Below, one piece after another: positions 1 to 64,000 of a stretch of DNA of 64,000 nucleotides (positions are counted from its first letter, which is position 1; each line of letters begins with the position of its first letter). Source of the stretch: Acidimicrobiales bacterium mtb01 (GTDB taxonomy: Bacteria; Actinomycetota; Acidimicrobiia; Acidimicrobiales; Ilumatobacteraceae); the NCBI GenBank assembly GCA_004379135.1, contig NBNI01000007.1, forward strand, positions 855,501-919,500, in the 5' to 3' direction. Below the pieces are notes generated by a model. It was given only the letters and a program-made list of their open reading frames with translations. It searched no databases and was not told the origin of the DNA. The translations under genes and the position numbers were made by a program.

Positions 1-357
1 GGCCTCGATTCCGTCCGATCCGTACACGTCGGCCAGGCGCTGCGGATCGCCCTCGGGTCGGCCGTTCATCGTCATTCCGACCGGCAAGGAGAGAACGGTC
101 CCACCGGCTCCATTGGGCGAGAGCGCGAGGATGCTGATGGACGCGAGATAGTTCTGCTCGTCGGTGGTGGCCAGGATCGCCGTGGGCGTGGTGGGAATGG
201 CGATCGTGGGAAGTGACACCACCGCTTCGGCCGCTCGCGAGTCGCGCACGGCTCGCCAGGCGATCACCCCGGAGACCGGGAGAAGAGCGAGAACCAGAAC
301 TCCCGACACGAACGCGACGAGCGTCCGACGGCGACGCTGCGACTTGAGATAACTCAC
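1..357 (-). CDS. LCP (LytR-CpsA-Psr)-like membrane-anchored protein, C-terminus cut by window edge
   Basis: Reading on the minus strand from a GTG at 357, 119 residues are open to base 1. An Arg/Lys-rich N-terminus (about residues 6-12) precedes one hydrophobic helix (about 13-32), then an extracellular part with ILALSPNG...GTVLSLPVGM and LADVYGSDG. That spacing resembles the start of an LCP domain, a family that joins glycopolymers to peptidoglycan. However, the usual R-x-D and P-R-D residues are not visible, so the activity is doubtful. The GTG overlaps the nadD stop as GTGA, so the gene is probably translated by coupling. A nadD-LCP order is familiar in Actinobacteria. The family call is tentative. 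Confidence 0.55.
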   Translation of the reverse strand, partial: MSYLKSQRRRRTLVAFVSGVLVLALLPVSGVIAWRAVRDSRAAEAVVSLPTIAIPTTPTAILATTDEQNYLASISILALSPNGAGGTVLSLPVGMTMNGRPEGDPQRLADVYGSDGIEA

Positions 358-962
358 CGCACACCTTCCGACGCGTACAAGCCGCGCTCGCGGATGACGG
401 CGAGAACCGAATCGGTCACCAGGTAGTCGAGTGGCCTGCCATCGCGGAACCGCGCTCGGAGATCGGTGCTCGACACCTCGAGACGCGGCACTTCGACGCG
501 CAACCAGTCGATGCCCGACGGCAACTCGACCGGTGCGCCCGGGCGATCGACGACGACGATGCGACTGAGATTCACCACGTCCTCGAATCGCTCCCACGTT
601 TCGAGACCGGCGGCCGCATCGTCACCCACGATCGTGAAGAACTCGGCATCGGGATTCGCGACTTTCAACGCGGCCAATGTGTCGGCGGTGTAACTCGGGC
701 CTCCGTGTTCGATCTCCCACGTTCCCACTTCGAGACCGGGGACTCCGCGCACCGCCGCGGTGACCATCGCCAGACGATCGGACGCCGGCGTGATGCTGCG
801 CTGCCCTTCCTTCTGCCAGGGCACGTTGGCCACCATCAGAACGACCCGGTCGAGACCCAGAGCGTGGCGCACGTTGACCGCCGTGACCAGGTGCCCCACA
901 TGGGGAGGATCGAAGGTACCTCCGAAGAGGCCGATCCGGGGGTTCGACGCGCGGCCCGACAC
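354..962 (-). CDS. nadD: nicotinate-nucleotide adenylyltransferase
   Basis: NadD transfers AMP from ATP to nicotinate mononucleotide to form deamido-NAD in the cytoplasm. The nucleotidyltransferase signature GGTFDPPHVGH sits at residues 14-24, and the C-terminal SSTDLR motif lies near 164-170. The reading frame stays open upstream to 1169, but that extension has no NadD similarity. A GTG at 962 gives 202 residues, normal for the family, and lies 8 bases after a TAGACT hexamer (971-976) expected of a near-leaderless promoter. Its stop overlaps the GTG of the LCP-like gene. Confidence 0.93.
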   Translation of the reverse strand: MSGRASNPRIGLFGGTFDPPHVGHLVTAVNVRHALGLDRVVLMVANVPWQKEGQRSITPASDRLAMVTAAVRGVPGLEVGTWEIEHGGPSYTADTLAALKVANPDAEFFTIVGDDAAAGLETWERFEDVVNLSRIVVVDRPGAPVELPSGIDWLRVEVPRLEVSSTDLRARFRDGRPLDYLVTDSVLAVIRERGLYASEGVR

Positions 963-1283
963 GTCTGCGGAGTCTACGGCCGGGCATTTCCCCTGTTCAG
1001 GCCCGGTGAGGACGAATTTCTCAAGTTCACGGGACGGCCGGCCGATACCCCTGCTGTCCCTGCCCACCCGTTCGACCCCGAACCGATTACGACACCCCAA
1101 AGAACTCTGATAACTTACGGGTCCCCTTTCGGGACCCCCCAGTTCCGATCCCGAGTTCTTGACCCCCACATACCAAGAGCTCCCGTTCGTTGTTGTTCAC
1201 GGACCGGTCACTGACGTGCCGGTGTCCGAAGTCACCGGCGGACATGGAACAACAGACGAAGACGAACAGTTGAGAAGAACATC
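963..1283. other. 321-base divergent intergenic region with a structured leader before the sigma gene
   Basis: No convincing gene lies here. At the nadD side there is a -10-like TAGACT (971-976, minus strand). A hairpin with 7-bp arms lies at 1119-1125 and 1131-1137. Close to the sigma start are nested inverted repeats: outer GTTGTTC/GAACAAC (1192-1198, 1247-1253) and inner CCGGTG/CACCGG (1219-1224, 1233-1238). The nested repeats could fold as an mRNA leader or act as an operator. No convincing promoter for the sigma gene could be assigned. Confidence 0.4.
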
Positions 1284-2111
1284 ATGAATGACTCCATTGG
1301 CATCTACCTGAACGACATCGGCAAGGTTCCCTTGCTCACCGCCGAAGACGAGCGCGTCCTGTCGCGCGCGATCGAGAAGGGCCGCGAAGCCGCCGCCAAG
1401 AAGGCAGCCGGCGAGAAGAGCCCGGCCATCAATCGCGACATCCGCGAGGCCGCCAAGGCCAAGGACCGATTCATTCGTGCCAACTTGCGTCTCGTCGTGT
1501 CGATCGCCCGTCGCTATCCCCTGCCGCAGGGCATGGATCTCCTCGATCTCATCCAGGAAGGCAACCTCGGCCTCGAGCACGCGGTCGACAAGTTCGACTG
1601 GCGTCGCGGCTTCAAATTCTCCACCTACGCCACCTTCTGGATCCGCCAGGCCATCGGCCGCGCACTCGACCAGAAGGCCAGCCTCATCCGAATCCCGGGC
1701 GATCGTTCGGCCAGCCTGCGTGCCGCGTTGCGTCAGGCCAGCGGTGACGGCGAGACCCTCGACATGGCCAATGCCGAACTGCACCGTCTCACCACGCCGG
1801 TGTCGCTCGACAAGACCATCGGTGACGACGGCGACGCGACGTTGGGCGATCTCATGGCCAACGGCGACCCCACTCCCGAAGACCACATCATCGCGCAGGG
1901 CGAGACCGAGCAGCTCACCAAGTTGCTCGACACCCTCGACGCCCGTGCTCGTTACGCCGTCGAGGCCCGCTTCGGTCTCATCGATGGCGAGCGCAAGAGT
2001 TTCCGTGAAGTCGGCGAAAAACTCGGTGTCACCGCCGAGGCCGCTCGCCGTCTCGTGTCACGAGCCGTGGCCGGATTGAAGGAAGAGGCCGACGGCATCT
2101 TTGCTGCCTGA
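1284..2111 (+). CDS. RNA polymerase sigma factor, sigma-70 family, with divergent region 4.2
   Basis: A 275-residue group 1/2-type sigma factor. Region 1.2 is at 4-33 (YLNDIGKVPLLTAEDE) and region 2 at about 67-128 (NLRLVVSIARRY, DLIQEGNLGL, FKFSTYATFWIRQAIGRAL), so core binding and -10 melting look intact. The linker at 140-205 is unusual and acidic. In region 4 the helix that reads the -35 element is changed: a typical TRERVRQIEARAL is replaced by TAEAARRLVSRAV (250-262), removing several DNA-contacting charges. It may use promoters with weak or different -35 elements. The ATG has a GAGAAG-type ribosome site. It sits alone between nadD and DAHP synthase and ends before a strong terminator. 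Confidence 0.9.
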   Translation: MNDSIGIYLNDIGKVPLLTAEDERVLSRAIEKGREAAAKKAAGEKSPAINRDIREAAKAKDRFIRANLRLVVSIARRYPLPQGMDLLDLIQEGNLGLEHAVDKFDWRRGFKFSTYATFWIRQAIGRALDQKASLIRIPGDRSASLRAALRQASGDGETLDMANAELHRLTTPVSLDKTIGDDGDATLGDLMANGDPTPEDHIIAQGETEQLTKLLDTLDARARYAVEARFGLIDGERKSFREVGEKLGVTAEAARRLVSRAVAGLKEEADGIFAA

Positions 2112-2142
2112 TGCACGGTCTTCACTGAAGTCAGCCAATCAA

Positions 2143-2174
2143 AACGACCCGGCGCCTTTCGGTGCCGGGTCGTT
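2143..2174 (+). terminator. intrinsic-type hairpin after the sigma factor gene
   Basis: Arms 2143-2156 and 2161-2174 form a 14-bp stem (one G-U pair) around a UUUC tetraloop. The AACGACCCGGC arm is fully matched and a short U-containing stretch follows. It lies 31 bases after the sigma stop. The TAGTCT hexamer proposed as the -10 of the next gene starts at the last base of the hairpin. Confidence 0.85.
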
Positions 2175-2179
2175 AGTCT
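2174..2179 (+). promoter_or_regulatory. -10 hexamer TAGTCT for the DAHP synthase gene
   Basis: TAGTCT ends 7 bases before the ATG at 2187, so transcription would start at or next to the start codon. No Shine-Dalgarno sequence is present. This is one of the repeated TAnnnT-start arrangements in the window. Confidence 0.6.
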
Positions 2180-2186
2180 TTCCGGC

Positions 2187-3542
2187 ATGGCATCCGGGTG
2201 GTCACCGACTTCGTGGCGTGCATTTCCCGCCGCGCAACAGCCCGAGTGGCCCGATGAGGGCGATCTCGAGCGCGCGCTGAAGCAGATCGCCTCCTATCCC
2301 CCGCTGGTCTTCGCGGGCGAGGCCCGTTCGTTGCAGGCGGCTCTGGCCCAGGTGTCGAGCGGCAACGCCTTCTTGCTGCAGGCCGGCGACTGTGCCGAGA
2401 GTTTCGACGACTTCTCGGCCAACAACATCCGCGAGAAGTTGCGGGTCATCCTGCAGATGGCGGTCGTGCTCACGTACAGCCTCGGTGTCCCGACGGTGAA
2501 AGTCGGTCGGATCGCCGGTCAGTTCGCCAAGCCGCGCAGCAGCCCCACCGAGAAGATCGGCGATCTCGAACTTCCGAGTTTCCGCGGGCACATCGTCAAC
2601 GACCCCACCCCCACTCCGGCCGCGCGTATTCCCGACGCCGACCGGCTCGTGCAGGCGTACCACCAGTCGGCGTCCACGCTGAACCTGGTCCGCGCCTTCA
2701 CCAAGGGCGGCTTCGCCGATCTGTCGCGGGTGCACGCCTGGACGCAGGAATTCGTCGGCACCAGCCCCGAAGGCCAGCGCTACGAACAACTGGCGACCGA
2801 GATCGACCGCGCCCTGCGCTTCATGCGCGCCTGCGGCGTCGACACCGAAAACAACTCGTCGCTCCACGAAGTCGACGTGTTCACCAGCCACGAAGCACTT
2901 CTTCTCGGATACGAAGAGGCCCTCACGCGGCAGGACTCGCTCACCGGAGGCTGGTACGACTGCTCGGCCCACATGCTCTGGATCGGTGAGCGCACGCGTC
3001 AACTCGACGGTGCCCACATCGAATTCCTCCGCGGAGTCGGCAACCCGATCGGCTGCAAGATCGGTGCGAGTACATCAGTCGACTTCGTGCTCGAACTGTG
3101 CCAGGTCCTCAATCCGGCCCGCGTGCCCGGTCGCCTCACGCTCATCAGCCGCATGGGTGCCGACAAGGTCGAAGCGTCGCTTCGTCCGCTGCTACGCGCG
3201 GTCACCGACGCCGGCCACCCGGTGGTGTGGGCCTGCGACCCGATGCACGCCAACACGTTCACGTCCACATCCGGACTCAAGACGCGGCACTTCGACGACA
3301 TCATCCGCGAGATCGCCGGTTTCGTCAGCGCGCACCGCGCCGAAGGAACCTGGCCGGGCGGAATCCACGTCGAACTCACCGGCGACAACGTCACCGAATG
3401 CCTCGGTGGCGCCGACGCTCTCACGGTCGAGGATCTCGACCATCGCTACCAGACGGTCTGCGACCCGCGACTCAACGCCCGCCAAGGTCTCGATCTGGCG
3501 TTCGGCGTGGCCGAGCTCATCCGCTCGTCGGGCTTTGCCTGA
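2187..3542 (+). CDS. aroG: class II 3-deoxy-D-arabino-heptulosonate 7-phosphate (DAHP) synthase
   Basis: It condenses phosphoenolpyruvate with erythrose 4-phosphate, the first step of the shikimate pathway. The 451 residues span the whole plant/actinobacterial class II family. Metal-binding positions are in place: Cys69 (QAGDCAESF), His354 (DPMHANTF), Glu396 (VELTGD) and Asp426 (CDPRLN). The ATG is preceded by TAGTCT and 7 bases with no ribosome site, suggesting a leaderless message. The stop overlaps the proposed TTG start of the next gene by 8 bases. No other aromatic amino acid genes are nearby. Confidence 0.95.
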   Translation: MASGWSPTSWRAFPAAQQPEWPDEGDLERALKQIASYPPLVFAGEARSLQAALAQVSSGNAFLLQAGDCAESFDDFSANNIREKLRVILQMAVVLTYSLGVPTVKVGRIAGQFAKPRSSPTEKIGDLELPSFRGHIVNDPTPTPAARIPDADRLVQAYHQSASTLNLVRAFTKGGFADLSRVHAWTQEFVGTSPEGQRYEQLATEIDRALRFMRACGVDTENNSSLHEVDVFTSHEALLLGYEEALTRQDSLTGGWYDCSAHMLWIGERTRQLDGAHIEFLRGVGNPIGCKIGASTSVDFVLELCQVLNPARVPGRLTLISRMGADKVEASLRPLLRAVTDAGHPVVWACDPMHANTFTSTSGLKTRHFDDIIREIAGFVSAHRAEGTWPGGIHVELTGDNVTECLGGADALTVEDLDHRYQTVCDPRLNARQGLDLAFGVAELIRSSGFA

Positions 3543-4356
3543 TCACCTGCTCGACGTCGTCAGCACCTGGCCCGTTCCGCACGCGTCGGCCGCGGTGCTG
3601 CGCGAGGGGTCGGTGGTCGCACGTCGGGGCGACTCCGCTTTCGCCTATCGGTTGGCTTCGCTGTCGAAGATGATCACCGCGTGGGCCACCCTCGTCGCGT
3701 GCGAGGAAGGAGTGGTGTCGCTCGACGACGAAGTCGGCCCGGCCTCGTTGCGTCATCTTCTCGCGCATGCCGCCGGGTACGGATTCGACGGCGACGCACC
3801 CATCATGGCGCCGGGCCGGCGACGCATCTACTCGAACACGGGCATCGAGAACGCGGCCGCCCACGTGGCGAGGCAGGCCGACATGCCGTTCGATCGCTAC
3901 CTGAACGAAGCGATCTTCGAACCGTCGGGCATGTCGTCCTCGTCGTTGCGCGGTTCGGCGGCGTTCGCCGTGTGGGGCACCCTCGACGACACCTGTCGAT
4001 TCGTCGCCGAACTCATGCGACCCACGCTGGTCTCCACCGACACCGCTCGCGACGCGGTCAGCGTGCAGTTCCCCGAACTCGGCGGCGTGGTTCCTGGTCT
4101 CGGGTCCTTCAAGCCGTGCCCATGGGGACTCGGCATCGAGATCCGGGGCGAGAAGTGGCCGCATTGGACGGGCTCCCGCAATTCGTCGCGAACGTTCGGG
4201 CATTTCGGCGGCAGCGGAACGATGGCCTGGGTCGACCCCGCCATCGACGTCGCACTCGTCGCACTCACCGATCGCGATTTCGATCAGTGGCCGACGGAGG
4301 CCCTGGCGGCCTGGTCGAACCTGAGCGACACCATCGTCGACTGGGCGAGGTCGTGA
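3535..4356 (+). CDS. serine hydrolase, beta-lactamase / penicillin-binding family
   Basis: A 273-residue member of the PF00144-type family of DD-peptidases, esterases and class C beta-lactamases. Visible motifs are SxxK with Ser42 and Lys45, YSN at 99-101 and HFGGSG at 223-228 in place of the usual KTG-type box. There is no signal peptide, so it should be cytoplasmic, favouring an esterase-like role over wall synthesis. The only suitable start is TTG at 3535, giving an 8-base overlap TTGCCTGA with the DAHP synthase stop. The MFS gene begins one base after its stop, so the three genes look like one transcript. Substrate unknown. Confidence 0.8.
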   Translation: MPDHLLDVVSTWPVPHASAAVLREGSVVARRGDSAFAYRLASLSKMITAWATLVACEEGVVSLDDEVGPASLRHLLAHAAGYGFDGDAPIMAPGRRRIYSNTGIENAAAHVARQADMPFDRYLNEAIFEPSGMSSSSLRGSAAFAVWGTLDDTCRFVAELMRPTLVSTDTARDAVSVQFPELGGVVPGLGSFKPCPWGLGIEIRGEKWPHWTGSRNSSRTFGHFGGSGTMAWVDPAIDVALVALTDRDFDQWPTEALAAWSNLSDTIVDWARS

Positions 4357-4357
4357 C

Positions 4358-5500
4358 ATGACGTCCACCCGCGCCACCGAACGCGTTCTCCTCGCTTCGG
4401 CGTTCATGCTGTCCGCGAGCAACAGCGTGGTGTTCGCCCTCATGGGAAACCTGCAGGACGAGTTCGGCTTCGGTGCGGCCGGACTCGGCTTCATCGCGGC
4501 GGCCGGCTTCCTGGCGTCGTTCATCATGCAGGTGGTCGTGGCACCGTTCGCCGATCGCGGTCACGCCAAGTTGCTGATGATCCTCGGTCCGGTGTTGGCG
4601 ATCGTCGGTAACGCGGTCTTCGCGACCGGATCGAGCCTCCTGCAATTCGTGATCGCCCGTGCGATCGCCGGCTCGGCCACCGGCTGCTTCTACCCCCCGG
4701 CCCGCGCGTTGATGGCCAACTTGAAGTCGGATGGCCAATCCGAACGTCTGGGCGCCATGGCCGGCATCGATCTGGCCGGATTCGTCACCGGCCCGGTGAT
4801 CGGCGGATTGCTCGTCGGTCCCTTGGGCTTGCGATGGCCGTTCGTGATCTTCTCGATCGCCGCCGCCATCTCGTTCTTCCTCGTGTCGACACGCCCGCTT
4901 CCCGAACTGCCGCGCGCAACCGAACGCGCCGGCTTGCCCTTCGGTTTGCTGCGCGATCGCGGAGTCCTCGTGCCGATCATGCTCCTGGTTGCCCTCGCAC
5001 TACCGGTGGGGTTGTACGACTCTCTGTGGGACCGCTTCCTCACCGATCTGGGTGCGTCCGATGCGGTGGTCGGGTTGTCGTTGGGCGCCTACGCGATTCC
5101 GTTCGTGGCGCTGTCTCGTTTCGGGGGCCGGCTCGCCGACCGACGCGGTCACCTTCTCGTCGCGTACACCGGGATCTTCGTCGTCGCACCGTTCACCGTT
5201 TTGTACGGGCAGTTCTCGGCGGTGTGGATCCCGATCGCCTTGGGAACGATCGAGTCGTGCGCGCAGGCCTGTGCGGCTCCGGCCGCAGCGGGTCTGCTGG
5301 CCCGCAACGCTCCTGCCGGTCGTGCGGCATCGGCACAAGGCCTGGCCGGTGCGTGCAACCAACTGGTGGCCGCGGTGGTCGCTCTCCTGGCCACGTGGGG
5401 TTACGGAATCGTCTCCCCGAACGTTCTGTTCGCGATCGCGGGGGCCGCGGTGCTGGCGGTCGGAACCGCCGCGCGTCTCCTCCACCGATCGGGCTCCTGA
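4358..5500 (+). CDS. major facilitator superfamily transporter
   Basis: A 380-residue hydrophobic protein with about twelve membrane segments in two halves. The loop after the second helix carries FADRGHAKLL, and the equivalent loop in the second half carries GGRLADRRGH, the typical MFS signature region. It is probably an exporter or drug:H+ antiporter type carrier, but the substrate cannot be read from sequence. It starts one base after the serine hydrolase stop and ends inside a hairpin shared with the convergent thiolase gene. Confidence 0.85.
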   Translation: MTSTRATERVLLASAFMLSASNSVVFALMGNLQDEFGFGAAGLGFIAAAGFLASFIMQVVVAPFADRGHAKLLMILGPVLAIVGNAVFATGSSLLQFVIARAIAGSATGCFYPPARALMANLKSDGQSERLGAMAGIDLAGFVTGPVIGGLLVGPLGLRWPFVIFSIAAAISFFLVSTRPLPELPRATERAGLPFGLLRDRGVLVPIMLLVALALPVGLYDSLWDRFLTDLGASDAVVGLSLGAYAIPFVALSRFGGRLADRRGHLLVAYTGIFVVAPFTVLYGQFSAVWIPIALGTIESCAQACAAPAAAGLLARNAPAGRAASAQGLAGACNQLVAAVVALLATWGYGIVSPNVLFAIAGAAVLAVGTAARLLHRSGS

Positions 5501-5514
5501 CGAATCGTCAGGAG
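5494..5514. terminator. bidirectional hairpin containing both convergent stop codons
   Basis: Perfect 9-bp arms CTCCTGACG (5494-5502) and CGTCAGGAG (5506-5514) flank a 3-base loop. The MFS stop (5498-5500) is in the left arm and the thiolase stop (5508-5510, minus strand) is in the right arm. There is no U tract on either side, so efficiency is uncertain. Confidence 0.55.
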
Positions 5515-6710
5515 AGCCGTTCGACGATCATTGCCATGCCCTGACCGCCGCCCACGCACATGGTCTCGAGGCCGTATTGCTTGTTGCCTTCCTGTAGACC
5601 GTGGATGAGTGTGGTCATGATGCGCGCACCCGTCATGCCGAACGGGTGGCCGAGGGCGATCGAGCCGCCGTGCACGTTCAACTTGTCCCACGAGATGCCG
5701 AGGTGCTTCGCCGACGGGATCACCTGGGCGGCGAACGCCTCGTTGATCTCGACGAGGTCGATCTGATCGATCGAGAGGTTGGCTCGCGACAACGCCTGGC
5801 GACTCGCTTCGATGGGGCCGAGACCCATGATCTCGGGGTCGAGAGCCGACACGCCGCTCGACACCACACGGGCCAGCGGAGTGAGGCCGAGCTTCTTCGC
5901 CTTGGTGTCGCTCATGACGAGAACTGCGGCCGCTCCGTCGTTGAGCGGACACGCGTTGCCCGCAGTGATCTGACCATCGGGACGGAAGGCCGGCTTGAGG
6001 CCGCCCAAACCTTCGAGGGTCGTGCCTTCGCGCGGGCAGTCGTCCTTGTCGACGACGGAGCCGTCGGGAAGCGTGAGCGGAGTGATCTCGTCGGCGAAGA
6101 ATCCGTTCTTCACGTTTTCGGATGCGCGGTCCTGGCTCAGTTTGGCGAAGGTGTCCATCTCTTCGCGCGAGACGTTCTCGACTTCGCGCACGTTCTCGGC
6201 CGTCTGGCCCATGGCGATGTAGATGTCGGGAAGACCACTCGGCGGCGTCCACGTCGGCTGACCGCCGCCCGAACGCAGACGCGTGCGCTCGCCCGACTTC
6301 TCGAAGATCGAGTTGGGTGCGGTGTCGCTCGCGCCCGACCCATAGCGGCTCACGGCCTCCACACCGGCGGCGATGAAGCAGTCACCTTCGCCCGACTTGA
6401 TCGCGTGCGCCGCCATGCGAATGGTCTGCAGCGACGACGAGCAGTAGCGATTGACCGTGACGCCGGGAGCCTCGGGCACACCGGCCAGGATGGCGACCAC
6501 ACGGGCCAGGTTGAATCCGGCCTCGCCGGCCGGTTGACCCACTCCCATGATCAGATCCTCGATGTCGGAGCCCTTCACCTGAGGCACCTTGGCCATCAAG
6601 GCCCGCACGATCTGCGCGGCCATGTCGTCGGTGCGCAACGACACCAGCGAGCCCTTTCCGGCTCGACCGATCGGGCTGCGGGCGGTTGCGACGATGACGG
6701 CTTCGGTCAT
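5508..6710 (-). CDS. acetyl-CoA acetyltransferase / thiolase family
   Basis: A 400-residue thiolase: condensation or thiolytic cleavage of acyl-CoA thioesters. The nucleophile is Cys90 (NRYCSSSLQ). The GHP box with His355 (IALGHPFGMTGAR) and the second Cys385 (CVGGGQGMA) complete the active site. It has one of the clearest ribosome sites in the window (GGAGGAGGA upstream of the ATG at 6710), unlike the many leaderless-type genes. No partner beta-oxidation gene is adjacent, so a degradative or biosynthetic role is open. Confidence 0.92.
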   Translation of the reverse strand: MTEAVIVATARSPIGRAGKGSLVSLRTDDMAAQIVRALMAKVPQVKGSDIEDLIMGVGQPAGEAGFNLARVVAILAGVPEAPGVTVNRYCSSSLQTIRMAAHAIKSGEGDCFIAAGVEAVSRYGSGASDTAPNSIFEKSGERTRLRSGGGQPTWTPPSGLPDIYIAMGQTAENVREVENVSREEMDTFAKLSQDRASENVKNGFFADEITPLTLPDGSVVDKDDCPREGTTLEGLGGLKPAFRPDGQITAGNACPLNDGAAAVLVMSDTKAKKLGLTPLARVVSSGVSALDPEIMGLGPIEASRQALSRANLSIDQIDLVEINEAFAAQVIPSAKHLGISWDKLNVHGGSIALGHPFGMTGARIMTTLIHGLQEGNKQYGLETMCVGGGQGMAMIVERLS

Positions 6711-6791
6711 GATTTCCTCCTCCAGGAATCACCGACGAGGTGACTCATCGAACAGTAGCCAGGGGTCCGGCGTCGGCTCGAATGGCGAGCG

Positions 6792-7265
6792 TCAAGGCGC
6801 GAGAGTCCCGGATCGGATGAAGGCTCGGCGCTTCGCGGCATCGCGCAAACCGAAGATCTTCCACGCCCACGCGCACAGCACCAGTCCGGCCAACTCGAGC
6901 GGCACGTTCACCCAACCTCGTTCCACGACCGGCAATCGCGCCCCGTCGAACGACACACCTCCGAAGGGCCACCAGAACACCCGAGTGTTCCCGAACGCCC
7001 CGTCGAAGACGAGGTGCATGAAGGTTCCGATCGGAATCGCCAACAGGCGACGCCGCAGCGGACGCCTCCCCACCGTCGCGAACATCACCCCGACCAGGAT
7101 CGCCACGCTTCCGACGAGCGAATGGAGACCGCGCGCACCACCCCACACACCGTCAACCACATCGGGAAGCAACACCCCGACGATCAACAGCCGATGATCG
7201 AAACGCGAGTCGCGAAAGACGTACCAGACCGCCAACGTCGCGGTTCCGATGAACCAGAAGAGCAC
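6792..7265 (-). CDS. small multi-spanning membrane protein, YdjM/DUF457-like
   Basis: From a GTG at 7265, 157 residues with about four hydrophobic segments. Ordered polar motifs DHRLLIVGVLLPD, GLHSLVGS and FMHLVFDGAF resemble the conserved D...PD...HS...H..D pattern of the YdjM/DUF457 membrane 'metal-dependent hydrolase' family, but the match is partial. The frame is open further upstream, but that part overlaps the zinc-ribbon gene. GTG 7265 falls 4 bases after that gene's stop, so the two are probably co-transcribed. Function unknown. Confidence 0.6.
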   Translation of the reverse strand: MLFWFIGTATLAVWYVFRDSRFDHRLLIVGVLLPDVVDGVWGGARGLHSLVGSVAILVGVMFATVGRRPLRRRLLAIPIGTFMHLVFDGAFGNTRVFWWPFGGVSFDGARLPVVERGWVNVPLELAGLVLCAWAWKIFGLRDAAKRRAFIRSGTLAP

Positions 7266-7269
7266 GCGT

Positions 7270-7974
7270 TTACCGTACGAGCCAACGCCCGCAGCTCGGA
7301 CATTCGGCCACGTCATCGGACGGCAGCCGTTTGATCGCATCGAGTTCCGACTTCGAGATCTCCATGTGGCAACCGCCGCACTTTCCGTGGGCGATGGCCG
7401 TGACCGCCACTCCCCCGCTCGCCGCGCGCTGCCGGTCGTACGCCGCCAGGTCGGCCGCACTCACGCCCTGCACCGCCGTGCTTCGAAGCACGACCATCTC
7501 GGCGATCCGCGCGTCGGCATCGGCTTCGGCCGCACCGCGACGCTCGGCGGCCCGTGCTTCCGTGTCGGCGGCCCGCTCCTCGGCCCGCGACAACTCGGCC
7601 AATTCCTCGTCGGCCGCCGACGATGCCTCCAGCAACTCGAGACCCCGGTCGTCGAGTTCGCCGCGACGGGTGGCCAAGGCGTGAAGTTCGTGCTGCAGCG
7701 CCTCGGCTTCCCTCGGCGAGATGATCGTCTTCATCTGCCGCTCGAGGCGCGAACGATGCGTGTCGATCTCGGCGGACGACGATTCCACCGAATCGAGTTC
7801 GCGTTGCGCATCGGCCTGACGGCGGCGAATGTCGGCGATCTGGGCCCGCACGGCCAGGAGATCACGCTCGGCGGCCTGATGTTCGATCACTTCGGCAAGA
7901 CGCGGACGAGCGTGACGAGCCTGATCGAGCGCCGTGTCGATCGCCTGCACGGTCGCCAACGCCACGAGATCCAT
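7270..7974 (-). CDS. C4-type zinc-ribbon coiled-coil protein (COG1579 family)
   Basis: 234 residues. Residues about 20-170 are charged heptad-rich sequence forming a long coiled coil (ERDLLAVRAQIADIRRRQADA, AEERAADTEARAAERR). The C-terminus has two CxxC pairs (CGGC, CPSC) making a zinc ribbon. This family is widespread in Actinobacteria, usually as a small acidic/nucleic-acid-associated protein of unclear role. The start is the ATG at 7974, 22 bases after the PBP stop. Confidence 0.85.
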   Translation of the reverse strand: MDLVALATVQAIDTALDQARHARPRLAEVIEHQAAERDLLAVRAQIADIRRRQADAQRELDSVESSSAEIDTHRSRLERQMKTIISPREAEALQHELHALATRRGELDDRGLELLEASSAADEELAELSRAEERAADTEARAAERRGAAEADADARIAEMVVLRSTAVQGVSAADLAAYDRQRAASGGVAVTAIAHGKCGGCHMEISKSELDAIKRLPSDDVAECPSCGRWLVR

Positions 7975-7996
7975 GGGCCGACTGTACAGAGGCCGG

Positions 7997-10342
7997 TCAA
8001 TCCGAGGTCGAAGGAGGCGCCGTGGGAGCGGTCGCGCAGATTTCGATGTCGAACATTCGCGGGTCGATCGTGGGCACCGGCCAGGTCGGATCGGTCTGAC
8101 CACGCGGGATCGTGGTGGCGAAGTCGAACACGATCTGGCCCGGAATGGTCGTCGATGTCGTCGTGCTGGTGGACGTACTCGTCGTCGTACTGGTGCTCGT
8201 CGTGCTCGACGGCGCGGCGTTCGGATCGCCCGCACCGGGCGCGACGTCGTCGACCACGGTCGTGGGTGCAGCGGTGGTGACCGGAACCGGACACTCCACC
8301 CCGGGCAAGAACAGGCGCATGGGCGGACGGAGATTGGGCGACGGCGGCGCGAACGTCGACGGGGGCAATCCGGCCAAGGCCGCGTCCATGGTCGCTTTCC
8401 AGATCGCAGCTGGGAAGGTTCCGCCCTGCACGCGCGGGACACCGACCGCGACGAACTCGGGGATGTTCTCCATCGGCAGATACAGATCGGGGTGCCCGAC
8501 CCACACCGCGGTGGTGAGTTCGGGGGTGTAACCGACGAACCAAGCGTTCGTGTTGTTGTCCTGGGTTCCGGTCTTGCCGGCCGCCACACGACCCTCCAGC
8601 GCCGATCGGCGAGCGGTGCCGCTTCTCAGCACGCCCTCGAGGATGTTCGTCGTGCGGCGGGCGGCGTCCTCGGTGAGCACACGGGTGGTCGCACCTTCAT
8701 GTTCGTAGAGCAGACCGCTCGGGCCCTCCACTCGCTCGATGAAGTACGGCTCGGAGTGGAGTCCGTCGTTGGCCAAGGTCTGAGCGCCCGATGCCATGTC
8801 GAGCGCACTCATCTCGTTGGCGCCGGTGCCGAAACTCGCGTACGGGAACAACGGCGACCGCTCGAGCACGCTCTGACCCGCGTAGAGGTACTGGCTGCGG
8901 GCCATCCGATACGTGGTGTCGACCACTCGATCGAGGCCGACCATCTGCGCGAGGCGGCTGTACGCGCAGTTGATGGAGAACCAGGTCATCTCGTCGAGCG
9001 GGCTCACGTCTCGACTCACGCCTTCGGTGATCACGAAGGGTTGGGCGGGATCATCGGGATTGGGTAGCACGCACGGACGACGACCGTCGATGAGATCGTC
9101 GTTCTGGGCGCCCGCCTGCACCGCGGCGGCGAGGATGAAGATCTTGATGCTCGATCCGGTCTGCCGCGTGGACAGCGCGAGATTCACCTCGTTGCGTCCG
9201 GCCTGGAACGGACGGCCACCCACCATCGCCCGCACCGCACCGGTCTTCGAATCGAGTGTCACGACCGACGCTTCGATGCCCGCCGAGTTGGCCGGCAGCT
9301 GGGTGAGCTTGGCCGACTCGGCGGCGGCCTGGATCCCTGGATCGAGCGTGGTGTAGATCTTCAGACCGCCTCGGAACAAGCGGTAGTAGCGCTCCTCGTA
9401 GGTGTCGCCGAGGATGTCGGACCGATTGAGCAGATACGAACGCACCTCTTCGCTGAAATGGGTCCGCGTGATCTTCTTCTCGGGGATCGCCTGCACCAAT
9501 TCGGGGATCTGCCAACTTCCGGCGCAGCGCTCGTCGAGAGCGGTCTGCTCGGCCGGCGTCGGCGCCTCGCGCGGTTCGAGGCATTCGACGATGGAGTCGG
9601 CCTCGGTTCGCGTCATCAACTCCTCCTCGACCGCGGCGTTCAGCACTTCGACGAAGCGCCGTCGACTCGGTTCGGGACGTCGAATCGGGTCGTAGCTGGA
9701 GGGCGCCTGGATGAGTCCGGCCAGGAACACTCCATCGACCAGAGTCAACTGCTCGACGTTCTTTCCGAAGTAGACCTCGGACGCGGCTTGGATTCCATAC
9801 GCGTTGTTGCCGAAGAAGATGGTGTTCAGATACCGCTCGAGAATTTCTTCCTTCGTGCGTTCCTTCTCGAGTCGCCGCGCGTACAGGATCTGCATCAGTT
9901 TGTAGCGGCCGTCGCGTTCGAGGCCGGCCAAGAAGTCGACCTTCACGACCTGCTGGGTGATGGTGGACGCACCCTGACGGGCGCCACCTTCGAAATTGGA
10001 GAGCGACGCGCGGAACAGGCCGCGAACGTTCACTCCGTCGTGTCGATAGAACTCGCGATCTTCCACCGCCAGAACGGCCCCGATCACGGAGTCGGGGACC
10101 TGATCGATGGATACAGGTTGGGTGTTCTCGAGTTCGTACGCCGCGATCTCGTTGCCAGCCGCGTCGTACACGTACGAACGTTCGGCGATCGTCTCGACCG
10201 GCGGCAGCGGAACCGGGACCTCGTCGTGCGCGTTGGCGATTCCCCAGAGACGCGGACCGACCCCCACCACGACAGCGGTGATCAGCAGGGCCCCCGCCGT
10301 CACGACGAGGCACAGTCGTAGCCACCACGAGACGATTCGCAC
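7997..10342 (-). CDS. bifunctional class A penicillin-binding protein (transglycosylase/transpeptidase)
   Basis: It polymerises and cross-links peptidoglycan at the outer membrane face. The 781 residues begin with a signal-anchor helix (about 10-32). The GT51 domain shows EDREFYRHDGV and GASTITQQ. The transpeptidase domain shows the SxxK serine (TGSSIK), SIN (SxN box) and KTGT. A Pro/Ser/Thr-rich tail (roughly 690-745, runs of STTTST) follows the catalytic part and probably crosses the wall. The GTG at 10342 is preceded by TACCGT 9 bases upstream. It heads a run of three minus-strand genes with the zinc-ribbon protein and the small membrane protein. Confidence 0.94.
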   Translation of the reverse strand: MRIVSWWLRLCLVVTAGALLITAVVVGVGPRLWGIANAHDEVPVPLPPVETIAERSYVYDAAGNEIAAYELENTQPVSIDQVPDSVIGAVLAVEDREFYRHDGVNVRGLFRASLSNFEGGARQGASTITQQVVKVDFLAGLERDGRYKLMQILYARRLEKERTKEEILERYLNTIFFGNNAYGIQAASEVYFGKNVEQLTLVDGVFLAGLIQAPSSYDPIRRPEPSRRRFVEVLNAAVEEELMTRTEADSIVECLEPREAPTPAEQTALDERCAGSWQIPELVQAIPEKKITRTHFSEEVRSYLLNRSDILGDTYEERYYRLFRGGLKIYTTLDPGIQAAAESAKLTQLPANSAGIEASVVTLDSKTGAVRAMVGGRPFQAGRNEVNLALSTRQTGSSIKIFILAAAVQAGAQNDDLIDGRRPCVLPNPDDPAQPFVITEGVSRDVSPLDEMTWFSINCAYSRLAQMVGLDRVVDTTYRMARSQYLYAGQSVLERSPLFPYASFGTGANEMSALDMASGAQTLANDGLHSEPYFIERVEGPSGLLYEHEGATTRVLTEDAARRTTNILEGVLRSGTARRSALEGRVAAGKTGTQDNNTNAWFVGYTPELTTAVWVGHPDLYLPMENIPEFVAVGVPRVQGGTFPAAIWKATMDAALAGLPPSTFAPPSPNLRPPMRLFLPGVECPVPVTTAAPTTVVDDVAPGAGDPNAAPSSTTSTSTTTSTSTSTTTSTTIPGQIVFDFATTIPRGQTDPTWPVPTIDPRMFDIEICATAPTAPPSTSD

Positions 10343-10389
10343 AGCGATTCCACGGTAGTTGGCCTGCGACGATGCAGTCGGTCACCACC

Positions 10390-10395
10390 TACGAT
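10390..10395 (+). promoter_or_regulatory. -10 hexamer TACGAT for the luciferase-like oxidoreductase at 10402
   Basis: TACGAT ends 6 bases before the ATG at 10402 and no ribosome site is present. It supports this ATG over an in-frame ATG 30 bases upstream at 10372. Confidence 0.6.
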
Positions 10396-10401
10396 CGGGT
10401 C

Positions 10402-11343
10402 ATGACACCGCATCAGCGTCCCTTCCGCTTCGGAGTTCAAGCCAGTCGATCGACCGATGGACCGGGATGGACCGAACTCGCTCGGCGGGTGGAGGCCAAG
10501 GGCTACGACGTGCTCACGATGCCCGATCACTTCGACGACCAGCTAGCACCGGTCCCGGCCCTCACCGCCGCCGCTGCCGTCACCACGTCGTTGCGCGTCG
10601 GCGCTCTCGTGTGGGACAACGACTACAAGCACCCACTCGTGCTGGCCAAGGAACTCGCCACCATGGACGTGCTCTCGGAGGGTCGCGTCGAAATCGGCCT
10701 CGGTGCCGGCTGGATGATCTCCGACTACGAGCAGGCCGGCATGCCGTACGACTCGGCCAAGGTCCGCATCGATCGTTTCGTGGAAGGCCTCGCCATCATC
10801 AAGGGCCTCATGCACGACGGCCCGTTCTCGTTCTCGGGCCAGCACTACACGATCACCAACCACGACGGTCGGCCCAAGCCCGTGCAGACGCCCCATCCCC
10901 CGGTTCTCATCGGCGGGGGCGGCAAGCGCGTTCTCTCGATCGCCGCACGAGAGGCCGACATCGTGGGTATCAACGCCACCATGAGCGCCGGCGTGATCGG
11001 CCCCGACGCCTTCGCGTCGATGACGGCCGAGGCGGTCGACGAGAAGGTCGCCATCACCAAGTCGGCCGCCGGAGATCGGTGGTCGGACATCGAGCTCAAC
11101 GTGCGCGCCTTCCTCGTGAGCGTCACCGACGACGCCGACCAAGCGGCCGACAACATCGCCAAGATGCTCGGAGTCGAGAAGTCCATGGTCGAGCACTCGC
11201 CCTTCGCGCTGGTGGGTCCGCCCTCCAAGATCATCGAGGATCTGCTCGAACGCCGTGAGAAATGGGGCTTCTCCTACGTCATCGTCGGCGCCGATGACGT
11301 GGACGCCTTCGCCCCGGTCGTCGCACAACTCGCCGGACACTGA
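10402..11343 (+). CDS. luciferase-like monooxygenase family, probable F420-dependent oxidoreductase
   Basis: 313 residues with the luciferase-like TIM-barrel pattern: N-terminal PFRFGVQ strand, MPDHFDDQLAPVPALTAAAAVT, GRVEIGLGAGW and PPVLIGGGGKRVLSIAAREADIVGIN. These are typical of actinobacterial F420-dependent members (the MSMEG_2516 group is the closest I recall). Substrate unknown. The start is set by the TACGAT hexamer 6 bases upstream of the ATG. The next gene starts 10 bases after its stop, so it probably heads a three-gene operon. Confidence 0.82.
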   Translation: MTPHQRPFRFGVQASRSTDGPGWTELARRVEAKGYDVLTMPDHFDDQLAPVPALTAAAAVTTSLRVGALVWDNDYKHPLVLAKELATMDVLSEGRVEIGLGAGWMISDYEQAGMPYDSAKVRIDRFVEGLAIIKGLMHDGPFSFSGQHYTITNHDGRPKPVQTPHPPVLIGGGGKRVLSIAAREADIVGINATMSAGVIGPDAFASMTAEAVDEKVAITKSAAGDRWSDIELNVRAFLVSVTDDADQAADNIAKMLGVEKSMVEHSPFALVGPPSKIIEDLLERREKWGFSYVIVGADDVDAFAPVVAQLAGH

Positions 11344-11353
11344 TCGCCTCGCC

Positions 11354-12370
11354 GTGAATCAGCCGACGGTGGCCCTGTGCGGAGCCGGATTGATCACCGG
11401 CGCTCACGCGCTCGCGGCATCATCCCTCGGCGTTCCGATCGTCGCCGTCGCGTCACGCACGCGCACACGCGCCGAGGAACGAGCGGCCCAGATCCGTCCG
11501 GCGGCTCGGGTGGTCGAGTACGAACAACTACCGGCCGGAGCCGACATCGTGATCGTCGCCACGCCGCCAGGCCAACATCTCGAACACGCCGCGCACTCGT
11601 TGTCCCGAGGAGCCGCCGTGCTGTTGGAGAAACCCCTCGTACGCACTCTCGCCGAGGCCGATCGTCTGGTGTCGTTGGGCGGCACGGTGCTCTACGGGGA
11701 GAACTTGGCCTTCGCCCCCCTCTTCACCGAATTCGTGCAACGCGCTCGCACCATCGGAACGATCACCCACTTCGAACTCCGCACGCTCCAATCGGCGCCC
11801 ACGTGGGGTGGATTCCTCTCACCGGAGTGGGGCGGCGGGGCGTTGTTCGATCTCGGCATCCACCCTCTCGCGTTGGCGGTTCTCGTCGCCCGCGCCACCG
11901 GCAACGGCGAAGTCGTGGCCGCGCGCGCCGATCTGCGCGGCGACACGACCGACACCCACGCCGAGGCCGTCATCGAATTCGCCTCCGGACTCGAGGCGCG
12001 CATCGTCTCCAGTTGGGAAGGGCCCGAAGCGGGCGTGTGGGACATGCAGGTCTCGTCGAAAACATCGGTGGTCCGCGCCGACCTGCGCCCCGAGGTCGGT
12101 CTCGAAGTCAACGGCGATCCGATCGCACTGCCGAAGGCGCGCCATCCGATTCCGTTCATCGAGCAGTTCGGTTACGAGGACCAGTTGCGTGCACTGGTCG
12201 ATTCGGTGCGCGGTGGTCATGCTTCGGCGATCGACGCCGGGTTCGGGCGCTGGATGCTGGAGATCGTGTGTGCCTGCTACGTCTCGGCCGCTCGCGGTGG
12301 CGAAACGATTCCGGTTCCGAGCGGGTGCGCTCGCGACAAGTCGCCGTGGGAGCTCTGGAAGCAGTCGTGA
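11354..12370 (+). CDS. Gfo/Idh/MocA family NAD(P)-dependent oxidoreductase
   Basis: 338 residues from GTG 11354. An N-terminal Rossmann fold (VALCGAGLITGAHALA) is followed by the family's EKP motif (LLEKPLVRTLAEADRL) and a C-terminal alpha/beta domain with GGGALFDLGIHPLALAVLV, where the conserved Asp and His resemble the DxGxH catalytic motif. Members oxidise or reduce sugars, inositols and similar polyols. The stop overlaps the next start as GTGA, tying it to the exported lipoprotein. The actual substrate is not evident. Confidence 0.85.
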   Translation: MNQPTVALCGAGLITGAHALAASSLGVPIVAVASRTRTRAEERAAQIRPAARVVEYEQLPAGADIVIVATPPGQHLEHAAHSLSRGAAVLLEKPLVRTLAEADRLVSLGGTVLYGENLAFAPLFTEFVQRARTIGTITHFELRTLQSAPTWGGFLSPEWGGGALFDLGIHPLALAVLVARATGNGEVVAARADLRGDTTDTHAEAVIEFASGLEARIVSSWEGPEAGVWDMQVSSKTSVVRADLRPEVGLEVNGDPIALPKARHPIPFIEQFGYEDQLRALVDSVRGGHASAIDAGFGRWMLEIVCACYVSAARGGETIPVPSGCARDKSPWELWKQS

Positions 12371-14040
12371 TCGATCGCCGGCGCTTTCTGCGCGACTCGG
12401 CCGTTCTCGGCTTGGCGGTAGTCGTCGCGGCCTGTGGAGACGAGGCGCTCCCCGACTCGACCGCCGAAACGAGCGGCGCACCTTCCCCGACTACGCCGAC
12501 ATCGACGACGTCGACCTCGACCAGCACGACCCCTCCGCCCCGGCCCTACACGCAACCGGGATGGCTCGCCGCCGAGAATCGACGCACCGGAACCACGGCG
12601 TGGCGCATCGACGTTCCCGTGCCCCGAGCGAGTAATGAACCGCGACCCGGCTGGATCGAGGGCTACGCCGACACCACCAGTGCGCGACACGGCGACGACG
12701 TCACGCTCAGGGTGTCGTGCAATTCCGAGTCGTGGCACGCCGAGGCGTACCGCATGGGCTGGTACGGGGGCGACCTGGGTCGACTGATCTGGACGTCCGA
12801 CGAGATCCCCACTCCATGGCAATTCGTCGTCTCGCGCGACAAAGCCACCAAGATGACGCGCGCCGAGTGGACACCGTCGCTCACCGTGCCGATCACCGAC
12901 GAATGGCCTCCTGGTTCGTATCTCATCAAGTTGGTCTCGGACGTCGGTGAGGCGCACTACGTACCCCTCACCGTGCGCGACGACGCGGCCATTGGTTCGC
13001 TCGTGGTGATCTCGGCCGTCACCACCTGGCAGGCCTACAACCCATGGGGTGGCTGCTCGCTCTATCGGTGTTACGACGGTCCGGGGCGCTCGAAAGTCGT
13101 CTCGTTCGACCGCCCCTATGCCGCGACGTACAACTGGGGGTCGGCCGACTACCTCACCCACGAACTCCCGCTGATCGCCCTCATCGAAGAACTCGGAATC
13201 GACACCGCGTACATCACCAACATCGATCTGCACACGAGCGGGTCGGGCGAGGGCGACGAACTCGACTCGGTCCTGAACGGGCGCACCGCACTCCTCTCAG
13301 TCGGACACGACGAGTACTACTCCACGCCGATGAGGGCCACCCTCGAGCGGGCCCGCGACCGCGGCATCAACCTCGCGTTCTTCGGCGCCAACGCCGTGTA
13401 TCGCCACATCCGCCTCGAGCCGAACGCCGAGGGACTCCTGCGGCGCCAGATGCCCAACTACCGGCGCGCCGCCGACGACCCGATGACCGAAGAGGATCCG
13501 AAACAATCGACCGTCCAATGGCGAAATCCCCCGCTGCGTCGACCCGAATCGGCGCTCATCGGCGTGCAGTACTTCGCGGCCGGCGTGAAGACGTCGCTGC
13601 GTGTCGTCAACCCGACCAATTGGGTCTTCGAAGGCACGAAGGTCCGCAACGGAACACGGTTCAAACGCCTGGTGTCGATCGAGGCCGACGGACTCGGACT
13701 GGCCGAGCACGAACCCGATGGACTCGAGGTGCTCGCCGCCAATCCGGTGAAGTTCGACGACGGCGTGTACGACCACGCGATGACGTACTACTCGGCCGAG
13801 AGCGGTGCGGGAGTCTTCGCCACCGGCACGATCGCCTGGATCCTCACCCTCGACGAAGAGGAGTGGGACGACCCGAAGACCACCGAGTTCGTACGCGGAG
13901 TCACCACCAACGTGTTGCGCGCGTTCGCGGCCGGGCCGGCCGGACGAGAGCATCCGAGCAAGGGCAACTCCCGCCGTTACCGGAGTTCGATCAGACCGCC
14001 CGAGGCAATCGAAGCGGCCGAGTCAGTCGAAACGGTGTAG
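12367..14040 (+). CDS. Tat-exported lipoprotein with N,N-dimethylformamidase large-subunit-like domain
   Basis: 557 residues. The N-terminus has a twin-arginine motif (DRRRFLRDS, residues 3-11), a hydrophobic stretch and a lipobox ending at Cys23 (VVAACG), then a Thr/Ser/Pro linker (about 30-55). The remainder resembles the DMFase beta-subunit C-terminal family: YRMGWYGG, TTWQAYNPWGG, LLSVGHDEYYS, INLAFFGANAVY, GVFATGTIAW. The HDEYYS segment is the likely active-site region. Export by Tat suggests a folded, perhaps metal-containing, surface amidohydrolase. It is coupled by a GTGA overlap to the Gfo/Idh gene. Classical DMFase is cytoplasmic with a small subunit, which is absent here, so a different substrate is likely. 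Confidence 0.8.
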   Translation: MIDRRRFLRDSAVLGLAVVVAACGDEALPDSTAETSGAPSPTTPTSTTSTSTSTTPPPRPYTQPGWLAAENRRTGTTAWRIDVPVPRASNEPRPGWIEGYADTTSARHGDDVTLRVSCNSESWHAEAYRMGWYGGDLGRLIWTSDEIPTPWQFVVSRDKATKMTRAEWTPSLTVPITDEWPPGSYLIKLVSDVGEAHYVPLTVRDDAAIGSLVVISAVTTWQAYNPWGGCSLYRCYDGPGRSKVVSFDRPYAATYNWGSADYLTHELPLIALIEELGIDTAYITNIDLHTSGSGEGDELDSVLNGRTALLSVGHDEYYSTPMRATLERARDRGINLAFFGANAVYRHIRLEPNAEGLLRRQMPNYRRAADDPMTEEDPKQSTVQWRNPPLRRPESALIGVQYFAAGVKTSLRVVNPTNWVFEGTKVRNGTRFKRLVSIEADGLGLAEHEPDGLEVLAANPVKFDDGVYDHAMTYYSAESGAGVFATGTIAWILTLDEEEWDDPKTTEFVRGVTTNVLRAFAAGPAGREHPSKGNSRRYRSSIRPPEAIEAAESVETV

Positions 14041-14041
14041 T

Positions 14042-14114
14042 GGGCGCAGAGGGACTCGAACCCCCGACATCTTCCTTGTAAGGGAAGCGCTCTAGCCAAC
14101 TGAGCTATGCGCCC
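14042..14114 (-). tRNA. tRNA-Val (anticodon TAC)
   Basis: A 73-nt cloverleaf on the minus strand: acceptor GGGCGCA/TGCGCCC, D arm, anticodon stem CTTCC/GGAAG with loop CTTACAA (anticodon TAC) and a T arm with TTCGAGT. CCA is not encoded. Confidence 0.95.
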
Positions 14115-14190
14115 GCAACGAGTGGTGAAGGCTACCGGCAGCGCTCAAGACCCCGATTTCGGTATCCACCGCCAGGAGAAACCGCACAAC

Positions 14191-14196
14191 TAGCGT
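14191..14196 (+). promoter_or_regulatory. -10 hexamer TAGCGT for the sigma factor at 14203
   Basis: TAGCGT ends 6 bases before the ATG. An AGGAGA lies at 14174-14179, too far upstream to serve that ATG as a ribosome site, which favours a leaderless message. Confidence 0.55.
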
Positions 14197-14202
14197 TTGG
14201 CC

Positions 14203-15144
14203 ATGGCACCCCGTCCGAGTGACGCCGAGAGCGAACTGCTCCGTCAGTACCTCGACGACATCGGTGCCTATCCCCTTCTCTCGGCCGACGACGAGCGTCG
14301 ATTGGCCGCCGCCATCGCCGAGGCACGTATCGCTCAGGAGCAACTCGACGGTGAACCCAAGCCAACCGGACGCGAGCGCACCCGCCTGAACAAGGCCCTG
14401 CGCACCGGTGACGCCGCTCGCCAAACCTTCATCCAATGCAACCTGCGTCTCGTCGTGAGCGTGGCCCGACGGTACGAAGGTTCCGGACTCAGCCTGCTCG
14501 ACCTCATCCAAGAGGGAAATCTCGGCTTGATGCGCGCGGTCGAAGGCTTCGACCACCAGAAGGGCTTCAAGTTCTCCACCTACGCCACGTGGTGGATCCG
14601 CCAATCGATCGGCCGCGCACTGGCCGACTCGTCGCGCACCATCCGTGTGCCGTCTCACGTGCGCGAGGTCTATTCGCTCATCGATCAGTCGACCGAGAAA
14701 CTGGCGGCCGCGCTCGACCGCCAGCCCACCGTCGAAGAAGTGGCCGAGTTGTCGGGTGTCAGCGCCGAGCGCGTGGCACTGGTTCGCCAGCACCGCCGAC
14801 CCCTCGTGTCGCTGTCTACTCCCCTCGACAACGAGGGCGAAACCGAACTGGCCGAGATCATCGCCGACGACTCGGCAGTGTCGCCATTCGACGCCGCCGC
14901 CGCGTCCCTCGAACGGCGAGCCCTGGTCGAACAGCTCCGGCGGCTCGAAGAACGCGAAGAAGAAGTCCTGCGGGCCCGGTTCGGAATCGACGGACACCCG
15001 AAAACCCTGGCCGAAATCGGCGACATGCTGGGCGTCACCCGTGAACGGGTGCGCCAGATCGAAGCCCGCGCCCTGGGCAAACTCCGCCACCCGAGCGTGT
15101 CGCGCGTGTGGCACCAGGGTCAGCAAGCCGCCGACGCCGGCTGA
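14203..15144 (+). CDS. RNA polymerase sigma factor, RpoD/SigA-like group
   Basis: 313 residues with canonical elements: region 1.2 (QYLDDIGAYPLLSADDE, 15-31), region 2 (NLRLVVSVARRY, DLIQEGNLGLMRAVEGFD, FKFSTYATWWIRQSIGRAL; about 80-140), region 3 with RVPSHVREVYSLI, and region 4.2 with VTRERVRQIEARALGKLR (278-295) for -35 recognition. It lacks the long N-terminus of many principal sigma factors, so a group 2 (SigB/HrdB-like) role is likeliest. The ATG at 14203 sits 6 bases after TAGCGT. A TTG at 14197 is a weaker alternative start. Confidence 0.9.
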   Translation: MAPRPSDAESELLRQYLDDIGAYPLLSADDERRLAAAIAEARIAQEQLDGEPKPTGRERTRLNKALRTGDAARQTFIQCNLRLVVSVARRYEGSGLSLLDLIQEGNLGLMRAVEGFDHQKGFKFSTYATWWIRQSIGRALADSSRTIRVPSHVREVYSLIDQSTEKLAAALDRQPTVEEVAELSGVSAERVALVRQHRRPLVSLSTPLDNEGETELAEIIADDSAVSPFDAAAASLERRALVEQLRRLEEREEEVLRARFGIDGHPKTLAEIGDMLGVTRERVRQIEARALGKLRHPSVSRVWHQGQQAADAG

Positions 15145-15155
15145 TCACCACTGGT

Positions 15156-15908
15156 TCAGAGCGGTAGCCGACTCCGAACGGCCCGGGCCTCGTCCATCAA
15201 GTGCGCGGGTGCCGCGATCGGAGTCCGTCGAGCCGCGTGGTCGAGCACCAGCAAGTCACGACCCTGCGCATCCACCACCACCGCTCCGGCCTCGTCGAGG
15301 ATGAGCGTGGCAGCACCGTGATCCCACACGCCGTGCGCGGAAGGACTCATGTCGACGAACGCGTCGACGGTTCCGTCGGCCACCAGACACAGATCGATCG
15401 CACTGGCGCCGAACGCGCGGAACTGCCACCAGCCGGGCTGATCGGGCGGTCGACCGGAAATCGCCACCACCGCGTCGGTCCACGACGACGTAGTGGATGG
15501 TGCGATCGGCTCGCCGTCGCGCCACGCGCCGCCACCGCGAGTCGCCCACCAGCGAGTCGACCTGGCCTGGTGGGCCACCAGTGCGGCCACCGCGCCCGAC
15601 CGATCGATCAAGCACAGCGACGTGGCGAAGTGCGGAACACCACGGCTCGCGTTGGTCGACCCATCGAGGGGATCGACCACCAGCACGAGTTCGCGATCGA
15701 GGTTCGACGAGCCGCTCTCCTCCGAGAGAACGCCCCAGTCGACACCCAGGTGATCGAGGGACCGGCGTACTGCGTCATCGGCCACGAGATCGGCTGAGTA
15801 CTGCCCGTCGCGCCGACCCGACGGACCCCAATCGACCACCGATGCCAGGGCATCGCGCACGTCGTCGGCGATGCGGTGCAGCGCCGCGAGCAGCCCATCG
15901 GTGTCCAC
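15156..15908 (-). CDS. inositol monophosphatase family phosphatase
   Basis: 250 residues from GTG 15908. The Mg-binding motifs are complete: GVLSEESG supplies the metal-ligand glutamate, VVDPLDGSTNASRG is the DPLDGTxN signature, and HGVWDHGAATLI is the C-terminal WDxAA motif. Substrates in this family include inositol phosphate, histidinol phosphate, fructose bisphosphate and PAP; sequence alone does not choose. The start is fixed by TACCCT 7 bases upstream. It diverges from the next gene across a gap of only 23 bases. Confidence 0.88.
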   Translation of the reverse strand: MDTDGLLAALHRIADDVRDALASVVDWGPSGRRDGQYSADLVADDAVRRSLDHLGVDWGVLSEESGSSNLDRELVLVVDPLDGSTNASRGVPHFATSLCLIDRSGAVAALVAHQARSTRWWATRGGGAWRDGEPIAPSTTSSWTDAVVAISGRPPDQPGWWQFRAFGASAIDLCLVADGTVDAFVDMSPSAHGVWDHGAATLILDEAGAVVVDAQGRDLLVLDHAARRTPIAAPAHLMDEARAVRSRLPL

Positions 15909-15915
15909 CCGTCGA

Positions 15916-15925
15916 AGGGTAGTGT
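15916..15925. promoter_or_regulatory. overlapping divergent -10 elements in a 23-base intergenic gap
   Basis: On the minus strand TACCCT (15921 down to 15916) ends 7 bases before GTG 15908. On the plus strand TAGTGT (15920-15925) ends 6 bases before GTG 15932. The two hexamers share the self-complementary TA at 15920-15921. Any -35 element of either would lie inside the opposite gene. Confidence 0.6.
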
Positions 15926-15931
15926 CGTCTC

Positions 15932-16501
15932 GTGGCAGTGATCGATGTCGCGGGCTTCGTGTCCGACATGAAGAGCCATGCGATCGACCACGGTTTCCAT
16001 GTTCACGACGAACGACACTTCGTCGAGACCTACTCCCTTCGTCAACTCTGGGAGGTCGATCTCCATCCCGAAGAAGCGTGCGACGGTCCGATCGACCTGC
16101 ATCTGTCACTGGAAGTCGACCCGCGCGCCCTCCTCGGTTTCGAGGACGCCGTGGCCGCCATCGACCCGGAAGTCGACGAACTCCCGGCCGACTTCTCGTT
16201 TCCCTTGCTCTTCACCTGGGCGCTCCCCCCGTTGCAGAGTCCGCCCGACCTCCTGGTGCTGGCCACCGAACTCGCCGGAGTCGGCGGTATCGAGTTGCCG
16301 CTCGAAGTGTCGGCCATCGATTCGACCGCCTCGGTCACCGACGCTCCCGAGCGCAAACTGTCGATCGTCGCCCGCCTGAGCGTTCCGCTGGCCGACGTGT
16401 ACGACAACAACGACGAGTCGTTCTGCCAAACGCTCGATCGATGCCGCGACGTGAGCCTCTACCTGCTCGAAGTCGCACCGCGCTGGCTGACCGAATCCTG
16501 A
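15932..16501 (+). CDS. hypothetical protein, 189 residues
   Basis: No family recognised. The protein is acidic and soluble, with no signal peptide or membrane segment, and alternates strand-like and Pro-rich stretches (FSFPLLFTWALPPLQSPPDLLVL, KLSIVARLSVPLADVYDNNDE). The GTG start at 15932 is supported by TAGTGT 6 bases upstream. The ordered hydrophobic/acidic composition and codon use match its neighbours, so it is likely real. The following small gene starts 32 bases later on the same strand. Confidence 0.65.
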   Translation: MAVIDVAGFVSDMKSHAIDHGFHVHDERHFVETYSLRQLWEVDLHPEEACDGPIDLHLSLEVDPRALLGFEDAVAAIDPEVDELPADFSFPLLFTWALPPLQSPPDLLVLATELAGVGGIELPLEVSAIDSTASVTDAPERKLSIVARLSVPLADVYDNNDESFCQTLDRCRDVSLYLLEVAPRWLTES

Positions 16502-16533
16502 TTCGAGCCGCCTCGCCGTGAAAGACTGACGGC

Positions 16534-16827
16534 ATGAACGTCGCCGAGTTGATCGACATCTTGAAGGATCTCGATCCGGATGCCATGGTCGAGATGGCCA
16601 TCGTCGCTCCGGTGACGGCCGAGGACGACTCGATCACCGTCGATCAGTACAACGTGGAAGGAATCCTCCCCCGCGACCCGGCCGACCACGACGGCGAGTC
16701 GGTCGTCTGGCTCATCGGCGGCGAAGCCGACGACGTCGACGAATTCATCGATGCGGTCGGAGCCGAGGATCCGATTTCGCACGCGGCCGAAGGCGATGTC
16801 ATCGACATGTCCAGTTGGCCCCGCTGA
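16534..16827 (+). CDS. small acidic hypothetical protein, 97 residues
   Basis: The N-terminus MNVAELIDILKDLDPDAMVEMAI has the 'LixxLkxldPdamV' look of small conserved proteins that present a beta-strand after one helix. The rest is strongly acidic (about a quarter Asp/Glu). The ATG follows AAGACT by 6 bases, a weaker form of the local -10 pattern. It ends 15 bases before the convergent tryptophan dioxygenase gene. Function unknown. Confidence 0.65.
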   Translation: MNVAELIDILKDLDPDAMVEMAIVAPVTAEDDSITVDQYNVEGILPRDPADHDGESVVWLIGGEADDVDEFIDAVGAEDPISHAAEGDVIDMSSWPR

Positions 16828-16842
16828 CCTCGCGGCCGACGC

Positions 16843-17640
16843 TCAGAGACGCGCTCTGATCGCCCACAGATCGGGGAACACCGGCCGACCCAACGTGGTC
16901 TTGAGGTAGTCCGCCCCGCTCGACCCACCCGTCCCCGGTTTGGTTCCGATGGTTCGCTCGACCATCTTCACGTGGCGATAGCGCCACTCCTGGAGCCCTT
17001 CGTCGAGATCGACCAGCCGCTCGCAGAGTTCGGCCAGTTCGCGATCGTGGCGGTACACCTCGATGAGGGCGTCCTGCACCCGTTCGTCGGGTTCGGTCGG
17101 CAGCGTGGTATCCCGAACCACGACGTCGTTCGGAACCGCGTGGCCGCGTCGCGCCACGAGAGCGCAGAACGACGCCCACAGCGACGGCGCCACCAGGCGA
17201 CGCTGCAATCGCTCGCGCACCGCCCCGTCATGAGGCAGGGCCTCCAGCACTCCCCCGCGCTTGTGGCCGAGCAGGAACTCGAGTTCGCGGAACTGCGCCG
17301 ACTGGAAACCGCTCCCCGATTCGAGTCGCTCGCGAAAGCTCAGGAACTCGAGCGGGGTCATGGTCTCCAAAACGTCCATCTGGGCGACCATCACTTTCAT
17401 GATCGTCAGCACCCGCTTGAGCGTGTGGCCGCACCGCGTGATGTCGTCGTGATCGAGCAGAACCACGGCGTGATCGAGTTCGTGAAGCACCTGTTTGAAC
17501 CACAACTCGTACACCTGGTGGATCACGATGAAGAGCATCTCGTCGTGCTCTTCTCGGCCGGCGGCGGCCGACTGCGGATTCTGCAGCGACAGCAAGTCTT
17601 CGATGCGCAGATACGTCGAATAGGTGAGGTCGTCGCTCAT
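16843..17640 (-). CDS. kynA: tryptophan 2,3-dioxygenase
   Basis: A heme enzyme that opens the indole ring of L-tryptophan to N-formylkynurenine. The 265 residues show EEHDEMLFIVIHQVYELW (His41 corresponds to the distal active-site His) and WRYRHVKMVERTIG with the proximal heme ligand His223, then GTGGSSGADYL. The ATG overlaps the stop of the upstream monooxygenase as ATGA, so translation is coupled. Neither kynurenine formamidase nor kynureninase lies in the window. Instead the partners are a flavin monooxygenase and an aldo/keto reductase. Confidence 0.93.
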   Translation of the reverse strand: MSDDLTYSTYLRIEDLLSLQNPQSAAAGREEHDEMLFIVIHQVYELWFKQVLHELDHAVVLLDHDDITRCGHTLKRVLTIMKVMVAQMDVLETMTPLEFLSFRERLESGSGFQSAQFRELEFLLGHKRGGVLEALPHDGAVRERLQRRLVAPSLWASFCALVARRGHAVPNDVVVRDTTLPTEPDERVQDALIEVYRHDRELAELCERLVDLDEGLQEWRYRHVKMVERTIGTKPGTGGSSGADYLKTTLGRPVFPDLWAIRARL

Positions 17641-18713
17641 GGTTCGATCTCCAGTGGCCCGTGTTCGAGGAGCGGCAGGACCAGATCACCCACACGACGG
17701 CATTCGTCGCGATGCGGGTAACCCGAGAGGATGAACGCCTCGATTCCGAGCGATCGGTATTGCTCGATCTTCCCCGCCACCTGATGCGGATCGCCCACGA
17801 TGGCCGCACCGCAACCGCTGCGGCCGCGGCCGATTCCGGTCCAGAGGTGATCCTCCACGAATCCGTCCCGACTCGCCGATTCGCGGAGCTCTGCTTGACG
17901 GCGCACTCCGGTCGACTGCGAGTCAAGCGAACGCGCGCGAATGGCGGCACCCGTCTCGTCGTCGAGCGCAGCCACGATGTGGTCGGCGGCGGCCCGGGCC
18001 TCGTGCTCGCTCTCCCGCACCACCACGTGCGCGCGGTATCCGAAGCGAAGGCTGCGACCGTACGCACTTGCACGTTCGGTCATCTCGTTCACCAGGTCGC
18101 CGATCACGTCGATCGTGTCGGGCCACATCAGATACACGTCGGCGTGTTGCGCCGCCACGTCGCGAGCCTCATCGGACAGTCCTCCGAAGTAGAGCGGAGG
18201 GCAACCGCGATTCTCCTCGGCGATCCGAGGTGGTGCGACGTCCACCGAGACGAACTCGCCCTCGGCACCGATCGATCGCCCCGAGAGCAGATCGCGCAGT
18301 GCCGCCATCACTTCGCCCGTCCGGCGATATCGAGCCGGACCGTCGAGGGATTCGCCCGGCATCTCCGACGAGATGATGTTCACCGTGAGACGGCCTCCGA
18401 GCATGTGGTCGAGGGTCGCGATCTGGCGCGCCAATTGCGGGGTCCACATCTCGCCGCAGCGAACCGCCACCAGAAGACGAATGCTCGACGTGCAAGCGGC
18501 CATTCCGCCGGCGAAGGCCACCGCGTCGATGCCGAGGGCATACCCCGAGGGCAGGAGCACGTTGTCGAAACCGCTGCGCTCGGCCTGCTCGACGATCGCT
18601 CGGCAGTGCTCCCACGAACTCCGCAGATCGGACCGTACGACTCCGAGTTGTTCGTAGTCGTCGTCGCACAGTGCCGCGAACCAGCTGATTTCGCACCGAC
18701 CCGGTGCCGTCAC
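17637..18713 (-). CDS. SsuD-like FMNH2-dependent monooxygenase, luciferase-like family
   Basis: 358 residues from GTG 18713. Features of the alkanesulfonate monooxygenase branch are visible: CEISWFAALCDDDYEQLG at the N-terminus, GGRLTVNIISSEMPGE, CPPLYFGGLSDEARDVAAQHADVYLMW, the WTGIGRGRSGCGAAIVG loop and a C-terminal LSGYPHRDECRRV. Such enzymes need FMNH2 from a separate reductase, which is not adjacent. It sits in the middle of a three-gene unit, coupled upstream to the aldo/keto reductase (GTGA) and downstream to tryptophan dioxygenase (ATGA). Sulfonate use is only one possibility; oxidation of a tryptophan-derived metabolite fits the context. Confidence 0.82.
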   Translation of the reverse strand: MTAPGRCEISWFAALCDDDYEQLGVVRSDLRSSWEHCRAIVEQAERSGFDNVLLPSGYALGIDAVAFAGGMAACTSSIRLLVAVRCGEMWTPQLARQIATLDHMLGGRLTVNIISSEMPGESLDGPARYRRTGEVMAALRDLLSGRSIGAEGEFVSVDVAPPRIAEENRGCPPLYFGGLSDEARDVAAQHADVYLMWPDTIDVIGDLVNEMTERASAYGRSLRFGYRAHVVVRESEHEARAAADHIVAALDDETGAAIRARSLDSQSTGVRRQAELRESASRDGFVEDHLWTGIGRGRSGCGAAIVGDPHQVAGKIEQYRSLGIEAFILSGYPHRDECRRVGDLVLPLLEHGPLEIEP

Positions 18714-19615
18714 GGCAAGGGCCGCCCGTCACTCGCTTCGATGATTCGGTACACCTGGGCGCGCGTCAATTCCACCGACGTGGCCGCGGACAATTCGGCC
18801 AGTCGACGCACGTTCTGACTTCCGACGATGGCGATCGGTGCACTCGGATGGGCCAGCACGAAGGCCACCGCCACCGCGGCGCGCGACACGTCGTGCGCCG
18901 CCGCGATCGAATCGAGGGCCGCGGTCAACTCGAGTCGCAGCCCGTCTCCGCTCGCCAGTCGACCGCCGCCCAATGGGCTCCAGGCCAGCGGGGCGATTCC
19001 TGTCTCGGTGCACAGATCGAGCGTTCCGTCACGCAGCGGATCGAGCGCGACAGCGGAGAACTCGGGCTGAGTCGACGTCAGGCGCACATCGAGATGGGCC
19101 TGCAACGCCCGGGTCTGCGCCACGGTGTGATTCGAGACTCCGACCGCTTTCACCACACCGCGATCGATGAGCGCCATCAAGGTCTCGGCCACCTCGGCCG
19201 GATGCGTGTACGGATCGGGTCGGTGGATCTGATACAGGTCGATCACGTCGACGCCAAGTCGTCGCAGTGATGCCTCGCACGCCGTCGTGAGGTAGTCGCG
19301 ATTGCTCACGTACGGCACTCCGGGAACGATGCCACCCTTGGTGGCCAGCACGATGCGGTCGCGCAATCCCGGACGCCGACGGAGAACTTCGCCCAGCATC
19401 TCCTCGCACGTTCCGAACCCACGGCCACCCCAGTCGAGGCCGTACACGTCGGCGTTGTCGACCAGGTTCATTCCGAGTTCGACCGCGGCCTCGACCAGAT
19501 CGGCGCAACGACCGGCGTCGGCGTCGGTGAGTCGCCAACATCCGAAGCCGAGTGCCCCCACGTCGCGACCAGCGATGGTCCGAGGACCGGACGGGAGAGG
19601 TGCGTCGACGGACAT
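18710..19615 (-). CDS. aldo/keto reductase
   Basis: 301 residues with the AKR tetrad in order: NADVYG (Asp and Tyr), LATKGG (Lys) and YQIHRPD (His), then GVSNHT, SPLGGG and a C-terminal IVGSQN cofactor region. It reduces carbonyls with NADPH in the cytoplasm. TACATT (19623-19628) ends 7 bases before the ATG and is the likely promoter for the three-gene unit AKR, monooxygenase, tryptophan dioxygenase. The stop overlaps the next GTG as GTGA. Confidence 0.9.
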   Translation of the reverse strand: MSVDAPLPSGPRTIAGRDVGALGFGCWRLTDADAGRCADLVEAAVELGMNLVDNADVYGLDWGGRGFGTCEEMLGEVLRRRPGLRDRIVLATKGGIVPGVPYVSNRDYLTTACEASLRRLGVDVIDLYQIHRPDPYTHPAEVAETLMALIDRGVVKAVGVSNHTVAQTRALQAHLDVRLTSTQPEFSAVALDPLRDGTLDLCTETGIAPLAWSPLGGGRLASGDGLRLELTAALDSIAAAHDVSRAAVAVAFVLAHPSAPIAIVGSQNVRRLAELSAATSVELTRAQVYRIIEASDGRPLP

Positions 19616-19622
19616 CGAGGCG

Positions 19623-19628
19623 AATGTA
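19623..19628 (-). promoter_or_regulatory. -10 hexamer TACATT for the tryptophan-dioxygenase operon
   Basis: TACATT on the minus strand ends 7 bases before the ATG at 19615. The two tRNA genes behind it read the same way. Confidence 0.5.
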
Positions 19629-19665
19629 GTGGAGCAGGTCGCTCGACAAGGTCGGACAACCTCGG

Positions 19666-19739
19666 TGGGGCGGGCAGGGATCGAACCCGCGACCCAGGGA
19701 TTATGAGTCCCCTGCTCTGACCAACTGAGCTACCGCCCC
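19666..19739 (-). tRNA. tRNA with anticodon CAT (elongator Met most likely)
   Basis: A 74-nt cloverleaf: acceptor GGGGCGG/CCGCCCC, discriminator A, anticodon stem GGGGA/TCCCT with loop CTCATAA, T arm GCGGG/CCTGC. The anticodon CAT fits elongator Met or lysidine-modified Ile2. The normal 1-72 pair excludes initiator type. CCA not encoded. Confidence 0.92.
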
Positions 19740-19747
19740 GAATGACA

Positions 19748-19772
19748 CAGGGTCCGCACGAGGCGGACCCTG
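19748..19772 (-). terminator. 10-bp perfect hairpin between two tRNA genes
   Basis: Arms CAGGGTCCGC (19748-19757) and GCGGACCCTG (19763-19772) enclose a 5-base loop. It lies between tRNA-Asn and the CAT tRNA, both on the minus strand. There is only a weak U content after it, so it may be a terminator or a processing signal in a joint transcript. Confidence 0.5.
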
Positions 19773-19778
19773 CTTGTG

Positions 19779-19851
19779 CTCCGAGAGCAGGGCTCGAACC
19801 TGCGACCCGCTGATTAACAGTCAGCTGCTCTGCCAACTGAGCTATCTCGGA
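19779..19851 (-). tRNA. tRNA-Asn (anticodon GTT)
   Basis: A 73-nt cloverleaf: acceptor TCCGAGA/TCTCGGA with discriminator G, anticodon stem GCTGA/TCAGC with loop CTGTTAA, T arm GCAGG/CCTGC. It lies 47 bases downstream of recA on the same strand. CCA not encoded. Confidence 0.95.
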
Positions 19852-19898
19852 AGGCGACTCCGAGGTTATCAGCGGGCCCCGGTCGGCCCACGGGCTGG

Positions 19899-20939
19899 TC
19901 AGTCGAGTTCGATGGGCTGTTCGTCGGTGGCCGGGAAGCCCTCGCCCGAACCCGTGAGACCCGAGGCCGCACGCACCTTCTCGGTGATGTCGACCATGAG
20001 TTCGGGATTCTCGGTCAGGAATGTCTTGGCGTTCTCGCGACCCTGACCCATCTGCTCACCGTCGTAGGTGAACCAGGCACCGGACTTCTTCACGATGCCC
20101 AGATCGACGGCCATGTCGAGGAGAGTGCCTTCACGACTGATGCCCTTGCCGTACATGATGTCGAATTCGGCCTGACGGAAGGGCGGAGCCACCTTGTTCT
20201 TGACGACCTTCACGCGAGTGCGGTTGCCCACGACCTCGGCACCGTCCTTGATGGATTCGATTCGGCGGATGTCGAGACGGACCGACGAATAGAACTTGAG
20301 CGCACGACCACCGGGCGTGGTTTCGGGCGAGCCGAACATGACGCCGATCTTCTCGCGCAACTGGTTGATGAAGATGGCGATGGTGTTGGTCTTGTTGAGG
20401 TTGGCCGTGAGTTTGCGCAGAGCCTGGCTCATGAGTCGGGCCTGCAGACCCACGTGAGTGTCGCCCATTTCGCCCTCGATTTCGGCCTTGGGCGTGAGGG
20501 CCGCGACCGAGTCGATGACCACCACGTCGAGTGCACCCGAGCGCACGAGCATGTCGGCGATCTCGAGGGCCTGTTCGCCGGTATCGGGCTGCGAGATGAG
20601 GAGCTGGTCGATGTCGACGCCGATGGAACGGGCGTACACCGGGTCCATGGCGTGCTCGGCGTCGATGTAGGCGCACACGCCGCCGTTGCGCTGAGCCTCG
20701 GCCACCACGTGCATGGCGAGGGTGGACTTACCCGACGACTCCGGGCCGTAGATCTCGACGACGCGGCCGCGGGGCAGTCCGCCCACTCCGAGGGCCACGT
20801 CGAGGGCCAGGGCGCCCGTGGAGACGGTTTCGATGCCCTTGAAGGACTGTTCGCCCATCCGCATGATGGACCCCTTGCCGAACTGCTTGTCGATCTGGGC
20901 GAGGGCCATATCGAGGGCCTTGGCGCGGTCTGTGCTCAT
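19899..20939 (-). CDS. recA: recombinase RecA
   Basis: A DNA strand-exchange ATPase and co-protease of LexA. 346 residues, normal length. Walker [10 protein letters not shown] is at 65-73, [13 protein letters not shown] is the Walker B strand and the L2 region follows ([23 protein letters not shown]). The C-terminus is acidic as usual. GAAAGG lies before the ATG. Two LexA-type boxes lie 106-148 bases upstream. recX, which usually follows recA, is not here; tRNA-Asn comes next. Confidence 0.98.
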
Positions 20940-21044
20940 GTCTCTGCCTTTCTAGAGGTTGTTGGTGTCTGTGTCGGGGACCGTACGAGACGGGTGTGGC
21001 ACAGAAGCCGGGATCACGCTGGACGAATGACAGGAGCGTAACTA

Positions 21045-21058
21045 CGAACACCCGTTCG
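21045..21058 (-). promoter_or_regulatory. LexA (SOS) box upstream of recA
   Basis: CGAAC-ACCC-GTTCG is a perfect palindromic match to the actinobacterial/Bacillus-type consensus CGAAC-N4-GTTCG, centred about 112 bases upstream of the recA ATG. Confidence 0.8.
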
Positions 21059-21071
21059 GTCAAGCATTCGA

Positions 21072-21087
21072 TCGATCAAATGTTCGA
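21072..21087 (-). promoter_or_regulatory. second, imperfect LexA-type box upstream of recA
   Basis: TCGATC-AAAT-GTTCGA differs from TCGAAC-N4-GTTCGA at one position. It lies 13 bases beyond the first box, giving a tandem operator. Confidence 0.55.
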
Positions 21088-21120
21088 TCAGGCACCCGTC
21101 CAGCCGGTCGGGCTGGTCCG

Positions 21121-21582
21121 TCAGGCCTGACGGCTGTGGCTGGCCAACCAAGCGACCGCTTCGGCCGCCTCGTCGTCACCCACCGGTCGGACCCGCAGGT
21201 CGATGGCGATCCAGATGGTGTGGGTGAGCGGCCACGTGACCACCGGGATCACGATCGCAGCCGACGCCAGGATCACATAGAGCGTCACCACCGGAACGTC
21301 GGGAACTGTGAGCGCGACCCCGATGCCCACGGCGGCGATCACGAGACCGATGTTCAGAACGAGTCCGATGGTGAGCGCACCCAACTCGTGGCCGTCGACG
21401 CCACGCGTGCGCCGCAGACCGCATCCGACACAGCGCTCGCCTTGGGCGAACCACGAGCGGAACCACGCTCGCCCACTGCCACACCGCGGGCACCGGCGAA
21501 CGATCGCGCGCAGAAGTAGCCGCGGCAAGGGAAGTACGGGAAAGACTCCCGCGGAAACGTCAGCGGAACCGGCGTCGGTCAC
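21121..21582 (-). CDS. DUF983 family membrane protein
   Basis: 153 residues from GTG 21582. The N-terminal half has RRCPRCGSG and ERCVGCGLRR, two Cys pairs forming a zinc ribbon, followed by two strongly hydrophobic helices (about 68-90 and 95-117), the DUF983 pattern. Some DUF983 proteins are linked to cytochrome oxidase assembly in other phyla, but nothing here supports that. The start overlaps the aminotransferase stop as GTGA, so it is translated after that gene. Confidence 0.85.
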   Translation of the reverse strand: MTDAGSADVSAGVFPVLPLPRLLLRAIVRRCPRCGSGRAWFRSWFAQGERCVGCGLRRTRGVDGHELGALTIGLVLNIGLVIAAVGIGVALTVPDVPVVTLYVILASAAIVIPVVTWPLTHTIWIAIDLRVRPVGDDEAAEAVAWLASHSRQA

Positions 21583-22958
21583 GCGAGCAGTTCGTCGACG
21601 AAATCAGCGAACACGTCGGCGTACGCGAGCGCGTCGGCCTCGGTGTGCATGATCGAGATGAGCCACTGCTCGTCGAGACCGGGCGGCAACAGGATTCCGC
21701 GGTTGATTCCGTGGATCCACTGCGCGAACGCGAGATCGAAGTTGGTGGCCTTGTAATCGCGGTAGTTGCGAATGGGTTCGGGCGTCCACGTGACGCAGCC
21801 CTTGGCGCCGAACTGGATGGTGTGGGCCGGCACACCGCTCGAGTCGATGATCTCGTTGCACGCGTCGACCAACTTGGTGTTGCGCAGAATCGTGTCGTTC
21901 GTGGCGTCGGGAGTGCACACTTCGGAGAGCACGGCCTTGGCCGCCGCCATGCACAACGGATTTCCGTTGTAGGTGCCGAGGTGGATCACACGACCCAGGG
22001 TGATCTGGTCCATGTATTCGCGCTTGCCGCCGAACGCGCCGAGCGGCAATCCGCCGCCGATCGACTTGGCGAGCGACACGAGATCGGGCGTGACACCGAG
22101 AGCGCCGGTTGCGCCACCCCATCCAGCGGTGATGCCGGTCTTGACTTCGTCGAAGATGAGGAGGGTCCCGTACCGCTCGGTGATCTCGCGCACGGCCTGC
22201 AGATAACCCGGCTGGGGCAGACAGATCCCGATGTTCTCCATCACGGGCTCGACGATGAAGCAGGCCACCTCGCCACTGCGCAGAACGCGCTCGAGGGCCT
22301 CGGGATCGTTGTACGGGATGACGATCGTGTCGCCCAGAACCGCTTTGGTGACTCCAGCCGTCGACGGCACCGCGATCGGCGCGTGGGCCGGGCCGGCCTG
22401 ATCGAGGGGCGGCTTCATCGAGATCATGACTTCGTCGTGGTGGCCGTGGTATCCGCCTTCGACCTTGACGATCTTGTCGCGCCCGGTCACACCGCGCGCC
22501 ACGCGGATGGCGTCCATGGTGGCCTCGGTCCCCGAATTGGTGAACCGCCACATGGGCAAGCCGTAGCGCTGGCCGAGCATCTCGGCGACTTCGGCGTTCG
22601 CCTCGCACGGCGTCACGAACAACGTGCCGTTGTCGAGTTGCGCCTCGACCGCACGGCGAACCGCGGGGTGTACGTGACCGCTGAAGAGCGCGCCGAATCC
22701 CATGTCGTAGTCGATGTAGCGGTTGCCATCGACGTCGACCATGTAGGCATCCTTGGCCGATCGCACGACGATCGGGTGCGGGTCGTAGGCCTGGAAACTC
22801 GACGGGACGCCGAGAGGCAGGACGAGACGTGCACGTTCGGTGGCCTTCTGCGAGCCTTTCGTGCGCTCGGCGTACCGGGCGATCTCGCGGGCCGTGATTT
22901 CCTTCGCCCGTTCTCCCAGCGAACGGACGCTGCTGACTGACGAGTCCGTGGTCGACAC
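21579..22958 (-). CDS. class III PLP aminotransferase, HemL (glutamate-1-semialdehyde aminomutase)-like
   Basis: 459 residues from GTG 22958. Visible: TNSGTEATMDAIRVARG, EGGYHGHHDE, LIFDEVKTG with the PLP-binding Asp, SLAKSIGGGLPLGAFGGKREYM with the Schiff-base Lys, and GTYNGNPL. The order matches glutamate-1-semialdehyde aminomutase, but several HemL-diagnostic stretches differ and no other heme genes are near, so an amino acid:oxo-acid aminotransferase is equally possible. AAGGAG lies 9 bases before the GTG. A longer frame upstream has no family similarity. Coupled to DUF983 by GTGA. Confidence 0.85.
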   Translation of the reverse strand: MSTTDSSVSSVRSLGERAKEITAREIARYAERTKGSQKATERARLVLPLGVPSSFQAYDPHPIVVRSAKDAYMVDVDGNRYIDYDMGFGALFSGHVHPAVRRAVEAQLDNGTLFVTPCEANAEVAEMLGQRYGLPMWRFTNSGTEATMDAIRVARGVTGRDKIVKVEGGYHGHHDEVMISMKPPLDQAGPAHAPIAVPSTAGVTKAVLGDTIVIPYNDPEALERVLRSGEVACFIVEPVMENIGICLPQPGYLQAVREITERYGTLLIFDEVKTGITAGWGGATGALGVTPDLVSLAKSIGGGLPLGAFGGKREYMDQITLGRVIHLGTYNGNPLCMAAAKAVLSEVCTPDATNDTILRNTKLVDACNEIIDSSGVPAHTIQFGAKGCVTWTPEPIRNYRDYKATNFDLAFAQWIHGINRGILLPPGLDEQWLISIMHTEADALAYADVFADFVDELLA

Positions 22959-23127
22959 GGATATCAACTCCTTCAGAGTTCCCAGAACCCTAGCAAGGCT
23001 TTTCGACGACCGCTCACGGCGTCGCGACGAGAAAGTGTCGCCCCAGCACAGTCGCGGGATTTCCGGACGGATGTCCACCGGTGGTCGTGGGAATCACGGG
23101 GATTGCTGGCAGACTCTGCGGGTTCAT

Positions 23128-23202
23128 GGTGGACGTAGCTCAGTCGGTTAGAGCGTCAGGTTGTGGCCCTGAAGGCCGGGGGTTCGATTCCCCTCGTTCA
23201 CC
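23128..23202 (+). tRNA. tRNA-His (anticodon GTG)
   Basis: Anticodon stem TCAGG/CCTGA with loop TTGTGGC. The extra 5' G (23128) faces discriminator C (23202), the His identity pair. The acceptor GTGGACG/CGTTCAC contains one G-U pair. The next three bases (23203-23205) read CCA, so the 3' end may be encoded. Confidence 0.95.
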
Positions 23203-23214
23203 CCAGTCGGCGCC

Positions 23215-23220
23215 TACACT
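23215..23220 (+). promoter_or_regulatory. possible -10 (TACACT) for tRNA-Lys
   Basis: TACACT lies 15 bases upstream of the mature tRNA-Lys 5' end, in the 33-base gap after tRNA-His. No clear -35 is seen. Read-through from tRNA-His is an alternative. Confidence 0.35.
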
Positions 23221-23235
23221 CGTCTTTCGCGTCGC

Positions 23236-23310
23236 GCACCTCTAGCTCAACGGCAGAGCAGTGGACTCTTAATCCATTGGTTCAGGGTTCGAATCCCTGG
23301 GGGTGCACCA
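23236..23310 (+). tRNA. tRNA-Lys (anticodon CTT), CCA encoded
   Basis: A cloverleaf with acceptor GCACCTC/GGGGTGC, discriminator A (23307), anticodon stem GTGGA/TCCAT with loop CTCTTAA and T arm CAGGG/CCCTG. CCA is present at 23308-23310. A flavodoxin-fold gene begins 28 bases later on the same strand. Confidence 0.95.
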
Positions 23311-23338
23311 TGATCCGCGTCCTCGCGCGATCCGCGTC

Positions 23339-23932
23339 ATGAACGCCCTGGTGGTGTTCGCCCACCCCGATCCCGAGTCGTACAACCGCGCACTGGCCGA
23401 TGCCGTCGTGCGCGGATTGGCCTCGGCCGGCCATCAGGTGACACTGCTCGATCTGTACGCCCTCGATTACCCCGGGGCGCTCTCCCCCGCCGAATGGGCC
23501 GCCTACACGACCGATCAGCCGATCGTCGACCCGCTGGTGGCCGAACACGCTCGACTCGTGAAGGAGGCCGAGCTCCTCGTGTTCGTCTACCCCACGTGGT
23601 GGAGCAGCGTCCCGGCGATCCTCAAGGCCTGGTTCGAACGGACGCTCGTGATGGGCACGGCCTTCAGCCTCGATCCGCGCACGCAGCGCGTCCGCCCCGG
23701 CCTCACGCACGTTCGCCGCGTCGTGGGCGTGACCACGTACGGATCTCCTTGGTGGTACATCAAGGCCGTCAACGACAACGGAAGGCGCACGATCGCGCGC
23801 ACGTTGCGCGTCGCCTGCGGACGCGGCACCAAGGTCTCGTGGCACGCGCTCTACGCACTCGATGGGCGAACCGAGCAACGACGACGCGAGTTCGTGACGG
23901 CGGTCGAATCCTCGATGGCGGCGATCCGATGA
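23339..23932 (+). CDS. NAD(P)H:quinone-oxidoreductase / flavodoxin-fold protein (paralog 1)
   Basis: 197 residues starting at ATG 23339 (MNALVVFAHPDPESYNRAL), the flavin-phosphate loop of the MdaB/NQO1/YheQ family. LLVFVYPTWWSSVPAILKAWFERTLVMG and VGVTTYGSPWWYIKAV are the other flavin-site segments. It is likely an FMN or FAD reductase for quinones or nitro compounds. It lies directly behind tRNA-Lys with no recognisable promoter of its own, and is followed after 10 bases by a related gene. Confidence 0.82.
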   Translation: MNALVVFAHPDPESYNRALADAVVRGLASAGHQVTLLDLYALDYPGALSPAEWAAYTTDQPIVDPLVAEHARLVKEAELLVFVYPTWWSSVPAILKAWFERTLVMGTAFSLDPRTQRVRPGLTHVRRVVGVTTYGSPWWYIKAVNDNGRRTIARTLRVACGRGTKVSWHALYALDGRTEQRRREFVTAVESSMAAIR

Positions 23933-23942
23933 GGTCGAGATC

Positions 23943-24533
23943 ATGACGCGAGTTCTCGTGGTGTTCGCGCACCCCGGAGCCGACTCGCTCAACCGCGAGG
24001 TCCTGCGGCGCGTCACGACGGCCCTCGAACTCGGTCGTCACGATGTGCGAGTCCGCGATTTGTACGCCGAAGGTTTCGATTCGCGCCTCAGCCGCGTCGA
24101 GAAGCGGGCACACTTCGACGCACCCGAGGCCAAACCGCACCTCGCATCGCACTTCGCCGATCTCACGTGGTGCGAAGCGTTGGTGCTGATCCACCCCACG
24201 TGGTGGGGTCAGCAGCCGGCCATCCTCAAGGGCTGGATCGACCGCGTGTGGGCGCACGGAGTCGCCTGGGACTTCCCCGAAGGCGCCACCCGCCTGCATC
24301 CGCGCCTGAAGAACATCCGCCGGTTGATCACCGTCACCACGCACGGATCGCCCTGGTACGTGAACGCCGTGCAGGGCATGCCCGGCAAGCGACTCGTGAA
24401 CCGCGGCCTGCGCGTGCTGTGCCACCCGCTGTGCCGCACCACCTGGATCGCCCGGTGGGGACTCGATCGCGAGGATCCGCGGGCGACCGCCCGGTTCTTC
24501 CGACGCATCGACCGCTGCGTCAGGCGTTTGTAG
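23943..24533 (+). CDS. NAD(P)H:quinone-oxidoreductase / flavodoxin-fold protein (paralog 2)
   Basis: 196 residues, clearly related to its upstream neighbour: VLVVFAHPGADSLNREVL, ALVLIHPTWWGQQPAILKGWIDRVWAHG and ITVTTHGSPWYVNAVQGMPG match the same three segments. The extended region after the second motif differs (LCHPLCRTTWIARWGLD), suggesting a different partner or substrate. The pair is a local duplication. Its last 14 bases overlap the end of the convergent psuG gene. Confidence 0.82.
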   Translation: MTRVLVVFAHPGADSLNREVLRRVTTALELGRHDVRVRDLYAEGFDSRLSRVEKRAHFDAPEAKPHLASHFADLTWCEALVLIHPTWWGQQPAILKGWIDRVWAHGVAWDFPEGATRLHPRLKNIRRLITVTTHGSPWYVNAVQGMPGKRLVNRGLRVLCHPLCRTTWIARWGLDREDPRATARFFRRIDRCVRRL

Positions 24534-25425
24534 CCGCGACGGCGCGCGCGATCTCGGCCGCCACCCGCGCGTTGTTCTCGGCCAGGGCGAGATTGGCGGG
24601 CACACTGCGACCGTCCGTGGCCTCGGCGATCCGCGCCAGTACAAAGGGTGTCACACCCGGACCCGTGATGCCGGCGTCATCGCACTCCTTCACCGCACGA
24701 GCGACCACGTCGTCCATGAAGACCTGATCGAGTTGATCGGCGTCGGGAATCGGCGCCGTCACGAGAACTCCGGTCGAGAGTCGCGTGCGGCAGTCGAACA
24801 CCGCGGCCACTTCGTTCGCCGACTCGACTCGATGCGGGACGCGCAGACCCGACGAACGCGTGTAGAACGCCGGGAACCAGTCGTGTCGCCAGCCGAGCAC
24901 CGCCACACCGCGTGTCTCGAGGTATTCCAAGGTTCGCGGCAGATCGAGGAACGCCTTGGCCCCCGCGCACACCGTGATCACGGGATGACTCGCGATGGCG
25001 TCGAGATCGGCCGACACGTCGCCCGTGATCTCCGAGCCGCGGTGGACTCCGCCGATCCCACCGGTGGCGAACACCGAGACTCCCCCCGCGGCGGCGATCG
25101 CCACCGATGCCGACACGGTCGTGGCGCCGACCGGCCACCTCTGCGCGATGGCGACGCCGATGTCGCGTTCGGCCATCTTCTGCGCCGCTCCGAGGATCCG
25201 CTCGTGTTCGTCGACGTGCAGACCGAGACGCGCGACACCATCGATGACCGCGGTGATGGCTGGCGTCGCACCCGCTTCGCGGATCGCGGTCGTACAACGC
25301 TCGAGTGCCTCGCGATTGGCCGGCGACGGCAGACCGAGGTTCGAGAAGATCGTCGATTCGAGTGCGACCACGGGCCGCCCCGACGAGAGTGCGGCGGCAA
25401 CTTCAGCGGTGGTTTCGAAACGCAT
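24520..25425 (-). CDS. psuG: pseudouridine-5'-phosphate glycosidase
   Basis: It cleaves the C-C bond of pseudouridine 5'-phosphate to uracil and ribose 5-phosphate. 301 residues, usual length. Hallmarks are VALESTIFSNLGLPSPANREALE, FATGGIGGVHRG, DVSADLDAI, CAGAKAFLDLPRTLEYLET and TGPGVTPFVL. The kinase PsuK that makes the substrate is not in the window. The gene follows the RNA (uracil-5)-methyltransferase by 3 bases, an RNA-modification context that fits recycling of modified nucleosides. Confidence 0.92.
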   Translation of the reverse strand: MRFETTAEVAAALSSGRPVVALESTIFSNLGLPSPANREALERCTTAIREAGATPAITAVIDGVARLGLHVDEHERILGAAQKMAERDIGVAIAQRWPVGATTVSASVAIAAAGGVSVFATGGIGGVHRGSEITGDVSADLDAIASHPVITVCAGAKAFLDLPRTLEYLETRGVAVLGWRHDWFPAFYTRSSGLRVPHRVESANEVAAVFDCRTRLSTGVLVTAPIPDADQLDQVFMDDVVARAVKECDDAGITGPGVTPFVLARIAEATDGRSVPANLALAENNARVAAEIARAVAATNA

Positions 25426-25428
25426 CGC

Positions 25429-26616
25429 TCACAGCCTCTCACGTCGCACGAATCGACTCACGGCTTCCACATGATGGGTCTGCGGGAACAGGTCGAGGAC
25501 TTCGCACCGCTCGAACGCGTAACCGGCGGCGTCGAGCAGTCGAGCATCGCGGCCGAGCGACGCCGGATCGCACGACACCAGCACGATCACCGCCGCTCCG
25601 GTGTTGGCGAGCACTTCCACGCCCGAAGCACGCAAGCCGTCGCGAGCCGGATCGGCGATGACGACGGCGGCATCGCGTGGTTGCCAGTCGTCGACGCGCG
25701 ACTCGACGATCGTCGCCGATCGGTCGGACAGGTTCTCGCGGGCGTCGGCGCAGGCCCACGGATTGCTCTCGATGGCCCACACGTGACGATCGGTCGGCAC
25801 CGCCAGCGCGGCGAAGAGTCCGATTCCGGAGTACGCGTCGACCACGTCGCCGTCCGACCACGAGCCCGGATCACCGAGCGCCCGGCGCACCGACTCGACG
25901 AGCACTGCGGCCGCGGCGGGTGACGATTGGAAGAACGACCCGGCCGACACCACGAAGTCGCGTCCGAGCACCCGTTCGACGAGCCGCGAGCTCGGACCGC
26001 CACGATCGGGCAGGCCGGTCACATCGTGGGCATCGGGTTCGGCCCACCACGTGACAGAGTCGTCGACGTTCGAGGCCCTGATCGCGATCTCGTCGACCTC
26101 CGAGCCGACCCGGATGTTCTCGAGGATCTCGTTCAACGCCGGGTGGGCGATCGGACACTCGGTCACCGCAACGACGTCGTGCGACGAGCGACGTCGGAAC
26201 CCGACCCGTCCGTGCACGGCTCGAGCCACGCGAATGGTCGCCCGGTATCCGAACGGATCGCTGTGCGACGGCCCCAGCCCCACATCGGGATCGGCCAGTC
26301 GACCGATTCGGACGAGTGACTCGCGCACGATGTCGACCTTGATGCGTCGTTGCAACTCGATGGTCGCGTGCTGGAGATCGCAACCGCCGCAGCCGCGACT
26401 CACGTGAGGGCAAGGAGGTTCGATTCGCTCGACGTTGGCCTCGATGACGTCGACGGCCACGGCGCGCGCGTAATCGCGCGATTGCTTCACGATCCGGATC
26501 GTCACGAGTTCTCCGGGCAGTCCACCCTCGACGAACACCACTCGCCCGTCGGCCAGTCGACCCAGCCCGTCGCCCTCGGCGACGACCTTCTCGATGCGCA
26601 CCACGGGCTCGGTCAT
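25429..26616 (-). CDS. TrmA/RlmCD-type SAM-dependent RNA (uracil-5-)-methyltransferase
   Basis: 395 residues. An N-terminal TRAM domain (about 1-58) precedes an iron-sulfur cysteine cluster (CPHVSRGCGGCDLQH; the fourth Cys probably in the TECPIAHP segment). The Rossmann domain follows with VDAYSGIGLFAALAV, then IADPARDG and the catalytic VSCDPASLGRD. This type forms m5U in tRNA or 23S rRNA; the exact target cannot be chosen. TAGTCT (26626-26631) ends 9 bases before the ATG. It is transcribed with psuG. Confidence 0.9.
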   Translation of the reverse strand: MTEPVVRIEKVVAEGDGLGRLADGRVVFVEGGLPGELVTIRIVKQSRDYARAVAVDVIEANVERIEPPCPHVSRGCGGCDLQHATIELQRRIKVDIVRESLVRIGRLADPDVGLGPSHSDPFGYRATIRVARAVHGRVGFRRRSSHDVVAVTECPIAHPALNEILENIRVGSEVDEIAIRASNVDDSVTWWAEPDAHDVTGLPDRGGPSSRLVERVLGRDFVVSAGSFFQSSPAAAAVLVESVRRALGDPGSWSDGDVVDAYSGIGLFAALAVPTDRHVWAIESNPWACADARENLSDRSATIVESRVDDWQPRDAAVVIADPARDGLRASGVEVLANTGAAVIVLVSCDPASLGRDARLLDAAGYAFERCEVLDLFPQTHHVEAVSRFVRRERL

Positions 26617-26664
26617 GACGAGCCGAGACTACGGGCGCTCTCACTCGGGCCGGAGCCGGACGGG

Positions 26665-26670
26665 TAGCGT
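26665..26670 (+). promoter_or_regulatory. -10 hexamer TAGCGT for rpe
   Basis: TAGCGT ends 7 bases before GTG 26678. The divergent methyltransferase has TAGTCT at 26626-26631, so the 61-base gap holds both promoters. Confidence 0.55.
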
Positions 26671-26677
26671 TCATGGC

Positions 26678-27364
26678 GTGGCGCTTCCGATCCAGATCGT
26701 TCCGTCGGTGCTTCCGTGCGACTTCGCGCGCCTGGGCGCCGAGATCGAGGCCCTCGATGCCGCGGGCGTCGACCACTTCCAGTGGGACGTCATGGACGGC
26801 CAGTTCGTGCCCAACCTCACGTTCGGTCCCGACGTGATCGCCGCCGCTCGCCGGCACACCGACAAGCCCTTCGAAGCGCACTTGATGACGCTCACCCCCG
26901 ATGTGCTCGCCGCGCGCTACGTCGAAGCGGGCTGCAATCGACTCATCGTGCACGTCGAGGCCTGTCCCCACCTGCACCGTACGCTCGGCAACATCGCGTC
27001 GCTCGGCGCGACGGCCGCGGTCGCGCTCAACCCGCACACGCCCATCAGCTCGGTCGCGAACGTTCTCGATCTCGTCGACATGGTGCTCGTGATGACCGTG
27101 AACCCGGGCTTCGGCGGCCAGTCGTACATCGCGACGATGGAACCCAAGATCCGCGAACTCCGCGATCTCTTGACATCCCGCGGTCTGCAGGATCGGGTCA
27201 ACATCGAAGTCGACGGCGGCATCGGCCCCTCCACCATCGCTGGAGCCGTGAACGCCGGCGCCAACGTGCTGATCGCCGGGACGGCGCTGTTCCGCTACGC
27301 CGAAGGTCTCGACTTCGCCGTGGCCGACTTGCGGGCCCGCGCCGAGGCCGCCCGGGCGGCCTGA
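26678..27364 (+). CDS. rpe: ribulose-phosphate 3-epimerase
   Basis: It interconverts ribulose 5-phosphate and xylulose 5-phosphate in the pentose phosphate pathway. 228 residues from GTG 26678. Motifs: PSVLPCDFARLGAEIEAL, WDVMDGQFVPNLTFGP with the catalytic/metal Asp, MTVNPGFGGQSYI and IEVDGGIGPSTI with the second Asp, then AGTALF. The usual 'SADF' metal-site stretch reads 'PCDF'. Its last 70 bases overlap the 3' end of the convergent gene on the other strand. Confidence 0.94.
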   Translation: MALPIQIVPSVLPCDFARLGAEIEALDAAGVDHFQWDVMDGQFVPNLTFGPDVIAAARRHTDKPFEAHLMTLTPDVLAARYVEAGCNRLIVHVEACPHLHRTLGNIASLGATAAVALNPHTPISSVANVLDLVDMVLVMTVNPGFGGQSYIATMEPKIRELRDLLTSRGLQDRVNIEVDGGIGPSTIAGAVNAGANVLIAGTALFRYAEGLDFAVADLRARAEAARAA

Positions 27365-28005
27365 CGACGCCGACTCCGCCCCGCCAGGGCTCGAACACCG
27401 TTGGCGATCGCCGCCAGACCCACCAATCCGCCGAACACCCACGCGAAGGGAAGCACCACCGCGCGCAGCAGACCGCGCGAGTCGTCGGCGAGAGGGGCCA
27501 ACACACCGCTCTCCACGCTGCGGCCGTCGACGGTGAGCGTGCGTACCGCGTCCTCCAGGTCGGGGCAGTCGAGGTTGCGCTCCTCGATCCCGATCACCTG
27601 ATTGCCTCCGAACAGCGGCTCGGGATCGCGCACCTTCGAGAACAATCGATTCGTTTCGACGTCGAGAGCGGCCGCGACGATGTATTCGACGCCGACTTCG
27701 AGGAAGCGGACGTCGTCCCCGAAGTCGACGTCGACGAGTCCGTCGGCGGTGTAGCCATCGAGGATTCCTCCCCGCACCTGGCGCACCTCGAAACGCGCGG
27801 TGCGCCGGTCGGCCGCCACCAACGCCCCGACGAACGTGGCCCGCGGTGCCGTCGGAAGCGGACAATCGGACGGAATCGTGGTGTTCGCGACCGGTCCCGT
27901 AGGCGGAACCGACGGCGGAACCGAGGCGGCGACTCCGGACCCGAGCGACACGGCGACTCCGGCCGCGACGAAGATCAGAGCACGAGCGATCGCGCGACGA
28001 GCCAT
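27295..28005 (-). CDS. exported, membrane-anchored hypothetical protein
   Basis: 236 residues from ATG 28005 (7 bases after TAGCGT). A signal peptide (about 1-28) leads to an extracellular domain of about 140 residues with two Cys (TIPSDCPLPTAP and RNLDCPDLED, possible disulfide). It also has a repeated strand pattern (VGALVAADRRTARFEVRQV, YIVAAALDVETNRLFSKV). A C-terminal helix (about 188-208) is followed by an Arg/Lys/Ala-rich cytoplasmic tail. The topology resembles LPXTG-less wall-facing proteins anchored at the C-terminus. No family recognised. Confidence 0.7.
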   Translation of the reverse strand: MARRAIARALIFVAAGVAVSLGSGVAASVPPSVPPTGPVANTTIPSDCPLPTAPRATFVGALVAADRRTARFEVRQVRGGILDGYTADGLVDVDFGDDVRFLEVGVEYIVAAALDVETNRLFSKVRDPEPLFGGNQVIGIEERNLDCPDLEDAVRTLTVDGRSVESGVLAPLADDSRGLLRAVVLPFAWVFGGLVGLAAIANGVRALAGRSRRRQAARAASARARKSATAKSRPSA

Positions 28006-28012
28006 CGACCCC

Positions 28013-28018
28013 ACGCTA
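28013..28018 (-). promoter_or_regulatory. -10 hexamer TAGCGT for the anchored hypothetical protein
   Basis: TAGCGT on the minus strand ends 7 bases before ATG 28005. It argues for that ATG over the GTG nine bases upstream. Confidence 0.5.
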
Positions 28019-28042
28019 GTGAGGGACGACGAGACGAACGTG

Positions 28043-28852
28043 TCAGCGACCCTTGAAGACCGGGGCGCGCTTCTCGAGGAACGCCGCGATTGCCTCGGGC
28101 GTGTCCTTGGTTCCGAAATTGACGGTCTGCGCGGTGCCTTCGTCGTCGAGGGCCTCTTCGAGCGTCACGTTCATGGCGTTGTTGAGCATGCGCTTCGACT
28201 GCGCCAGTGCGATGGGCGGCATGGCGAGCAGTCGCTGCGTCCAGTCGGCCACGAACGCGTCGAGTTCGGCATCGGGAACGACGCGATTGACCAGACCGAT
28301 GCGGTCGGCCTCGGCCGCCGAGATGATGTCGGCGAAGAAGGTCAACTCCTTGGCACGGTGCAGACCGACTCGCCGCGGCAGGATCCACGACCCGCCGCCA
28401 TCGAGCGAGAGGCCGCGCTTGGCGAAGATCTCCGAGAAGCGCGCGTTGTCGGACGCCACGACGAGATCGCAGCCGAGCGCCATGTTGGCGCCCACTCCGA
28501 CGGCCACACCGCGCACCTTGGCGATGGTTGGCTGGGGCAGACGCGCGAGAGCGAGGATCACCGAGGTGACTTCGCGCATCGAATAGTAGGTGTGCGAGTG
28601 CTCGCGACCACTCGACTTGCCCACCGTGTTGAGGTCGGCGCCGCTGCAGAACTCGTTGTTCGCTCCGGTGAGCACCACCACGCGGTCGGACCCGTTGTTG
28701 TAGATCTCGGTGAGCGCGTCGTGGAGTTCGATCCACATCTGACCGTTGACGGCGTTCTTCCGTTCGGGCCGATTGAACGTGAGGGTGACCACACCCTCGG
28801 ACCGCTCGACGATGATGGTCTCGTACTGCTTGGAATTCGCGCTGTTGCTCAC
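28043..28852 (-). CDS. enoyl-CoA hydratase/isomerase (crotonase) family protein
   Basis: 269 residues from GTG 28852. The oxyanion-hole loops are NEFCSGADLNTVG and VGVGANMALGCDLVVAS, and FAKRGLSLDGGGSWILPRRVG carries the usual active-site region, though with Asp in place of one catalytic Glu often seen there. It probably hydrates or isomerises an acyl-CoA. The start is defined by TATCGT 7 bases upstream. It diverges from a 36-residue membrane protein over a 21-base gap. Confidence 0.88.
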   Translation of the reverse strand: MSNSANSKQYETIIVERSEGVVTLTFNRPERKNAVNGQMWIELHDALTEIYNNGSDRVVVLTGANNEFCSGADLNTVGKSSGREHSHTYYSMREVTSVILALARLPQPTIAKVRGVAVGVGANMALGCDLVVASDNARFSEIFAKRGLSLDGGGSWILPRRVGLHRAKELTFFADIISAAEADRIGLVNRVVPDAELDAFVADWTQRLLAMPPIALAQSKRMLNNAMNVTLEEALDDEGTAQTVNFGTKDTPEAIAAFLEKRAPVFKGR

Positions 28853-28859
28853 CCGACGG

Positions 28860-28867
28860 ACGATAAT
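28860..28867. promoter_or_regulatory. overlapping divergent -10 elements, second case
   Basis: Minus strand TATCGT (28865 down to 28860) is 7 bases before GTG 28852. Plus strand GATAAT (28862-28867) is 6 bases before ATG 28874. The hexamers overlap by four bases within a 21-base gap. Confidence 0.6.
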
Positions 28868-28873
28868 GACGGC

Positions 28874-28984
28874 ATGGGTTTCAACCCGTATCGGAAGTTC
28901 CGGGCCCGTCGCGCCGACTACGTCTTCGTGGCCGCCGCCATCGTCGCGGCGGTCGCTCTCGTCGCCTGGGCCTTCCTTGGCTGA
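28874..28984 (+). CDS. 36-residue single-pass membrane micro-protein
   Basis: The basic N-terminus MGFNPYRKFRARRADY is followed by one hydrophobic helix (about 17-35) ending WAFLG, giving an N-in small membrane protein. I believe similar 'RKFRARRxDYxFVAAA' proteins occur in other Actinobacteria, but cannot confirm it here. GATAAT lies 6 bases before the ATG. The next gene starts inside its last codons (TTGGCTGA overlap), so the two are coupled. Too short for routine gene finders. Confidence 0.7.
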   Translation: MGFNPYRKFRARRADYVFVAAAIVAAVALVAWAFLG

Positions 28985-29201
28985 TCGGGCCAAACCCACC
29001 ATCTGGACCGGTCTGTACGGACCGATCGAGGTGCGCCGGGTTCAGCCGTACCAAGCCACGAAACGCTACGTATGCCCGGGTTGCCATCGCGACATCCCTG
29101 TCGGCCTCGGACACGTTGTGGCGGTTCCGCGCGATGCGCCCGATTTGCGTCGGCACTGGCACCACGCGTGCTGGCGATCGCGGGCCAAGCGCTCGTCCTG
29201 A
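28977..29201 (+). CDS. small zinc-binding protein, 74 residues, TTG start
   Basis: From TTG 28977: Tyr-rich N-terminus (TIWTGLYGPIEVRRVQPYQATK), then RYVCPGCHRDIPVGLGHVV and RRHWHHACW. The CxxC plus His/Cys set makes a compact zinc site. Basic tail (RSRAKRSS). It overlaps the stop of the membrane micro-protein by 8 bases and ends 8 bases before the convergent yraN. It may be an RNA- or DNA-binding accessory; function unknown. Confidence 0.7.
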   Translation: MADRAKPTIWTGLYGPIEVRRVQPYQATKRYVCPGCHRDIPVGLGHVVAVPRDAPDLRRHWHHACWRSRAKRSS

Positions 29202-29209
29202 CCGGCCGG

Positions 29210-29563
29210 CTAGAACGCGTTCTCGATCACGTCGACCCGCGCGCCCGACACCGCCGCCACGTCGAAGCGAACGGTGACTCGGCCCGGTCGGTGTTCGGCC
29301 AACCAGGCCGCGGCCAGTCGTCGGAGCCTCGACTGCTTGCGCTGGTCGACCGCCAGAGCCGGATGCCCGAAGTAATCGTTGGCCCGAGCCTTGACTTCGC
29401 ACACCACCACCACGTCGTCGCGACGGGCGATGAGGTCGATCTCGCCGTGGCGGCCGTGGCGCCAGTTGCGCGCGACGATGAGGTATCCGCGAGCGCGATA
29501 CCACTCGGCCGCTCGGTCCTCGCCCCAGCGGCCACGCGCGTTGTTGGCGCCGCGACGGGACAC
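29210..29563 (-). CDS. YraN family (UPF0102) endonuclease-like protein
   Basis: 117 residues from GTG 29563. The PD-(D/E)xK-like core is visible: ARGRWGEDRAAEWYRARGY, RHGEIDLIARRDDVVVVCEVKARAN and the helix AVDQRKQSRLRRLAAAWL. The conserved E-x-D-L and E-V-K give the nuclease-fold acids and Lys. The cellular role is unproven. It follows DUF2469 by 20 bases at the end of the rplS-side gene group. Confidence 0.88.
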   Translation of the reverse strand: MSRRGANNARGRWGEDRAAEWYRARGYLIVARNWRHGRHGEIDLIARRDDVVVVCEVKARANDYFGHPALAVDQRKQSRLRRLAAAWLAEHRPGRVTVRFDVAAVSGARVDVIENAF

Positions 29564-29583
29564 GCCGACTTGCGGTGGACCGT

Positions 29584-29895
29584 CTACGGACGGTCGAGGT
29601 CGTTGAGTTCCTCGCGCGGCAACTCTTCGACGTTCACGTCCTTGAAAGTGAGGATCTTCACCTTCGAGACGAAACGGCTCTTGCGGTACATGTCCCAGAC
29701 CCACGCGTCGGTCAACTCCACTTGAACGAGCGGCCGCGCCGATTCCCCGGTGACGGAGACCTCGACGTTGTTGGCCAGATAGAAACGGCGCTCGGTTTCG
29801 ACGGCGTAGCGGAACATGGCCGCGACGTCCTGATACTCGTGCGCCAACTGGAGCTCGCGCTCGGCCTCGAACTCTTCGAGGTCGTCAGTGCCCAA
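29584..29895 (-). CDS. DUF2469 family protein
   Basis: 103 residues, acidic N-terminus (DDLEEFEAERELQLAHEYQDVAAMFRYAVETERRFYLANNVEV), matching the actinobacterial DUF2469 family (Rv2901c in Mycobacterium). TTG start at 29895 with GAAAGG 8 bases upstream. In mycobacteria it lies with rplS, lepB, rnhB and yraN. Here lepB and rnhB are missing and the gene follows rplS directly. Confidence 0.9.
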   Translation of the reverse strand: MGTDDLEEFEAERELQLAHEYQDVAAMFRYAVETERRFYLANNVEVSVTGESARPLVQVELTDAWVWDMYRKSRFVSKVKILTFKDVNVEELPREELNDLDRP

Positions 29896-29925
29896 TGGAG
29901 GAGCCTTTCGTTCGACGAAAGACGA

Positions 29926-30273
29926 TCAGAATTCGCGCTTCTCGCGCACCTTGGCGGCCTTGCCGCTGCGGTCGCGGAGGTAGTACAGCTTGGCGCGACG
30001 CACGTCGCCCTTCTTGACGACCTCGATCTTGGCGACGCTCGGGCTGTGCACCGGGAAGGTGCGCTCGACACCGACGCCGTAGCTCACCTTGCGCACCGTG
30101 TAGGTCTCCTGAACACCCGAGCCCGAACGAGCCGTGACGTTGCCCTGGAACACCTGAACGCGCTCCTTGCCGCTCTCGACCACGCGGACATGGACCTTGA
30201 GTTCGTCGCCGGGCCCGAACTCGGGGATGTCGGTGCGAAGGTTCTGCAGGTCAACGATGTCGGTGGTCTTCAT
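29926..30273 (-). CDS. rplS: 50S ribosomal protein L19
   Basis: 115 residues: [32 protein letters not shown], then [18 protein letters not shown] and [26 protein letters not shown]19 lies at the 30S-50S interface. Position behind trmD is the standard bacterial order rpsP-rimM-trmD-rplS. Confidence 0.98.
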
Positions 30274-30299
30274 GATGCGTCCTCAGGTCGGGTAGCCGG

Positions 30300-31043
30300 T
30301 CAAGGATACGGGACGGCCGGGAACTCTTCCAACAGGCGTTTCTCCTGGTCGGAGAGGCCGCCGCGGGCGTCGATGAGGTCGGGACGTACGCGCAGGGTGC
30401 GATGCAGGGCCTGGGCCAGGCGCCAGCGTTCGATACGCGCGTGATCGCCGCTGCGCAGCACGTCGGGAACCGGCCAGCCACGGAAGTCGGCCGGTCGTGT
30501 GTAGTGCGGTTCCTCCAGCAGACCCGAGTCGCCGAAACTCTCGGTGACCGGGCTCACGTCGTTGCCCATGGCTCCCGGAATCAACCGGGTGACGGCTTCG
30601 ATCACGAGACAGGCCGCGACCTCGCCGCCCGACAGGACCACGTCGCCGACGCTGATCTCGCCGTCGACGAGATGTTCGACGACTCGATGATCGACGCCTT
30701 CGTACCGTCCGCACAGGAGGCTGAAACCCCCGCTCTCGTGCGTGGCCGCGAGTTCGCGCGCCAACGCCTGGTCGAATCGACGCCCGCCCGGACTGAGCAG
30801 GTAGAGCGGTCGCGGCGGATCGGCCGCTTCCACCGACGCGAAGATCGGCTCGGCGCGCATGACCATTCCGGCCCCGCCGCCGAACGGCGAATCGTCGACC
30901 GAACGGTGCACGTCGGTGGTGTGCTCGCGCAGATCGTGGCAGCGCAGATCGAGCAATCCGTTCTCGCGTGCCTTGCCGAGGAGGCTCTCGGAGCAGAACC
31001 CGTCGACGAGGGCGGGAAAGATGGTGAAGACGTCGACTCTCAC
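30300..31043 (-). CDS. trmD: tRNA (guanine(37)-N1)-methyltransferase
   Basis: It methylates G37 of tRNAs to prevent frameshifting, using SAM. 247 residues. The deep trefoil-knot SAM site shows [11 protein letters not shown] (83-92), [10 protein letters not shown] (111-120) and [11 protein letters not shown] (131-141). [11 protein letters not shown] near the N-terminus is also conserved. GTG start overlapping the rimM stop (GTGA). Confidence 0.98.
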
Positions 31044-31549
31044 GACTCGTCCAGATCGAAGAGACCGTCGGGAACGTCGACGTGCACCACGACACGATCG
31101 GTCGCGTGTTCGACATGGTCGACGAAACGACCGGGCACGAGTGCACCCGAGTCGAGTTCGAGGAGATCGTCAGCTGGATTGGCCACCACCGCGACACAGC
31201 GACCGCGCGCCGTGCCGTGCTGATCGATCACGTCGGCACCGATGACCTCGTGGACCCACACGGCCTCCGGATCGACGAGCGGCTCGGCCCAGATGGTCCG
31301 ATTCACGAGACGTTCGACGGTGTTGCGGTCGTCGACACCCGCCAACCCGACGACCGGGCGCCCGGAGGCTTCGAACGATTCGACGATCTCGAGCCAACCG
31401 CCGGGCCAACCCTCGCACCACAGCCGAGCACCGACCGCGACGCGTTCGGTGCGATCGGTGGAGAGGTTCACGTGAACACGGCCACGAACACCGTGAGGAC
31501 GGCCGAGACGACCGACTTCGAGCAGATGGGCGGGGCGCAACTCGGTCAT
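31040..31549 (-). CDS. rimM: 16S rRNA processing protein RimM
   Basis: 169 residues from ATG 31549. N-terminal [19 protein letters not shown], then the PRC-barrel domain with [28 protein letters not shown] and a C-terminal [27 protein letters not shown]. It helps 30S maturation around ribosomal protein S19. The upstream part of the open frame overlaps khpA and is not used. Coupled to trmD by GTGA. Confidence 0.95.
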
Positions 31550-31565
31550 CGCCGAGCCGATCGAA

Positions 31566-31829
31566 TCAGTCGACGAAGTCGACGTCGACCTCGCTGCCGT
31601 CCTTGGCGGCGGCGGCGCGCACGAGCGTGCGGATGCTCTGGGCGGTGCGACCACGACGGCCGATGACGCGACCGAGATCTCCGGGGCCGACCTTCACTTC
31701 GAGCTTGGCCCGGTGACGGCCCTCGACCTCGTTGACGACCACGGCGTCGGGGTCGTCGACGATGGAGCGCACCACGTGGGTGAGGACGGCGACGGCCGTC
31801 GGCGAGGCGTACTGGTTGGGATCGCTCAC
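31566..31829 (-). CDS. khpA: KH-domain RNA-binding protein
   Basis: 87 residues from GTG 31829. A single KH domain with the GxxG loop (LGRVIGRRGRTAQSIRTLVRA) and a C-terminal strand KDGSEVDVDFVD. KhpA binds RNA with KhpB and affects cell size and wall growth in Firmicutes. It lies between rpsP and rimM, its conserved site. Confidence 0.94.
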   Translation of the reverse strand: MSDPNQYASPTAVAVLTHVVRSIVDDPDAVVVNEVEGRHRAKLEVKVGPGDLGRVIGRRGRTAQSIRTLVRAAAAKDGSEVDVDFVD

Positions 31830-31839
31830 GATGGGAGGA

Positions 31840-32109
31840 TCACTTGCCGCGGGCGGCGGTGAACTGCGCCCACGCACCCGAGATCTCGAGGAGCTTGCGG
31901 ACGCGCTCGGTGGGCTGCGCACCCTTCATCAACCAGGCCACGGCCTTGTCGTTGTCGATGTTGAGGACCGAGGGCTCGAGGCGCGGGTTGTACTGGCCGA
32001 GGATCTCGAGGAAAGCGCCGTCACGCGCGGTGCGGCTGTCGCTCGCAATGACGCGGTAGTACGGCTGCTTGGTCTTTCCGATTCGAGTGAGACGCAACTT
32101 GACGGCCAT
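31840..32109 (-). CDS. rpsP: 30S ribosomal protein S16
   Basis: 89 residues: MAVKLRLTRIGKTKQPYYRVI, DSRTARDGAFLEILGQYNP, ERVRKLLEISGAW. S16 helps 30S assembly. TAGCCT at 32169-32174 (minus strand) is the best promoter candidate, leaving a leader of roughly 50 bases with GGAG before the ATG. It would open the rpsP-khpA-rimM-trmD-rplS transcript. Confidence 0.97.
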   Translation of the reverse strand: MAVKLRLTRIGKTKQPYYRVIASDSRTARDGAFLEILGQYNPRLEPSVLNIDNDKAVAWLMKGAQPTERVRKLLEISGAWAQFTAARGK

Positions 32110-32216
32110 GTAAGAAGAACTCCTGGGGTCACGGATCCGCGGATGGGCCCGTGGACGGGGACCAGGAGAGGCTAGCGGTGGCCGTCGGACGTCCCCAACG
32201 CCCCCGCGCCCCGAGG

Positions 32217-33620
32217 TCAGCGGGACGGCGGGAAGGGAAATCCACCCGGCGCCGGACCAGCGCCCGGGAGTCCGGGCAGACCGCCGCCGAGTCCGGCCAG
32301 GGCCCCCAAACCGCCGCGCTTGCCCTTCTTGCCGCCGCCCATGCCACCCATGCGCTTCATCATCTTCTGCATCTCGGAGAACTGCTTCACGAGGCGATTG
32401 ACCTCGGCGATCGACCGACCACTCCCCTGCGCGATGCGCTGGCGACGACTGCCGTTGATGATCTCGGGCTTGCGCCGCTCGTCGGGGGTCATCGAACGGA
32501 TGATGGCCTCGATCGGCTTCAGGTCGTCGTCGCCGATCTGCGCGTTCTTCAACTCCTTGGGCATACCGGGCAACATTCCGAGCACGCCACCGAGCGGACC
32601 CATCTTCTTGAGCGACTGCATCTGCTCGAGGAAGTCGTCGAGCGTGAATTCGCCCTCCAGGAGTCGGGCCGCGGCCTGCTCGGCCTGATCCTTCTCGAAT
32701 GCCTTCTCGGCCTGTTCGATGAGCGTGAGTACGTCGCCCATGCCGAGGATGCGGCTGGCCATGCGGTCGGGATGGAACTGATCGAACGCGTCGAGCTTCT
32801 CGCCCGTGCTGGCGAACGCGATCGGACGGCCGATCACTTCCTTCACCGACAGTGCCGCGCCGCCGCGCGCGTCGCCGTCGAGTTTCGACAGGATGACGCC
32901 GTCGATCTGCAGCGCGGTGTGGAACGCCTCGGCGACGTTGACTGCGTCCTGGCCGGTCATCGCGTCGATCACGAGGAACGTGTAGTCGGGCGCGATCTGG
33001 TCGGAGATCCGGCGGATCTGCGCCATCATCTCGTCGTCGATGGCCAGGCGACCGGCGGTGTCGACGATGAGGACGTCCTTGCCCAGTCGGCGCGCTTCGG
33101 CCAGACCACGCGTGGCGGTGGCGACCGGGTCACCGGGTTCGCTGAACACCGGCACGTCGATCTGCGAGCCCAAGGTGCGCAACTGCTCGACGGCGGCCGG
33201 GCGTTGCAGGTCGGCGCCCACGAGAAGCGGATGGCGGCCCTGCGACTTGAACCAACGGGCCAACTTGGCCGAGTTGGTGGTCTTTCCCGAACCCTGCAGA
33301 CCCGCCATGAGGACGACGGTGGGCGGCTTGCTCGCGTACGAGATCTTGAGTGTCTCGCCGCCGAGGATCGCGGTGAGTTCGGCGTTGACGAGTTTGATGA
33401 TCTGCTGGCTGGGGTCGAGCGCTTTCGACTGCTCGATGCCGATGGCACCTTCGCGGATGCGCGCCACGACGTTGCGGACGACTCCGACGTTGACGTCGGC
33501 TTCGAGCAGCGCGGTGCGGATCTCCTTCAGCACCTCGTCGACATCGGCCTCGGAGAGACGGCCTTTGCCGCGAATGCGCTTGAAGATTCCCTCGAAGCGG
33601 CCGGACAGATTGTCGAACAT
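32217..33620 (-). CDS. ffh: signal recognition particle GTPase Ffh (SRP54)
   Basis: 467 residues. The N-domain is followed by the G-domain with GLQGSGKTT (107-115) and DTAGRLAIDDEMM, then the Met-rich M-domain (QMQSLKKMGPLGGVLGMLPGMPKEL and QKMMKRMGGMGGGKKGKRGG). It binds 4.5S RNA and signal sequences at the ribosome exit. A Gly/Pro-rich tail (about 438-467) is longer than usual. TAGCCT (33630-33635) ends 9 bases before the ATG. Confidence 0.98.
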   Translation of the reverse strand: MFDNLSGRFEGIFKRIRGKGRLSEADVDEVLKEIRTALLEADVNVGVVRNVVARIREGAIGIEQSKALDPSQQIIKLVNAELTAILGGETLKISYASKPPTVVLMAGLQGSGKTTNSAKLARWFKSQGRHPLLVGADLQRPAAVEQLRTLGSQIDVPVFSEPGDPVATATRGLAEARRLGKDVLIVDTAGRLAIDDEMMAQIRRISDQIAPDYTFLVIDAMTGQDAVNVAEAFHTALQIDGVILSKLDGDARGGAALSVKEVIGRPIAFASTGEKLDAFDQFHPDRMASRILGMGDVLTLIEQAEKAFEKDQAEQAAARLLEGEFTLDDFLEQMQSLKKMGPLGGVLGMLPGMPKELKNAQIGDDDLKPIEAIIRSMTPDERRKPEIINGSRRQRIAQGSGRSIAEVNRLVKQFSEMQKMMKRMGGMGGGKKGKRGGLGALAGLGGGLPGLPGAGPAPGGFPFPPSR

Positions 33621-33695
33621 GGTCGGGTCAGGCTAGCGATCGGGACTCCGCGGCCGTCCGGCCGTTCGTTCGGTCGTTCGTCCGGCTTCGGCGAC

Positions 33696-35159
33696 TCAGC
33701 CGACGTACACCTCGGTCACGACGCCATCGACCACGGTGAGATTCACACGCGCCGTCGAATAGTCCATCGTGATCGGAAATTCCTCGCCGTCACGGGCCAC
33801 CACGCGAACGACCCAACCCTGCGATTCGGCCGCTTCCACCGCGGCCTTCTCGGCGAGTCCGACCAGATCCTTCTCGGCACCCTTCGGAACATCGACTCCG
33901 GAGTGCGCGTCGTCGGGACCGGGCACCGCGGTATCGACCGTCACGTCACCCGGCGTCTCGGCCTGCTGTACGTACTCGTCGGGCATGGCCGAGACGAGAT
34001 AACGCGACTCGTAGCCGTCCTGCGTGGCCAAGAACGCGTATCCCGGCACGAGGTACACCGAGCCGTCCTCGCTCCAGACGTACACGAGCTCTTCTTCCAC
34101 GGCTTCGATGGTCACCGTGATCGTCTCGGGTTCGATCGGCACGGTGTCGATCGCCGGCATCGAATCGACCGGCAACGAGTCGACCGGCATCGGTTCGATG
34201 GCCGGTTCGATGGCGATGCCGCCACCGCGGGCCATCGGACCACCGGTTCCGGTCCACATGCCGTTGTATTCGTTCGTCATGCGCTCGAGCGCGGCGGTGG
34301 TGCCGACGCGCGGATACTCGGCGAACTTCTCGGGCTCGGCCAGCACGCCGCTGGCCCAGGTGAGTTCGCCGTTCTCGCCGTACGACGCGCTCATCGACAA
34401 CGGCGAGCGCACACCGTCGAGACGCACCCAGCCGGTCACGCTCGCGCTCCAGTCGTCGGCCCACGCGTCGATCGCGAGATCGTCGGCGGAGTATCCGAAC
34501 GCCACCGCCATCTCGCGGAACTTGGCGATCGCCTCGTCCTTCGACGGCACACCGACCGGCGGTTCGATGGCCGGTGGTTCGACGGGTGAACCGCACGGCA
34601 TGGTGAGATCGCTGGAAGCGATCGTCGAATCACCCGCGGCCGGATCGACTGCGGCCGGATCGACAGCGATCTCGGGCGGCACGACGCAACCCGGCGCCGA
34701 GACGACCGGTCCGTAGCCCTTCGAGTACCACCACGACAACATCGCGTCGCTCGACACGTTGATCGACGCTTCAGAACCGTCGGCCGATCCGGCCATCCAC
34801 GTCGTGTACTCCCACGGCTCGCCCACGCCTTCGGTGCGCTCGGCGAAGTCGCCGGCGATGTCGAAGTAATCGACCAGGAAACGCAACTTCTCATCGGTCG
34901 GCCGCGGATCAGCTGCTAGTACCCACGCCCAGGCCGGCGAATCGAGCGCCGGCAGATCGCCGCCGAACACGAAATTCCAATCGACCGGTCGGTACATCAT
35001 CTTGTCGCCGACCATCGGCGAGTTACCCGCCATCTCGGTTCCGGCCATCGCGGCGCCGCCGGTGGCGCGAATGATCGGTGGATTGGCACCATCGGGATCG
35101 TCTCCGCACGCCGCGACGAGCGCGAGAACCGAGACGATGGGGAGCACGTGGCGAACCAT
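33696..35159 (-). CDS. lipoprotein with C-terminal I78-like domain, unknown function
   Basis: 487 residues from ATG 35159, 7 bases after TACCGT. Signal peptide with lipobox (SVLALVAACGDD). A large acidic extracellular part follows with no recognised domain and a low-complexity Pro/Ile/Glu/Ser stretch (AIEPAIEPMPVDSLPVDSMP). The last about 60 residues (KDLVGLAEKAAVEAAESQGW, VVRVVARDGEEFPITMDYSTARVNLTV, GVVTEVYVG) fit the proteinase-inhibitor I78 fold pattern. It stands between ffh and ftsY, which are usually close neighbours. It may be a surface inhibitor or binding protein. Confidence 0.72.
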   Translation of the reverse strand: MVRHVLPIVSVLALVAACGDDPDGANPPIIRATGGAAMAGTEMAGNSPMVGDKMMYRPVDWNFVFGGDLPALDSPAWAWVLAADPRPTDEKLRFLVDYFDIAGDFAERTEGVGEPWEYTTWMAGSADGSEASINVSSDAMLSWWYSKGYGPVVSAPGCVVPPEIAVDPAAVDPAAGDSTIASSDLTMPCGSPVEPPAIEPPVGVPSKDEAIAKFREMAVAFGYSADDLAIDAWADDWSASVTGWVRLDGVRSPLSMSASYGENGELTWASGVLAEPEKFAEYPRVGTTAALERMTNEYNGMWTGTGGPMARGGGIAIEPAIEPMPVDSLPVDSMPAIDTVPIEPETITVTIEAVEEELVYVWSEDGSVYLVPGYAFLATQDGYESRYLVSAMPDEYVQQAETPGDVTVDTAVPGPDDAHSGVDVPKGAEKDLVGLAEKAAVEAAESQGWVVRVVARDGEEFPITMDYSTARVNLTVVDGVVTEVYVG

Positions 35160-35166
35160 GTCCGTT

Positions 35167-35172
35167 ACGGTA
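35167..35172 (-). promoter_or_regulatory. -10 hexamer TACCGT for the I78-like lipoprotein
   Basis: TACCGT on the minus strand ends 7 bases before ATG 35159. Two in-frame ATG codons further upstream are thereby disfavoured. Confidence 0.5.
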
Positions 35173-35257
35173 CGGCTGGAACTGAGTCGAGTCATGGCAC
35201 TCTGACGTTCGGTGACGGGTGTCCGGTTCCCGTTTTCACGCGAATTCTCGGGAGACG

Positions 35258-36439
35258 TCACGCGACGTCGAGCAGGGCCCCCACGAATTCGTTCGGGTCG
35301 AACTGCACCAGATCGGCGATGGTTTCGCCCAGACCCACCAACTTCACCGGCAGACCCAATTCGGTCTCGATCGCGAAGACGATCCCGCCCTTGGCCGAGC
35401 CGTCGAGTTTGGTGAGCACGACACCGGTGACACCGGCGGCTTCGGTGAACTCGCGGGCCTGCGCGAGTCCGTTCTGACCCGTCGTCGCGTCGATCACGAG
35501 GAGCACCTCGGTGACCTCGCCGGGGTCCTTCGATGCGACACGACGAACCTTGCGCAGCTCTTCAATCAAGTTGCTCTTGTTCTGCAATCGTCCGGCGGTG
35601 TCGCCGAGCACCAGCGCCACCCCCTTGGCGTTGGCCCGCTGCACACCGTCGTAGATGACCGAACTCGGATCGCCACCTTCGGCCCCGCGCACCAGTTCGG
35701 CACCCGAGCGGTCGGCCCACGTTCCGAGTTGCTCGGCCGCCGCGGCGCGGAAGGTGTCGCCGGCGGCCAGGATCACCGATCGGCCGCCCGCCATCTGCTG
35801 TGCCGCCACCTTGCCGATGGTGGTGGTCTTGCCGACTCCGTTCACTCCGACGAACAACCAGACGTTCACCCGGCCGGCCGACGCGAGCGACTCGTCGAAG
35901 CGCAACGAGCGATCGGCTCCGTGCAGACGAGCCGTCATGTCGGCCGCCAGGGCCGCGATGAGCTCGTCGGGAGTCTGGATGGCCTTCGACTTCACGCGCT
36001 CGCGAAGTCCGTCGAGCAGAGCGGTGGTCACACCGATGCCCACGTCGGCGCGCAGCAGGGCCTCTTCGAGATCGTCCCACGTGTCGTTGCCGATGCCCTG
36101 ACGCGAACGAACACCGCCGAGAACGCCGGCCATGGCCGCGGCCGCCTTGCCCATGCGCTCACGGAAGGATGGCGTCCGTTCTTCGACGAGAGGCTCGACA
36201 ACGATCTGTTCCGGCGCGGGCTCGACGACAGGCTCGACGACGATCGGTTCCGGCACGGGTGCGAGGACCGGTGGTTCGATCCGCGGCGGAGCCGTGCGAA
36301 TCTCGGGCATCGCGGTCCCGACGGACGACGATGACGACGATGACGACGACATCGAGCGACGCCGGCTGACGACCACCACGCCGAGGCCGAACACCACGGC
36401 CACCACGAGCAAGATGATGATCAGCGTCTGAGCGTTCAT
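35258..36439 (-). CDS. ftsY: signal recognition particle receptor FtsY
   Basis: 393 residues. It begins with a true transmembrane helix (about 5-25), a run of eleven Ser residues (29-39 nearly pure) and a Pro/Val/Glu-rich acidic linker (45-90). The N-domain and G-domain follow with FVGVNGVGKTTTIGKVA (197-213) and DTAGRLQNKSNL. E. coli FtsY has no such helix; actinobacterial types often do. The Ser run is encoded by a GAC/GAT/GTC-like trinucleotide tract around 36319-36357. It follows smc by 16 bases and is probably in its transcript. Confidence 0.97.
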   Translation of the reverse strand: MNAQTLIIILLVVAVVFGLGVVVVSRRRSMSSSSSSSSSVGTAMPEIRTAPPRIEPPVLAPVPEPIVVEPVVEPAPEQIVVEPLVEERTPSFRERMGKAAAAMAGVLGGVRSRQGIGNDTWDDLEEALLRADVGIGVTTALLDGLRERVKSKAIQTPDELIAALAADMTARLHGADRSLRFDESLASAGRVNVWLFVGVNGVGKTTTIGKVAAQQMAGGRSVILAAGDTFRAAAAEQLGTWADRSGAELVRGAEGGDPSSVIYDGVQRANAKGVALVLGDTAGRLQNKSNLIEELRKVRRVASKDPGEVTEVLLVIDATTGQNGLAQAREFTEAAGVTGVVLTKLDGSAKGGIVFAIETELGLPVKLVGLGETIADLVQFDPNEFVGALLDVA

Positions 36440-36455
36440 TCCACCGACGTGTCTA

Positions 36456-39400
36456 TCAGGACGATGCGCTGCTCTTCTCGGTCACGACCTTCGACGAACC
36501 GCCGGGCTGCATCGTGACGCCGAGCAGGCAGTCACCGGCCTCCATGGTGCGCTTCTGGTGGCTCACGATGATGAGCTGAGCATCCTTGCGGAACTCGTTC
36601 ACGAGGCCGAGGAATCGATGCAGGTTCACGTCGTCGAGCGCGGCCTCGACCTCGTCCATCACGTAGAAGGGCGACGGACGGCTGCGGAACACCGCGAACA
36701 GGAAACCCAGGGCCGTGAGGCTGCGCTCGCCACCGGAGAGCAGGCTCAACTTCTTCACGTTCTTGCCGCTCGGTTTGGCCTCGACCTCGATACCCGTGTT
36801 GAGGAGGTCGTCCGGGTTGGTGAGGACGAGCCGACCGGTTCCGCCCGGGAACAACATGGCGAACAGTTGAGTGAAGTTCGCGCTCACGTCGGCGTACGCG
36901 GCCGCGAACACCTGCTGGATCTCGGTGTCGATGGCCTGGATCACGCGCATCAACTCGCGGCGGGTGTTGCGCACGTCCTCGAGTTGAGCCTCGAGGAAGG
37001 TGTGGCGTTCCTGGAGTTCGGTGAACTCCTGGAGGGCAAGAGGATTGATGGGGCCCATGAGACGCAGTTCGCGTTCGAGTTCGCGCACGCGAGCCAGCGG
37101 ATTGGTTCCCTCCGGCAACGGCGGCAACTCGGCCGCTTCGGCCACGCTCGGTTCGACTTCGAGGTCGCGACGAAGCGTCTCGACCGTGGTCTCGAGACGC
37201 AGCTTCGTCTCGGCTTCCTCGAGTTCGCCGCGACGCGACAATTCGCGCACTTCTTCGAGTTCGCGTTCGGCGGCCGAACGGGCCTTGCGCATCGAATCGA
37301 GCCGCGTGGCCAACTCGCGCACTTCGTCGCTCTGACGACGGCGACGCTCGTGCAGATCGGCCAGACGCACCTCGATGCGCTGACGATGGCCTTCGACGAT
37401 CGCGCCGAGTCGATCGGTGGCCCGGATGATGCGCTCGATGCGCTCGCGATGCGACGCCACTTCGCTGCGGGCGGCGGCGTCGGCTTCGAGACGGCGTTCG
37501 GCGTCGGCCAGACGGGACTCGAGGAACTGGCGACGTTCGAGGAGACCAGCCGACCGCACTTCGAGGTCACGGCGACGACCCGACAGCAGAGCCGCCTTGG
37601 CGTCGAGCGACGCGCGCGCCTCACCACGAACACGAGCCGCCTCGACTTCGGCCGCCTCGTCGCGTTCGAGAGTGGGGAGCACGCGTTCGAGTTCGGCCAC
37701 ACGCGAACGCTGGCCGCCGAGACGCTCCTCGAGCTCGTGGCGGGTGACGTCGAGGCCTTCCACCTCGGACGAGTGTTCGCGACGCTCGCTCTGCACTCGG
37801 GCCAACGCCTCGGAGGCCGCGGTGAAGGACGCGTCGTTGGCATCGAGTTTCTTCTTGCCGTCGGCTTCTTGCTGACGAGCCACCTGTTGCTCGACTGCGG
37901 CGGCCCGAACCTCGTCGTCGCGACGGGCCAGATTCACCGTCGCCGATTCGGCGCGGGCGACCGCTTCGTCGAGGGCGGCGGCGGTGGCTCCGCCTCCACC
38001 CGTTCCGATTCGCCAGCCCGACGACGTGAAGCGATCACCTTCGGCGGTCACGGCGACGAGACCGGGGTCGGCGATCACCGCGTCGACGGCGGCGGTCCAG
38101 TCGGCGACGCGCACCGCTCGCGCGAGCAACACGTCGAGCAGGCCGTCCACACCGGGACGCCGTCCGCGCACGTGCGGCCGCACGGCCTGCGCCCCGGTCG
38201 GCACCGCGGTCGGTGTCGCGGCTCGCGCGCCCAGGGCGAGCACCGCACCACTCGCGGTCGACGTGCGCAGCCGTTCGATCGCGCGGCGAGCCGCCGCCGG
38301 ATCGTCGACGACGACGGCCGACACCGCTTCACCGAGAGCGGCCTCGACCGCTTCGCCCCAGCCATCGTCGATTTCGATCACGTCGAGCAGTGCACCGACC
38401 ACTCCGGTCACGTCGCGCAGAACTTCGGCGCCGGCGCGGGCGCGCGCACCGTCGAGCGCCAACTGCAGGGCTTCGGCGCGGGCCTGCCAGCGCGACAGAT
38501 CGGCCTGGGCGTCGGAACGGGCGTTCACCGCCGCTTCGTACGTGGCATCGGCCGTCATGCGTCGCGACTCGGCCGTGGTCATCTCGTTGACGAGCGGGGC
38601 CTCCACCGCCTGGGCCTGCTCGAGTTCGCCGCGCAACCGTTGGATCTCACCGGCCAGGCGGCCGTCGCGTTCGGTCAGACTCTCGAGACGCGTCGTGAGA
38701 CGGCGGTACTCGGATTCGGCTGCTTCGAGCGCGGCGCGCAAGGTGCGCAACTCGCCTCGAACCTCGGCCGCCGCGCTGGATGCCGACTGCGACGACGACA
38801 ACTCGTCGAACAGTGTGGCGGCCGCGGCCTTCTCACCTTCGAACACGGCTTCGTCGGTGGCGAGTTCGCGACCCTCGGGTTCGAGTCGAGCGATACCGGC
38901 CTCGACGTCGCCGAGTTCGGCGCGCAGAGCGGCGGCGTCCGCTTCGAGACTCGCGACCAGGCCCGAATCCATGAGTTGTCCGCGATCGCGCTCGTACGAG
39001 CGGCGGCGTTCGACGAGAAGCATCGAGATGCCGCGCGCGCGTTCGCGCAATTGCTCGACTCGCAGCAATTCGTCCGACAGTCCGCTCTCGCCGCGGGCCG
39101 ACAGTTCGGATTCGGCGGCCATGACACCGGTGTCGAGTTCGGCCAGTTGCTTGCGCAACTCGCCCTCACGACGCGTCGCCTCGGCCCGGTCGCCCGCCAA
39201 TGCTTCGAGACGACGGCGGAATCCGGCGATCTCACGACCGGCCAGGAAGATCTGCAGTGCGCTCAATTCGGCCACGAGATCTCCGTGGCGACGCGCAGCC
39301 TCGGCCTGTCGCTCGAGCGGGCGCAATTGACGGCGGACCTCGCGCAAGAGATCCTGCACGCGCAAGAGACTGGCTTCGGTGGCTTCGAGCCGCCGTTCGG

Positions 39401-39929
39401 ACTTCTCCTTGCGCTTGCGGAACTTCAGGACTCCCGCGGCTTCTTCGATGATCGCGCGACGATCCTCGGGACGTGCGTTGAGCACCGCGTCGATCTGTCC
39501 CTGGCTGACGATCACGTGCTGCTGGCGGCCGACTCCCGCATCCGAGAGGAGTTCTTGCACGTCGAGCAAGCGGCATTGGACGCCATTGATCGCGTACTCG
39601 CTCTCGCCGGTTCGGAACAGCGTGCGACTGACGCTCACTTCGCTGAACTCGACGGGAAGGAGGCCGGCCGAGTTGTCGAGAGTGAGAGTTACCTCGGCGC
39701 GACCGAGGGCCGGACGCTTGGCGGTGCCGGCGAAGATGACGTCGTCCATCTTCTGACTGCGCACGGCGCTGGGTGCCTGGGCGCCGAGGACCCAGGCGAT
39801 GGCATCGACGACGTTCGACTTGCCCGAACCGTTGGGTCCGACCACCACCGTGACCCCCGGTTCGAGGTCCATGACGGTGGTGTCGGCGAAGGACTTGAAG
39901 CCCTTGAGGGTCAGCGTCTTCAGGAACAC
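36456..39929 (-). CDS. smc: chromosome segregation ATPase SMC
   Basis: 1157 residues. ATPase head halves at each end (Walker A GPNGSGKSN at 31-39; signature LSGGERSLTALGF and Walker B PFYVMDEVEAALDD near the C-terminus). They are separated by two long coiled coils and a central hinge (about 500-640). It condenses and segregates chromosomes with ScpAB. GTG 39929 is chosen because MFLKTLTLKGFKSFA matches the family start; the upstream open frame is unrelated. TAGGGT lies 10 bases before it. Confidence 0.97.
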   Translation of the reverse strand: MFLKTLTLKGFKSFADTTVMDLEPGVTVVVGPNGSGKSNVVDAIAWVLGAQAPSAVRSQKMDDVIFAGTAKRPALGRAEVTLTLDNSAGLLPVEFSEVSVSRTLFRTGESEYAINGVQCRLLDVQELLSDAGVGRQQHVIVSQGQIDAVLNARPEDRRAIIEEAAGVLKFRKRKEKSERRLEATEASLLRVQDLLREVRRQLRPLERQAEAARRHGDLVAELSALQIFLAGREIAGFRRRLEALAGDRAEATRREGELRKQLAELDTGVMAAESELSARGESGLSDELLRVEQLRERARGISMLLVERRRSYERDRGQLMDSGLVASLEADAAALRAELGDVEAGIARLEPEGRELATDEAVFEGEKAAAATLFDELSSSQSASSAAAEVRGELRTLRAALEAAESEYRRLTTRLESLTERDGRLAGEIQRLRGELEQAQAVEAPLVNEMTTAESRRMTADATYEAAVNARSDAQADLSRWQARAEALQLALDGARARAGAEVLRDVTGVVGALLDVIEIDDGWGEAVEAALGEAVSAVVVDDPAAARRAIERLRTSTASGAVLALGARAATPTAVPTGAQAVRPHVRGRRPGVDGLLDVLLARAVRVADWTAAVDAVIADPGLVAVTAEGDRFTSSGWRIGTGGGGATAAALDEAVARAESATVNLARRDDEVRAAAVEQQVARQQEADGKKKLDANDASFTAASEALARVQSERREHSSEVEGLDVTRHELEERLGGQRSRVAELERVLPTLERDEAAEVEAARVRGEARASLDAKAALLSGRRRDLEVRSAGLLERRQFLESRLADAERRLEADAAARSEVASHRERIERIIRATDRLGAIVEGHRQRIEVRLADLHERRRRQSDEVRELATRLDSMRKARSAAERELEEVRELSRRGELEEAETKLRLETTVETLRRDLEVEPSVAEAAELPPLPEGTNPLARVRELERELRLMGPINPLALQEFTELQERHTFLEAQLEDVRNTRRELMRVIQAIDTEIQQVFAAAYADVSANFTQLFAMLFPGGTGRLVLTNPDDLLNTGIEVEAKPSGKNVKKLSLLSGGERSLTALGFLFAVFRSRPSPFYVMDEVEAALDDVNLHRFLGLVNEFRKDAQLIIVSHQKRTMEAGDCLLGVTMQPGGSSKVVTEKSSASS

Positions 39930-39985
39930 GGCACGAGCGACCCTAGTGGACGGACCCGCAGGTGGGCCGGAAGTTCGGACCGGTC

Positions 39986-40822
39986 TCAGCGCTGGCAGAC
40001 CCGGCACCACGACGTGGTCCGGCCGGCCACCACCGCACTGGTCACCACACCCCGGCGACACGTGATGCACCGCTCGCCGGCGCGGCCGTACACGCGGTGA
40101 TTCTCCTGGAACGAGCCGCCTTCACCCGCCACGTCGACGTATTGCGCGTCGCCGAGAGTCGAACCACCCATCGCGACGGCGTCACCGAGCACCGACAGCA
40201 CGGCGTCGCGAAGACGAGCGACCTTCCCACCGGTGACCCGATTGGCCGGGCGCAGCGGACTGATGCCGGCCCGATGAAGGATCTCGTCGCCGTAGATGTT
40301 GCCGATCCCGGCGATCACGTGCTGATCGAGGAGCAACGCCTTCATCCCGCGACGCGTCGAGCGCAGCATCGAGCGCAATTCGTTCGTCGTCAACTCGTCG
40401 ACCAACGGGTCGACACCGAGCGCCGCGACGTCGGGCACCACTCGCTCGGCTTCGCGCGGGTCGTAGGCGACCACTTCGCCGAACGTCCGCGGATCGACGA
40501 ATCGGAATTCCTCGCCGGCCCCGATGCCGAGCACCACATGGGTGTGCAACGGCCGCGGAGAGTCATCACGGTCGATCAGCACCTGTCCGCTCATGCGGAG
40601 GTGGATCATCAGCACGTCCCCGGTGTCGAGCGGGCACAACAAGTACTTGCCGCGCCGCTGAGCGTCGATCGGCGTGGCTCCGGAGAGTCGAGCGATCAAC
40701 TCCTCGCGACTCGTGCGGCGAACCGATCGTTCGCGGCCGACCCACACGTGCTCGACGCGTCGACCCACGAATCGTTCGGCCAGCCCTCGTCGGACCGTTT
40801 CGACTTCGGGCAGCTCAGGCAC
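39986..40822 (-). CDS. mutM: formamidopyrimidine-DNA glycosylase
   Basis: A base-excision enzyme removing 8-oxoguanine. 278 residues from GTG 40822 so that catalytic Pro2-Glu3 is exposed (PELPEVETVRRGL). Helix-two-turn-helix IAGIGNIYGDEILHRAGI, then the C-terminal zinc finger CITC...CRVC. The GTG overlaps the rnc stop by 8 bases (GTGCCTGA). Confidence 0.97.
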   Translation of the reverse strand: MPELPEVETVRRGLAERFVGRRVEHVWVGRERSVRRTSREELIARLSGATPIDAQRRGKYLLCPLDTGDVLMIHLRMSGQVLIDRDDSPRPLHTHVVLGIGAGEEFRFVDPRTFGEVVAYDPREAERVVPDVAALGVDPLVDELTTNELRSMLRSTRRGMKALLLDQHVIAGIGNIYGDEILHRAGISPLRPANRVTGGKVARLRDAVLSVLGDAVAMGGSTLGDAQYVDVAGEGGSFQENHRVYGRAGERCITCRRGVVTSAVVAGRTTSWCRVCQR

Positions 40823-41531
40823 GCGAGATGTCGACGCCGCGCGACGTGAGCACGTCGAGAGCGCGCGCCGAGGCGTCCTGGATCGCGGCCTTCTTCGAAC
40901 GGCCGTGACCGGAAGCCATGACTTCGCCTTCGACGACGATGGTGGCCCCGAACGTCGGCTCGTGGGCCGCGCCCGCACTGGTGGTCTCGACGATGGGCGG
41001 ACGCCCGAACTCACGCGTGCACACTCGAATCAGCAGACTGCGCGAATCGAGCAGGTGCAGTCGCTTGACGACCTCGCGCATGCGCTTGCTCACCAACCTG
41101 CGGACGAAGGAACGCGATTTGACCACACCCCCATCGAGGTAAAGGGCTCCGATCACGGCTTCGAGCGCGTCGGCCAGAATCGACGTCTTGCCTCGTCCAC
41201 CGGCGTTCTCCTCGCCGGCGCCGAGCAGGAGCCACCGTCCAAGATCGAGATCGGCCGCGATCGACGCCAGCGTCTCGGCGTTCACGAGCGCCTTGCGCAG
41301 ATCGGTGAGGGCACCTTCGGGGAGGTCGGGATACTTCGCGACGACGAGGTCGGCCACGACCCAACCGAGCACGGCGTCACCGAGGAATTCGAGACGTTCG
41401 TTCGACGGCGCACCGTCGTTCTCGGCGCACCACGACCGATGGGCCAGGGCCTGCTCGAGCAGGGCCGGGTTCTTGAAGCGATATCCGGTGTGCTCGGCCA
41501 GCCAGTCGTGAACCGTGGCCGCCTCGCCCAC
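40815..41531 (-). CDS. rnc: ribonuclease III
   Basis: 238 residues. The RNase III domain has the signature NERLEFLGDAVL (44-55) and ILADALEAVIGALYLDGG. A double-stranded RNA-binding domain follows (about 160-230, with GHGRSKKAAIQDASARAL). It processes rRNA and mRNA. It starts 2 bases after the acpP stop and overlaps mutM. Confidence 0.97.
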   Translation of the reverse strand: MGEAATVHDWLAEHTGYRFKNPALLEQALAHRSWCAENDGAPSNERLEFLGDAVLGWVVADLVVAKYPDLPEGALTDLRKALVNAETLASIAADLDLGRWLLLGAGEENAGGRGKTSILADALEAVIGALYLDGGVVKSRSFVRRLVSKRMREVVKRLHLLDSRSLLIRVCTREFGRPPIVETTSAGAAHEPTFGATIVVEGEVMASGHGRSKKAAIQDASARALDVLTSRGVDISRA

Positions 41532-41533
41532 GG

Positions 41534-41836
41534 TCAGCTCCGGCGCGCCTGGACCTGCGCGTACACGAAGTCGACCGCGTCGCGAACCGTCTTCAGGTCG
41601 GCGAGATCCTCGTCCTCGATGCGGAACCCAACCGTGCGCTCGCTCAGTTCTTCTTCGAGCGCTTCGACCAGTTCGACCAAGGCGAGCGAATCGGCGCCGA
41701 GGTCGTCCTTGAAGGACTGACCTTCGGAGATCGACTCGGGGTCGACTTCGAGGATGTCGACGAGCTGATCGCGAACGATCGCGAAGATCTCGTCACGACC
41801 GAGCGGTCCGGGAACGACATGGGTTTCAGCGGGCAC
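41534..41836 (-). CDS. acpP: acyl carrier protein
   Basis: 100 residues from GTG 41836, with GGAGG just upstream. The phosphopantetheine site is Ser50 in GADSLALVELVEALEEEL. The N-terminus is about 20 residues longer than E. coli ACP, and Arg/Ser end the chain. It lies next to plsX and rnc as in many bacteria and serves fatty acid synthesis. Confidence 0.93.
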   Translation of the reverse strand: MPAETHVVPGPLGRDEIFAIVRDQLVDILEVDPESISEGQSFKDDLGADSLALVELVEALEEELSERTVGFRIEDEDLADLKTVRDAVDFVYAQVQARRS

Positions 41837-41877
41837 GATGCCTCCGTAGGGAACGAACACTCACAGAGTAGTCGGGG

Positions 41878-42840
41878 TCACGCGGCGATGGCCGAGCGAA
41901 TCTCGTCGACGATGCGCCGCTCGACCATGTCGGCGGCCACCTTGATGCCGTTGACCATGGCCCGCGCCGACGACGATCCGTGCGAGATGATGCACACCCC
42001 GTCGACCCCGAGAAGGATGGCTCCGCCCGTCGTGTCGGGATCGACCGATTCGTAGAGCGGCAGCAGGGCCGGCAGCAACACGTCGGCGTGCTCCTTGTAT
42101 TCGGGCCTCGAACCGAATGCGGCGATGAGCGCCTTGACCAAGGTCTTCATGCCGCCTTCGAGAGTCTTCAGCACCACGTTCCCGGTGAACCCGTCGGTCA
42201 CCACCACGTCGACGTCGTCGGTCATGACGTCGCGGCCCTCGACGTTGCCGATGAAGTTGATGCCCGGGGCGACGCTCAGGAGTTCGTAGGCCTCCTTGCG
42301 AAGCGTGTCGCCCTTGCCCGGCTCCTCGCCGATCGACAGCAAACCGACACGCGGTGACGGCACGTCGAAACGGTGACGCGAATAGATCGAGCCCATCTGA
42401 GCGAATTGCACGAGCCAGTCGGCCTGCACTTCGGCGTTGGCTCCGGCATCGAGAAGAACAGTGGGCGAACCACCCGGAACTGGAATGGGGGTGGCGATGG
42501 CCGGACGATTCACACCCTTGATTCGTCCCATGCGCAGCAACGCCGACGCCATGGTGGCTCCGGTGTTGCCGGCCGAGATCATGGCCGAGGCCTTGCCGTC
42601 GCGCACGGCTTCGGCGGCGCGAACCAGAGTGGAGTCCTTCTTGGTGCGCACCGACTTGCCCGGATCGTCGTCCATGGCGATCACTTCGGAGGCTTCGATC
42701 AGCGGCAGGCCACCGGTGTTCAGCGAGGGCGGACCGACGAGCACGATCGGGAAACCCTGGCGGGCCGCTTCGTGGGCTCCGGCGAGGATCTCATCGGGAG
42801 CGCGGTCGCCCCCCATGGCATCGACCGCGATGGGTAGCAC
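41878..42840 (-). CDS. plsX: phosphate acyltransferase PlsX
   Basis: It makes acyl-phosphate from acyl-ACP for phospholipid synthesis. 320 residues, MLPIAVDAMGGDRAPDEIL at the start, SAGNTGATMASALL, LLDAGANAEVQADWLVQFA and VVTDGFTGNVVLKTLEGG are family blocks. GTG start at 42840. It follows rpmF by 21 bases. Confidence 0.97.
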   Translation of the reverse strand: MLPIAVDAMGGDRAPDEILAGAHEAARQGFPIVLVGPPSLNTGGLPLIEASEVIAMDDDPGKSVRTKKDSTLVRAAEAVRDGKASAMISAGNTGATMASALLRMGRIKGVNRPAIATPIPVPGGSPTVLLDAGANAEVQADWLVQFAQMGSIYSRHRFDVPSPRVGLLSIGEEPGKGDTLRKEAYELLSVAPGINFIGNVEGRDVMTDDVDVVVTDGFTGNVVLKTLEGGMKTLVKALIAAFGSRPEYKEHADVLLPALLPLYESVDPDTTGGAILLGVDGVCIISHGSSSARAMVNGIKVAADMVERRIVDEIRSAIAA

Positions 42841-42861
42841 GACGATTCGAGAGAACGAAGG

Positions 42862-43038
42862 TCAGACTTCGACGGCGACGCGGTTCTTGTACCAACCGCA
42901 AGCGCCACAGACCGTGTGGGGAAGCTTGGCGGCTCCGCAACGCGGGCACAGGCTGCGCGAGGGCGATCCGAGCTTCCAGGCGCCGGCGCGATGGCTCCGG
43001 GTCTTCGACTTCGACTTCTTCTTCTTGGGAACGGCCAC
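42862..43038 (-). CDS. rpmF: 50S ribosomal protein L32 (zinc form)
   Basis: 58 residues from GTG 43038: MAVPKKKKSKSKTRSHRAGAW is the conserved basic start, then CPRCG...CGACGWY supplies four Cys for zinc. GAGGAG lies before the GTG. The order DUF177-rpmF-plsX-acpP is conserved. Too short to be picked up by a 60-residue cutoff. Confidence 0.95.
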   Translation of the reverse strand: MAVPKKKKSKSKTRSHRAGAWKLGSPSRSLCPRCGAAKLPHTVCGACGWYKNRVAVEV

Positions 43039-43137
43039 GGCTATCTCCTCAGGACGGCTTGGAGAGGATAGCGGTGAGTCGGCCGAAGTCCCCCGGCCCC
43101 GATCGATCGGCCTACCGACGAGCGGGGTTCGGCCTGG

Positions 43138-43650
43138 TCATTCGGGCAACTGTTCGCGGAGGGCGTCGAGGGCCGACCAGCGGGGGTCGCGGGCATCGGT
43201 ACGACAGGAGCACGGCGTCGCATTGCGATCAAGCCCGCACACCGGGCACAGTCCGCGGCAGTCGGCCGAGCACAGCGGCGCATCGGGCAGCTCGAGCAGA
43301 ACCGTCTCGCGCACGAGCGGACGCAGGTCGATCTGATCGTTCTCGATCGGAAAGGCGTCGGGGTCGGTGACCGTCTCCTGATAGAGCTCGCGCACCCGAG
43401 CGTCGATCCGTCCGTCGACCGGGGCGAGACAACGACGGCACTCGCCGTGGAAACGGGCCGAGATGCTCCCCTCGATCACGATTCCGGTGGAGAGGCTCGA
43501 GCACACGAGTTCCACGTCGACATTCGAATGGGGCGCCAGGCGATCGTCCTGGAGTCCGACGAGATCGGGCTCGACATCGCAGACGACGTCCTTCAGCGAG
43601 CCGGGGCGCCGCAGCAGTTCGAGGGCGTTGACGACGAGCGGGTTCTTCAC
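43138..43650 (-). CDS. DUF177 (YceD) family protein
   Basis: 170 residues from GTG 43650. FHGECRRCLAPVDGRIDARVRELYQE and a Cys-rich C-terminal block (CSADCRGLCPVCG, PCSC) match the YceD family, linked to 23S rRNA or ribosome assembly and nearly always beside rpmF. It lies 9 bases after the SepIVA-like gene stop. Confidence 0.92.
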   Translation of the reverse strand: MKNPLVVNALELLRRPGSLKDVVCDVEPDLVGLQDDRLAPHSNVDVELVCSSLSTGIVIEGSISARFHGECRRCLAPVDGRIDARVRELYQETVTDPDAFPIENDQIDLRPLVRETVLLELPDAPLCSADCRGLCPVCGLDRNATPCSCRTDARDPRWSALDALREQLPE

Positions 43651-43659
43651 CGGTGACGG

Positions 43660-44292
43660 TCAGCGATTGGTGGTGGAGTCCTGATCGAAGAACCCGTTGG
43701 ACGGATCGGGGTCGCGCTGCACGACCTGTCCGCTGTCGTCCGAGTACATCTCGGGGAGGTTCTCTTCGCTGGCTCGCTCGGCGCCGATGGCCAGACGACG
43801 GCGACCGGTGTCGACGGTGCGGGCCAACTTGTCGAGCAGGATTTCAAAGCTGGCGAGACGGCGATCGAGGAAGTCCTCCATCTCGTTCTTGCGGCGGCTG
43901 GCGTCGTCCTCGGCGGCTTCGATGATCTGTCGGGCCCGCTGTTCGGCGGCCCGCACGACTTCGGCCCGCTGGACGAAACGCTCGGCCTGCACCTTGGCGG
44001 CCTCAACGATCTCGTCGGCTTCACGACGCATACGCGCGTAGAACTCGTCGCGTTCCTTCATCATCCAGCGAGCCTGGCGGAGCTCGTCGGGCAGACGGTC
44101 GAGCGCACCTTCCAGGATGTCGATGATCTCGTCGCGGTCGATGCGCGGCGTGGACGACAACGGCATGTTGGGTGCGGTCGCGATGATGTCGATGGCCCGC
44201 CGCAGGAGCACGCCCGAATCGCCGAGTTGGTCGTCGGCCACGCGGTCGTACGATCCGGTGTCGTCGTCGAAATCGTCGAAATCGGTGTTCAT
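43660..44292 (-). CDS. SepIVA / DivIVA-like coiled-coil protein
   Basis: 210 residues from ATG 44292. Segments match mycobacterial SepIVA (Rv2927c) in order: IDRDEIIDILEGALDRLPDEL, MMKERDEFYARMRREADEIVEAA, a long charged coiled coil (about 80-165) and NEMEDFLDRRLASFEILLDKLART. SepIVA is a DivIVA-type factor in septation and wall synthesis near the poles. The acidic N-terminus (DFDDFDDDTG) is specific here. The coaD-SepIVA-DUF177 neighbourhood is consistent. Confidence 0.85.
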   Translation of the reverse strand: MNTDFDDFDDDTGSYDRVADDQLGDSGVLLRRAIDIIATAPNMPLSSTPRIDRDEIIDILEGALDRLPDELRQARWMMKERDEFYARMRREADEIVEAAKVQAERFVQRAEVVRAAEQRARQIIEAAEDDASRRKNEMEDFLDRRLASFEILLDKLARTVDTGRRRLAIGAERASEENLPEMYSDDSGQVVQRDPDPSNGFFDQDSTTNR

Positions 44293-44311
44293 GGCGTTGG
44301 CCTCCGTCCGG

Positions 44312-44806
44312 TCAGGACCGGCCCCCAAAGATACTCGTCAGCGTGCGGGCCACCGGGGCAGGCACCAAGTGGCCGACATCGCCTCCGTGCTGGGCGATTT
44401 CGCGGATGAATCGGCTGCTGATGAACACGAGATCGGGACGGGCCGGGAGGAACACCGTTCGAACTCCGGACACGGAGTGATTGGTGTGGGCCATCTGCTG
44501 TTCGATTTCGAAATCGCCCGCGGTCCGCAACCCCTTGACGATGAAGTCGGCGCCCGCGTTTCGAGCCGCATCGACGGCGAGACCGGGATGGGCCTCCACG
44601 CGAACAGTCGGCAGGTGGGCGACCGACTCGCGGATGAGGGCGACTCGCGTGTCGAGATCGATCGCTCCACTCGGTTTACCCGGGTTGTGCATCGCGGCAA
44701 CGATCACGTTGCCGAACAACTCGACCGACTGTTCGACCACGTCGAGATGACCGAGATGGAACGGGTCGAAACTCCCCGGGTACAGAGCGGTGAGCGAACG
44801 GGCCAT
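44312..44806 (-). CDS. coaD: pantetheine-phosphate adenylyltransferase
   Basis: It converts 4'-phosphopantetheine to dephospho-CoA. 164 residues, usual length. GSFDPFHLGHLDVV (11-24) is the nucleotide site; VKGLRTAGDFEIEQQMAHTN and FISSRFIREIAQHGGDV complete the family pattern. It follows rsmD by 20 bases, the common rsmD-coaD pairing. Confidence 0.97.
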   Translation of the reverse strand: MARSLTALYPGSFDPFHLGHLDVVEQSVELFGNVIVAAMHNPGKPSGAIDLDTRVALIRESVAHLPTVRVEAHPGLAVDAARNAGADFIVKGLRTAGDFEIEQQMAHTNHSVSGVRTVFLPARPDLVFISSRFIREIAQHGGDVGHLVPAPVARTLTSIFGGRS

Positions 44807-44826
44807 GCGACCTCCACGGTACCGGT

Positions 44827-45366
44827 TCAGGCCGGGCGGTTGGGGCGGAGAAAGGTGACCCAGGCCCGGCCGTAGCGCTTCGAGCGGACGACTTCCCAGC
44901 CGTCGCGCTCGACCGGTTCGCGATCGCTCTCCACGACAACCACGGCGTCATCGACGACGACGGGTTCGATCGCGGTGAAGAAGCGATCCCAGTCGGAGAA
45001 ACCGTAGGGAGGATCGGCCAGAAGCAGGTCGATGTTGCGTTGACCGACGACCGAGGTGAGGGTGTCGCCCGCCACGACTCGCGTGCGATCGACCAGCCCC
45101 AACTTCGAAACGTTGGCGCGAATCGCTTCGAGGGCCCGCTTGTCGCGCTCGATGAAGGTGCAGTGTCGGGCCCCACGAGAGAGCGCCTCGATTCCGAGCG
45201 CACCACTTCCGGCGTACACATCGAGCACCGCCGCGTCGTCGAGAACACCGAGACTGTCGAGGGCGTTGAACATGGCCTCGCGGGCCCGATCGGTGGTGGG
45301 CCGAGTGGCGTCGCCTTCGGGGGCGATGATGGCCCGACCGCGCAACGAACCGGCCACGACGCGCAT
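44827..45366 (-). CDS. rsmD: 16S rRNA (guanine(966)-N2)-methyltransferase
   Basis: 179 residues from ATG 45366, which lies 7 bases after TAGAGT. Start MRVVAGSLRGR; RPTTDRAREAMFNAL; SAM site VLDVYAGSGALGIEALSRGA; catalytic LLLADPPYGF. Modifies G966 in the small subunit. It diverges from a small plus-strand gene across 32 bases. Confidence 0.95.
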   Translation of the reverse strand: MRVVAGSLRGRAIIAPEGDATRPTTDRAREAMFNALDSLGVLDDAAVLDVYAGSGALGIEALSRGARHCTFIERDKRALEAIRANVSKLGLVDRTRVVAGDTLTSVVGQRNIDLLLADPPYGFSDWDRFFTAIEPVVVDDAVVVVESDREPVERDGWEVVRSKRYGRAWVTFLRPNRPA

Positions 45367-45373
45367 GAACGAC

Positions 45374-45379
45374 ACTCTA
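45374..45379 (-). promoter_or_regulatory. -10 hexamer TAGAGT for rsmD
   Basis: TAGAGT on the minus strand ends 7 bases before the ATG. On the plus strand CAGACT (45387-45392) lies 6 bases before GTG 45399, so the 32-base gap may hold two promoters. Confidence 0.55.
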
Positions 45380-45398
45380 GGGAGGCCAGACTTGGACC

Positions 45399-45587
45399 GT
45401 GCCGCGTTCACCCGAGAAGGAAATCGTGTGCGTCGACTGCGGTGGACGTTGCTTCCTCATTTCCTACGCGCGAGAAGACGGCACCTGGCTGCCGGGTGAC
45501 GTCGTCGCCTACCGATGCCAGGACTGCCTCGATCGCTGGGATCTCGTCCTGCCGGACGACTGGAGCGAGACGGACGACGAATCGTGA
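45399..45587 (+). CDS. zinc-ribbon mini-protein, 62 residues
   Basis: From GTG 45399. Cys pairs at 11/14 (CVDC) and 40/43 (CQDC) make a zinc ribbon; C18 is extra. The C-terminus is acidic with Trp (DRWDLVLPDDWSETDDES). No signal or membrane segment. Its stop overlaps the start of the large membrane protein as GTGA, suggesting a functional link or at least co-translation. Function unknown. Confidence 0.72.
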   Translation: MPRSPEKEIVCVDCGGRCFLISYAREDGTWLPGDVVAYRCQDCLDRWDLVLPDDWSETDDES

Positions 45588-48500
45588 CGGACGTCCGAAC
45601 GCCGCGGCGCGACCTGTCACGTGCGGTGTTCGCCGTCTTCGTGGCGGCGTTCTTGTTGCGCACACTCGGCCCGGTGTGGCGCTCGGGCCTTCGGCCGGAG
45701 TACCCCGATTCGTTCTCGTTCCTCGATCACGCTGGAATCGGACCGTGGTGGCCTTCGTTCTGGTTCGGTGAACGGCCGGTCGGAACACCGCTGGTCGCCT
45801 GGTTCCTCGGCCGGAACACCGGTGCGATCGTGCTCGTACAGTCGGCGGCCTACGCGCTCGCTGTCGCGGTGCTCGGAGCGACCCTCTTGCGCATCGTCGC
45901 CAATCGCGTGATCGCCTGGATGGCGGTCGTGGGTGTCGCCTTGCTGGCGGTGCAGCCGCGCTTCGCGCTGTGGTCGCTCGAAGTGCTGAGCGAGTCGCTC
46001 GGGCTCACGCTGTCACTCCTCGCGTTGGCCGCCTGGCTCGTGCAGGCCCACTCCCCTTCGCGCCGCCGTCTGGTGCTCGCGTTCGCCGTCACGCTGGCCT
46101 GGCTCATGGTGCGCGACGCCCACGCGGTGACGGTCGGCGTCGTCGCCCTGGCCTGCCTGGTCGCCAGTCGATCGACGAGCGATTCGGCGCGACGACGCCT
46201 GCTTCGCGTCGGAGCCGTCGTTCTGGTGCTCGGAGTCGCCTACGTCGCCATCGCGCAGAACGTGAGCGAGCGCAATCGCTATCCGCTCATCAACACCGTC
46301 GGACTGCGAGTCCTCCCCGACGAGGACCTCGCGAACGATTGGGTCGAGCGGGGCATGCCCATGAGCGATGCCCTCCGCGAGCGCGCCGGTTCGGATTCGT
46401 GGTCGGATGGAGACGCTTTTCTGCGCGATCCGCGTCTGGCCGACTTCCGCCACTGGGCCGACGGCGAGGGCCAGCGCGATCAGGTGATGTCGCTCGTGCT
46501 CGACGCCCCGCACTGGCTCGGCGAAATGCGCCGCGACCTTCCCGCTCTGCTCACGTATCGATTCGGCGATTACGACCGCTACGACGCGGGTGACCGGCTC
46601 CCCGAGGGTTCGTCGTGGTTCGATCTTCCACGCACCAACGCTTCGCTCGCTCTCTGGCTGGCCGTCGGCTTCCTGGCGGCCGTCGTCGTCGCACGCAAAC
46701 GGCGAGCTCTCGGAGCGGTGCTCGGAGTCGCGCTGACCGCGACGATCGTCGAGGCGTACACCTCGTACGCGCTCGACGCCGTGGAGGTCCAGCGACACAT
46801 GGTCGGCGTGCTGCTGCGCGTCGGAGTGATCGTCGTGATCGCAGTGGCGTTGGCGCTCGGCGACGCATTCCCGAGAGCGGCGTCGAGAGCGGCGCCGATC
46901 ACGAGGACCACGGCGGCGCTCGTGGGCGCGGGAACGACGCTCGTGTTCATGGCGTGGACGGCCATCGAGTTCCGCTCACAGGATTACGACCCGCAGTTCG
47001 CGCGCACGGTCGTCGAGCGAGCGGCCAGATTCGGCGGCTCGTACTACGAGAACGGCATCCACAACAAGGGACCGTTCGAGATGGTCGTGTACGACGCCGC
47101 GCACCGGGTCGCGTCGTACGACTCGTATTGGTTCGCGATCGCGGCCTTCGTGATCGCCATCGCACTGGTCGTGGCCGCCGCGAGCGCGACGGTTTCGCGG
47201 ACGCTCGGAGCGGGTCGGGCCGCCGCCGTCTCGGCGGGTGTCATCGCGTTCATCCACCTCACGTTCTCGTCGAGCGACTACGCGGGAGTTCTCTACAGCC
47301 GCAACATCACGACCGGACTCCTCGCGTCGGCGGTCGTCGTCGTCCTCACCGAATGGTTCTGGACGTCGGTTCGCCGCGCGCGCCTCTCGTGGGTCGCCCT
47401 GGCCTTACTCGTCGGACTGGCCGTACAGACGCTCCTCACGAGCGCCTTCGCGGCGGTCGCGGTCGTGTCGCTCGCACTCGTCGTTCGCCGACACGACACG
47501 CCGTTCGCTCGTCCGGGTGTCGTCTTCGCTTCGACGGGCATCGCCACCGTGGCGAGCGCACCCGTGTGGTACGCGCTGCGCGGTACTTTCGATGAATTCT
47601 GGTCGGGCTGGTGGACCTACGCGAGTTACATGAATTCGGGTCTGGGTCGCGCGCTGCGCGATCAATTCGGACTCGGCTGGCAGACGTTCCTCGGGTACCA
47701 CCAGGACCGGCCGATGCTCGTCGTTCTCTACGCCGTGTTCGCGGTGATCGTTCGCCGACGCTGGCACTCGCTCACGAGCACGCAGCGAGCCCTCGGCGCG
47801 ACCATCGCCGTGTGGTGGTTCGCCGCCTGGATCGAACTGATACTGAGCCAGCGCTATTCGAGCCACTACTTCTCGGTGCTCGCGGTGCCCACTCTCCTCG
47901 CCATCGCCTTCGTCATCGGAGCGATCGCTCCGCTCCTCCCGCTCCGACGTGCGCTTCCCCTTTTCGTCCTCGTCGGATCGCTGGCCGCCCAGGGCACCGA
48001 CATGTTCTGGGCTGGCGCCGAATCGGCCGGGCGATTCACCGGCTTCGCCGATCACACCGTCGAACGCGCTCGAAATCGCAGTGGCGAATCGCGAACGGTC
48101 CATGCGGTGCTCGACCTGGTGGGACGGGACGGCGACCCCCTCCTGTCGTGGACGATGTATCCCTGGACGTACCTCGAAAACCATCGCGTGCCGGCCACCC
48201 GCTTCGCCTGGAAATCGTTCCTGATCGGCGAGATCTACCTCGGCCGAACCTCATCCGACTACGTACTGCCCGAGACCCGAACCTGGTTCGCCGAGGACCT
48301 CGCGGAATCACGACCGCGCGCGTACGTGCACCCGGTCAGCGTGTCGCTCGGCGGGAGCGACTGGTTCCAGCGGATCGTCGATCGCGACTTCCAGCCGGTG
48401 CTGACCACCGAGCAGAACGAATTGAGCATCGAACGAGGCGCCTGGTCGGAGTTGACCCGGAATCCGACCGGAGCGGCGCGTGATGTCGTCGTCGCGGCGG

Positions 48501-48874
48501 ATCCGGTCGTCATCGCCGACGACGACTGCCGATCCACGGGTGGACGACTCCCCTCGCTCGGTGCCGACACGAGCGTGACGTTCTGGTTCCGCGATGCCGA
48601 CGGATCGAACGAGACGGTCGCGCTGTCGCTGTCGTCCACTCGCGCATGGTCGAGCAGCGAATCGGTCGAATTCGCCTCGATTCCGGTGGCTCTCGAGGAG
48701 CCGGAACCGTTCCGCCTCCTGATCGGGGCGCGAGCCGCGGTGCTCGTGATCGGAGATCGGATCGTCGGAGCGGTCGAGATCGACGGCGACACGACGGTGA
48801 GCGCGACCGCGACCGGCGACGTTCGGTTGAGCGAGGTCCGTTCGGGCGGGATGCCGGCTTTCGCCGGCTGCTGA
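45584..48874 (+). CDS. 1096-residue membrane protein resembling two fused GT-C glycosyltransferases
   Basis: From GTG 45584. Two hydrophobic blocks each begin with a GT-C-like first loop. The first (RPEYPDSFSFLD, FGERPVGTPLVAWFLGRN, LVQSAAYALA) follows helix 1. The second (DYDPQFARTVVE, YYENGIHNKGPFEMVVYD) follows a helix at about residue 445-465. Roughly nineteen to twenty membrane helices reach residue about 810. The last about 280 residues are extracytoplasmic, with two strand-rich segments (VVIADDDCRSTGGRLPS..., beta-sandwich-like). GT-C enzymes use lipid-linked sugars outside the membrane. The family call rests on loop patterns, so it is moderate. Confidence 0.62.
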   Translation: MTDVRTPRRDLSRAVFAVFVAAFLLRTLGPVWRSGLRPEYPDSFSFLDHAGIGPWWPSFWFGERPVGTPLVAWFLGRNTGAIVLVQSAAYALAVAVLGATLLRIVANRVIAWMAVVGVALLAVQPRFALWSLEVLSESLGLTLSLLALAAWLVQAHSPSRRRLVLAFAVTLAWLMVRDAHAVTVGVVALACLVASRSTSDSARRRLLRVGAVVLVLGVAYVAIAQNVSERNRYPLINTVGLRVLPDEDLANDWVERGMPMSDALRERAGSDSWSDGDAFLRDPRLADFRHWADGEGQRDQVMSLVLDAPHWLGEMRRDLPALLTYRFGDYDRYDAGDRLPEGSSWFDLPRTNASLALWLAVGFLAAVVVARKRRALGAVLGVALTATIVEAYTSYALDAVEVQRHMVGVLLRVGVIVVIAVALALGDAFPRAASRAAPITRTTAALVGAGTTLVFMAWTAIEFRSQDYDPQFARTVVERAARFGGSYYENGIHNKGPFEMVVYDAAHRVASYDSYWFAIAAFVIAIALVVAAASATVSRTLGAGRAAAVSAGVIAFIHLTFSSSDYAGVLYSRNITTGLLASAVVVVLTEWFWTSVRRARLSWVALALLVGLAVQTLLTSAFAAVAVVSLALVVRRHDTPFARPGVVFASTGIATVASAPVWYALRGTFDEFWSGWWTYASYMNSGLGRALRDQFGLGWQTFLGYHQDRPMLVVLYAVFAVIVRRRWHSLTSTQRALGATIAVWWFAAWIELILSQRYSSHYFSVLAVPTLLAIAFVIGAIAPLLPLRRALPLFVLVGSLAAQGTDMFWAGAESAGRFTGFADHTVERARNRSGESRTVHAVLDLVGRDGDPLLSWTMYPWTYLENHRVPATRFAWKSFLIGEIYLGRTSSDYVLPETRTWFAEDLAESRPRAYVHPVSVSLGGSDWFQRIVDRDFQPVLTTEQNELSIERGAWSELTRNPTGAARDVVVAADPVVIADDDCRSTGGRLPSLGADTSVTFWFRDADGSNETVALSLSSTRAWSSSESVEFASIPVALEEPEPFRLLIGARAAVLVIGDRIVGAVEIDGDTTVSATATGDVRLSEVRSGGMPAFAGC

Positions 48875-48903
48875 TCGAACCGCCCGCGGCATCGACCGAC
48901 GGG

Positions 48904-51072
48904 TCAACTCTTGAAGAGGAACTCCTCGTCTTCGGGACGCAGGAAGAGTTCGAGCTCGTCCCGGAGCGCGGCATGCGACGCGAGCGTTGGGTCGTCGTCG
49001 ACCACCGCGAACGCCGCCTCGCGCGCCATCGCCACCAGCTCCCGATCGCGTCGTAGCGAGGCGAGCTTCAGATCGCTGCGACCCTTCTGCTCCTTGTTCA
49101 TGAGGGTTCCCTCGCCACGCAACTCGAGGTCGACCTCGGCGAGGTGGAAGCCGTCGTCGGATTCGACGAGGGCCTCGACCCGCGGCGAGACCTCGGCGAC
49201 CAGAGTCGACTCGTCGCCGGCCGCGCTCGTGACGAGCCAACAGGTGGACTCGTGCGATCCGCGACCGACTCGCCCGCGCAACTGGTGGAGCTGGGCGATG
49301 CCGAAACGATCGGCATCGAGGATCACCATCGCCGTCGCGTTCGGAACGTCGACGCCGACTTCGATCACGGTGGTGGCCACCAGCACGTCGAGCCGACCCG
49401 TTCGGAACGAATCCATGACGGCTTCCTTCTCGGCCGACGACATCCGGCCGTGCAGCAATCCGACGCGCAACCCTGCGAGTTCGCCGGTCTCGAGGCGAAT
49501 TCGGGTCTCCTCGGCCGAGGCCACCTCGAGCTTCTCGCTCTCCTCGATGAGGGGGCAGACCACGTAGGCCTGTCGGCCCCGACTCACTTGATCGCGAACA
49601 TCGGCCCACACGTCGTTCGCCTCCACCCCACGCGCGTGACGCGTGACGATCGGAGTCCGCCCCGGCGGCTTCTCGTCGAGGATGCTGACGTCGAGATCGC
49701 CGTAGACCGTCATGGCCGCCGTGCGCGGAATCGGGGTGGCCGTCATGACCAGCACATCGGGCGACCGTCCGTCGGCTTGGCCCTTGTCGCGCAGAGCCGC
49801 TCGCTGCTCGACGCCGAATCGATGCTGTTCGTCGACGACGACCACACCGAGACTGGCGAATTCGACCCCCTCCTGGATGAGCGCGTGGGTACCGATGACG
49901 ATGTCGACCGAACCATCGGCCAGACCGGCCAGGACGTCCCGCCGCTTCTCGCCGGTGACGCTGTTGGTGAGGAGTTCGACCCGAACTTCGCGTTCACCGA
50001 ACAAGTTCTCGTCGGACGGAATGCGCAGACCGTCGAGAAGTCGACGAATACCCGACGCGTGCTGTTCGGCCAGCACTTCGGTGGGTGCCATGAGTGCCGA
50101 CTGATGACCGCCGTCGACGCCCACGAGCATGGCCACGACCGCGACGAGCGTCTTGCCCGCACCCACGTCGCCTTGGAGCAGTCGATGCATCGGTCGCGGA
50201 TCGGCCAGATCGCGTTCGATCTCGCGGATCACTCGTTCCTGCGCCCCGGTGAGTCGATAGGGCAGATCGGCGAGGAAGCGTCGCACGAGCGGACCGTCCA
50301 CACGATGGACGATGCCGACCGAGTCGCGCTCCATGGCTCGCTTGCGCATGACGAGGACCAGCTGCACGCGGAGCAACTCGTCGAACGCGAGTCGACGGCG
50401 AGCTGCTTCCTTGACGGCGAAGGTGTCGGGCAGGTGGATGCCGAAGAGCGCATCCTGTCGGCTCGCGAGCGTGAAGCGTTCGAGGATCGACGCGGGCACC
50501 GGGTCGTCGAGTCCGCGGGCGCGGCATCGCGACAGTGCCTCGTCGACGGCGCGACGAACGACCCACGACGGCAGATCAACCTTCTCGCTCTGCGGATACA
50601 CCGACACGATCGGTCGCGGGCGCTCACCCGGATCGCCGAGCACGTCGACGGTCGGATTGGCCATCTGTCGCTGGCCGCGGAAAGCAGTCACCTTGCCGTG
50701 CACGGCGACGAGCGAACCCGGAGCGAGTTGCCGCTCGCGCCATGGCTGGTTGAAGAACACCACGGTGAGTCGGCCGGTGTCGTCTCCGATCGTCGCGGTG
50801 ACGCGCGACGGACCACGGCCCCGCGGCGGCGACGACACCGCGCGAACCTCGGCCACGACCAGTGCGTCGAGACCTTCGACCAGATCCTCGATTCGCGCCT
50901 CACGAGTCCGGTCGATCCACCGTCTCGGATAATGAGTGAGCAGATCGGCCAGGTTCTCGATGCCGAATTTGCCGAAGTTCTCGCGCCGCTTTCCGGCCCC
51001 CACCGCCTTCAGTCGAGCCAGATCGATGTCGGCGAGATCACGAAACGTGATCGGAGCGGACTGTTCGCTCAC
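48904..51072 (-). CDS. recG: ATP-dependent DNA helicase RecG
   Basis: 722 residues from GTG 51072. The wedge/OB domain (about 60-150) is followed by helicase domain motifs: GDVGAGKT (301-308), a VVVDEQHRFG box, TATPIPRT, LHGRMSSAEKEAVM and QLHQLRGRVGRG. It remodels stalled replication forks and branched DNA. GTGA overlap with the upstream kinase-like gene, the usual DAK-recG order. Confidence 0.97.
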   Translation of the reverse strand: MSEQSAPITFRDLADIDLARLKAVGAGKRRENFGKFGIENLADLLTHYPRRWIDRTREARIEDLVEGLDALVVAEVRAVSSPPRGRGPSRVTATIGDDTGRLTVVFFNQPWRERQLAPGSLVAVHGKVTAFRGQRQMANPTVDVLGDPGERPRPIVSVYPQSEKVDLPSWVVRRAVDEALSRCRARGLDDPVPASILERFTLASRQDALFGIHLPDTFAVKEAARRRLAFDELLRVQLVLVMRKRAMERDSVGIVHRVDGPLVRRFLADLPYRLTGAQERVIREIERDLADPRPMHRLLQGDVGAGKTLVAVVAMLVGVDGGHQSALMAPTEVLAEQHASGIRRLLDGLRIPSDENLFGEREVRVELLTNSVTGEKRRDVLAGLADGSVDIVIGTHALIQEGVEFASLGVVVVDEQHRFGVEQRAALRDKGQADGRSPDVLVMTATPIPRTAAMTVYGDLDVSILDEKPPGRTPIVTRHARGVEANDVWADVRDQVSRGRQAYVVCPLIEESEKLEVASAEETRIRLETGELAGLRVGLLHGRMSSAEKEAVMDSFRTGRLDVLVATTVIEVGVDVPNATAMVILDADRFGIAQLHQLRGRVGRGSHESTCWLVTSAAGDESTLVAEVSPRVEALVESDDGFHLAEVDLELRGEGTLMNKEQKGRSDLKLASLRRDRELVAMAREAAFAVVDDDPTLASHAALRDELELFLRPEDEEFLFKS

Positions 51073-52739
51073 TCGACGCCGAAGAGATACGGATACAGAG
51101 GCTGGCCGCCGCGATGGCATTCGACCTGAACGCCCGGTCGTTCGGATGCGACCCAGGTTCGCAACGCGTCGGTGACGGCAGCGACCGCCTCGGAGCCCTC
51201 GATGATCGTCACGATCTCGCGCTCTTCGGTGACGAGGTGTTCGAGCAGCGCGACCGCCGCACCGTCGAGCGAGCCGGCCACCGCGACGATGCCGTCGCCG
51301 CGCACGAGTCCGATCCAGTCGCCCGCGGTCACGGGCCCGCTGTCGCTGTGCGAGTCGCGCACGGCCTGAGTCACCTCGCCAGTCACCATCGCATCGATGG
51401 CCGAGGACATCGACGACGAGTTGTCGTCGACACCGGCTTCGGGGTCGTAGACCACGAGAGCGGCCAGTGCTTCGGGCATCGAGCGGGTCGGTACGACCCT
51501 GACCGACTTGGAGGTGAGCGCATCGAGCTGTTCGGCGACCGGGATGATGTTCTTGTTGTTCGGCAGCACGATCACCTCGCGCGCATTCACGTGCTCGACC
51601 GCCTCGAGGAGCTCGGCCGTGGACGGGTTGAGCGTCTGTCCGCCGGTGACGATTCCTTGCACGCCGAGTTGCGCGAACAACTCCTCGAGTCCGCTTCCGC
51701 TGCACACGGCCACCACCGCGGTCGTGACCGCGGGAAGTCCCGAGACGCCGAGGCGCCGTTCGTGCTCGGCGTGCCGCTCGGCGACTTCCTCGAACAAGTC
51801 GGTCACCCGGATCTGCTTGGGTCGACCACCCAGATCGATCGCCACTTCGATGGCGGCGCCGATGTCGTTGGTGTGCACATGGCAGTTCCAGAGGCCGTCG
51901 CCGCCCACCACCACGATCGAATCGCCGATCTCGGCCCAGTCGGACTTGAACGATTCGATCTTGTCGTCGTCGAGATGCAGGAAGTACATGACCTCGTAGC
52001 GCAGATCGGCCACCGTGAGGTCGCCGTGCTCGTCGGGGGCGGCCACGAGCGACGGAAGATCGTCGGCGTCACCGCCGATCGAGTCGGCCGGCGTCGGGAT
52101 CGGCTCACCGTCGACGACGTTCAAGGCCGCGTCGAGCAACAACAAGAACCCGGCACCGCCGGCGTCGACGACACCGGCGTCCTTCAGGACGGGCAGCATG
52201 TCGGGCGTGCGGTCGAGCGCCGAGCGACCGGCGTCGCGCGCGGCCCGCAGCACCACCGCGAGTCCGGCCCCGCTCGCCGCGGTCGACTTGGCCGCCTCGC
52301 TCGCTTCGCGAACGACCGTGAGGATGGTCCCCTCGATCGGCTTCACCACGGCCTTGTACGCGGCCGACGACGCCTCCGACAGGGCTTCGGCCAGACCCGA
52401 GGCGGTGTGCGACGCGGCCGACGACAATCGACCGGCCAACCCGCGCAGGATCTGCGACAGGATCACACCCGAATTGCCGCGCGCCCCCATGAGCGACCCG
52501 TGGGAAATGGCCTGGCAGGTGGTCTCGATGGCCGGGTCGGCCCGGTCGAGTTCGGCCACCACCGCGTCGAGAGTCCGGGCCATGTTGGTTCCGGTGTCGC
52601 CGTCGGGGACCGGATAGACGTTCAGCCGGTTGATGCGCGGAGCGTGCTCGCGCACCGCGTCGCGGAAGGTCACCACGGTGCGCCGCAGGCGCTCGGCGTC
52701 GAAACGCTCCCCCTCGGGCGACATCACGGGCGCAGCCAC
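51069..52739 (-). CDS. DAK2-domain protein, fatty acid kinase FakA-like
   Basis: 556 residues. The N-terminal DhaL/DAK2 domain has the ATP/Mg motif PVPDGDTGTNM (near residues 43-53) and SLMGARGNSGVILSQILRG. A DegV-like C-terminal fold follows (VIVLPNNKNIIPVAEQ, RSMPEALAALVVYDPEAG). FakA phosphorylates fatty acids bound by FakB; no FakB is nearby. GTG 52739 lies 6 bases after TACCAT (52746-52751), so it is probably leaderless. It diverges from rpmB. Confidence 0.88.
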   Translation of the reverse strand: MAAPVMSPEGERFDAERLRRTVVTFRDAVREHAPRINRLNVYPVPDGDTGTNMARTLDAVVAELDRADPAIETTCQAISHGSLMGARGNSGVILSQILRGLAGRLSSAASHTASGLAEALSEASSAAYKAVVKPIEGTILTVVREASEAAKSTAASGAGLAVVLRAARDAGRSALDRTPDMLPVLKDAGVVDAGGAGFLLLLDAALNVVDGEPIPTPADSIGGDADDLPSLVAAPDEHGDLTVADLRYEVMYFLHLDDDKIESFKSDWAEIGDSIVVVGGDGLWNCHVHTNDIGAAIEVAIDLGGRPKQIRVTDLFEEVAERHAEHERRLGVSGLPAVTTAVVAVCSGSGLEELFAQLGVQGIVTGGQTLNPSTAELLEAVEHVNAREVIVLPNNKNIIPVAEQLDALTSKSVRVVPTRSMPEALAALVVYDPEAGVDDNSSSMSSAIDAMVTGEVTQAVRDSHSDSGPVTAGDWIGLVRGDGIVAVAGSLDGAAVALLEHLVTEEREIVTIIEGSEAVAAVTDALRTWVASERPGVQVECHRGGQPLYPYLFGVE

Positions 52740-52745
52740 GGTGGA

Positions 52746-52751
52746 ATGGTA
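52746..52751 (-). promoter_or_regulatory. -10 hexamer TACCAT for the DAK-recG operon
   Basis: TACCAT on the minus strand ends 6 bases before GTG 52739, supporting that start over the ATG five codons in. Confidence 0.55.
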
Positions 52752-52928
52752 CCCCTGACCCCCTGACGGGTCGCTGACCCAGCCCGTCTCGGTCGACGTC
52801 GCCGACGACCGGGCTGGTGAAGCGTGTCTCAGCCGGGACGGCCCGGCCAGCCTTGGGGTCACCGGGGTCCGCTGGTAGCGTTTCGTCCGCTGATCCCCCG
52901 GAGGGGACGGTTCGAAGGAAGATCCATC

Positions 52929-53135
52929 ATGGCCTCAGTTTGCGAAGTTTGCGGGAAGCGCCCCTCGTGGGGAATGTCGGTCTCGCACTCCCATGTGCGC
53001 ACCAAGCGTCGCTGGAACCCGAACATTCAGCGCATCCGGGCCCTCGTGAACGGATCGCCGCGCCGCCTGAACGTGTGCACCGGATGCATCCGCGCCGGCA
53101 AGGTCACCAAGGCCGGCTCCTCGGCCACCCGCTGA
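52929..53135 (+). CDS. rpmB: 50S ribosomal protein L28 (zinc form)
   Basis: 68 residues from ATG 52929 with GAAGGA upstream. [21 protein letters not shown] and [12 protein letters not shown] provide a CxxC pair at each end for zinc. Like L32 in this window it is the Cys-containing form; no zinc-free copy is seen. The DAK-recG pair lies divergently, as in many Gram-positives. Confidence 0.96.
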
Positions 53136-53142
53136 ACCGACG

Positions 53143-53364
53143 ATGCAGGGAGTCATCAAGGCCTACGACCCGGGAACCGGGACCGGTCTCATCCTGCGCG
53201 ACACCGATCTGACCGAACACGAACTCGCTGCCGATGCCCTCGTGGGGAGCATCTTCCGGATGCTGAGGCCCGGCCAGCGCGTGGTGTTCGATCTGAATGA
53301 CGACGGACTCGCCACTCGCGTGCGCATGGGCTCCGAAGTCGACATGGGAACGCCCGGCTTCTGA
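53143..53364 (+). CDS. small OB-fold protein, divergent cold-shock-domain-like
   Basis: 73 residues starting 7 bases after rpmB. The opening MQGVIKAYDPGTGTGLILRDTD follows the cold-shock pattern MxGxVKxxxxxxGxGxI, and LRPGQRVVFDLNDDGLATRVRMG matches the closing strands. However, the RNA-binding aromatic motifs (KGFGFI and VFVH) are replaced, so normal nucleic-acid binding is unlikely. Likely co-transcribed with rpmB. Confidence 0.7.
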   Translation: MQGVIKAYDPGTGTGLILRDTDLTEHELAADALVGSIFRMLRPGQRVVFDLNDDGLATRVRMGSEVDMGTPGF

Positions 53365-53424
53365 CCGGACGGGCTCCATCTAGTACAACAACACAAGGTT
53401 CTTTCCGACCCCCAGGAGAACACC

Positions 53425-55212
53425 ATGAGCGGCACCACTGGCAACGAGCGTCTGAAGAAGTGGGTGGCCGACTGGGCCGCGATCATGCAGCCGTCCGACA
53501 TCTATTGGTGCGACGGTTCGGCCGACGAATACGACCGTCTCTGCAACGCTCTGGTCGACGCCGGAACCTTCACCAAACTCGACGAGGCCAAGCGTCCCAA
53601 CAGCTACTGGGCCCACTCCGATCCGGGTGACGTCGCCCGCGTCGAGGACCGCACCTTCATCTGCTCGGCCAAGGCCGACGATGCGGGTCCCAACAACAAC
53701 TGGCGCGACCCGGCCGAGATGCGCGCCGAATTGACCGCCCTCTACGCCGGCTCGATGAAGGGCCGCACCATGTACGTGGTGCCCTTCAGCATGGGACCGC
53801 TCGGCTCCCCCATCGCCCACATCGGCGTGCAGCTCACCGACTCGGCCTACGTGGCCGTGAGCATGCGCATCATGACCCGCATGGGCCAGGGTGCACTCGA
53901 CGTCCTCGGCAACGGCGAGTGGGTTCCGTGCCTCCATTCGGTCGGCGCTCCGCTCGCCCCCGGCCAATCCGATGTCGCCTGGCCGTGCAACCCCGACAAC
54001 AAGTACATCGTGCACTTCCCCGAGACCCGCGAGATCTGGTCGTACGGTTCGGGTTACGGCGGCAACGCGCTGCTCGGCAAGAAGTGCTTCGCCCTGCGCA
54101 TCGCTTCGGTGATGGCGCGAGACGACGGTTGGCTCGCCGAGCACATGCTCATCCTGAAGCTCACCAATCCCGCGGGGGAATCGAAGTACATCGCGGCCGC
54201 TTTCCCGTCGGCCTGCGGCAAGACCAATCTGGCGATGCTCGTGCCCACCATTCCGGGCTGGAAGGCCGAGACGATCGGCGACGACATCTGCTGGATGAAG
54301 TTCGGAGCCGACGGCCGCCTCTATGCGATCAACCCCGAAGCGGGCTTCTTCGGTGTCGCCCCCGGAACCGGCTACGACACCAACGCGAACGCGATGCACA
54401 CGTTGTGGGGCAACTGCATCTTCACCAACACCGCCCTGACATCCGACGGCGATGTGTGGTGGGAAGGCATGTCCGATGACGCGCCGGCGCGCGCCACCGA
54501 CTGGAAGGGCAACGCCTGGACGCCCGAGAGCGATTCCCCGGCCGCCCACCCCAACGCGCGCTTCACGGCTCCGGCCTCGCAGTGCCCGTCGGCCGCACCC
54601 GAGTGGCAGGACCCGGCCGGCGTGCCGATCTCGGCCATCTTGTTCGGCGGACGTCGACGCACCACGGTTCCGCTCGTGACACAGGCTTTCGACTGGGAGC
54701 ACGGTGTGTTCCTCGGATCGATCATGGCGTCGGAGACGACGGCCGCCCAGGCCGGCGCGGTCGGCAAGTTGCGCTTCGACCCCATGGCCATGCTCCCCTT
54801 CTGCGGCTACAACATGGCCGATTACTTCGCCCACTGGCTGCGCATCGGTTCGAAGACCGACGAGTCGAAGCTTCCGAAGATCTTCTTCGTGAACTGGTTC
54901 CGACGCGACGAGAACGGCCGCTTCCTGTGGCCCGGCTTCGGCGAGAACAGCCGTGTCCTGAAGTGGGTGTTCGATCGCGTGGAGGGCAAGGCCGACGCCG
55001 TGGAGACGCCCATCGGCTTGTTGCCCACTGCCGGCGCGCTCGACCTCGGCGGCCTCCAAATCGCCCACGACGATCTCCACGAGATCCTCTCGGTCGACAT
55101 CGACGGATGGAAGTCGGCGATTCCGCAGATCCAGGATCACTTCGCACAGTTCGGGCCGAAGTTGCCGGCTCAGCTGAGCTCGCAACTCGAGTCGCTGTCG
55201 GCCTCGCTCTGA
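53425..55212 (+). CDS. pckG: phosphoenolpyruvate carboxykinase (GTP)
   Basis: It interconverts oxaloacetate and phosphoenolpyruvate using GTP/GDP, key to gluconeogenesis. 595 residues, standard for the GTP type. The P-loop [13 protein letters not shown] is present, and [27 protein letters not shown] and [25 protein letters not shown] are signature stretches. CCAGGAG lies before the ATG. A 6-bp hairpin follows the stop. Confidence 0.97.
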
Positions 55213-55230
55213 CCTCTCGACATCGCACCA

Positions 55231-55247
55231 GGCCGGCTCATCCGGCC
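55231..55247. terminator. hairpin between pckG and a convergent gene
   Basis: GGCCGG (55231-55236) and CCGGCC (55242-55247) flank a 5-base loop, 18 bases after the pckG stop and 5 bases before the end of the opposing gene. No U tract. Confidence 0.35.
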
Positions 55248-55252
55248 CGGGA

Positions 55253-55627
55253 TCACGTCTGACCGACGAGAAGGGCTCGGATGCCGAGGCCCATCAGGAA
55301 CAACCCGCCCAGCCCGTAGAGCAGGTACAGCTTGTGCCGCATCTGGTTGCGGTAGCTGTAGATGATCGCGACGGCCATGATGCCCACGAAGCCGTAGAAC
55401 GCGTGGAACGCCGGAAACTCGAGTTTCTCGCGATTCACGAGAGCGACGCCCAGCACCACCTGCACGAAGACCGTCAGCTGCGCGAGTCCGGTGTACCACC
55501 ACAGAGCACGCGAACGCAGCCCGGGAAACCTGTGCGCCAGGAGTGCCCACGCACCGGCGAGCCCGTTGGCGAAGATCACGAACCACGAGAACGACTCGTG
55601 GAGGTCGAGCAGCATCAATGCGGTCAT
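55253..55627 (-). CDS. four-helix membrane protein of unknown function
   Basis: 124 residues with four hydrophobic helices (about 11-30, 42-63, 72-91 and 100-119). His residues occur at or near helix ends (DLHESFSW, FHAFYGFV, RHKLYLLYGLGG). The pattern LHESFSW...NGLAGAW...VQVVLGVALV...FHAFYGFV resembles small cytochrome-like or DoxX-like membrane proteins but does not match well. TAGCGT lies 9 bases before the ATG. Confidence 0.6.
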   Translation of the reverse strand: MTALMLLDLHESFSWFVIFANGLAGAWALLAHRFPGLRSRALWWYTGLAQLTVFVQVVLGVALVNREKLEFPAFHAFYGFVGIMAVAIIYSYRNQMRHKLYLLYGLGGLFLMGLGIRALLVGQT

Positions 55628-55648
55628 CGTCGGTCGACGCTATCCGGG

Positions 55649-56356
55649 CTATTCGCCGCAGGCGGTGCCGCCGTAGAGAGCCAGCACCAAACCGCTCGGG
55701 GCGTCGTCGCTGAGCGTCCCGGTGAGCGTGGCCTCGATCTCGAATCCGGGGCCGAACAACTCGTCGTTGTAGAGCTCGACATCGGGATACACCTTCACGA
55801 TGTCGCGAACAGTCGAACCCACGGTGATGCCGCCGTCGGTGGCCGGACCGAGCGGAGCGATCTCGGAGTCGATGGGTGGGCCGTATTGCCAACCGTAGAA
55901 GTGCCGGCGACCGCTGTTGAAGTTGCTCTCGTCCCCGAAGAGAAGACGGAGGTTGGCCCACTCGACGGCGCGGACCTCGGTTCCCGGACACGATCCGAAC
56001 TCGCTGAGCGAATCGATCCAACCGGTGTCGCGATCGGGGGCGCCGAGGATCGCCTTCACGTACTCGACGACACCGTTGGGTTCGACGCCGAACCGTGCGT
56101 CGCCGATTCCGTCGGAACGCAGGATCAGTTCGAGCCCGGGCACGACGGTGGTCGTGGTCGACGCGATCGAGGTTGTCGTGGTGGCCTCGGGGACGGTCGT
56201 GGTGGACACCAAGGGCGCGAGACTCGACGACGATCCGGGGGCGGTGGGCAACGGCGCGAGCGTGTCGTCGCCTCCCGCATTGCCGCCACAGGCGGCGCCG
56301 GCGAGAACGATGCCGAGAGCGGCGGCGATTCCGACGAGTCGGGTGGATCCACGCAT
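55649..56356 (-). CDS. lipoprotein of unknown function with Thr-rich linker
   Basis: 235 residues from ATG 56356 (6 bases after CAGACT). Signal peptide with lipobox (IVLAGAACGG), Ser/Thr/Pro linker (about 35-75, runs of TTTT), then a globular domain of about 150 residues (GDARFGVEPNGVVEYVKAILGAPDRDTGW, TVGSTVRDIVKVYPDVEL) with two Cys near its ends. The GxxfG...v...lG.P pattern resembles small secreted domains in other Actinobacteria. Unknown function. Confidence 0.7.
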   Translation of the reverse strand: MRGSTRLVGIAAALGIVLAGAACGGNAGGDDTLAPLPTAPGSSSSLAPLVSTTTVPEATTTTSIASTTTTVVPGLELILRSDGIGDARFGVEPNGVVEYVKAILGAPDRDTGWIDSLSEFGSCPGTEVRAVEWANLRLLFGDESNFNSGRRHFYGWQYGPPIDSEIAPLGPATDGGITVGSTVRDIVKVYPDVELYNDELFGPGFEIEATLTGTLSDDAPSGLVLALYGGTACGE

Positions 56357-56396
56357 GCGACCAGTCTGCCCGATCGGGCCTCGCCGCATCGGCGAA

Positions 56397-56954
56397 TCAG
56401 CGAATCAACGTGTCGGCTTGTCGTCCGCGTTCGACCAGGCGCAGTGAGGTCGGATCGGCGGTGTCGACGATGGTCACCGAGGCGTTGTCGAGACTGTCGA
56501 TCACGAGTCGATCGTCGTCCAGGCACGAGCCGACGACGGCGTTGATGGCGATGAAGTGGCTGAAGATGACGGTGTCGACCGGACGAGTGGCCACGAACGA
56601 GACGACCGAGTCGCGGAATTCGACGTACGGGGATCCGAGCTCGCGCCACGAACCCGCCATCGCACGCCGCAGCCATTCGACACGCTCGTTCATCGGAATG
56701 CCCGGCGGCGAGGGGATCTCGCGCACTTCATCGGCGATGGGGAGGTCGACGAGCCCCCAGTGCGTCATGAGGAACGACGCTGTTTCGCGACAACGGCGCA
56801 ATGGACTCGACACCACCGCCATCGGCGGCAGTTGCGAGAGTCGTCGCGCGGTGTCGGCGGCCTGACTGCGACCGAGCTCGTCGAGGCCCGGATCGGGATC
56901 GGTGTCCCAACCCGCGGCTGCTCGTCCATGGCGGACGAGATACACGCGGCTCAC
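56397..56954 (-). CDS. histidine phosphatase family protein
   Basis: 185 residues from GTG 56954. VYLVRHGRAAAGWD carries the catalytic RHG, SSPLRRCRETASFL the second Arg, ERVEWLRR...E and VIFSHFIAINAVVG the second His. A cytoplasmic phosphatase or phosphoglycerate-mutase type enzyme of unknown substrate. Coupled by GTGA to the PIG-L gene. Confidence 0.88.
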   Translation of the reverse strand: MSRVYLVRHGRAAAGWDTDPDPGLDELGRSQAADTARRLSQLPPMAVVSSPLRRCRETASFLMTHWGLVDLPIADEVREIPSPPGIPMNERVEWLRRAMAGSWRELGSPYVEFRDSVVSFVATRPVDTVIFSHFIAINAVVGSCLDDDRLVIDSLDNASVTIVDTADPTSLRLVERGRQADTLIR

Positions 56955-57751
56955 AGCAGCCAGCCCTCGCGCGCCCCACCGGGTTGGCCGGGTTCGATGA
57001 ACCATTCGGTTCCGAACGCCAGCGCGAAGATCTCGGGTGGCATCTGCAGGAAGAAGCTGCCGTCGGTGATCTGACTGGCGTGGCACGCCATCGACTCGCG
57101 CTTCTGAGCGACGTAACGAGTCACGTCGACGGCCATCGTGATCTCGTCCTCGGTCGATCCGAAAGGGTTGCCGTCGTCAGCGGGCGCCTCCGGGTCGAAA
57201 GCTTCGGCGTCGGGATTCGTCTCGGCGTTCATGGCCCGCAGACGCGCGATACGCGTGCGGTTCATGGTGGATTCGAGTAGTCGGATCGGCCGACCGCTGT
57301 CACGCAGGAGTTCGGCGGCACGATGGCCCACCCGATGCACCTGGATGTGATCGGGGTGCCCGTATCCGCCGTGCCAGTCGTAGCACGTGAGCACGTCGCC
57401 CTCGACACGCCGGACGATCGCGGCCAATCGCTCGCTCGCCTCGTCGAGATCGGCGCTCATGAACGCGCCCGGCTCGTGGTTCTGCGACCAGCCGTTCATG
57501 CCGCTGTCGGCGTACCCGAGCCACACCACCTCGCTCACACCGAGCACACTGGCCGACTTCTCCGTCTCGTGCCGGCGTCGATCGGCGAGCGTCTCGTCGG
57601 GTCGCAGATCGGCCGGTATCTCACCATGACGACCGTCGGTCGCCACGACGAGAACCACGCGATGACCCTCGGCGACCGCCCGAGCGATGGTTCCGCCCGT
57701 CGCGATCGACTCGTCGTCGGGATGGGCGTGGAGGCAGACGAGCGTGCTCAC
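56951..57751 (-). CDS. PIG-L (LmbE-like) N-acetylglucosaminyl deacetylase family protein
   Basis: 266 residues from GTG 57751. Zinc motif [13 protein letters not shown] and the later [11 protein letters not shown] are complete. Mycothiol biosynthetic MshB and conjugate amidase Mca belong here; length and family pattern fit either, and the neighbours do not decide. GTGA overlaps on both sides place it between a CoA-transferase and a phosphatase. Confidence 0.88.
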
Positions 57752-58905
57752 GCGTCGACGACGGCGCCCGACGACACGAGACGATCGACGTCGGCGGACG
57801 AGAAGCCCCAGGATTCGAGGATCTCGCGAGAATGCTGGCCCGGATGGGCCGGCGGCGAGGTCACTTCGGCCACGGTGCGCGAGAAACGAGGGGCCGGTGC
57901 GGGCTGCTTCATTCCGGCGATCTCGATGATCATGTTGCGCTCGACGTTGTGACGATGCTTGGCCGCTTCGCTCATGGTGAGCACCGGCGCGAAGCACACG
58001 TCGGTGGCTTCCATGATCGAGCACCACTCGTCGCGCGTCTTCGTGCGGAACACCTCGGCCAAGCGCTCCTTGAGGTGCGGCCACATCGAGCGGTCCATCT
58101 GCTTGGCGAATTCGGCGTCGCCGTCGAGCCCGGTGAGGCGCATCAGTTCGGCGTAGAACTGCGGCTCGATCGAACCGAGCGACACGTACTTGCCGTCCTT
58201 GCACTCGTACACGTCGTAGAAGTGGGCTCCGGTGTCGAGCAGGTTGGTTCCGCGGTTGTTCTCGTCGTGGGCGCCCATCTGCGAGAAGGCCCAGAACATC
58301 GTCATGAGAATCGCGGTGCCGTCGACCATCGCGGCATCGACCACTTGACCGCGTCCGCTCTTGGAGGCTTCGAGGAGTGCGCACACCACACCGAACGCGA
58401 GGAACATGCCGCCGCCTCCGAAGTCGCCCACCATGTTCATGGGCGGCACCGGCGCCTCACCGGCGCGACCGAAGTGGGCCAGGGCGCCCGCCAGAGCGAT
58501 GTAGTTGATGTCGTGCCCGGCCGCCTGCGCGTACATGCCCGTCTGACCCCACCCGGTCATGCGACCGAAGACCAGTTTCGGATTGCGCGCGTGGCACACC
58601 TCGGGACCGACGCCGAGACGCTCCATGACGCCGGGGCGGAAGCCTTCGATCAGAGCATCGGCCGATTCGACGAGGCGCAACAACGTCTCGACACCCTCCG
58701 GATTCTTGAGATCGATCGCGATGTTGCGGCGTCCGCGCTGGAGGATGTCGGCACCGGGCTTGTCGGGTGCCGGGCCGCGCACCGCCTGGCTCCGTTCGAC
58801 GCGGATGACCTCGGCACCCATGTCGGAGAGCAGCATGGCCGCGAAAGGTCCGGGGCCGATGCCGGCGATTTCGATGATGCGGAAACCAGAAAGTGGGCCG
58901 GGCAT
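57748..58905 (-). CDS. CaiB/BaiF family CoA-transferase, alpha-methylacyl-CoA racemase-like
   Basis: 385 residues from ATG 58905, 6 bases after [42 protein letters not shown] and [16 protein letters not shown] match the racemase branch. [12 protein letters not shown] and [10 protein letters not shown] supply the His/Asp positions of the racemase active site. It may epimerise 2-methylacyl-CoA in lipid or sterol breakdown. It is the first gene of a coupled three-gene set. Confidence 0.86.
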
Positions 58906-58911
58906 ACCCGC

Positions 58912-58917
58912 ATCGTA
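58912..58917 (-). promoter_or_regulatory. -10 hexamer TACGAT before the racemase-like gene
   Basis: TACGAT on the minus strand sits between the stop of the alpha/beta hydrolase (58919) and the ATG at 58905, ending 6 bases before it. It may be an internal promoter and supports this ATG over the upstream one at 58935. Confidence 0.5.
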
Positions 58918-58918
58918 T

Positions 58919-59830
58919 TCAGCGCGACGGAGCAACCAACCAGTCGGAGTGGCGAGCGTGGGCGGCGATGGCGCCCGTGATCAACGGCTGCAGAGGTGCC
59001 GGAAGATCGTGCCCCATGTCGGCGACCATCAGAAGAGTGGAGTTGGGAACCAGTTGGGCGGTTCGCTCTCCTCCGGAGGGAGGAAGCAAGGTGTCGTCGC
59101 GACCGTGGATCACGAGAGTCGGGACTCGCAGATTCGACAGACCGTCGTTGCGACGACCGCTCGCGTAGATGGCGGCCAGCTGCCGATCGGAACCCTCCGG
59201 ATAGAACGCGCGGTCGTACGCGCGGGCGGCGTCGATCTTCACCTGATCGGCGTCGAAGAAGCGCTTCGACTGCCAGACCGCGTAGTTGGCGGAGTGCTCG
59301 ATGTACGCGGCGCGTTCGGCGGGAGGAGGAGCGAGCAGAACCGCCGCCGCTTCGGGCAACGGCGAGCCGTACTCGGGTTCGCCCGTCATCGACATGACCG
59401 ACGTGAGCGAACGTACCCGACTGGGGTGCTCGATCGCGACGTGTTGCGCGATCATTCCGCCCATCGACGCTCCGACCACATGGGCGCGATCGATGCCGAG
59501 GTGATCGAGCAGGCCGACGGCGTCGAGGGCCATGTCGGACAACGTGTACGGGACGGGCGGCGGCGGCTGATCGGCGAAGGCGGCCGCCATCACCGCACCC
59601 ACGTCCACCGCGACCCCGTCGAACTTGGTGGAGAGTCCGCAGTCGCGATTGTCGAAGCGCACGACGTGGAATCCGTGCTCGACGAGGGCGTGGCAGAACG
59701 ATTCGGGCCAGGCGATCATCTGCGCCGTGAACCCCATGATGAGAAGAATCGCGGGGTCGTCGGGCGAACCGAAGGTCTCGTACTCGAGTTCGACGGTTCC
59801 GGAGGCGGCGGGGACGATGGCGCGCGGCAT
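58919..59830 (-). CDS. alpha/beta hydrolase
   Basis: 303 residues. Oxyanion segment [11 protein letters not shown], nucleophile Ser in GASMGG, acid Asp in HGRDDTLLP and His in ADMGHDLP: a full triad. The [13 protein letters not shown] segment is typical of the aclacinomycin-methylesterase-like branch. TAGTCT (59837-59842) ends 6 bases before the ATG. Substrate unknown. Confidence 0.86.
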
Positions 59831-59836
59831 GGTCGG

Positions 59837-59842
59837 AGACTA
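59837..59842 (-). promoter_or_regulatory. -10 hexamer TAGTCT for the alpha/beta hydrolase
   Basis: TAGTCT on the minus strand ends 6 bases before ATG 59830. The divergent gene has TACCGT at 59895-59900. Confidence 0.5.
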
Positions 59843-59894
59843 GACCGGCTCGCCGGAGCGACTCCGTTACGGGTCGCCGCGTTCCAGGGTGCTG

Positions 59895-59900
59895 TACCGT
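59895..59900 (+). promoter_or_regulatory. -10 hexamer TACCGT for the oxidoreductase at 59907
   Basis: TACCGT ends 6 bases before ATG 59907; no ribosome site is present. An earlier in-frame start at 59889 would place the hexamer inside the gene. Confidence 0.55.
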
Positions 59901-59906
59901 GACCGC

Positions 59907-60818
59907 ATGTTCCCGAGGACCAAGTTCGGAGTCCACACCGGCCTCCAGCACACCACGTATGAATCGCTGAAACCGCTCTGGATCCTCATCGAGCGTCTCG
60001 GTTTCCACTGGATCTCGATCTGGGACCACTTCTACGGCGCCACCGGGCAACCCGACGACGCGGCCTGCTACGAGGCGGTGGCCATGCATTCGGCTCTGGC
60101 GGCCACGACGTCGCGCGTTCGCGTGGGTTCGCTCGTGTACTCCATCGGCTATCGCCATCCGGCCGTGCTGGCCAAGATGATCACCGCGATCGACCATGTG
60201 TCGGGCGGTCGCGCCGACCTCGGTCTCGGGGCCGGCTGGGCGCAAGTCGAATACGACGCCTACGGGATCCCCTTTCCTCCGATCAAGACCCGCATGGATC
60301 AACTCGAAGAGGCGGTGCAGTGCGTGCGCGGCCTGCTGCACGACGACATCACCAGTTTCACCGGCCAGTGGTTCTCACTGGTCGATGCGCGTAACGAACC
60401 GCGTCCCGTGCAGAAGAAGATCCCCATCTGGATCGGTGGCGGCGGCGAGAAGCGCACCTTGTCGATCACGGCCCGCTACGCCGACGGATGGAACGTCCCG
60501 TTCGTCGCACCCGAAGCGTTCCGACACAAGAGCAACGTCTTGACCGAGCACTGCGAGAAGGCCGGTCGCGATCCGGGAGCGATCAGTCGCACCGTGAATC
60601 TCGGCATCGCCTGGACCGACGAGAGCCTCCGTGCGCAATTCGGCCATCTCGCCGACTATGTGCGGCCCGGAGTCCTCACCGGAAGCGAGCAACAGGTCAT
60701 CGACCGCATCGGCGAATACGTCGAGGCCGGCGCCGATCAGATCAACCTGGCTCTGCGCGCCCCGTTCGACACCGACGCTCTCGAGAGATTCGCGCACGTA
60801 CTCGGCCTCTCGGCCTGA
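59907..60818 (+). CDS. luciferase-like monooxygenase family, probable F420-dependent oxidoreductase
   Basis: 303 residues: TKFGVHTGLQHTTYESLKPL, ISIWDHFYGATG, GGRADLGLGAGWAQVEYDAYG and IPIWIGGGGEKRTLSITARYADGWN give the F420-type TIM-barrel pattern. Related in family but not close to the gene at 10402. The sugar kinase starts 5 bases after its stop, so the two form an operon. Confidence 0.82.
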   Translation: MFPRTKFGVHTGLQHTTYESLKPLWILIERLGFHWISIWDHFYGATGQPDDAACYEAVAMHSALAATTSRVRVGSLVYSIGYRHPAVLAKMITAIDHVSGGRADLGLGAGWAQVEYDAYGIPFPPIKTRMDQLEEAVQCVRGLLHDDITSFTGQWFSLVDARNEPRPVQKKIPIWIGGGGEKRTLSITARYADGWNVPFVAPEAFRHKSNVLTEHCEKAGRDPGAISRTVNLGIAWTDESLRAQFGHLADYVRPGVLTGSEQQVIDRIGEYVEAGADQINLALRAPFDTDALERFAHVLGLSA

Positions 60819-60823
60819 CGTCG

Positions 60824-61783
60824 ATGCCGGTGATCGTCTCCGCACCCGGCCGCGTCAACCTGATCGGCGATCACACCGATTACACGCAGGGCCTCGTGCT
60901 CCCCATGGTTCTCGACGTGGCGACCACGATCACGGGAGATTTCACCGACGATCGCTCGTGGCATCTCGTGTCCGACGACGAACCACTTCCCGTCGTCCTC
61001 GCACTGCCGATCGAACGACCCGATCTGGTCGAGCCCCGGTGGGGTCGTTACGTGGCCGGAGTTCTGCACGAACTCGAGCGAGCGGGCCGCACCGTTCGCG
61101 GCTTTTCGGGTCGAGTGTCCACCACGATCCCGATCGGCTCCGGGTTGTCCTCCAGTGCGGCCCTCGAGATCGCGGTCGCTCGTGTGGCCACCGCTGACGA
61201 TTCGATGTCCGACACCGAGATGGCGCTGTTGTGCCAGCGAGCCGAACACCTGGCCTCCGGAGTTCCGTGCGGGATCATGGATCAACTCTGCATCGCGTCC
61301 GGTCGAGCGGGTCACGCCACCCTCATCGACTGCCGCGATCTGACGATCGAACACGTGTCGATTCCGTCGGCGGTCGCGGTCGACGTCGAGTTCGTCGCAC
61401 CCCGGACTCTCGCCGGCAGCGAGTACGCCGATCGAGTGGCCGAGACCGCCGCCGTCGAACGAATCATCGGTCCTCTCCGCGACGCCTCGCCCGAGTCGCT
61501 GGCATCGATCGCGGACGACACGCTCCGTCGACGGGCTCGGCACGTGATCTCGGAGAATCAACGTGTTCGAGATTTCGTGGCGGCACTCGGCGCGAAGGAT
61601 TGGGTCGAGGCCGGGCGACTCATGACCGAGAGCCACCGGAGTCTCAGTCGTGACTTCGAGACGTCGAACGCGACGATGGACGCGGCCGTCGAAAGAACCC
61701 TGAGACGACCGGGCGTGCTCGGAGCCCGCATGACCGGCGGCGGATTCGGCGGCTGCGTGGTCGCGTTGAGTTCAGTCGAGTAG
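60824..61783 (+). CDS. galactokinase-like GHMP kinase
   Basis: 319 residues. APGRVNLIGDHTDYTQGLVLPM (7-28) is the galactokinase signature with Asp in place of the usual Glu of GEHTDY. PIGSGLSSSAALE is the ATP loop, CGIMDQ the catalytic Asp region and GARMTGGGFGGCVVAL the third motif. It is about 60 residues shorter than typical GalK, so it may act on galactose or another sugar. No galT or galE nearby. The stop lies in a short tandem duplication. Confidence 0.82.
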   Translation: MPVIVSAPGRVNLIGDHTDYTQGLVLPMVLDVATTITGDFTDDRSWHLVSDDEPLPVVLALPIERPDLVEPRWGRYVAGVLHELERAGRTVRGFSGRVSTTIPIGSGLSSSAALEIAVARVATADDSMSDTEMALLCQRAEHLASGVPCGIMDQLCIASGRAGHATLIDCRDLTIEHVSIPSAVAVDVEFVAPRTLAGSEYADRVAETAAVERIIGPLRDASPESLASIADDTLRRRARHVISENQRVRDFVAALGAKDWVEAGRLMTESHRSLSRDFETSNATMDAAVERTLRRPGVLGARMTGGGFGGCVVALSSVE

Positions 61784-61809
61784 ACGTGTTGAGTTCAGTC
61801 GAGTAGACG
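61765..61809. repeat. 22-bp tandem duplication at a convergent gene junction
   Basis: GTTGAGTTCAGTCGAGTAGACG occurs at 61765-61786 and again at 61788-61809, separated by one base. The first copy contains the sugar kinase stop (61781-61783). The second contains the stop of the opposite PH-domain gene (61795-61797). Most likely a slippage duplication of the opposite gene's 3' end. Confidence 0.85.
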
Positions 61810-62409
61810 ACGCTTCTGCGATTCGAACTCGGCCTCGGTGATCGTGCCGCGGTCGCGCAGCGCCTCGAGCTTCTCCAACTGCCCGGCCACATCGATCGGC
61901 TGGGCGGCCGGAGCGAAGGTTCGACGTTGGTTCTCTTCCATCTGGAGATGGATCAGATTTTGGACCTCGTCGGGCCGCAGGATGTCGGTGAACCGCTGCT
62001 GGCCGTCCTCGCCGCCCGATTCGATGAGCAGGTCGCCGGCCTTGATGACCCTCTCGAAGATGCTCTGGTTGAAGCTCACGTTGTTGACGCGCTCGAGGGG
62101 AATCTCGATGCCGCTCTTGGCGATGATCCCCTTGCGGGCGATGAGGCGATCGGACGTGATGACGAAGTGGGTCGTACGCCACGCCAACCACCGAACGGCG
62201 AGCCACAGCAACGACACGATCGCCGCCGCTCCGAGCACCCACTTCAGGCCCCTCTCCCACGACTCGTCTCCCAACGCCACCGCCGACCACAAGAAGAGGA
62301 CCGACGAGAACACGGTGGCAGCGGCCGACTTGGCGAAGAACCACCAGTGGGGATGGATGTCGAGTGCGACCTCTTCACCGTCGTTGAGCAGGCGTTGCGG
62401 GTAGGGCAT
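61795..62409 (-). CDS. bacterial PH-domain membrane protein with C-terminal SHOCT motif
   Basis: 204 residues. Two hydrophobic helices (about 27-48 and 58-76) are followed by a bPH2 domain (TTHFVITSDRLIARKGIIAKSGIEIPLERVNNVSFNQSIFERVIKAGDLLIES). The C-terminal SHOCT helix pair is QLEKLEALRDRGTITEAEFESQKRRLLD. TAATGT (62416-62421) ends 6 bases before the ATG. Membrane-associated; function unknown. Confidence 0.86.
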   Translation of the reverse strand: MPYPQRLLNDGEEVALDIHPHWWFFAKSAAATVFSSVLFLWSAVALGDESWERGLKWVLGAAAIVSLLWLAVRWLAWRTTHFVITSDRLIARKGIIAKSGIEIPLERVNNVSFNQSIFERVIKAGDLLIESGGEDGQQRFTDILRPDEVQNLIHLQMEENQRRTFAPAAQPIDVAGQLEKLEALRDRGTITEAEFESQKRRLLD

Positions 62410-62415
62410 GGGGGG

Positions 62416-62421
62416 ACATTA
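62416..62421 (-). promoter_or_regulatory. -10 hexamer TAATGT for the PH-domain gene
   Basis: TAATGT on the minus strand is separated from ATG 62409 by six C residues. No Shine-Dalgarno. Confidence 0.55.
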
Positions 62422-62451
62422 CCGCCCACGACCGATGCCGCACCGACCGCC

Positions 62452-62457
62452 TACTCT
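62452..62457 (+). promoter_or_regulatory. -10 hexamer TACTCT for the helicase gene
   Basis: TACTCT ends 6 bases before GTG 62464. The gap to the divergent PH-domain gene is 54 bases. No -35 resembling TTGACA is seen for either promoter. Confidence 0.5.
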
Positions 62458-62463
62458 CGAGGC

Positions 62464-64000
62464 GTGCCCACCACGACCGATGATCTCCTGCTCGGACTCG
62501 ACGAGCAGCAACGATCGGCCGTGTTGTCGACGGCACCCCTCCTCGCCGTCATCGCCGGCGCGGGCTCGGGAAAGACCGCCGTGCTCACTCGTCGCCTGGC
62601 CCATCGGGCTCTGAGCGAATCGATCGACCCGCAACACACCGTGGTGCTCACGTTCACACGACAAGCAGCCGACGAGTTGCGCCGACGCGTCGCCGGTTTC
62701 GGCCTGAGCGACAAGCCGATCGCCGGCACGTTCCACTCGGTCGCCCTGTTGCTGTTGCGCCAGTTCTGGGACGATCGCGGGCGACGCCACCCCACCGTCG
62801 TGTCCGATCGCGGTCGCCTGGTGGCCGAACTCCTCGGCGCCGACGCGCGGGGCCGCGTGTTCGACACCGTCGCCGATATCGACTGGATCCGTGCTCGCAA
62901 TCTGTCGATCGAGCACATCGAGAAGGCCGAACTCACGCGCTCGTTGCGCCGCCCGATCGGCGAGCTCGCCCAGGTGATCGCCGATTACGAGGCCCTCAAG
63001 CGCAAGCGCGGCGTACTCGACCTCGACGACCTCCTTCTGCAGTCGTTGCGCCTCGTGAACGAAGACGGCAAGTTCTCCGCCGCCGTGCAGTGGCGGTTGC
63101 GTCACTTCTTCGTCGACGAAGCCCAGGATCTCAACCCGCTGCAGTTGGCCGTCCTCCAGGCCTGGCGCGGCGACCGCGACGATGCGACCATCGTTGGCGA
63201 TCCGGCGCAGGCCATCTACGGCTTCAACGGATCCGACCCGGGCATTCTCCTCGAACTCGAAAAGCACTTCGCCGGCGTCGAGGTCGTTCGACTCGACACG
63301 AACTATCGCTGCACACCCGAGATCGTCTTCGCCGGTCTCCGAGTTCTCCAACGCCTCGATGCGCCGCTTCCCGCGCTGCGCTCGGCGCGTTCGTCGGGCC
63401 GTCAACCGCTCGTCATCGAATACGCCGACGAATCGGCCGAGGCCGGTGGCGTGGCCGCATTCGTCGAACGCATGCGGGTCGAGCAGTGGCGCGACACCGC
63501 CATCCTGGCGCGTACCAACGCGCAACTTCCGGCGTTCCGAGCCGCGCTCGAAGCGGCCGGCGTGCCGTCGAGCCTGAACGCAAGCGCGTCGGCCGACCCG
63601 GTGCAGCGCGCCGTTCGCGAAGCCGCCGAACGCACCAACCGGCACCAACTCGCGGCCTGGAGCCGCGATGCCCGTGAACCGAGCGATGAGTCGGACGACG
63701 ACATCATGGCGCGTCGTCAGGTGGCCGATGCGGTCGACGAATTCCTGCGCGAGGGCGGCAAGGACGGGCTCGGGTTCTCCGCCTGGGCCCGCATCAACCG
63801 GCCCTTCCGCCGCGAGGACGACGGTGTCGAGTTGCTCACGTTCCACGCCGCCAAGGGCCGCGAGTGGTCGACCGTCATCGTGGTGGGAGCCGAGGACGGA
63901 CTCGTTCCCCACTCGTCGGCGCGCACCGGGGCCGAAGTCGCCGAGGAGATGCGCCTGTCGTACGTCGCGATCACGCGGGCATCCGATCGCCTCGTCGTCA
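62464..64000 (+). CDS. UvrD/Rep-family superfamily 1A DNA helicase, C-terminus beyond the window
   Basis: 512 codons from GTG 62464 to the window end, still open. Motifs: Q-motif LDEQQRSAV, Walker A AGAGSGKT (31-38), TFTRQAADELRRR, FVDEAQDLNPLQLAVL, GDPAQAIYGFNG, NYRCTPEIV, LTFHAAKGREWSTVIVVG and LSYVAITRASDRL. A 3'-5' translocating helicase for repair or replication. In Actinobacteria a UvrD2-type with a C-terminal HRDC domain is common; that part is not visible. Confidence 0.93.
   Translation, partial: MPTTTDDLLLGLDEQQRSAVLSTAPLLAVIAGAGSGKTAVLTRRLAHRALSESIDPQHTVVLTFTRQAADELRRRVAGFGLSDKPIAGTFHSVALLLLRQFWDDRGRRHPTVVSDRGRLVAELLGADARGRVFDTVADIDWIRARNLSIEHIEKAELTRSLRRPIGELAQVIADYEALKRKRGVLDLDDLLLQSLRLVNEDGKFSAAVQWRLRHFFVDEAQDLNPLQLAVLQAWRGDRDDATIVGDPAQAIYGFNGSDPGILLELEKHFAGVEVVRLDTNYRCTPEIVFAGLRVLQRLDAPLPALRSARSSGRQPLVIEYADESAEAGGVAAFVERMRVEQWRDTAILARTNAQLPAFRAALEAAGVPSSLNASASADPVQRAVREAAERTNRHQLAAWSRDAREPSDESDDDIMARRQVADAVDEFLREGGKDGLGFSAWARINRPFRREDDGVELLTFHAAKGREWSTVIVVGAEDGLVPHSSARTGAEVAEEMRLSYVAITRASDRLVV

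Follow-up and report, generated by a model that had tools for sequence, protein, structure and literature searches.

The window, a 64,000-nucleotide stretch of the genome of the freshwater actinobacterium Acidimicrobiales bacterium mtb01, contains a long plus-strand gene for a protein of 1096 amino acids with two predicted membrane modules, here called A and B, each resembling glycosyltransferases of the GT-C type. The open reading frame begins with a GTG start codon at 45584, ends with a stop codon at 48872-48874, and is present in a single copy in the 2.56-Mb genome; an alternative in-frame ATG upstream at 45515 would extend the product to 1119 amino acids. Neighboring genes on the minus strand include rsmD, coaD, recG, and a DAK/FakA-like gene, with rsmD and recG flanking the glycosyltransferase gene. 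The neighborhood of the 1096-amino-acid gene in the window gave no pointer in the form of glycan-pathway genes. The features of the locus are as follows.

44827..45411, minus strand: rsmD (PF03602), neighbor; the true start is probably near residue 16
45399..45587, plus strand: zinc-ribbon mini-protein of 62 amino acids with two CxxC motifs, a neighbor only
45584..48874, plus strand: fused protein of 1096 amino acids with two predicted GT-C modules; full-length homologs at loci L002 to L007
45584..46888, plus strand: module A, residues 1 to 435, predicted WsfD-like GT-C with about 10 membrane helices, from the structural model and stand-alone homologs
45704..45712, plus strand: PDS motif in the first extracytoplasmic loop of module A, with D42 nearly invariant
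46775..46798, plus strand: DAVEVQRH, residues 398 to 405, in the loop before the last helix of module A, from the module A alignment
46889..46939, plus strand: linker between the modules, basic and of varying length among fused relatives
46904..48034, plus strand: membrane part of module B, residues ~441 to 817, predicted GT-C outside any Pfam family with about 11 helices
46982..47077, plus strand: first extracytoplasmic loop of module B, DYDPQ...ENGIHNKGPF
47852..47890, plus strand: RYSSHYFSVLAVP (R757...P769) in a late loop of module B, fitting the GT-C pattern R-x(4-14)-P
48122..48478, plus strand: predicted extracytoplasmic alpha/beta subdomain of module B, residues ~847 to 965, with the conserved WTMYPWTYLENHRVPATRF
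48479..48850, plus strand: C-terminal beta-sandwich of module B, residues ~966 to 1089, a galectin-like jelly roll in the model
48904..51129, minus strand: recG, neighbor

Two different membrane modules with predicted GT-C folds

A preliminary description of this DNA had noted two blocks of membrane helices followed by a long C-terminal tail, with characteristic first-loop motifs in each block. These features are all present in the 1096-amino-acid protein: PDS occupies residues 41 to 43, DYDPQ begins at residue 467, and HNKGPF begins at residue 493. Pfam searches with the whole protein and with each half returned no significant family, and sequence-profile searches against PDB chains returned chance matches alone. 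Helix counts were taken from AlphaFold models, as a Kyte-Doolittle scan resolved too few helices for a reliable span count. A profile comparison of module A with module B detected no homology, which argues for the fusion of two different GT-C proteins and not for a recent or internal duplication. A general signature of GT-C enzymes comprises one or more acidic residues in the first extracytoplasmic loop and a late-loop R-x(4-14)-P motif (PMC6801728); module B carries both the acidic residue and the R-x(4-14)-P motif, and module A carries the acidic residue.

The AlphaFold model of module A had a pLDDT of 89.8 and a pTM of 0.90, and the top 23 Foldseek matches in the PDB were all GT-C enzymes or complexes, including STT3/OST, AglB, PglB, DPY19, ArnT, and Pmt1-Pmt2, followed by AftB, AftA, ALG3, and EmbB. 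The E values were weak (2.1e-3 at best), with a probability of about 1 and a modest TM-score of about 0.5; membrane folds other than GT-C had probabilities below 0.2. Module A is predicted to have a GT-C fold, for which the scores are modest, yet the type of match agrees throughout. The candidate catalytic acid D42, which follows a helix at residues 12 to 34, is a single aspartate and not part of a DxD motif, and is conserved in at least 90% of the rows of the module A alignment. In the late loop, D398 is nearly invariant and E401, R404, and H405 are invariant. Most relatives of module A carry R404-x4-P, but in the window protein and in L002 and L003 valine replaces the proline; the late-loop proline is missing from the window's clade, whereas R404 itself is kept.

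By sequence, module A most resembles WsfD (NF051875), a hexose transferase for the S-layer glycan of Paenibacillus alvei. The proposed activity of WsfD lies outside the membrane, where it would draw on a lipid-linked hexose, passing glucose from the lipid carrier to the glycan (PMC2943079). The match covers residues 85 to 247, and 15 of 22 module A homologs match the NCBIfam WsfD model, with a best E value of 1.3e-13. WsfD differs in being a single enzyme, whereas module A is fused to a second GT-C module and scores 36.3 to 39.9 bits against NF051875, below the curated cutoff of 80 bits.

Module A probably has an even number of spans, with both termini in the cytoplasm, to judge from the model. 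The linker that follows is presumably also cytoplasmic because it is basic. An even span count and a cytoplasmic end would make the joining of A to B topologically simple, since A, if its span parity is as predicted, would end in the compartment where the first helix of B must begin.

The model of module B was less confident (pLDDT 75.4), and its first loop was poorly modeled, with pLDDT values below 50. For the membrane part of module B, the best structural matches in the PDB were yeast STT3 (E value, 5.9e-5), EmbC2 (1.1e-4), DPY19 (7.3e-4), and further STT3 entries. With a modest TM-score of 0.37 and a pLDDT of 75, the assignment of a GT-C fold to module B has moderate support. Seven residues of the first loop (D469, P470, G484, G485, N494, G496, and P497) are invariant, D469 being so across all 17 rows of the module B alignment, and R757-x11-P769 is nearly invariant among the homologs. 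By helix count, the C-terminal domain of module B probably lies outside the membrane, and its beta-sandwich matches galectins by fold in the PDB structure search.

The closest architectural counterparts of module B are the mycobacterial proteins EmbC and EmbB, whose layout the modeled module B appears to share: a GT-C membrane part and, outside the membrane, a C-terminal domain in two parts, the last of them a beta-sandwich of putatively lectin-like character in B. EmbC is the second-best structural match. In EmbC, the C-terminal domain has been proven to be a lectin-like module that binds the acceptor glycan (PMC3044687). Emb proteins have one GT-C core, however, and the similarity of their total length to 1096 amino acids is a coincidence. 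The fusion protein shows no sequence similarity to PDB chains, and no Emb Pfam domain was found in the window protein or among the module B rows. Likewise, PMT_2 (PF13231) matched 1 of 17 module B rows (E value, 0.009) and did not match the window protein, and the module B profile had no significant similarity to a small alignment of PMT_2-type proteins. Module B would extend Emb-like, lectin-tailed architecture to a GT-C family that Pfam does not cover, beyond the mycobacterial group in which such enzymes have been studied.

Fused and split forms in relatives

A direct homology search identified ten related loci (L002 to L011). Six of these (L002 to L007), from six independent metagenome-assembled genomes (MAGs), are full-length fusions with intact frames and 44 to 80% identity to the window protein, and L008 is a further fusion, truncated where its contig ends. 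Conservation at this level across independent assemblies indicates that the reading frame is neither a chance one nor an assembly error. The fused loci L002 to L008 come from actinobacterial MAGs, several of them from lakes, ponds, or reservoirs, judged by record titles. Two records, those of L006 and L009, are titled Bifidobacterium breve and Ferrithrix thermotolerans; the loci are near the window's lineage, and the titles look mislabeled.

Two adjacent genes occur in place of one in L009, L010, and L011, and adjacent A and B genes are also found in L034, L035, L060, L061, and L062; the counterpart of module A is a gene of its own in L009, L010, L034, L035, L061, and L062. The two genes of a split pair mostly overlap at the junction, with ATGA in L009 and L062, GTGA in L035 and L061, and TAATG in L010. 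With stop and start codons overlapping in most of these pairs, cotranslation of A and B is probable and joining them takes little; the simplest route would be loss of the stop codon that separates two overlapping genes of the same orientation.

When each half was searched separately against 298 genomes of the order, a split pair turned up in G172 and G006, and G169 had B but no A. A scan of the family detected module B in 9 of 61 genomes, namely, four of the window's genus, G006, G311, G327, G341, and G316 (a fragment). The gene is fused in all four genus members searched and lies between the mini-protein gene and recG, whereas in G006, G311, G327, and G341 A and B are split and the gene order, with names read from translations, is efp, nusB, A, B, and pyr/car genes; split pairs often occupy this nusB-pyrR interval. 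In a scan of the phylum, B was present in 3 of 396 genomes, all from the window's class. The A-B pair is not obligatory, since in G169 and G390 B is present but no A could be detected. A-like proteins also occur as single genes without B. In a tree of B, every fused form falls in one clade (support, 99/99). The fusion is carried by one genus-level clade, and its halves belong to independent gene families.

Two split or solitary loci have further neighbors. In G172, three consecutive GT-C-like genes encode a DUF2079 protein, A, and B (L034:1653-6620). In G169, where no A was detected in the genome, the lone B gene adjoins, and shares its strand with, a gene for a GH38 alpha-mannosidase (L036:5480-10406).

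The tandem GT-C fusion put forward in the preliminary description is borne out by these comparisons: modeled singly, both halves have GT-C enzymes as their transmembrane PDB matches, and searches with each half find separate genes in relatives. A protein forming one continuous transporter, or some other membrane protein that is not two enzymes, would fit the lack of a recognized Pfam domain, but the halves are encoded separately in many relatives, and A and B, which share no homology, each model as a GT-C fold, so that this explanation is barely credible. A single continuous transporter fold is excluded by the split homologs.

The neighboring zinc-ribbon gene

The preliminary description was also correct that the glycosyltransferase gene interrupts the rsmD-recG neighborhood, because in relatives lacking it, such as L045, L046, L049, and L056, the mini-protein gene directly precedes recG. 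It further treated the zinc-ribbon mini-protein as a coupled partner of the membrane protein. The end of the mini-protein gene does overlap the GTG start of the long reading frame in a GTGA sequence, as described, and the two genes are also adjacent in the fused loci L002 to L008. This overlap is not conserved even within the fused relatives, however, and the mini-protein is encoded in 59 of 61 genomes of the family, mostly without the glycosyltransferase gene, against 9 of 61 for module B. In the loci read, the mini-protein gene is nearly always divergent from rsmD, including where the glycosyltransferase gene is absent and recG is often next. Conversely, the split A-B pairs lie elsewhere in the genome with no mini-protein gene alongside; in G006, the distance exceeds 1 Mb. 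A functional partnership is therefore very improbable, and the mini-protein gene is an unrelated core gene beside which the fused gene landed. The mini-protein matches no Pfam family over cutoff, though it is near-universal in the family beside rsmD, and represents a conserved, unnamed core gene.

Possible roles of the two modules

Much of the outer glycan of bacteria is made by GT-C enzymes, and it is seldom clear which of them act successively on one chain. A natural fusion whose halves are still separate neighbors in relatives singles out two enzymes that are likely to share one glycan and offers a ready test system. A search of the open-access literature found no account of a protein chain containing two GT-C cores; the tandem of two sequence-unrelated GT-C modules in one chain would be new, and its second half represents a new, predicted GT-C family.

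The reading that we favor, and consider rather probable, is that the protein contains two different, probably active GT-C enzymes performing sequential transfers on one extracytoplasmic glycan. With the architecture established, we infer the donors, acceptor, order of transfer, linkage, and chemistry of both modules. Each module has a conserved acid in its first loop (D42 and D469), which suggests that both are probably active with polyprenyl-phosphate sugar donors, and the retention of A and B as overlapping neighbor genes in relatives suggests that the two probably cooperate on a single surface glycan. A and B would carry out successive polyprenyl-phosphate-sugar-dependent transfers onto a single envelope glycan, which the lectin-like domain of B may tether. 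Fusion would fix the two activities at a 1:1 ratio and could hold the acceptor between both active sites.

A less probable, though still appreciable, alternative is that just one module is catalytic, with the other serving as a GT-C partner in a structural or regulatory role and the fusion being a covalent heterodimer comparable to EmbA-EmbB and Pmt1-Pmt2. Those pairs likewise bring together two different GT-C subunits, but their subunits are homologous and on separate chains, whereas A and B show no sequence relationship and form one chain. The overlapping, adjacent A and B genes in six split loci suggest a 1:1 complex, and B is also found alone; both observations would suit a heterodimer. 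On the other hand, the candidate catalytic acids are kept in both modules across 34 to 80% identity, and A-like genes stand alone without B.

STT3, PglB, and AglB move whole oligosaccharides. They also rank among the closest folds, STT3 for each module and PglB and AglB for module A, so one module might instead be a polymerase, a ligase, or an oligosaccharyltransferase-like enzyme that transfers a glycan en bloc. We regard this as unlikely because the single-sugar enzymes EmbC, DPY19, ArnT, and Pmt also match, the STT3 matches span the generic GT-C core, and module A resembles the single-hexose transferase WsfD. STT3, PglB, and AglB further differ from the fusion protein in showing no sequence similarity to it, and the C-terminal domain of B is galectin-like while A has none.

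A second long chain and decaprenyl-phosphate sugar genes

A PMT_2 search of the genome revealed a second GT-C chain of 1322 amino acids outside the window (G000:C1:361053-365018, minus strand, equivalent to L077:3054-7019, minus strand). PMT_2 matches residues 346 to 504, and a further membrane module starts at about residue 740 and opens with EEGFMLVFPERVMKGDIANVDFLHLYGPGSLH, which looks like the first loop of a GT-C enzyme. The chain is conserved across the genus, and its parts are separate adjacent frames in G002 and lie apart in G013. The 1322-amino-acid gene adjoins two genes of decaprenyl-phosphate sugar metabolism, whose products both score over their NCBIfam cutoffs.

L077:2-952, plus strand: decaprenyl-phosphate phosphoribosyltransferase (DPPR synthase)
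L077:969-2345, plus strand: DprE1

These genes point to a probable decaprenyl-phospho-arabinose pathway in a nonmycobacterial lineage, and polyprenyl-phosphate pentose donors are therefore probably available. DprE1 was found over cutoff in 23 of 28 genomes checked, comprising all 9 carriers of both A and B, 14 of 17 noncarriers, and neither of the 2 genomes with B only. DprE1 was dropped as evidence for an arabinose donor of module B, given its presence in 14 of the 17 noncarriers and its absence over cutoff from the B-only genomes; the latter also implies that the donor of B need not be arabinose.

There is about an even chance that covalent GT-C tandems are recurrent in this genus and that B represents a new Emb-like, lectin-bearing GT-C family. 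If so, the genus would have built two or more covalent pairs of successive extracytoplasmic sugar transferases. Elsewhere on L077, a large open reading frame at L077:12106-14001 (minus strand) weakly resembles carbohydrate-binding modules of the F5/8 type C and AftD kinds.
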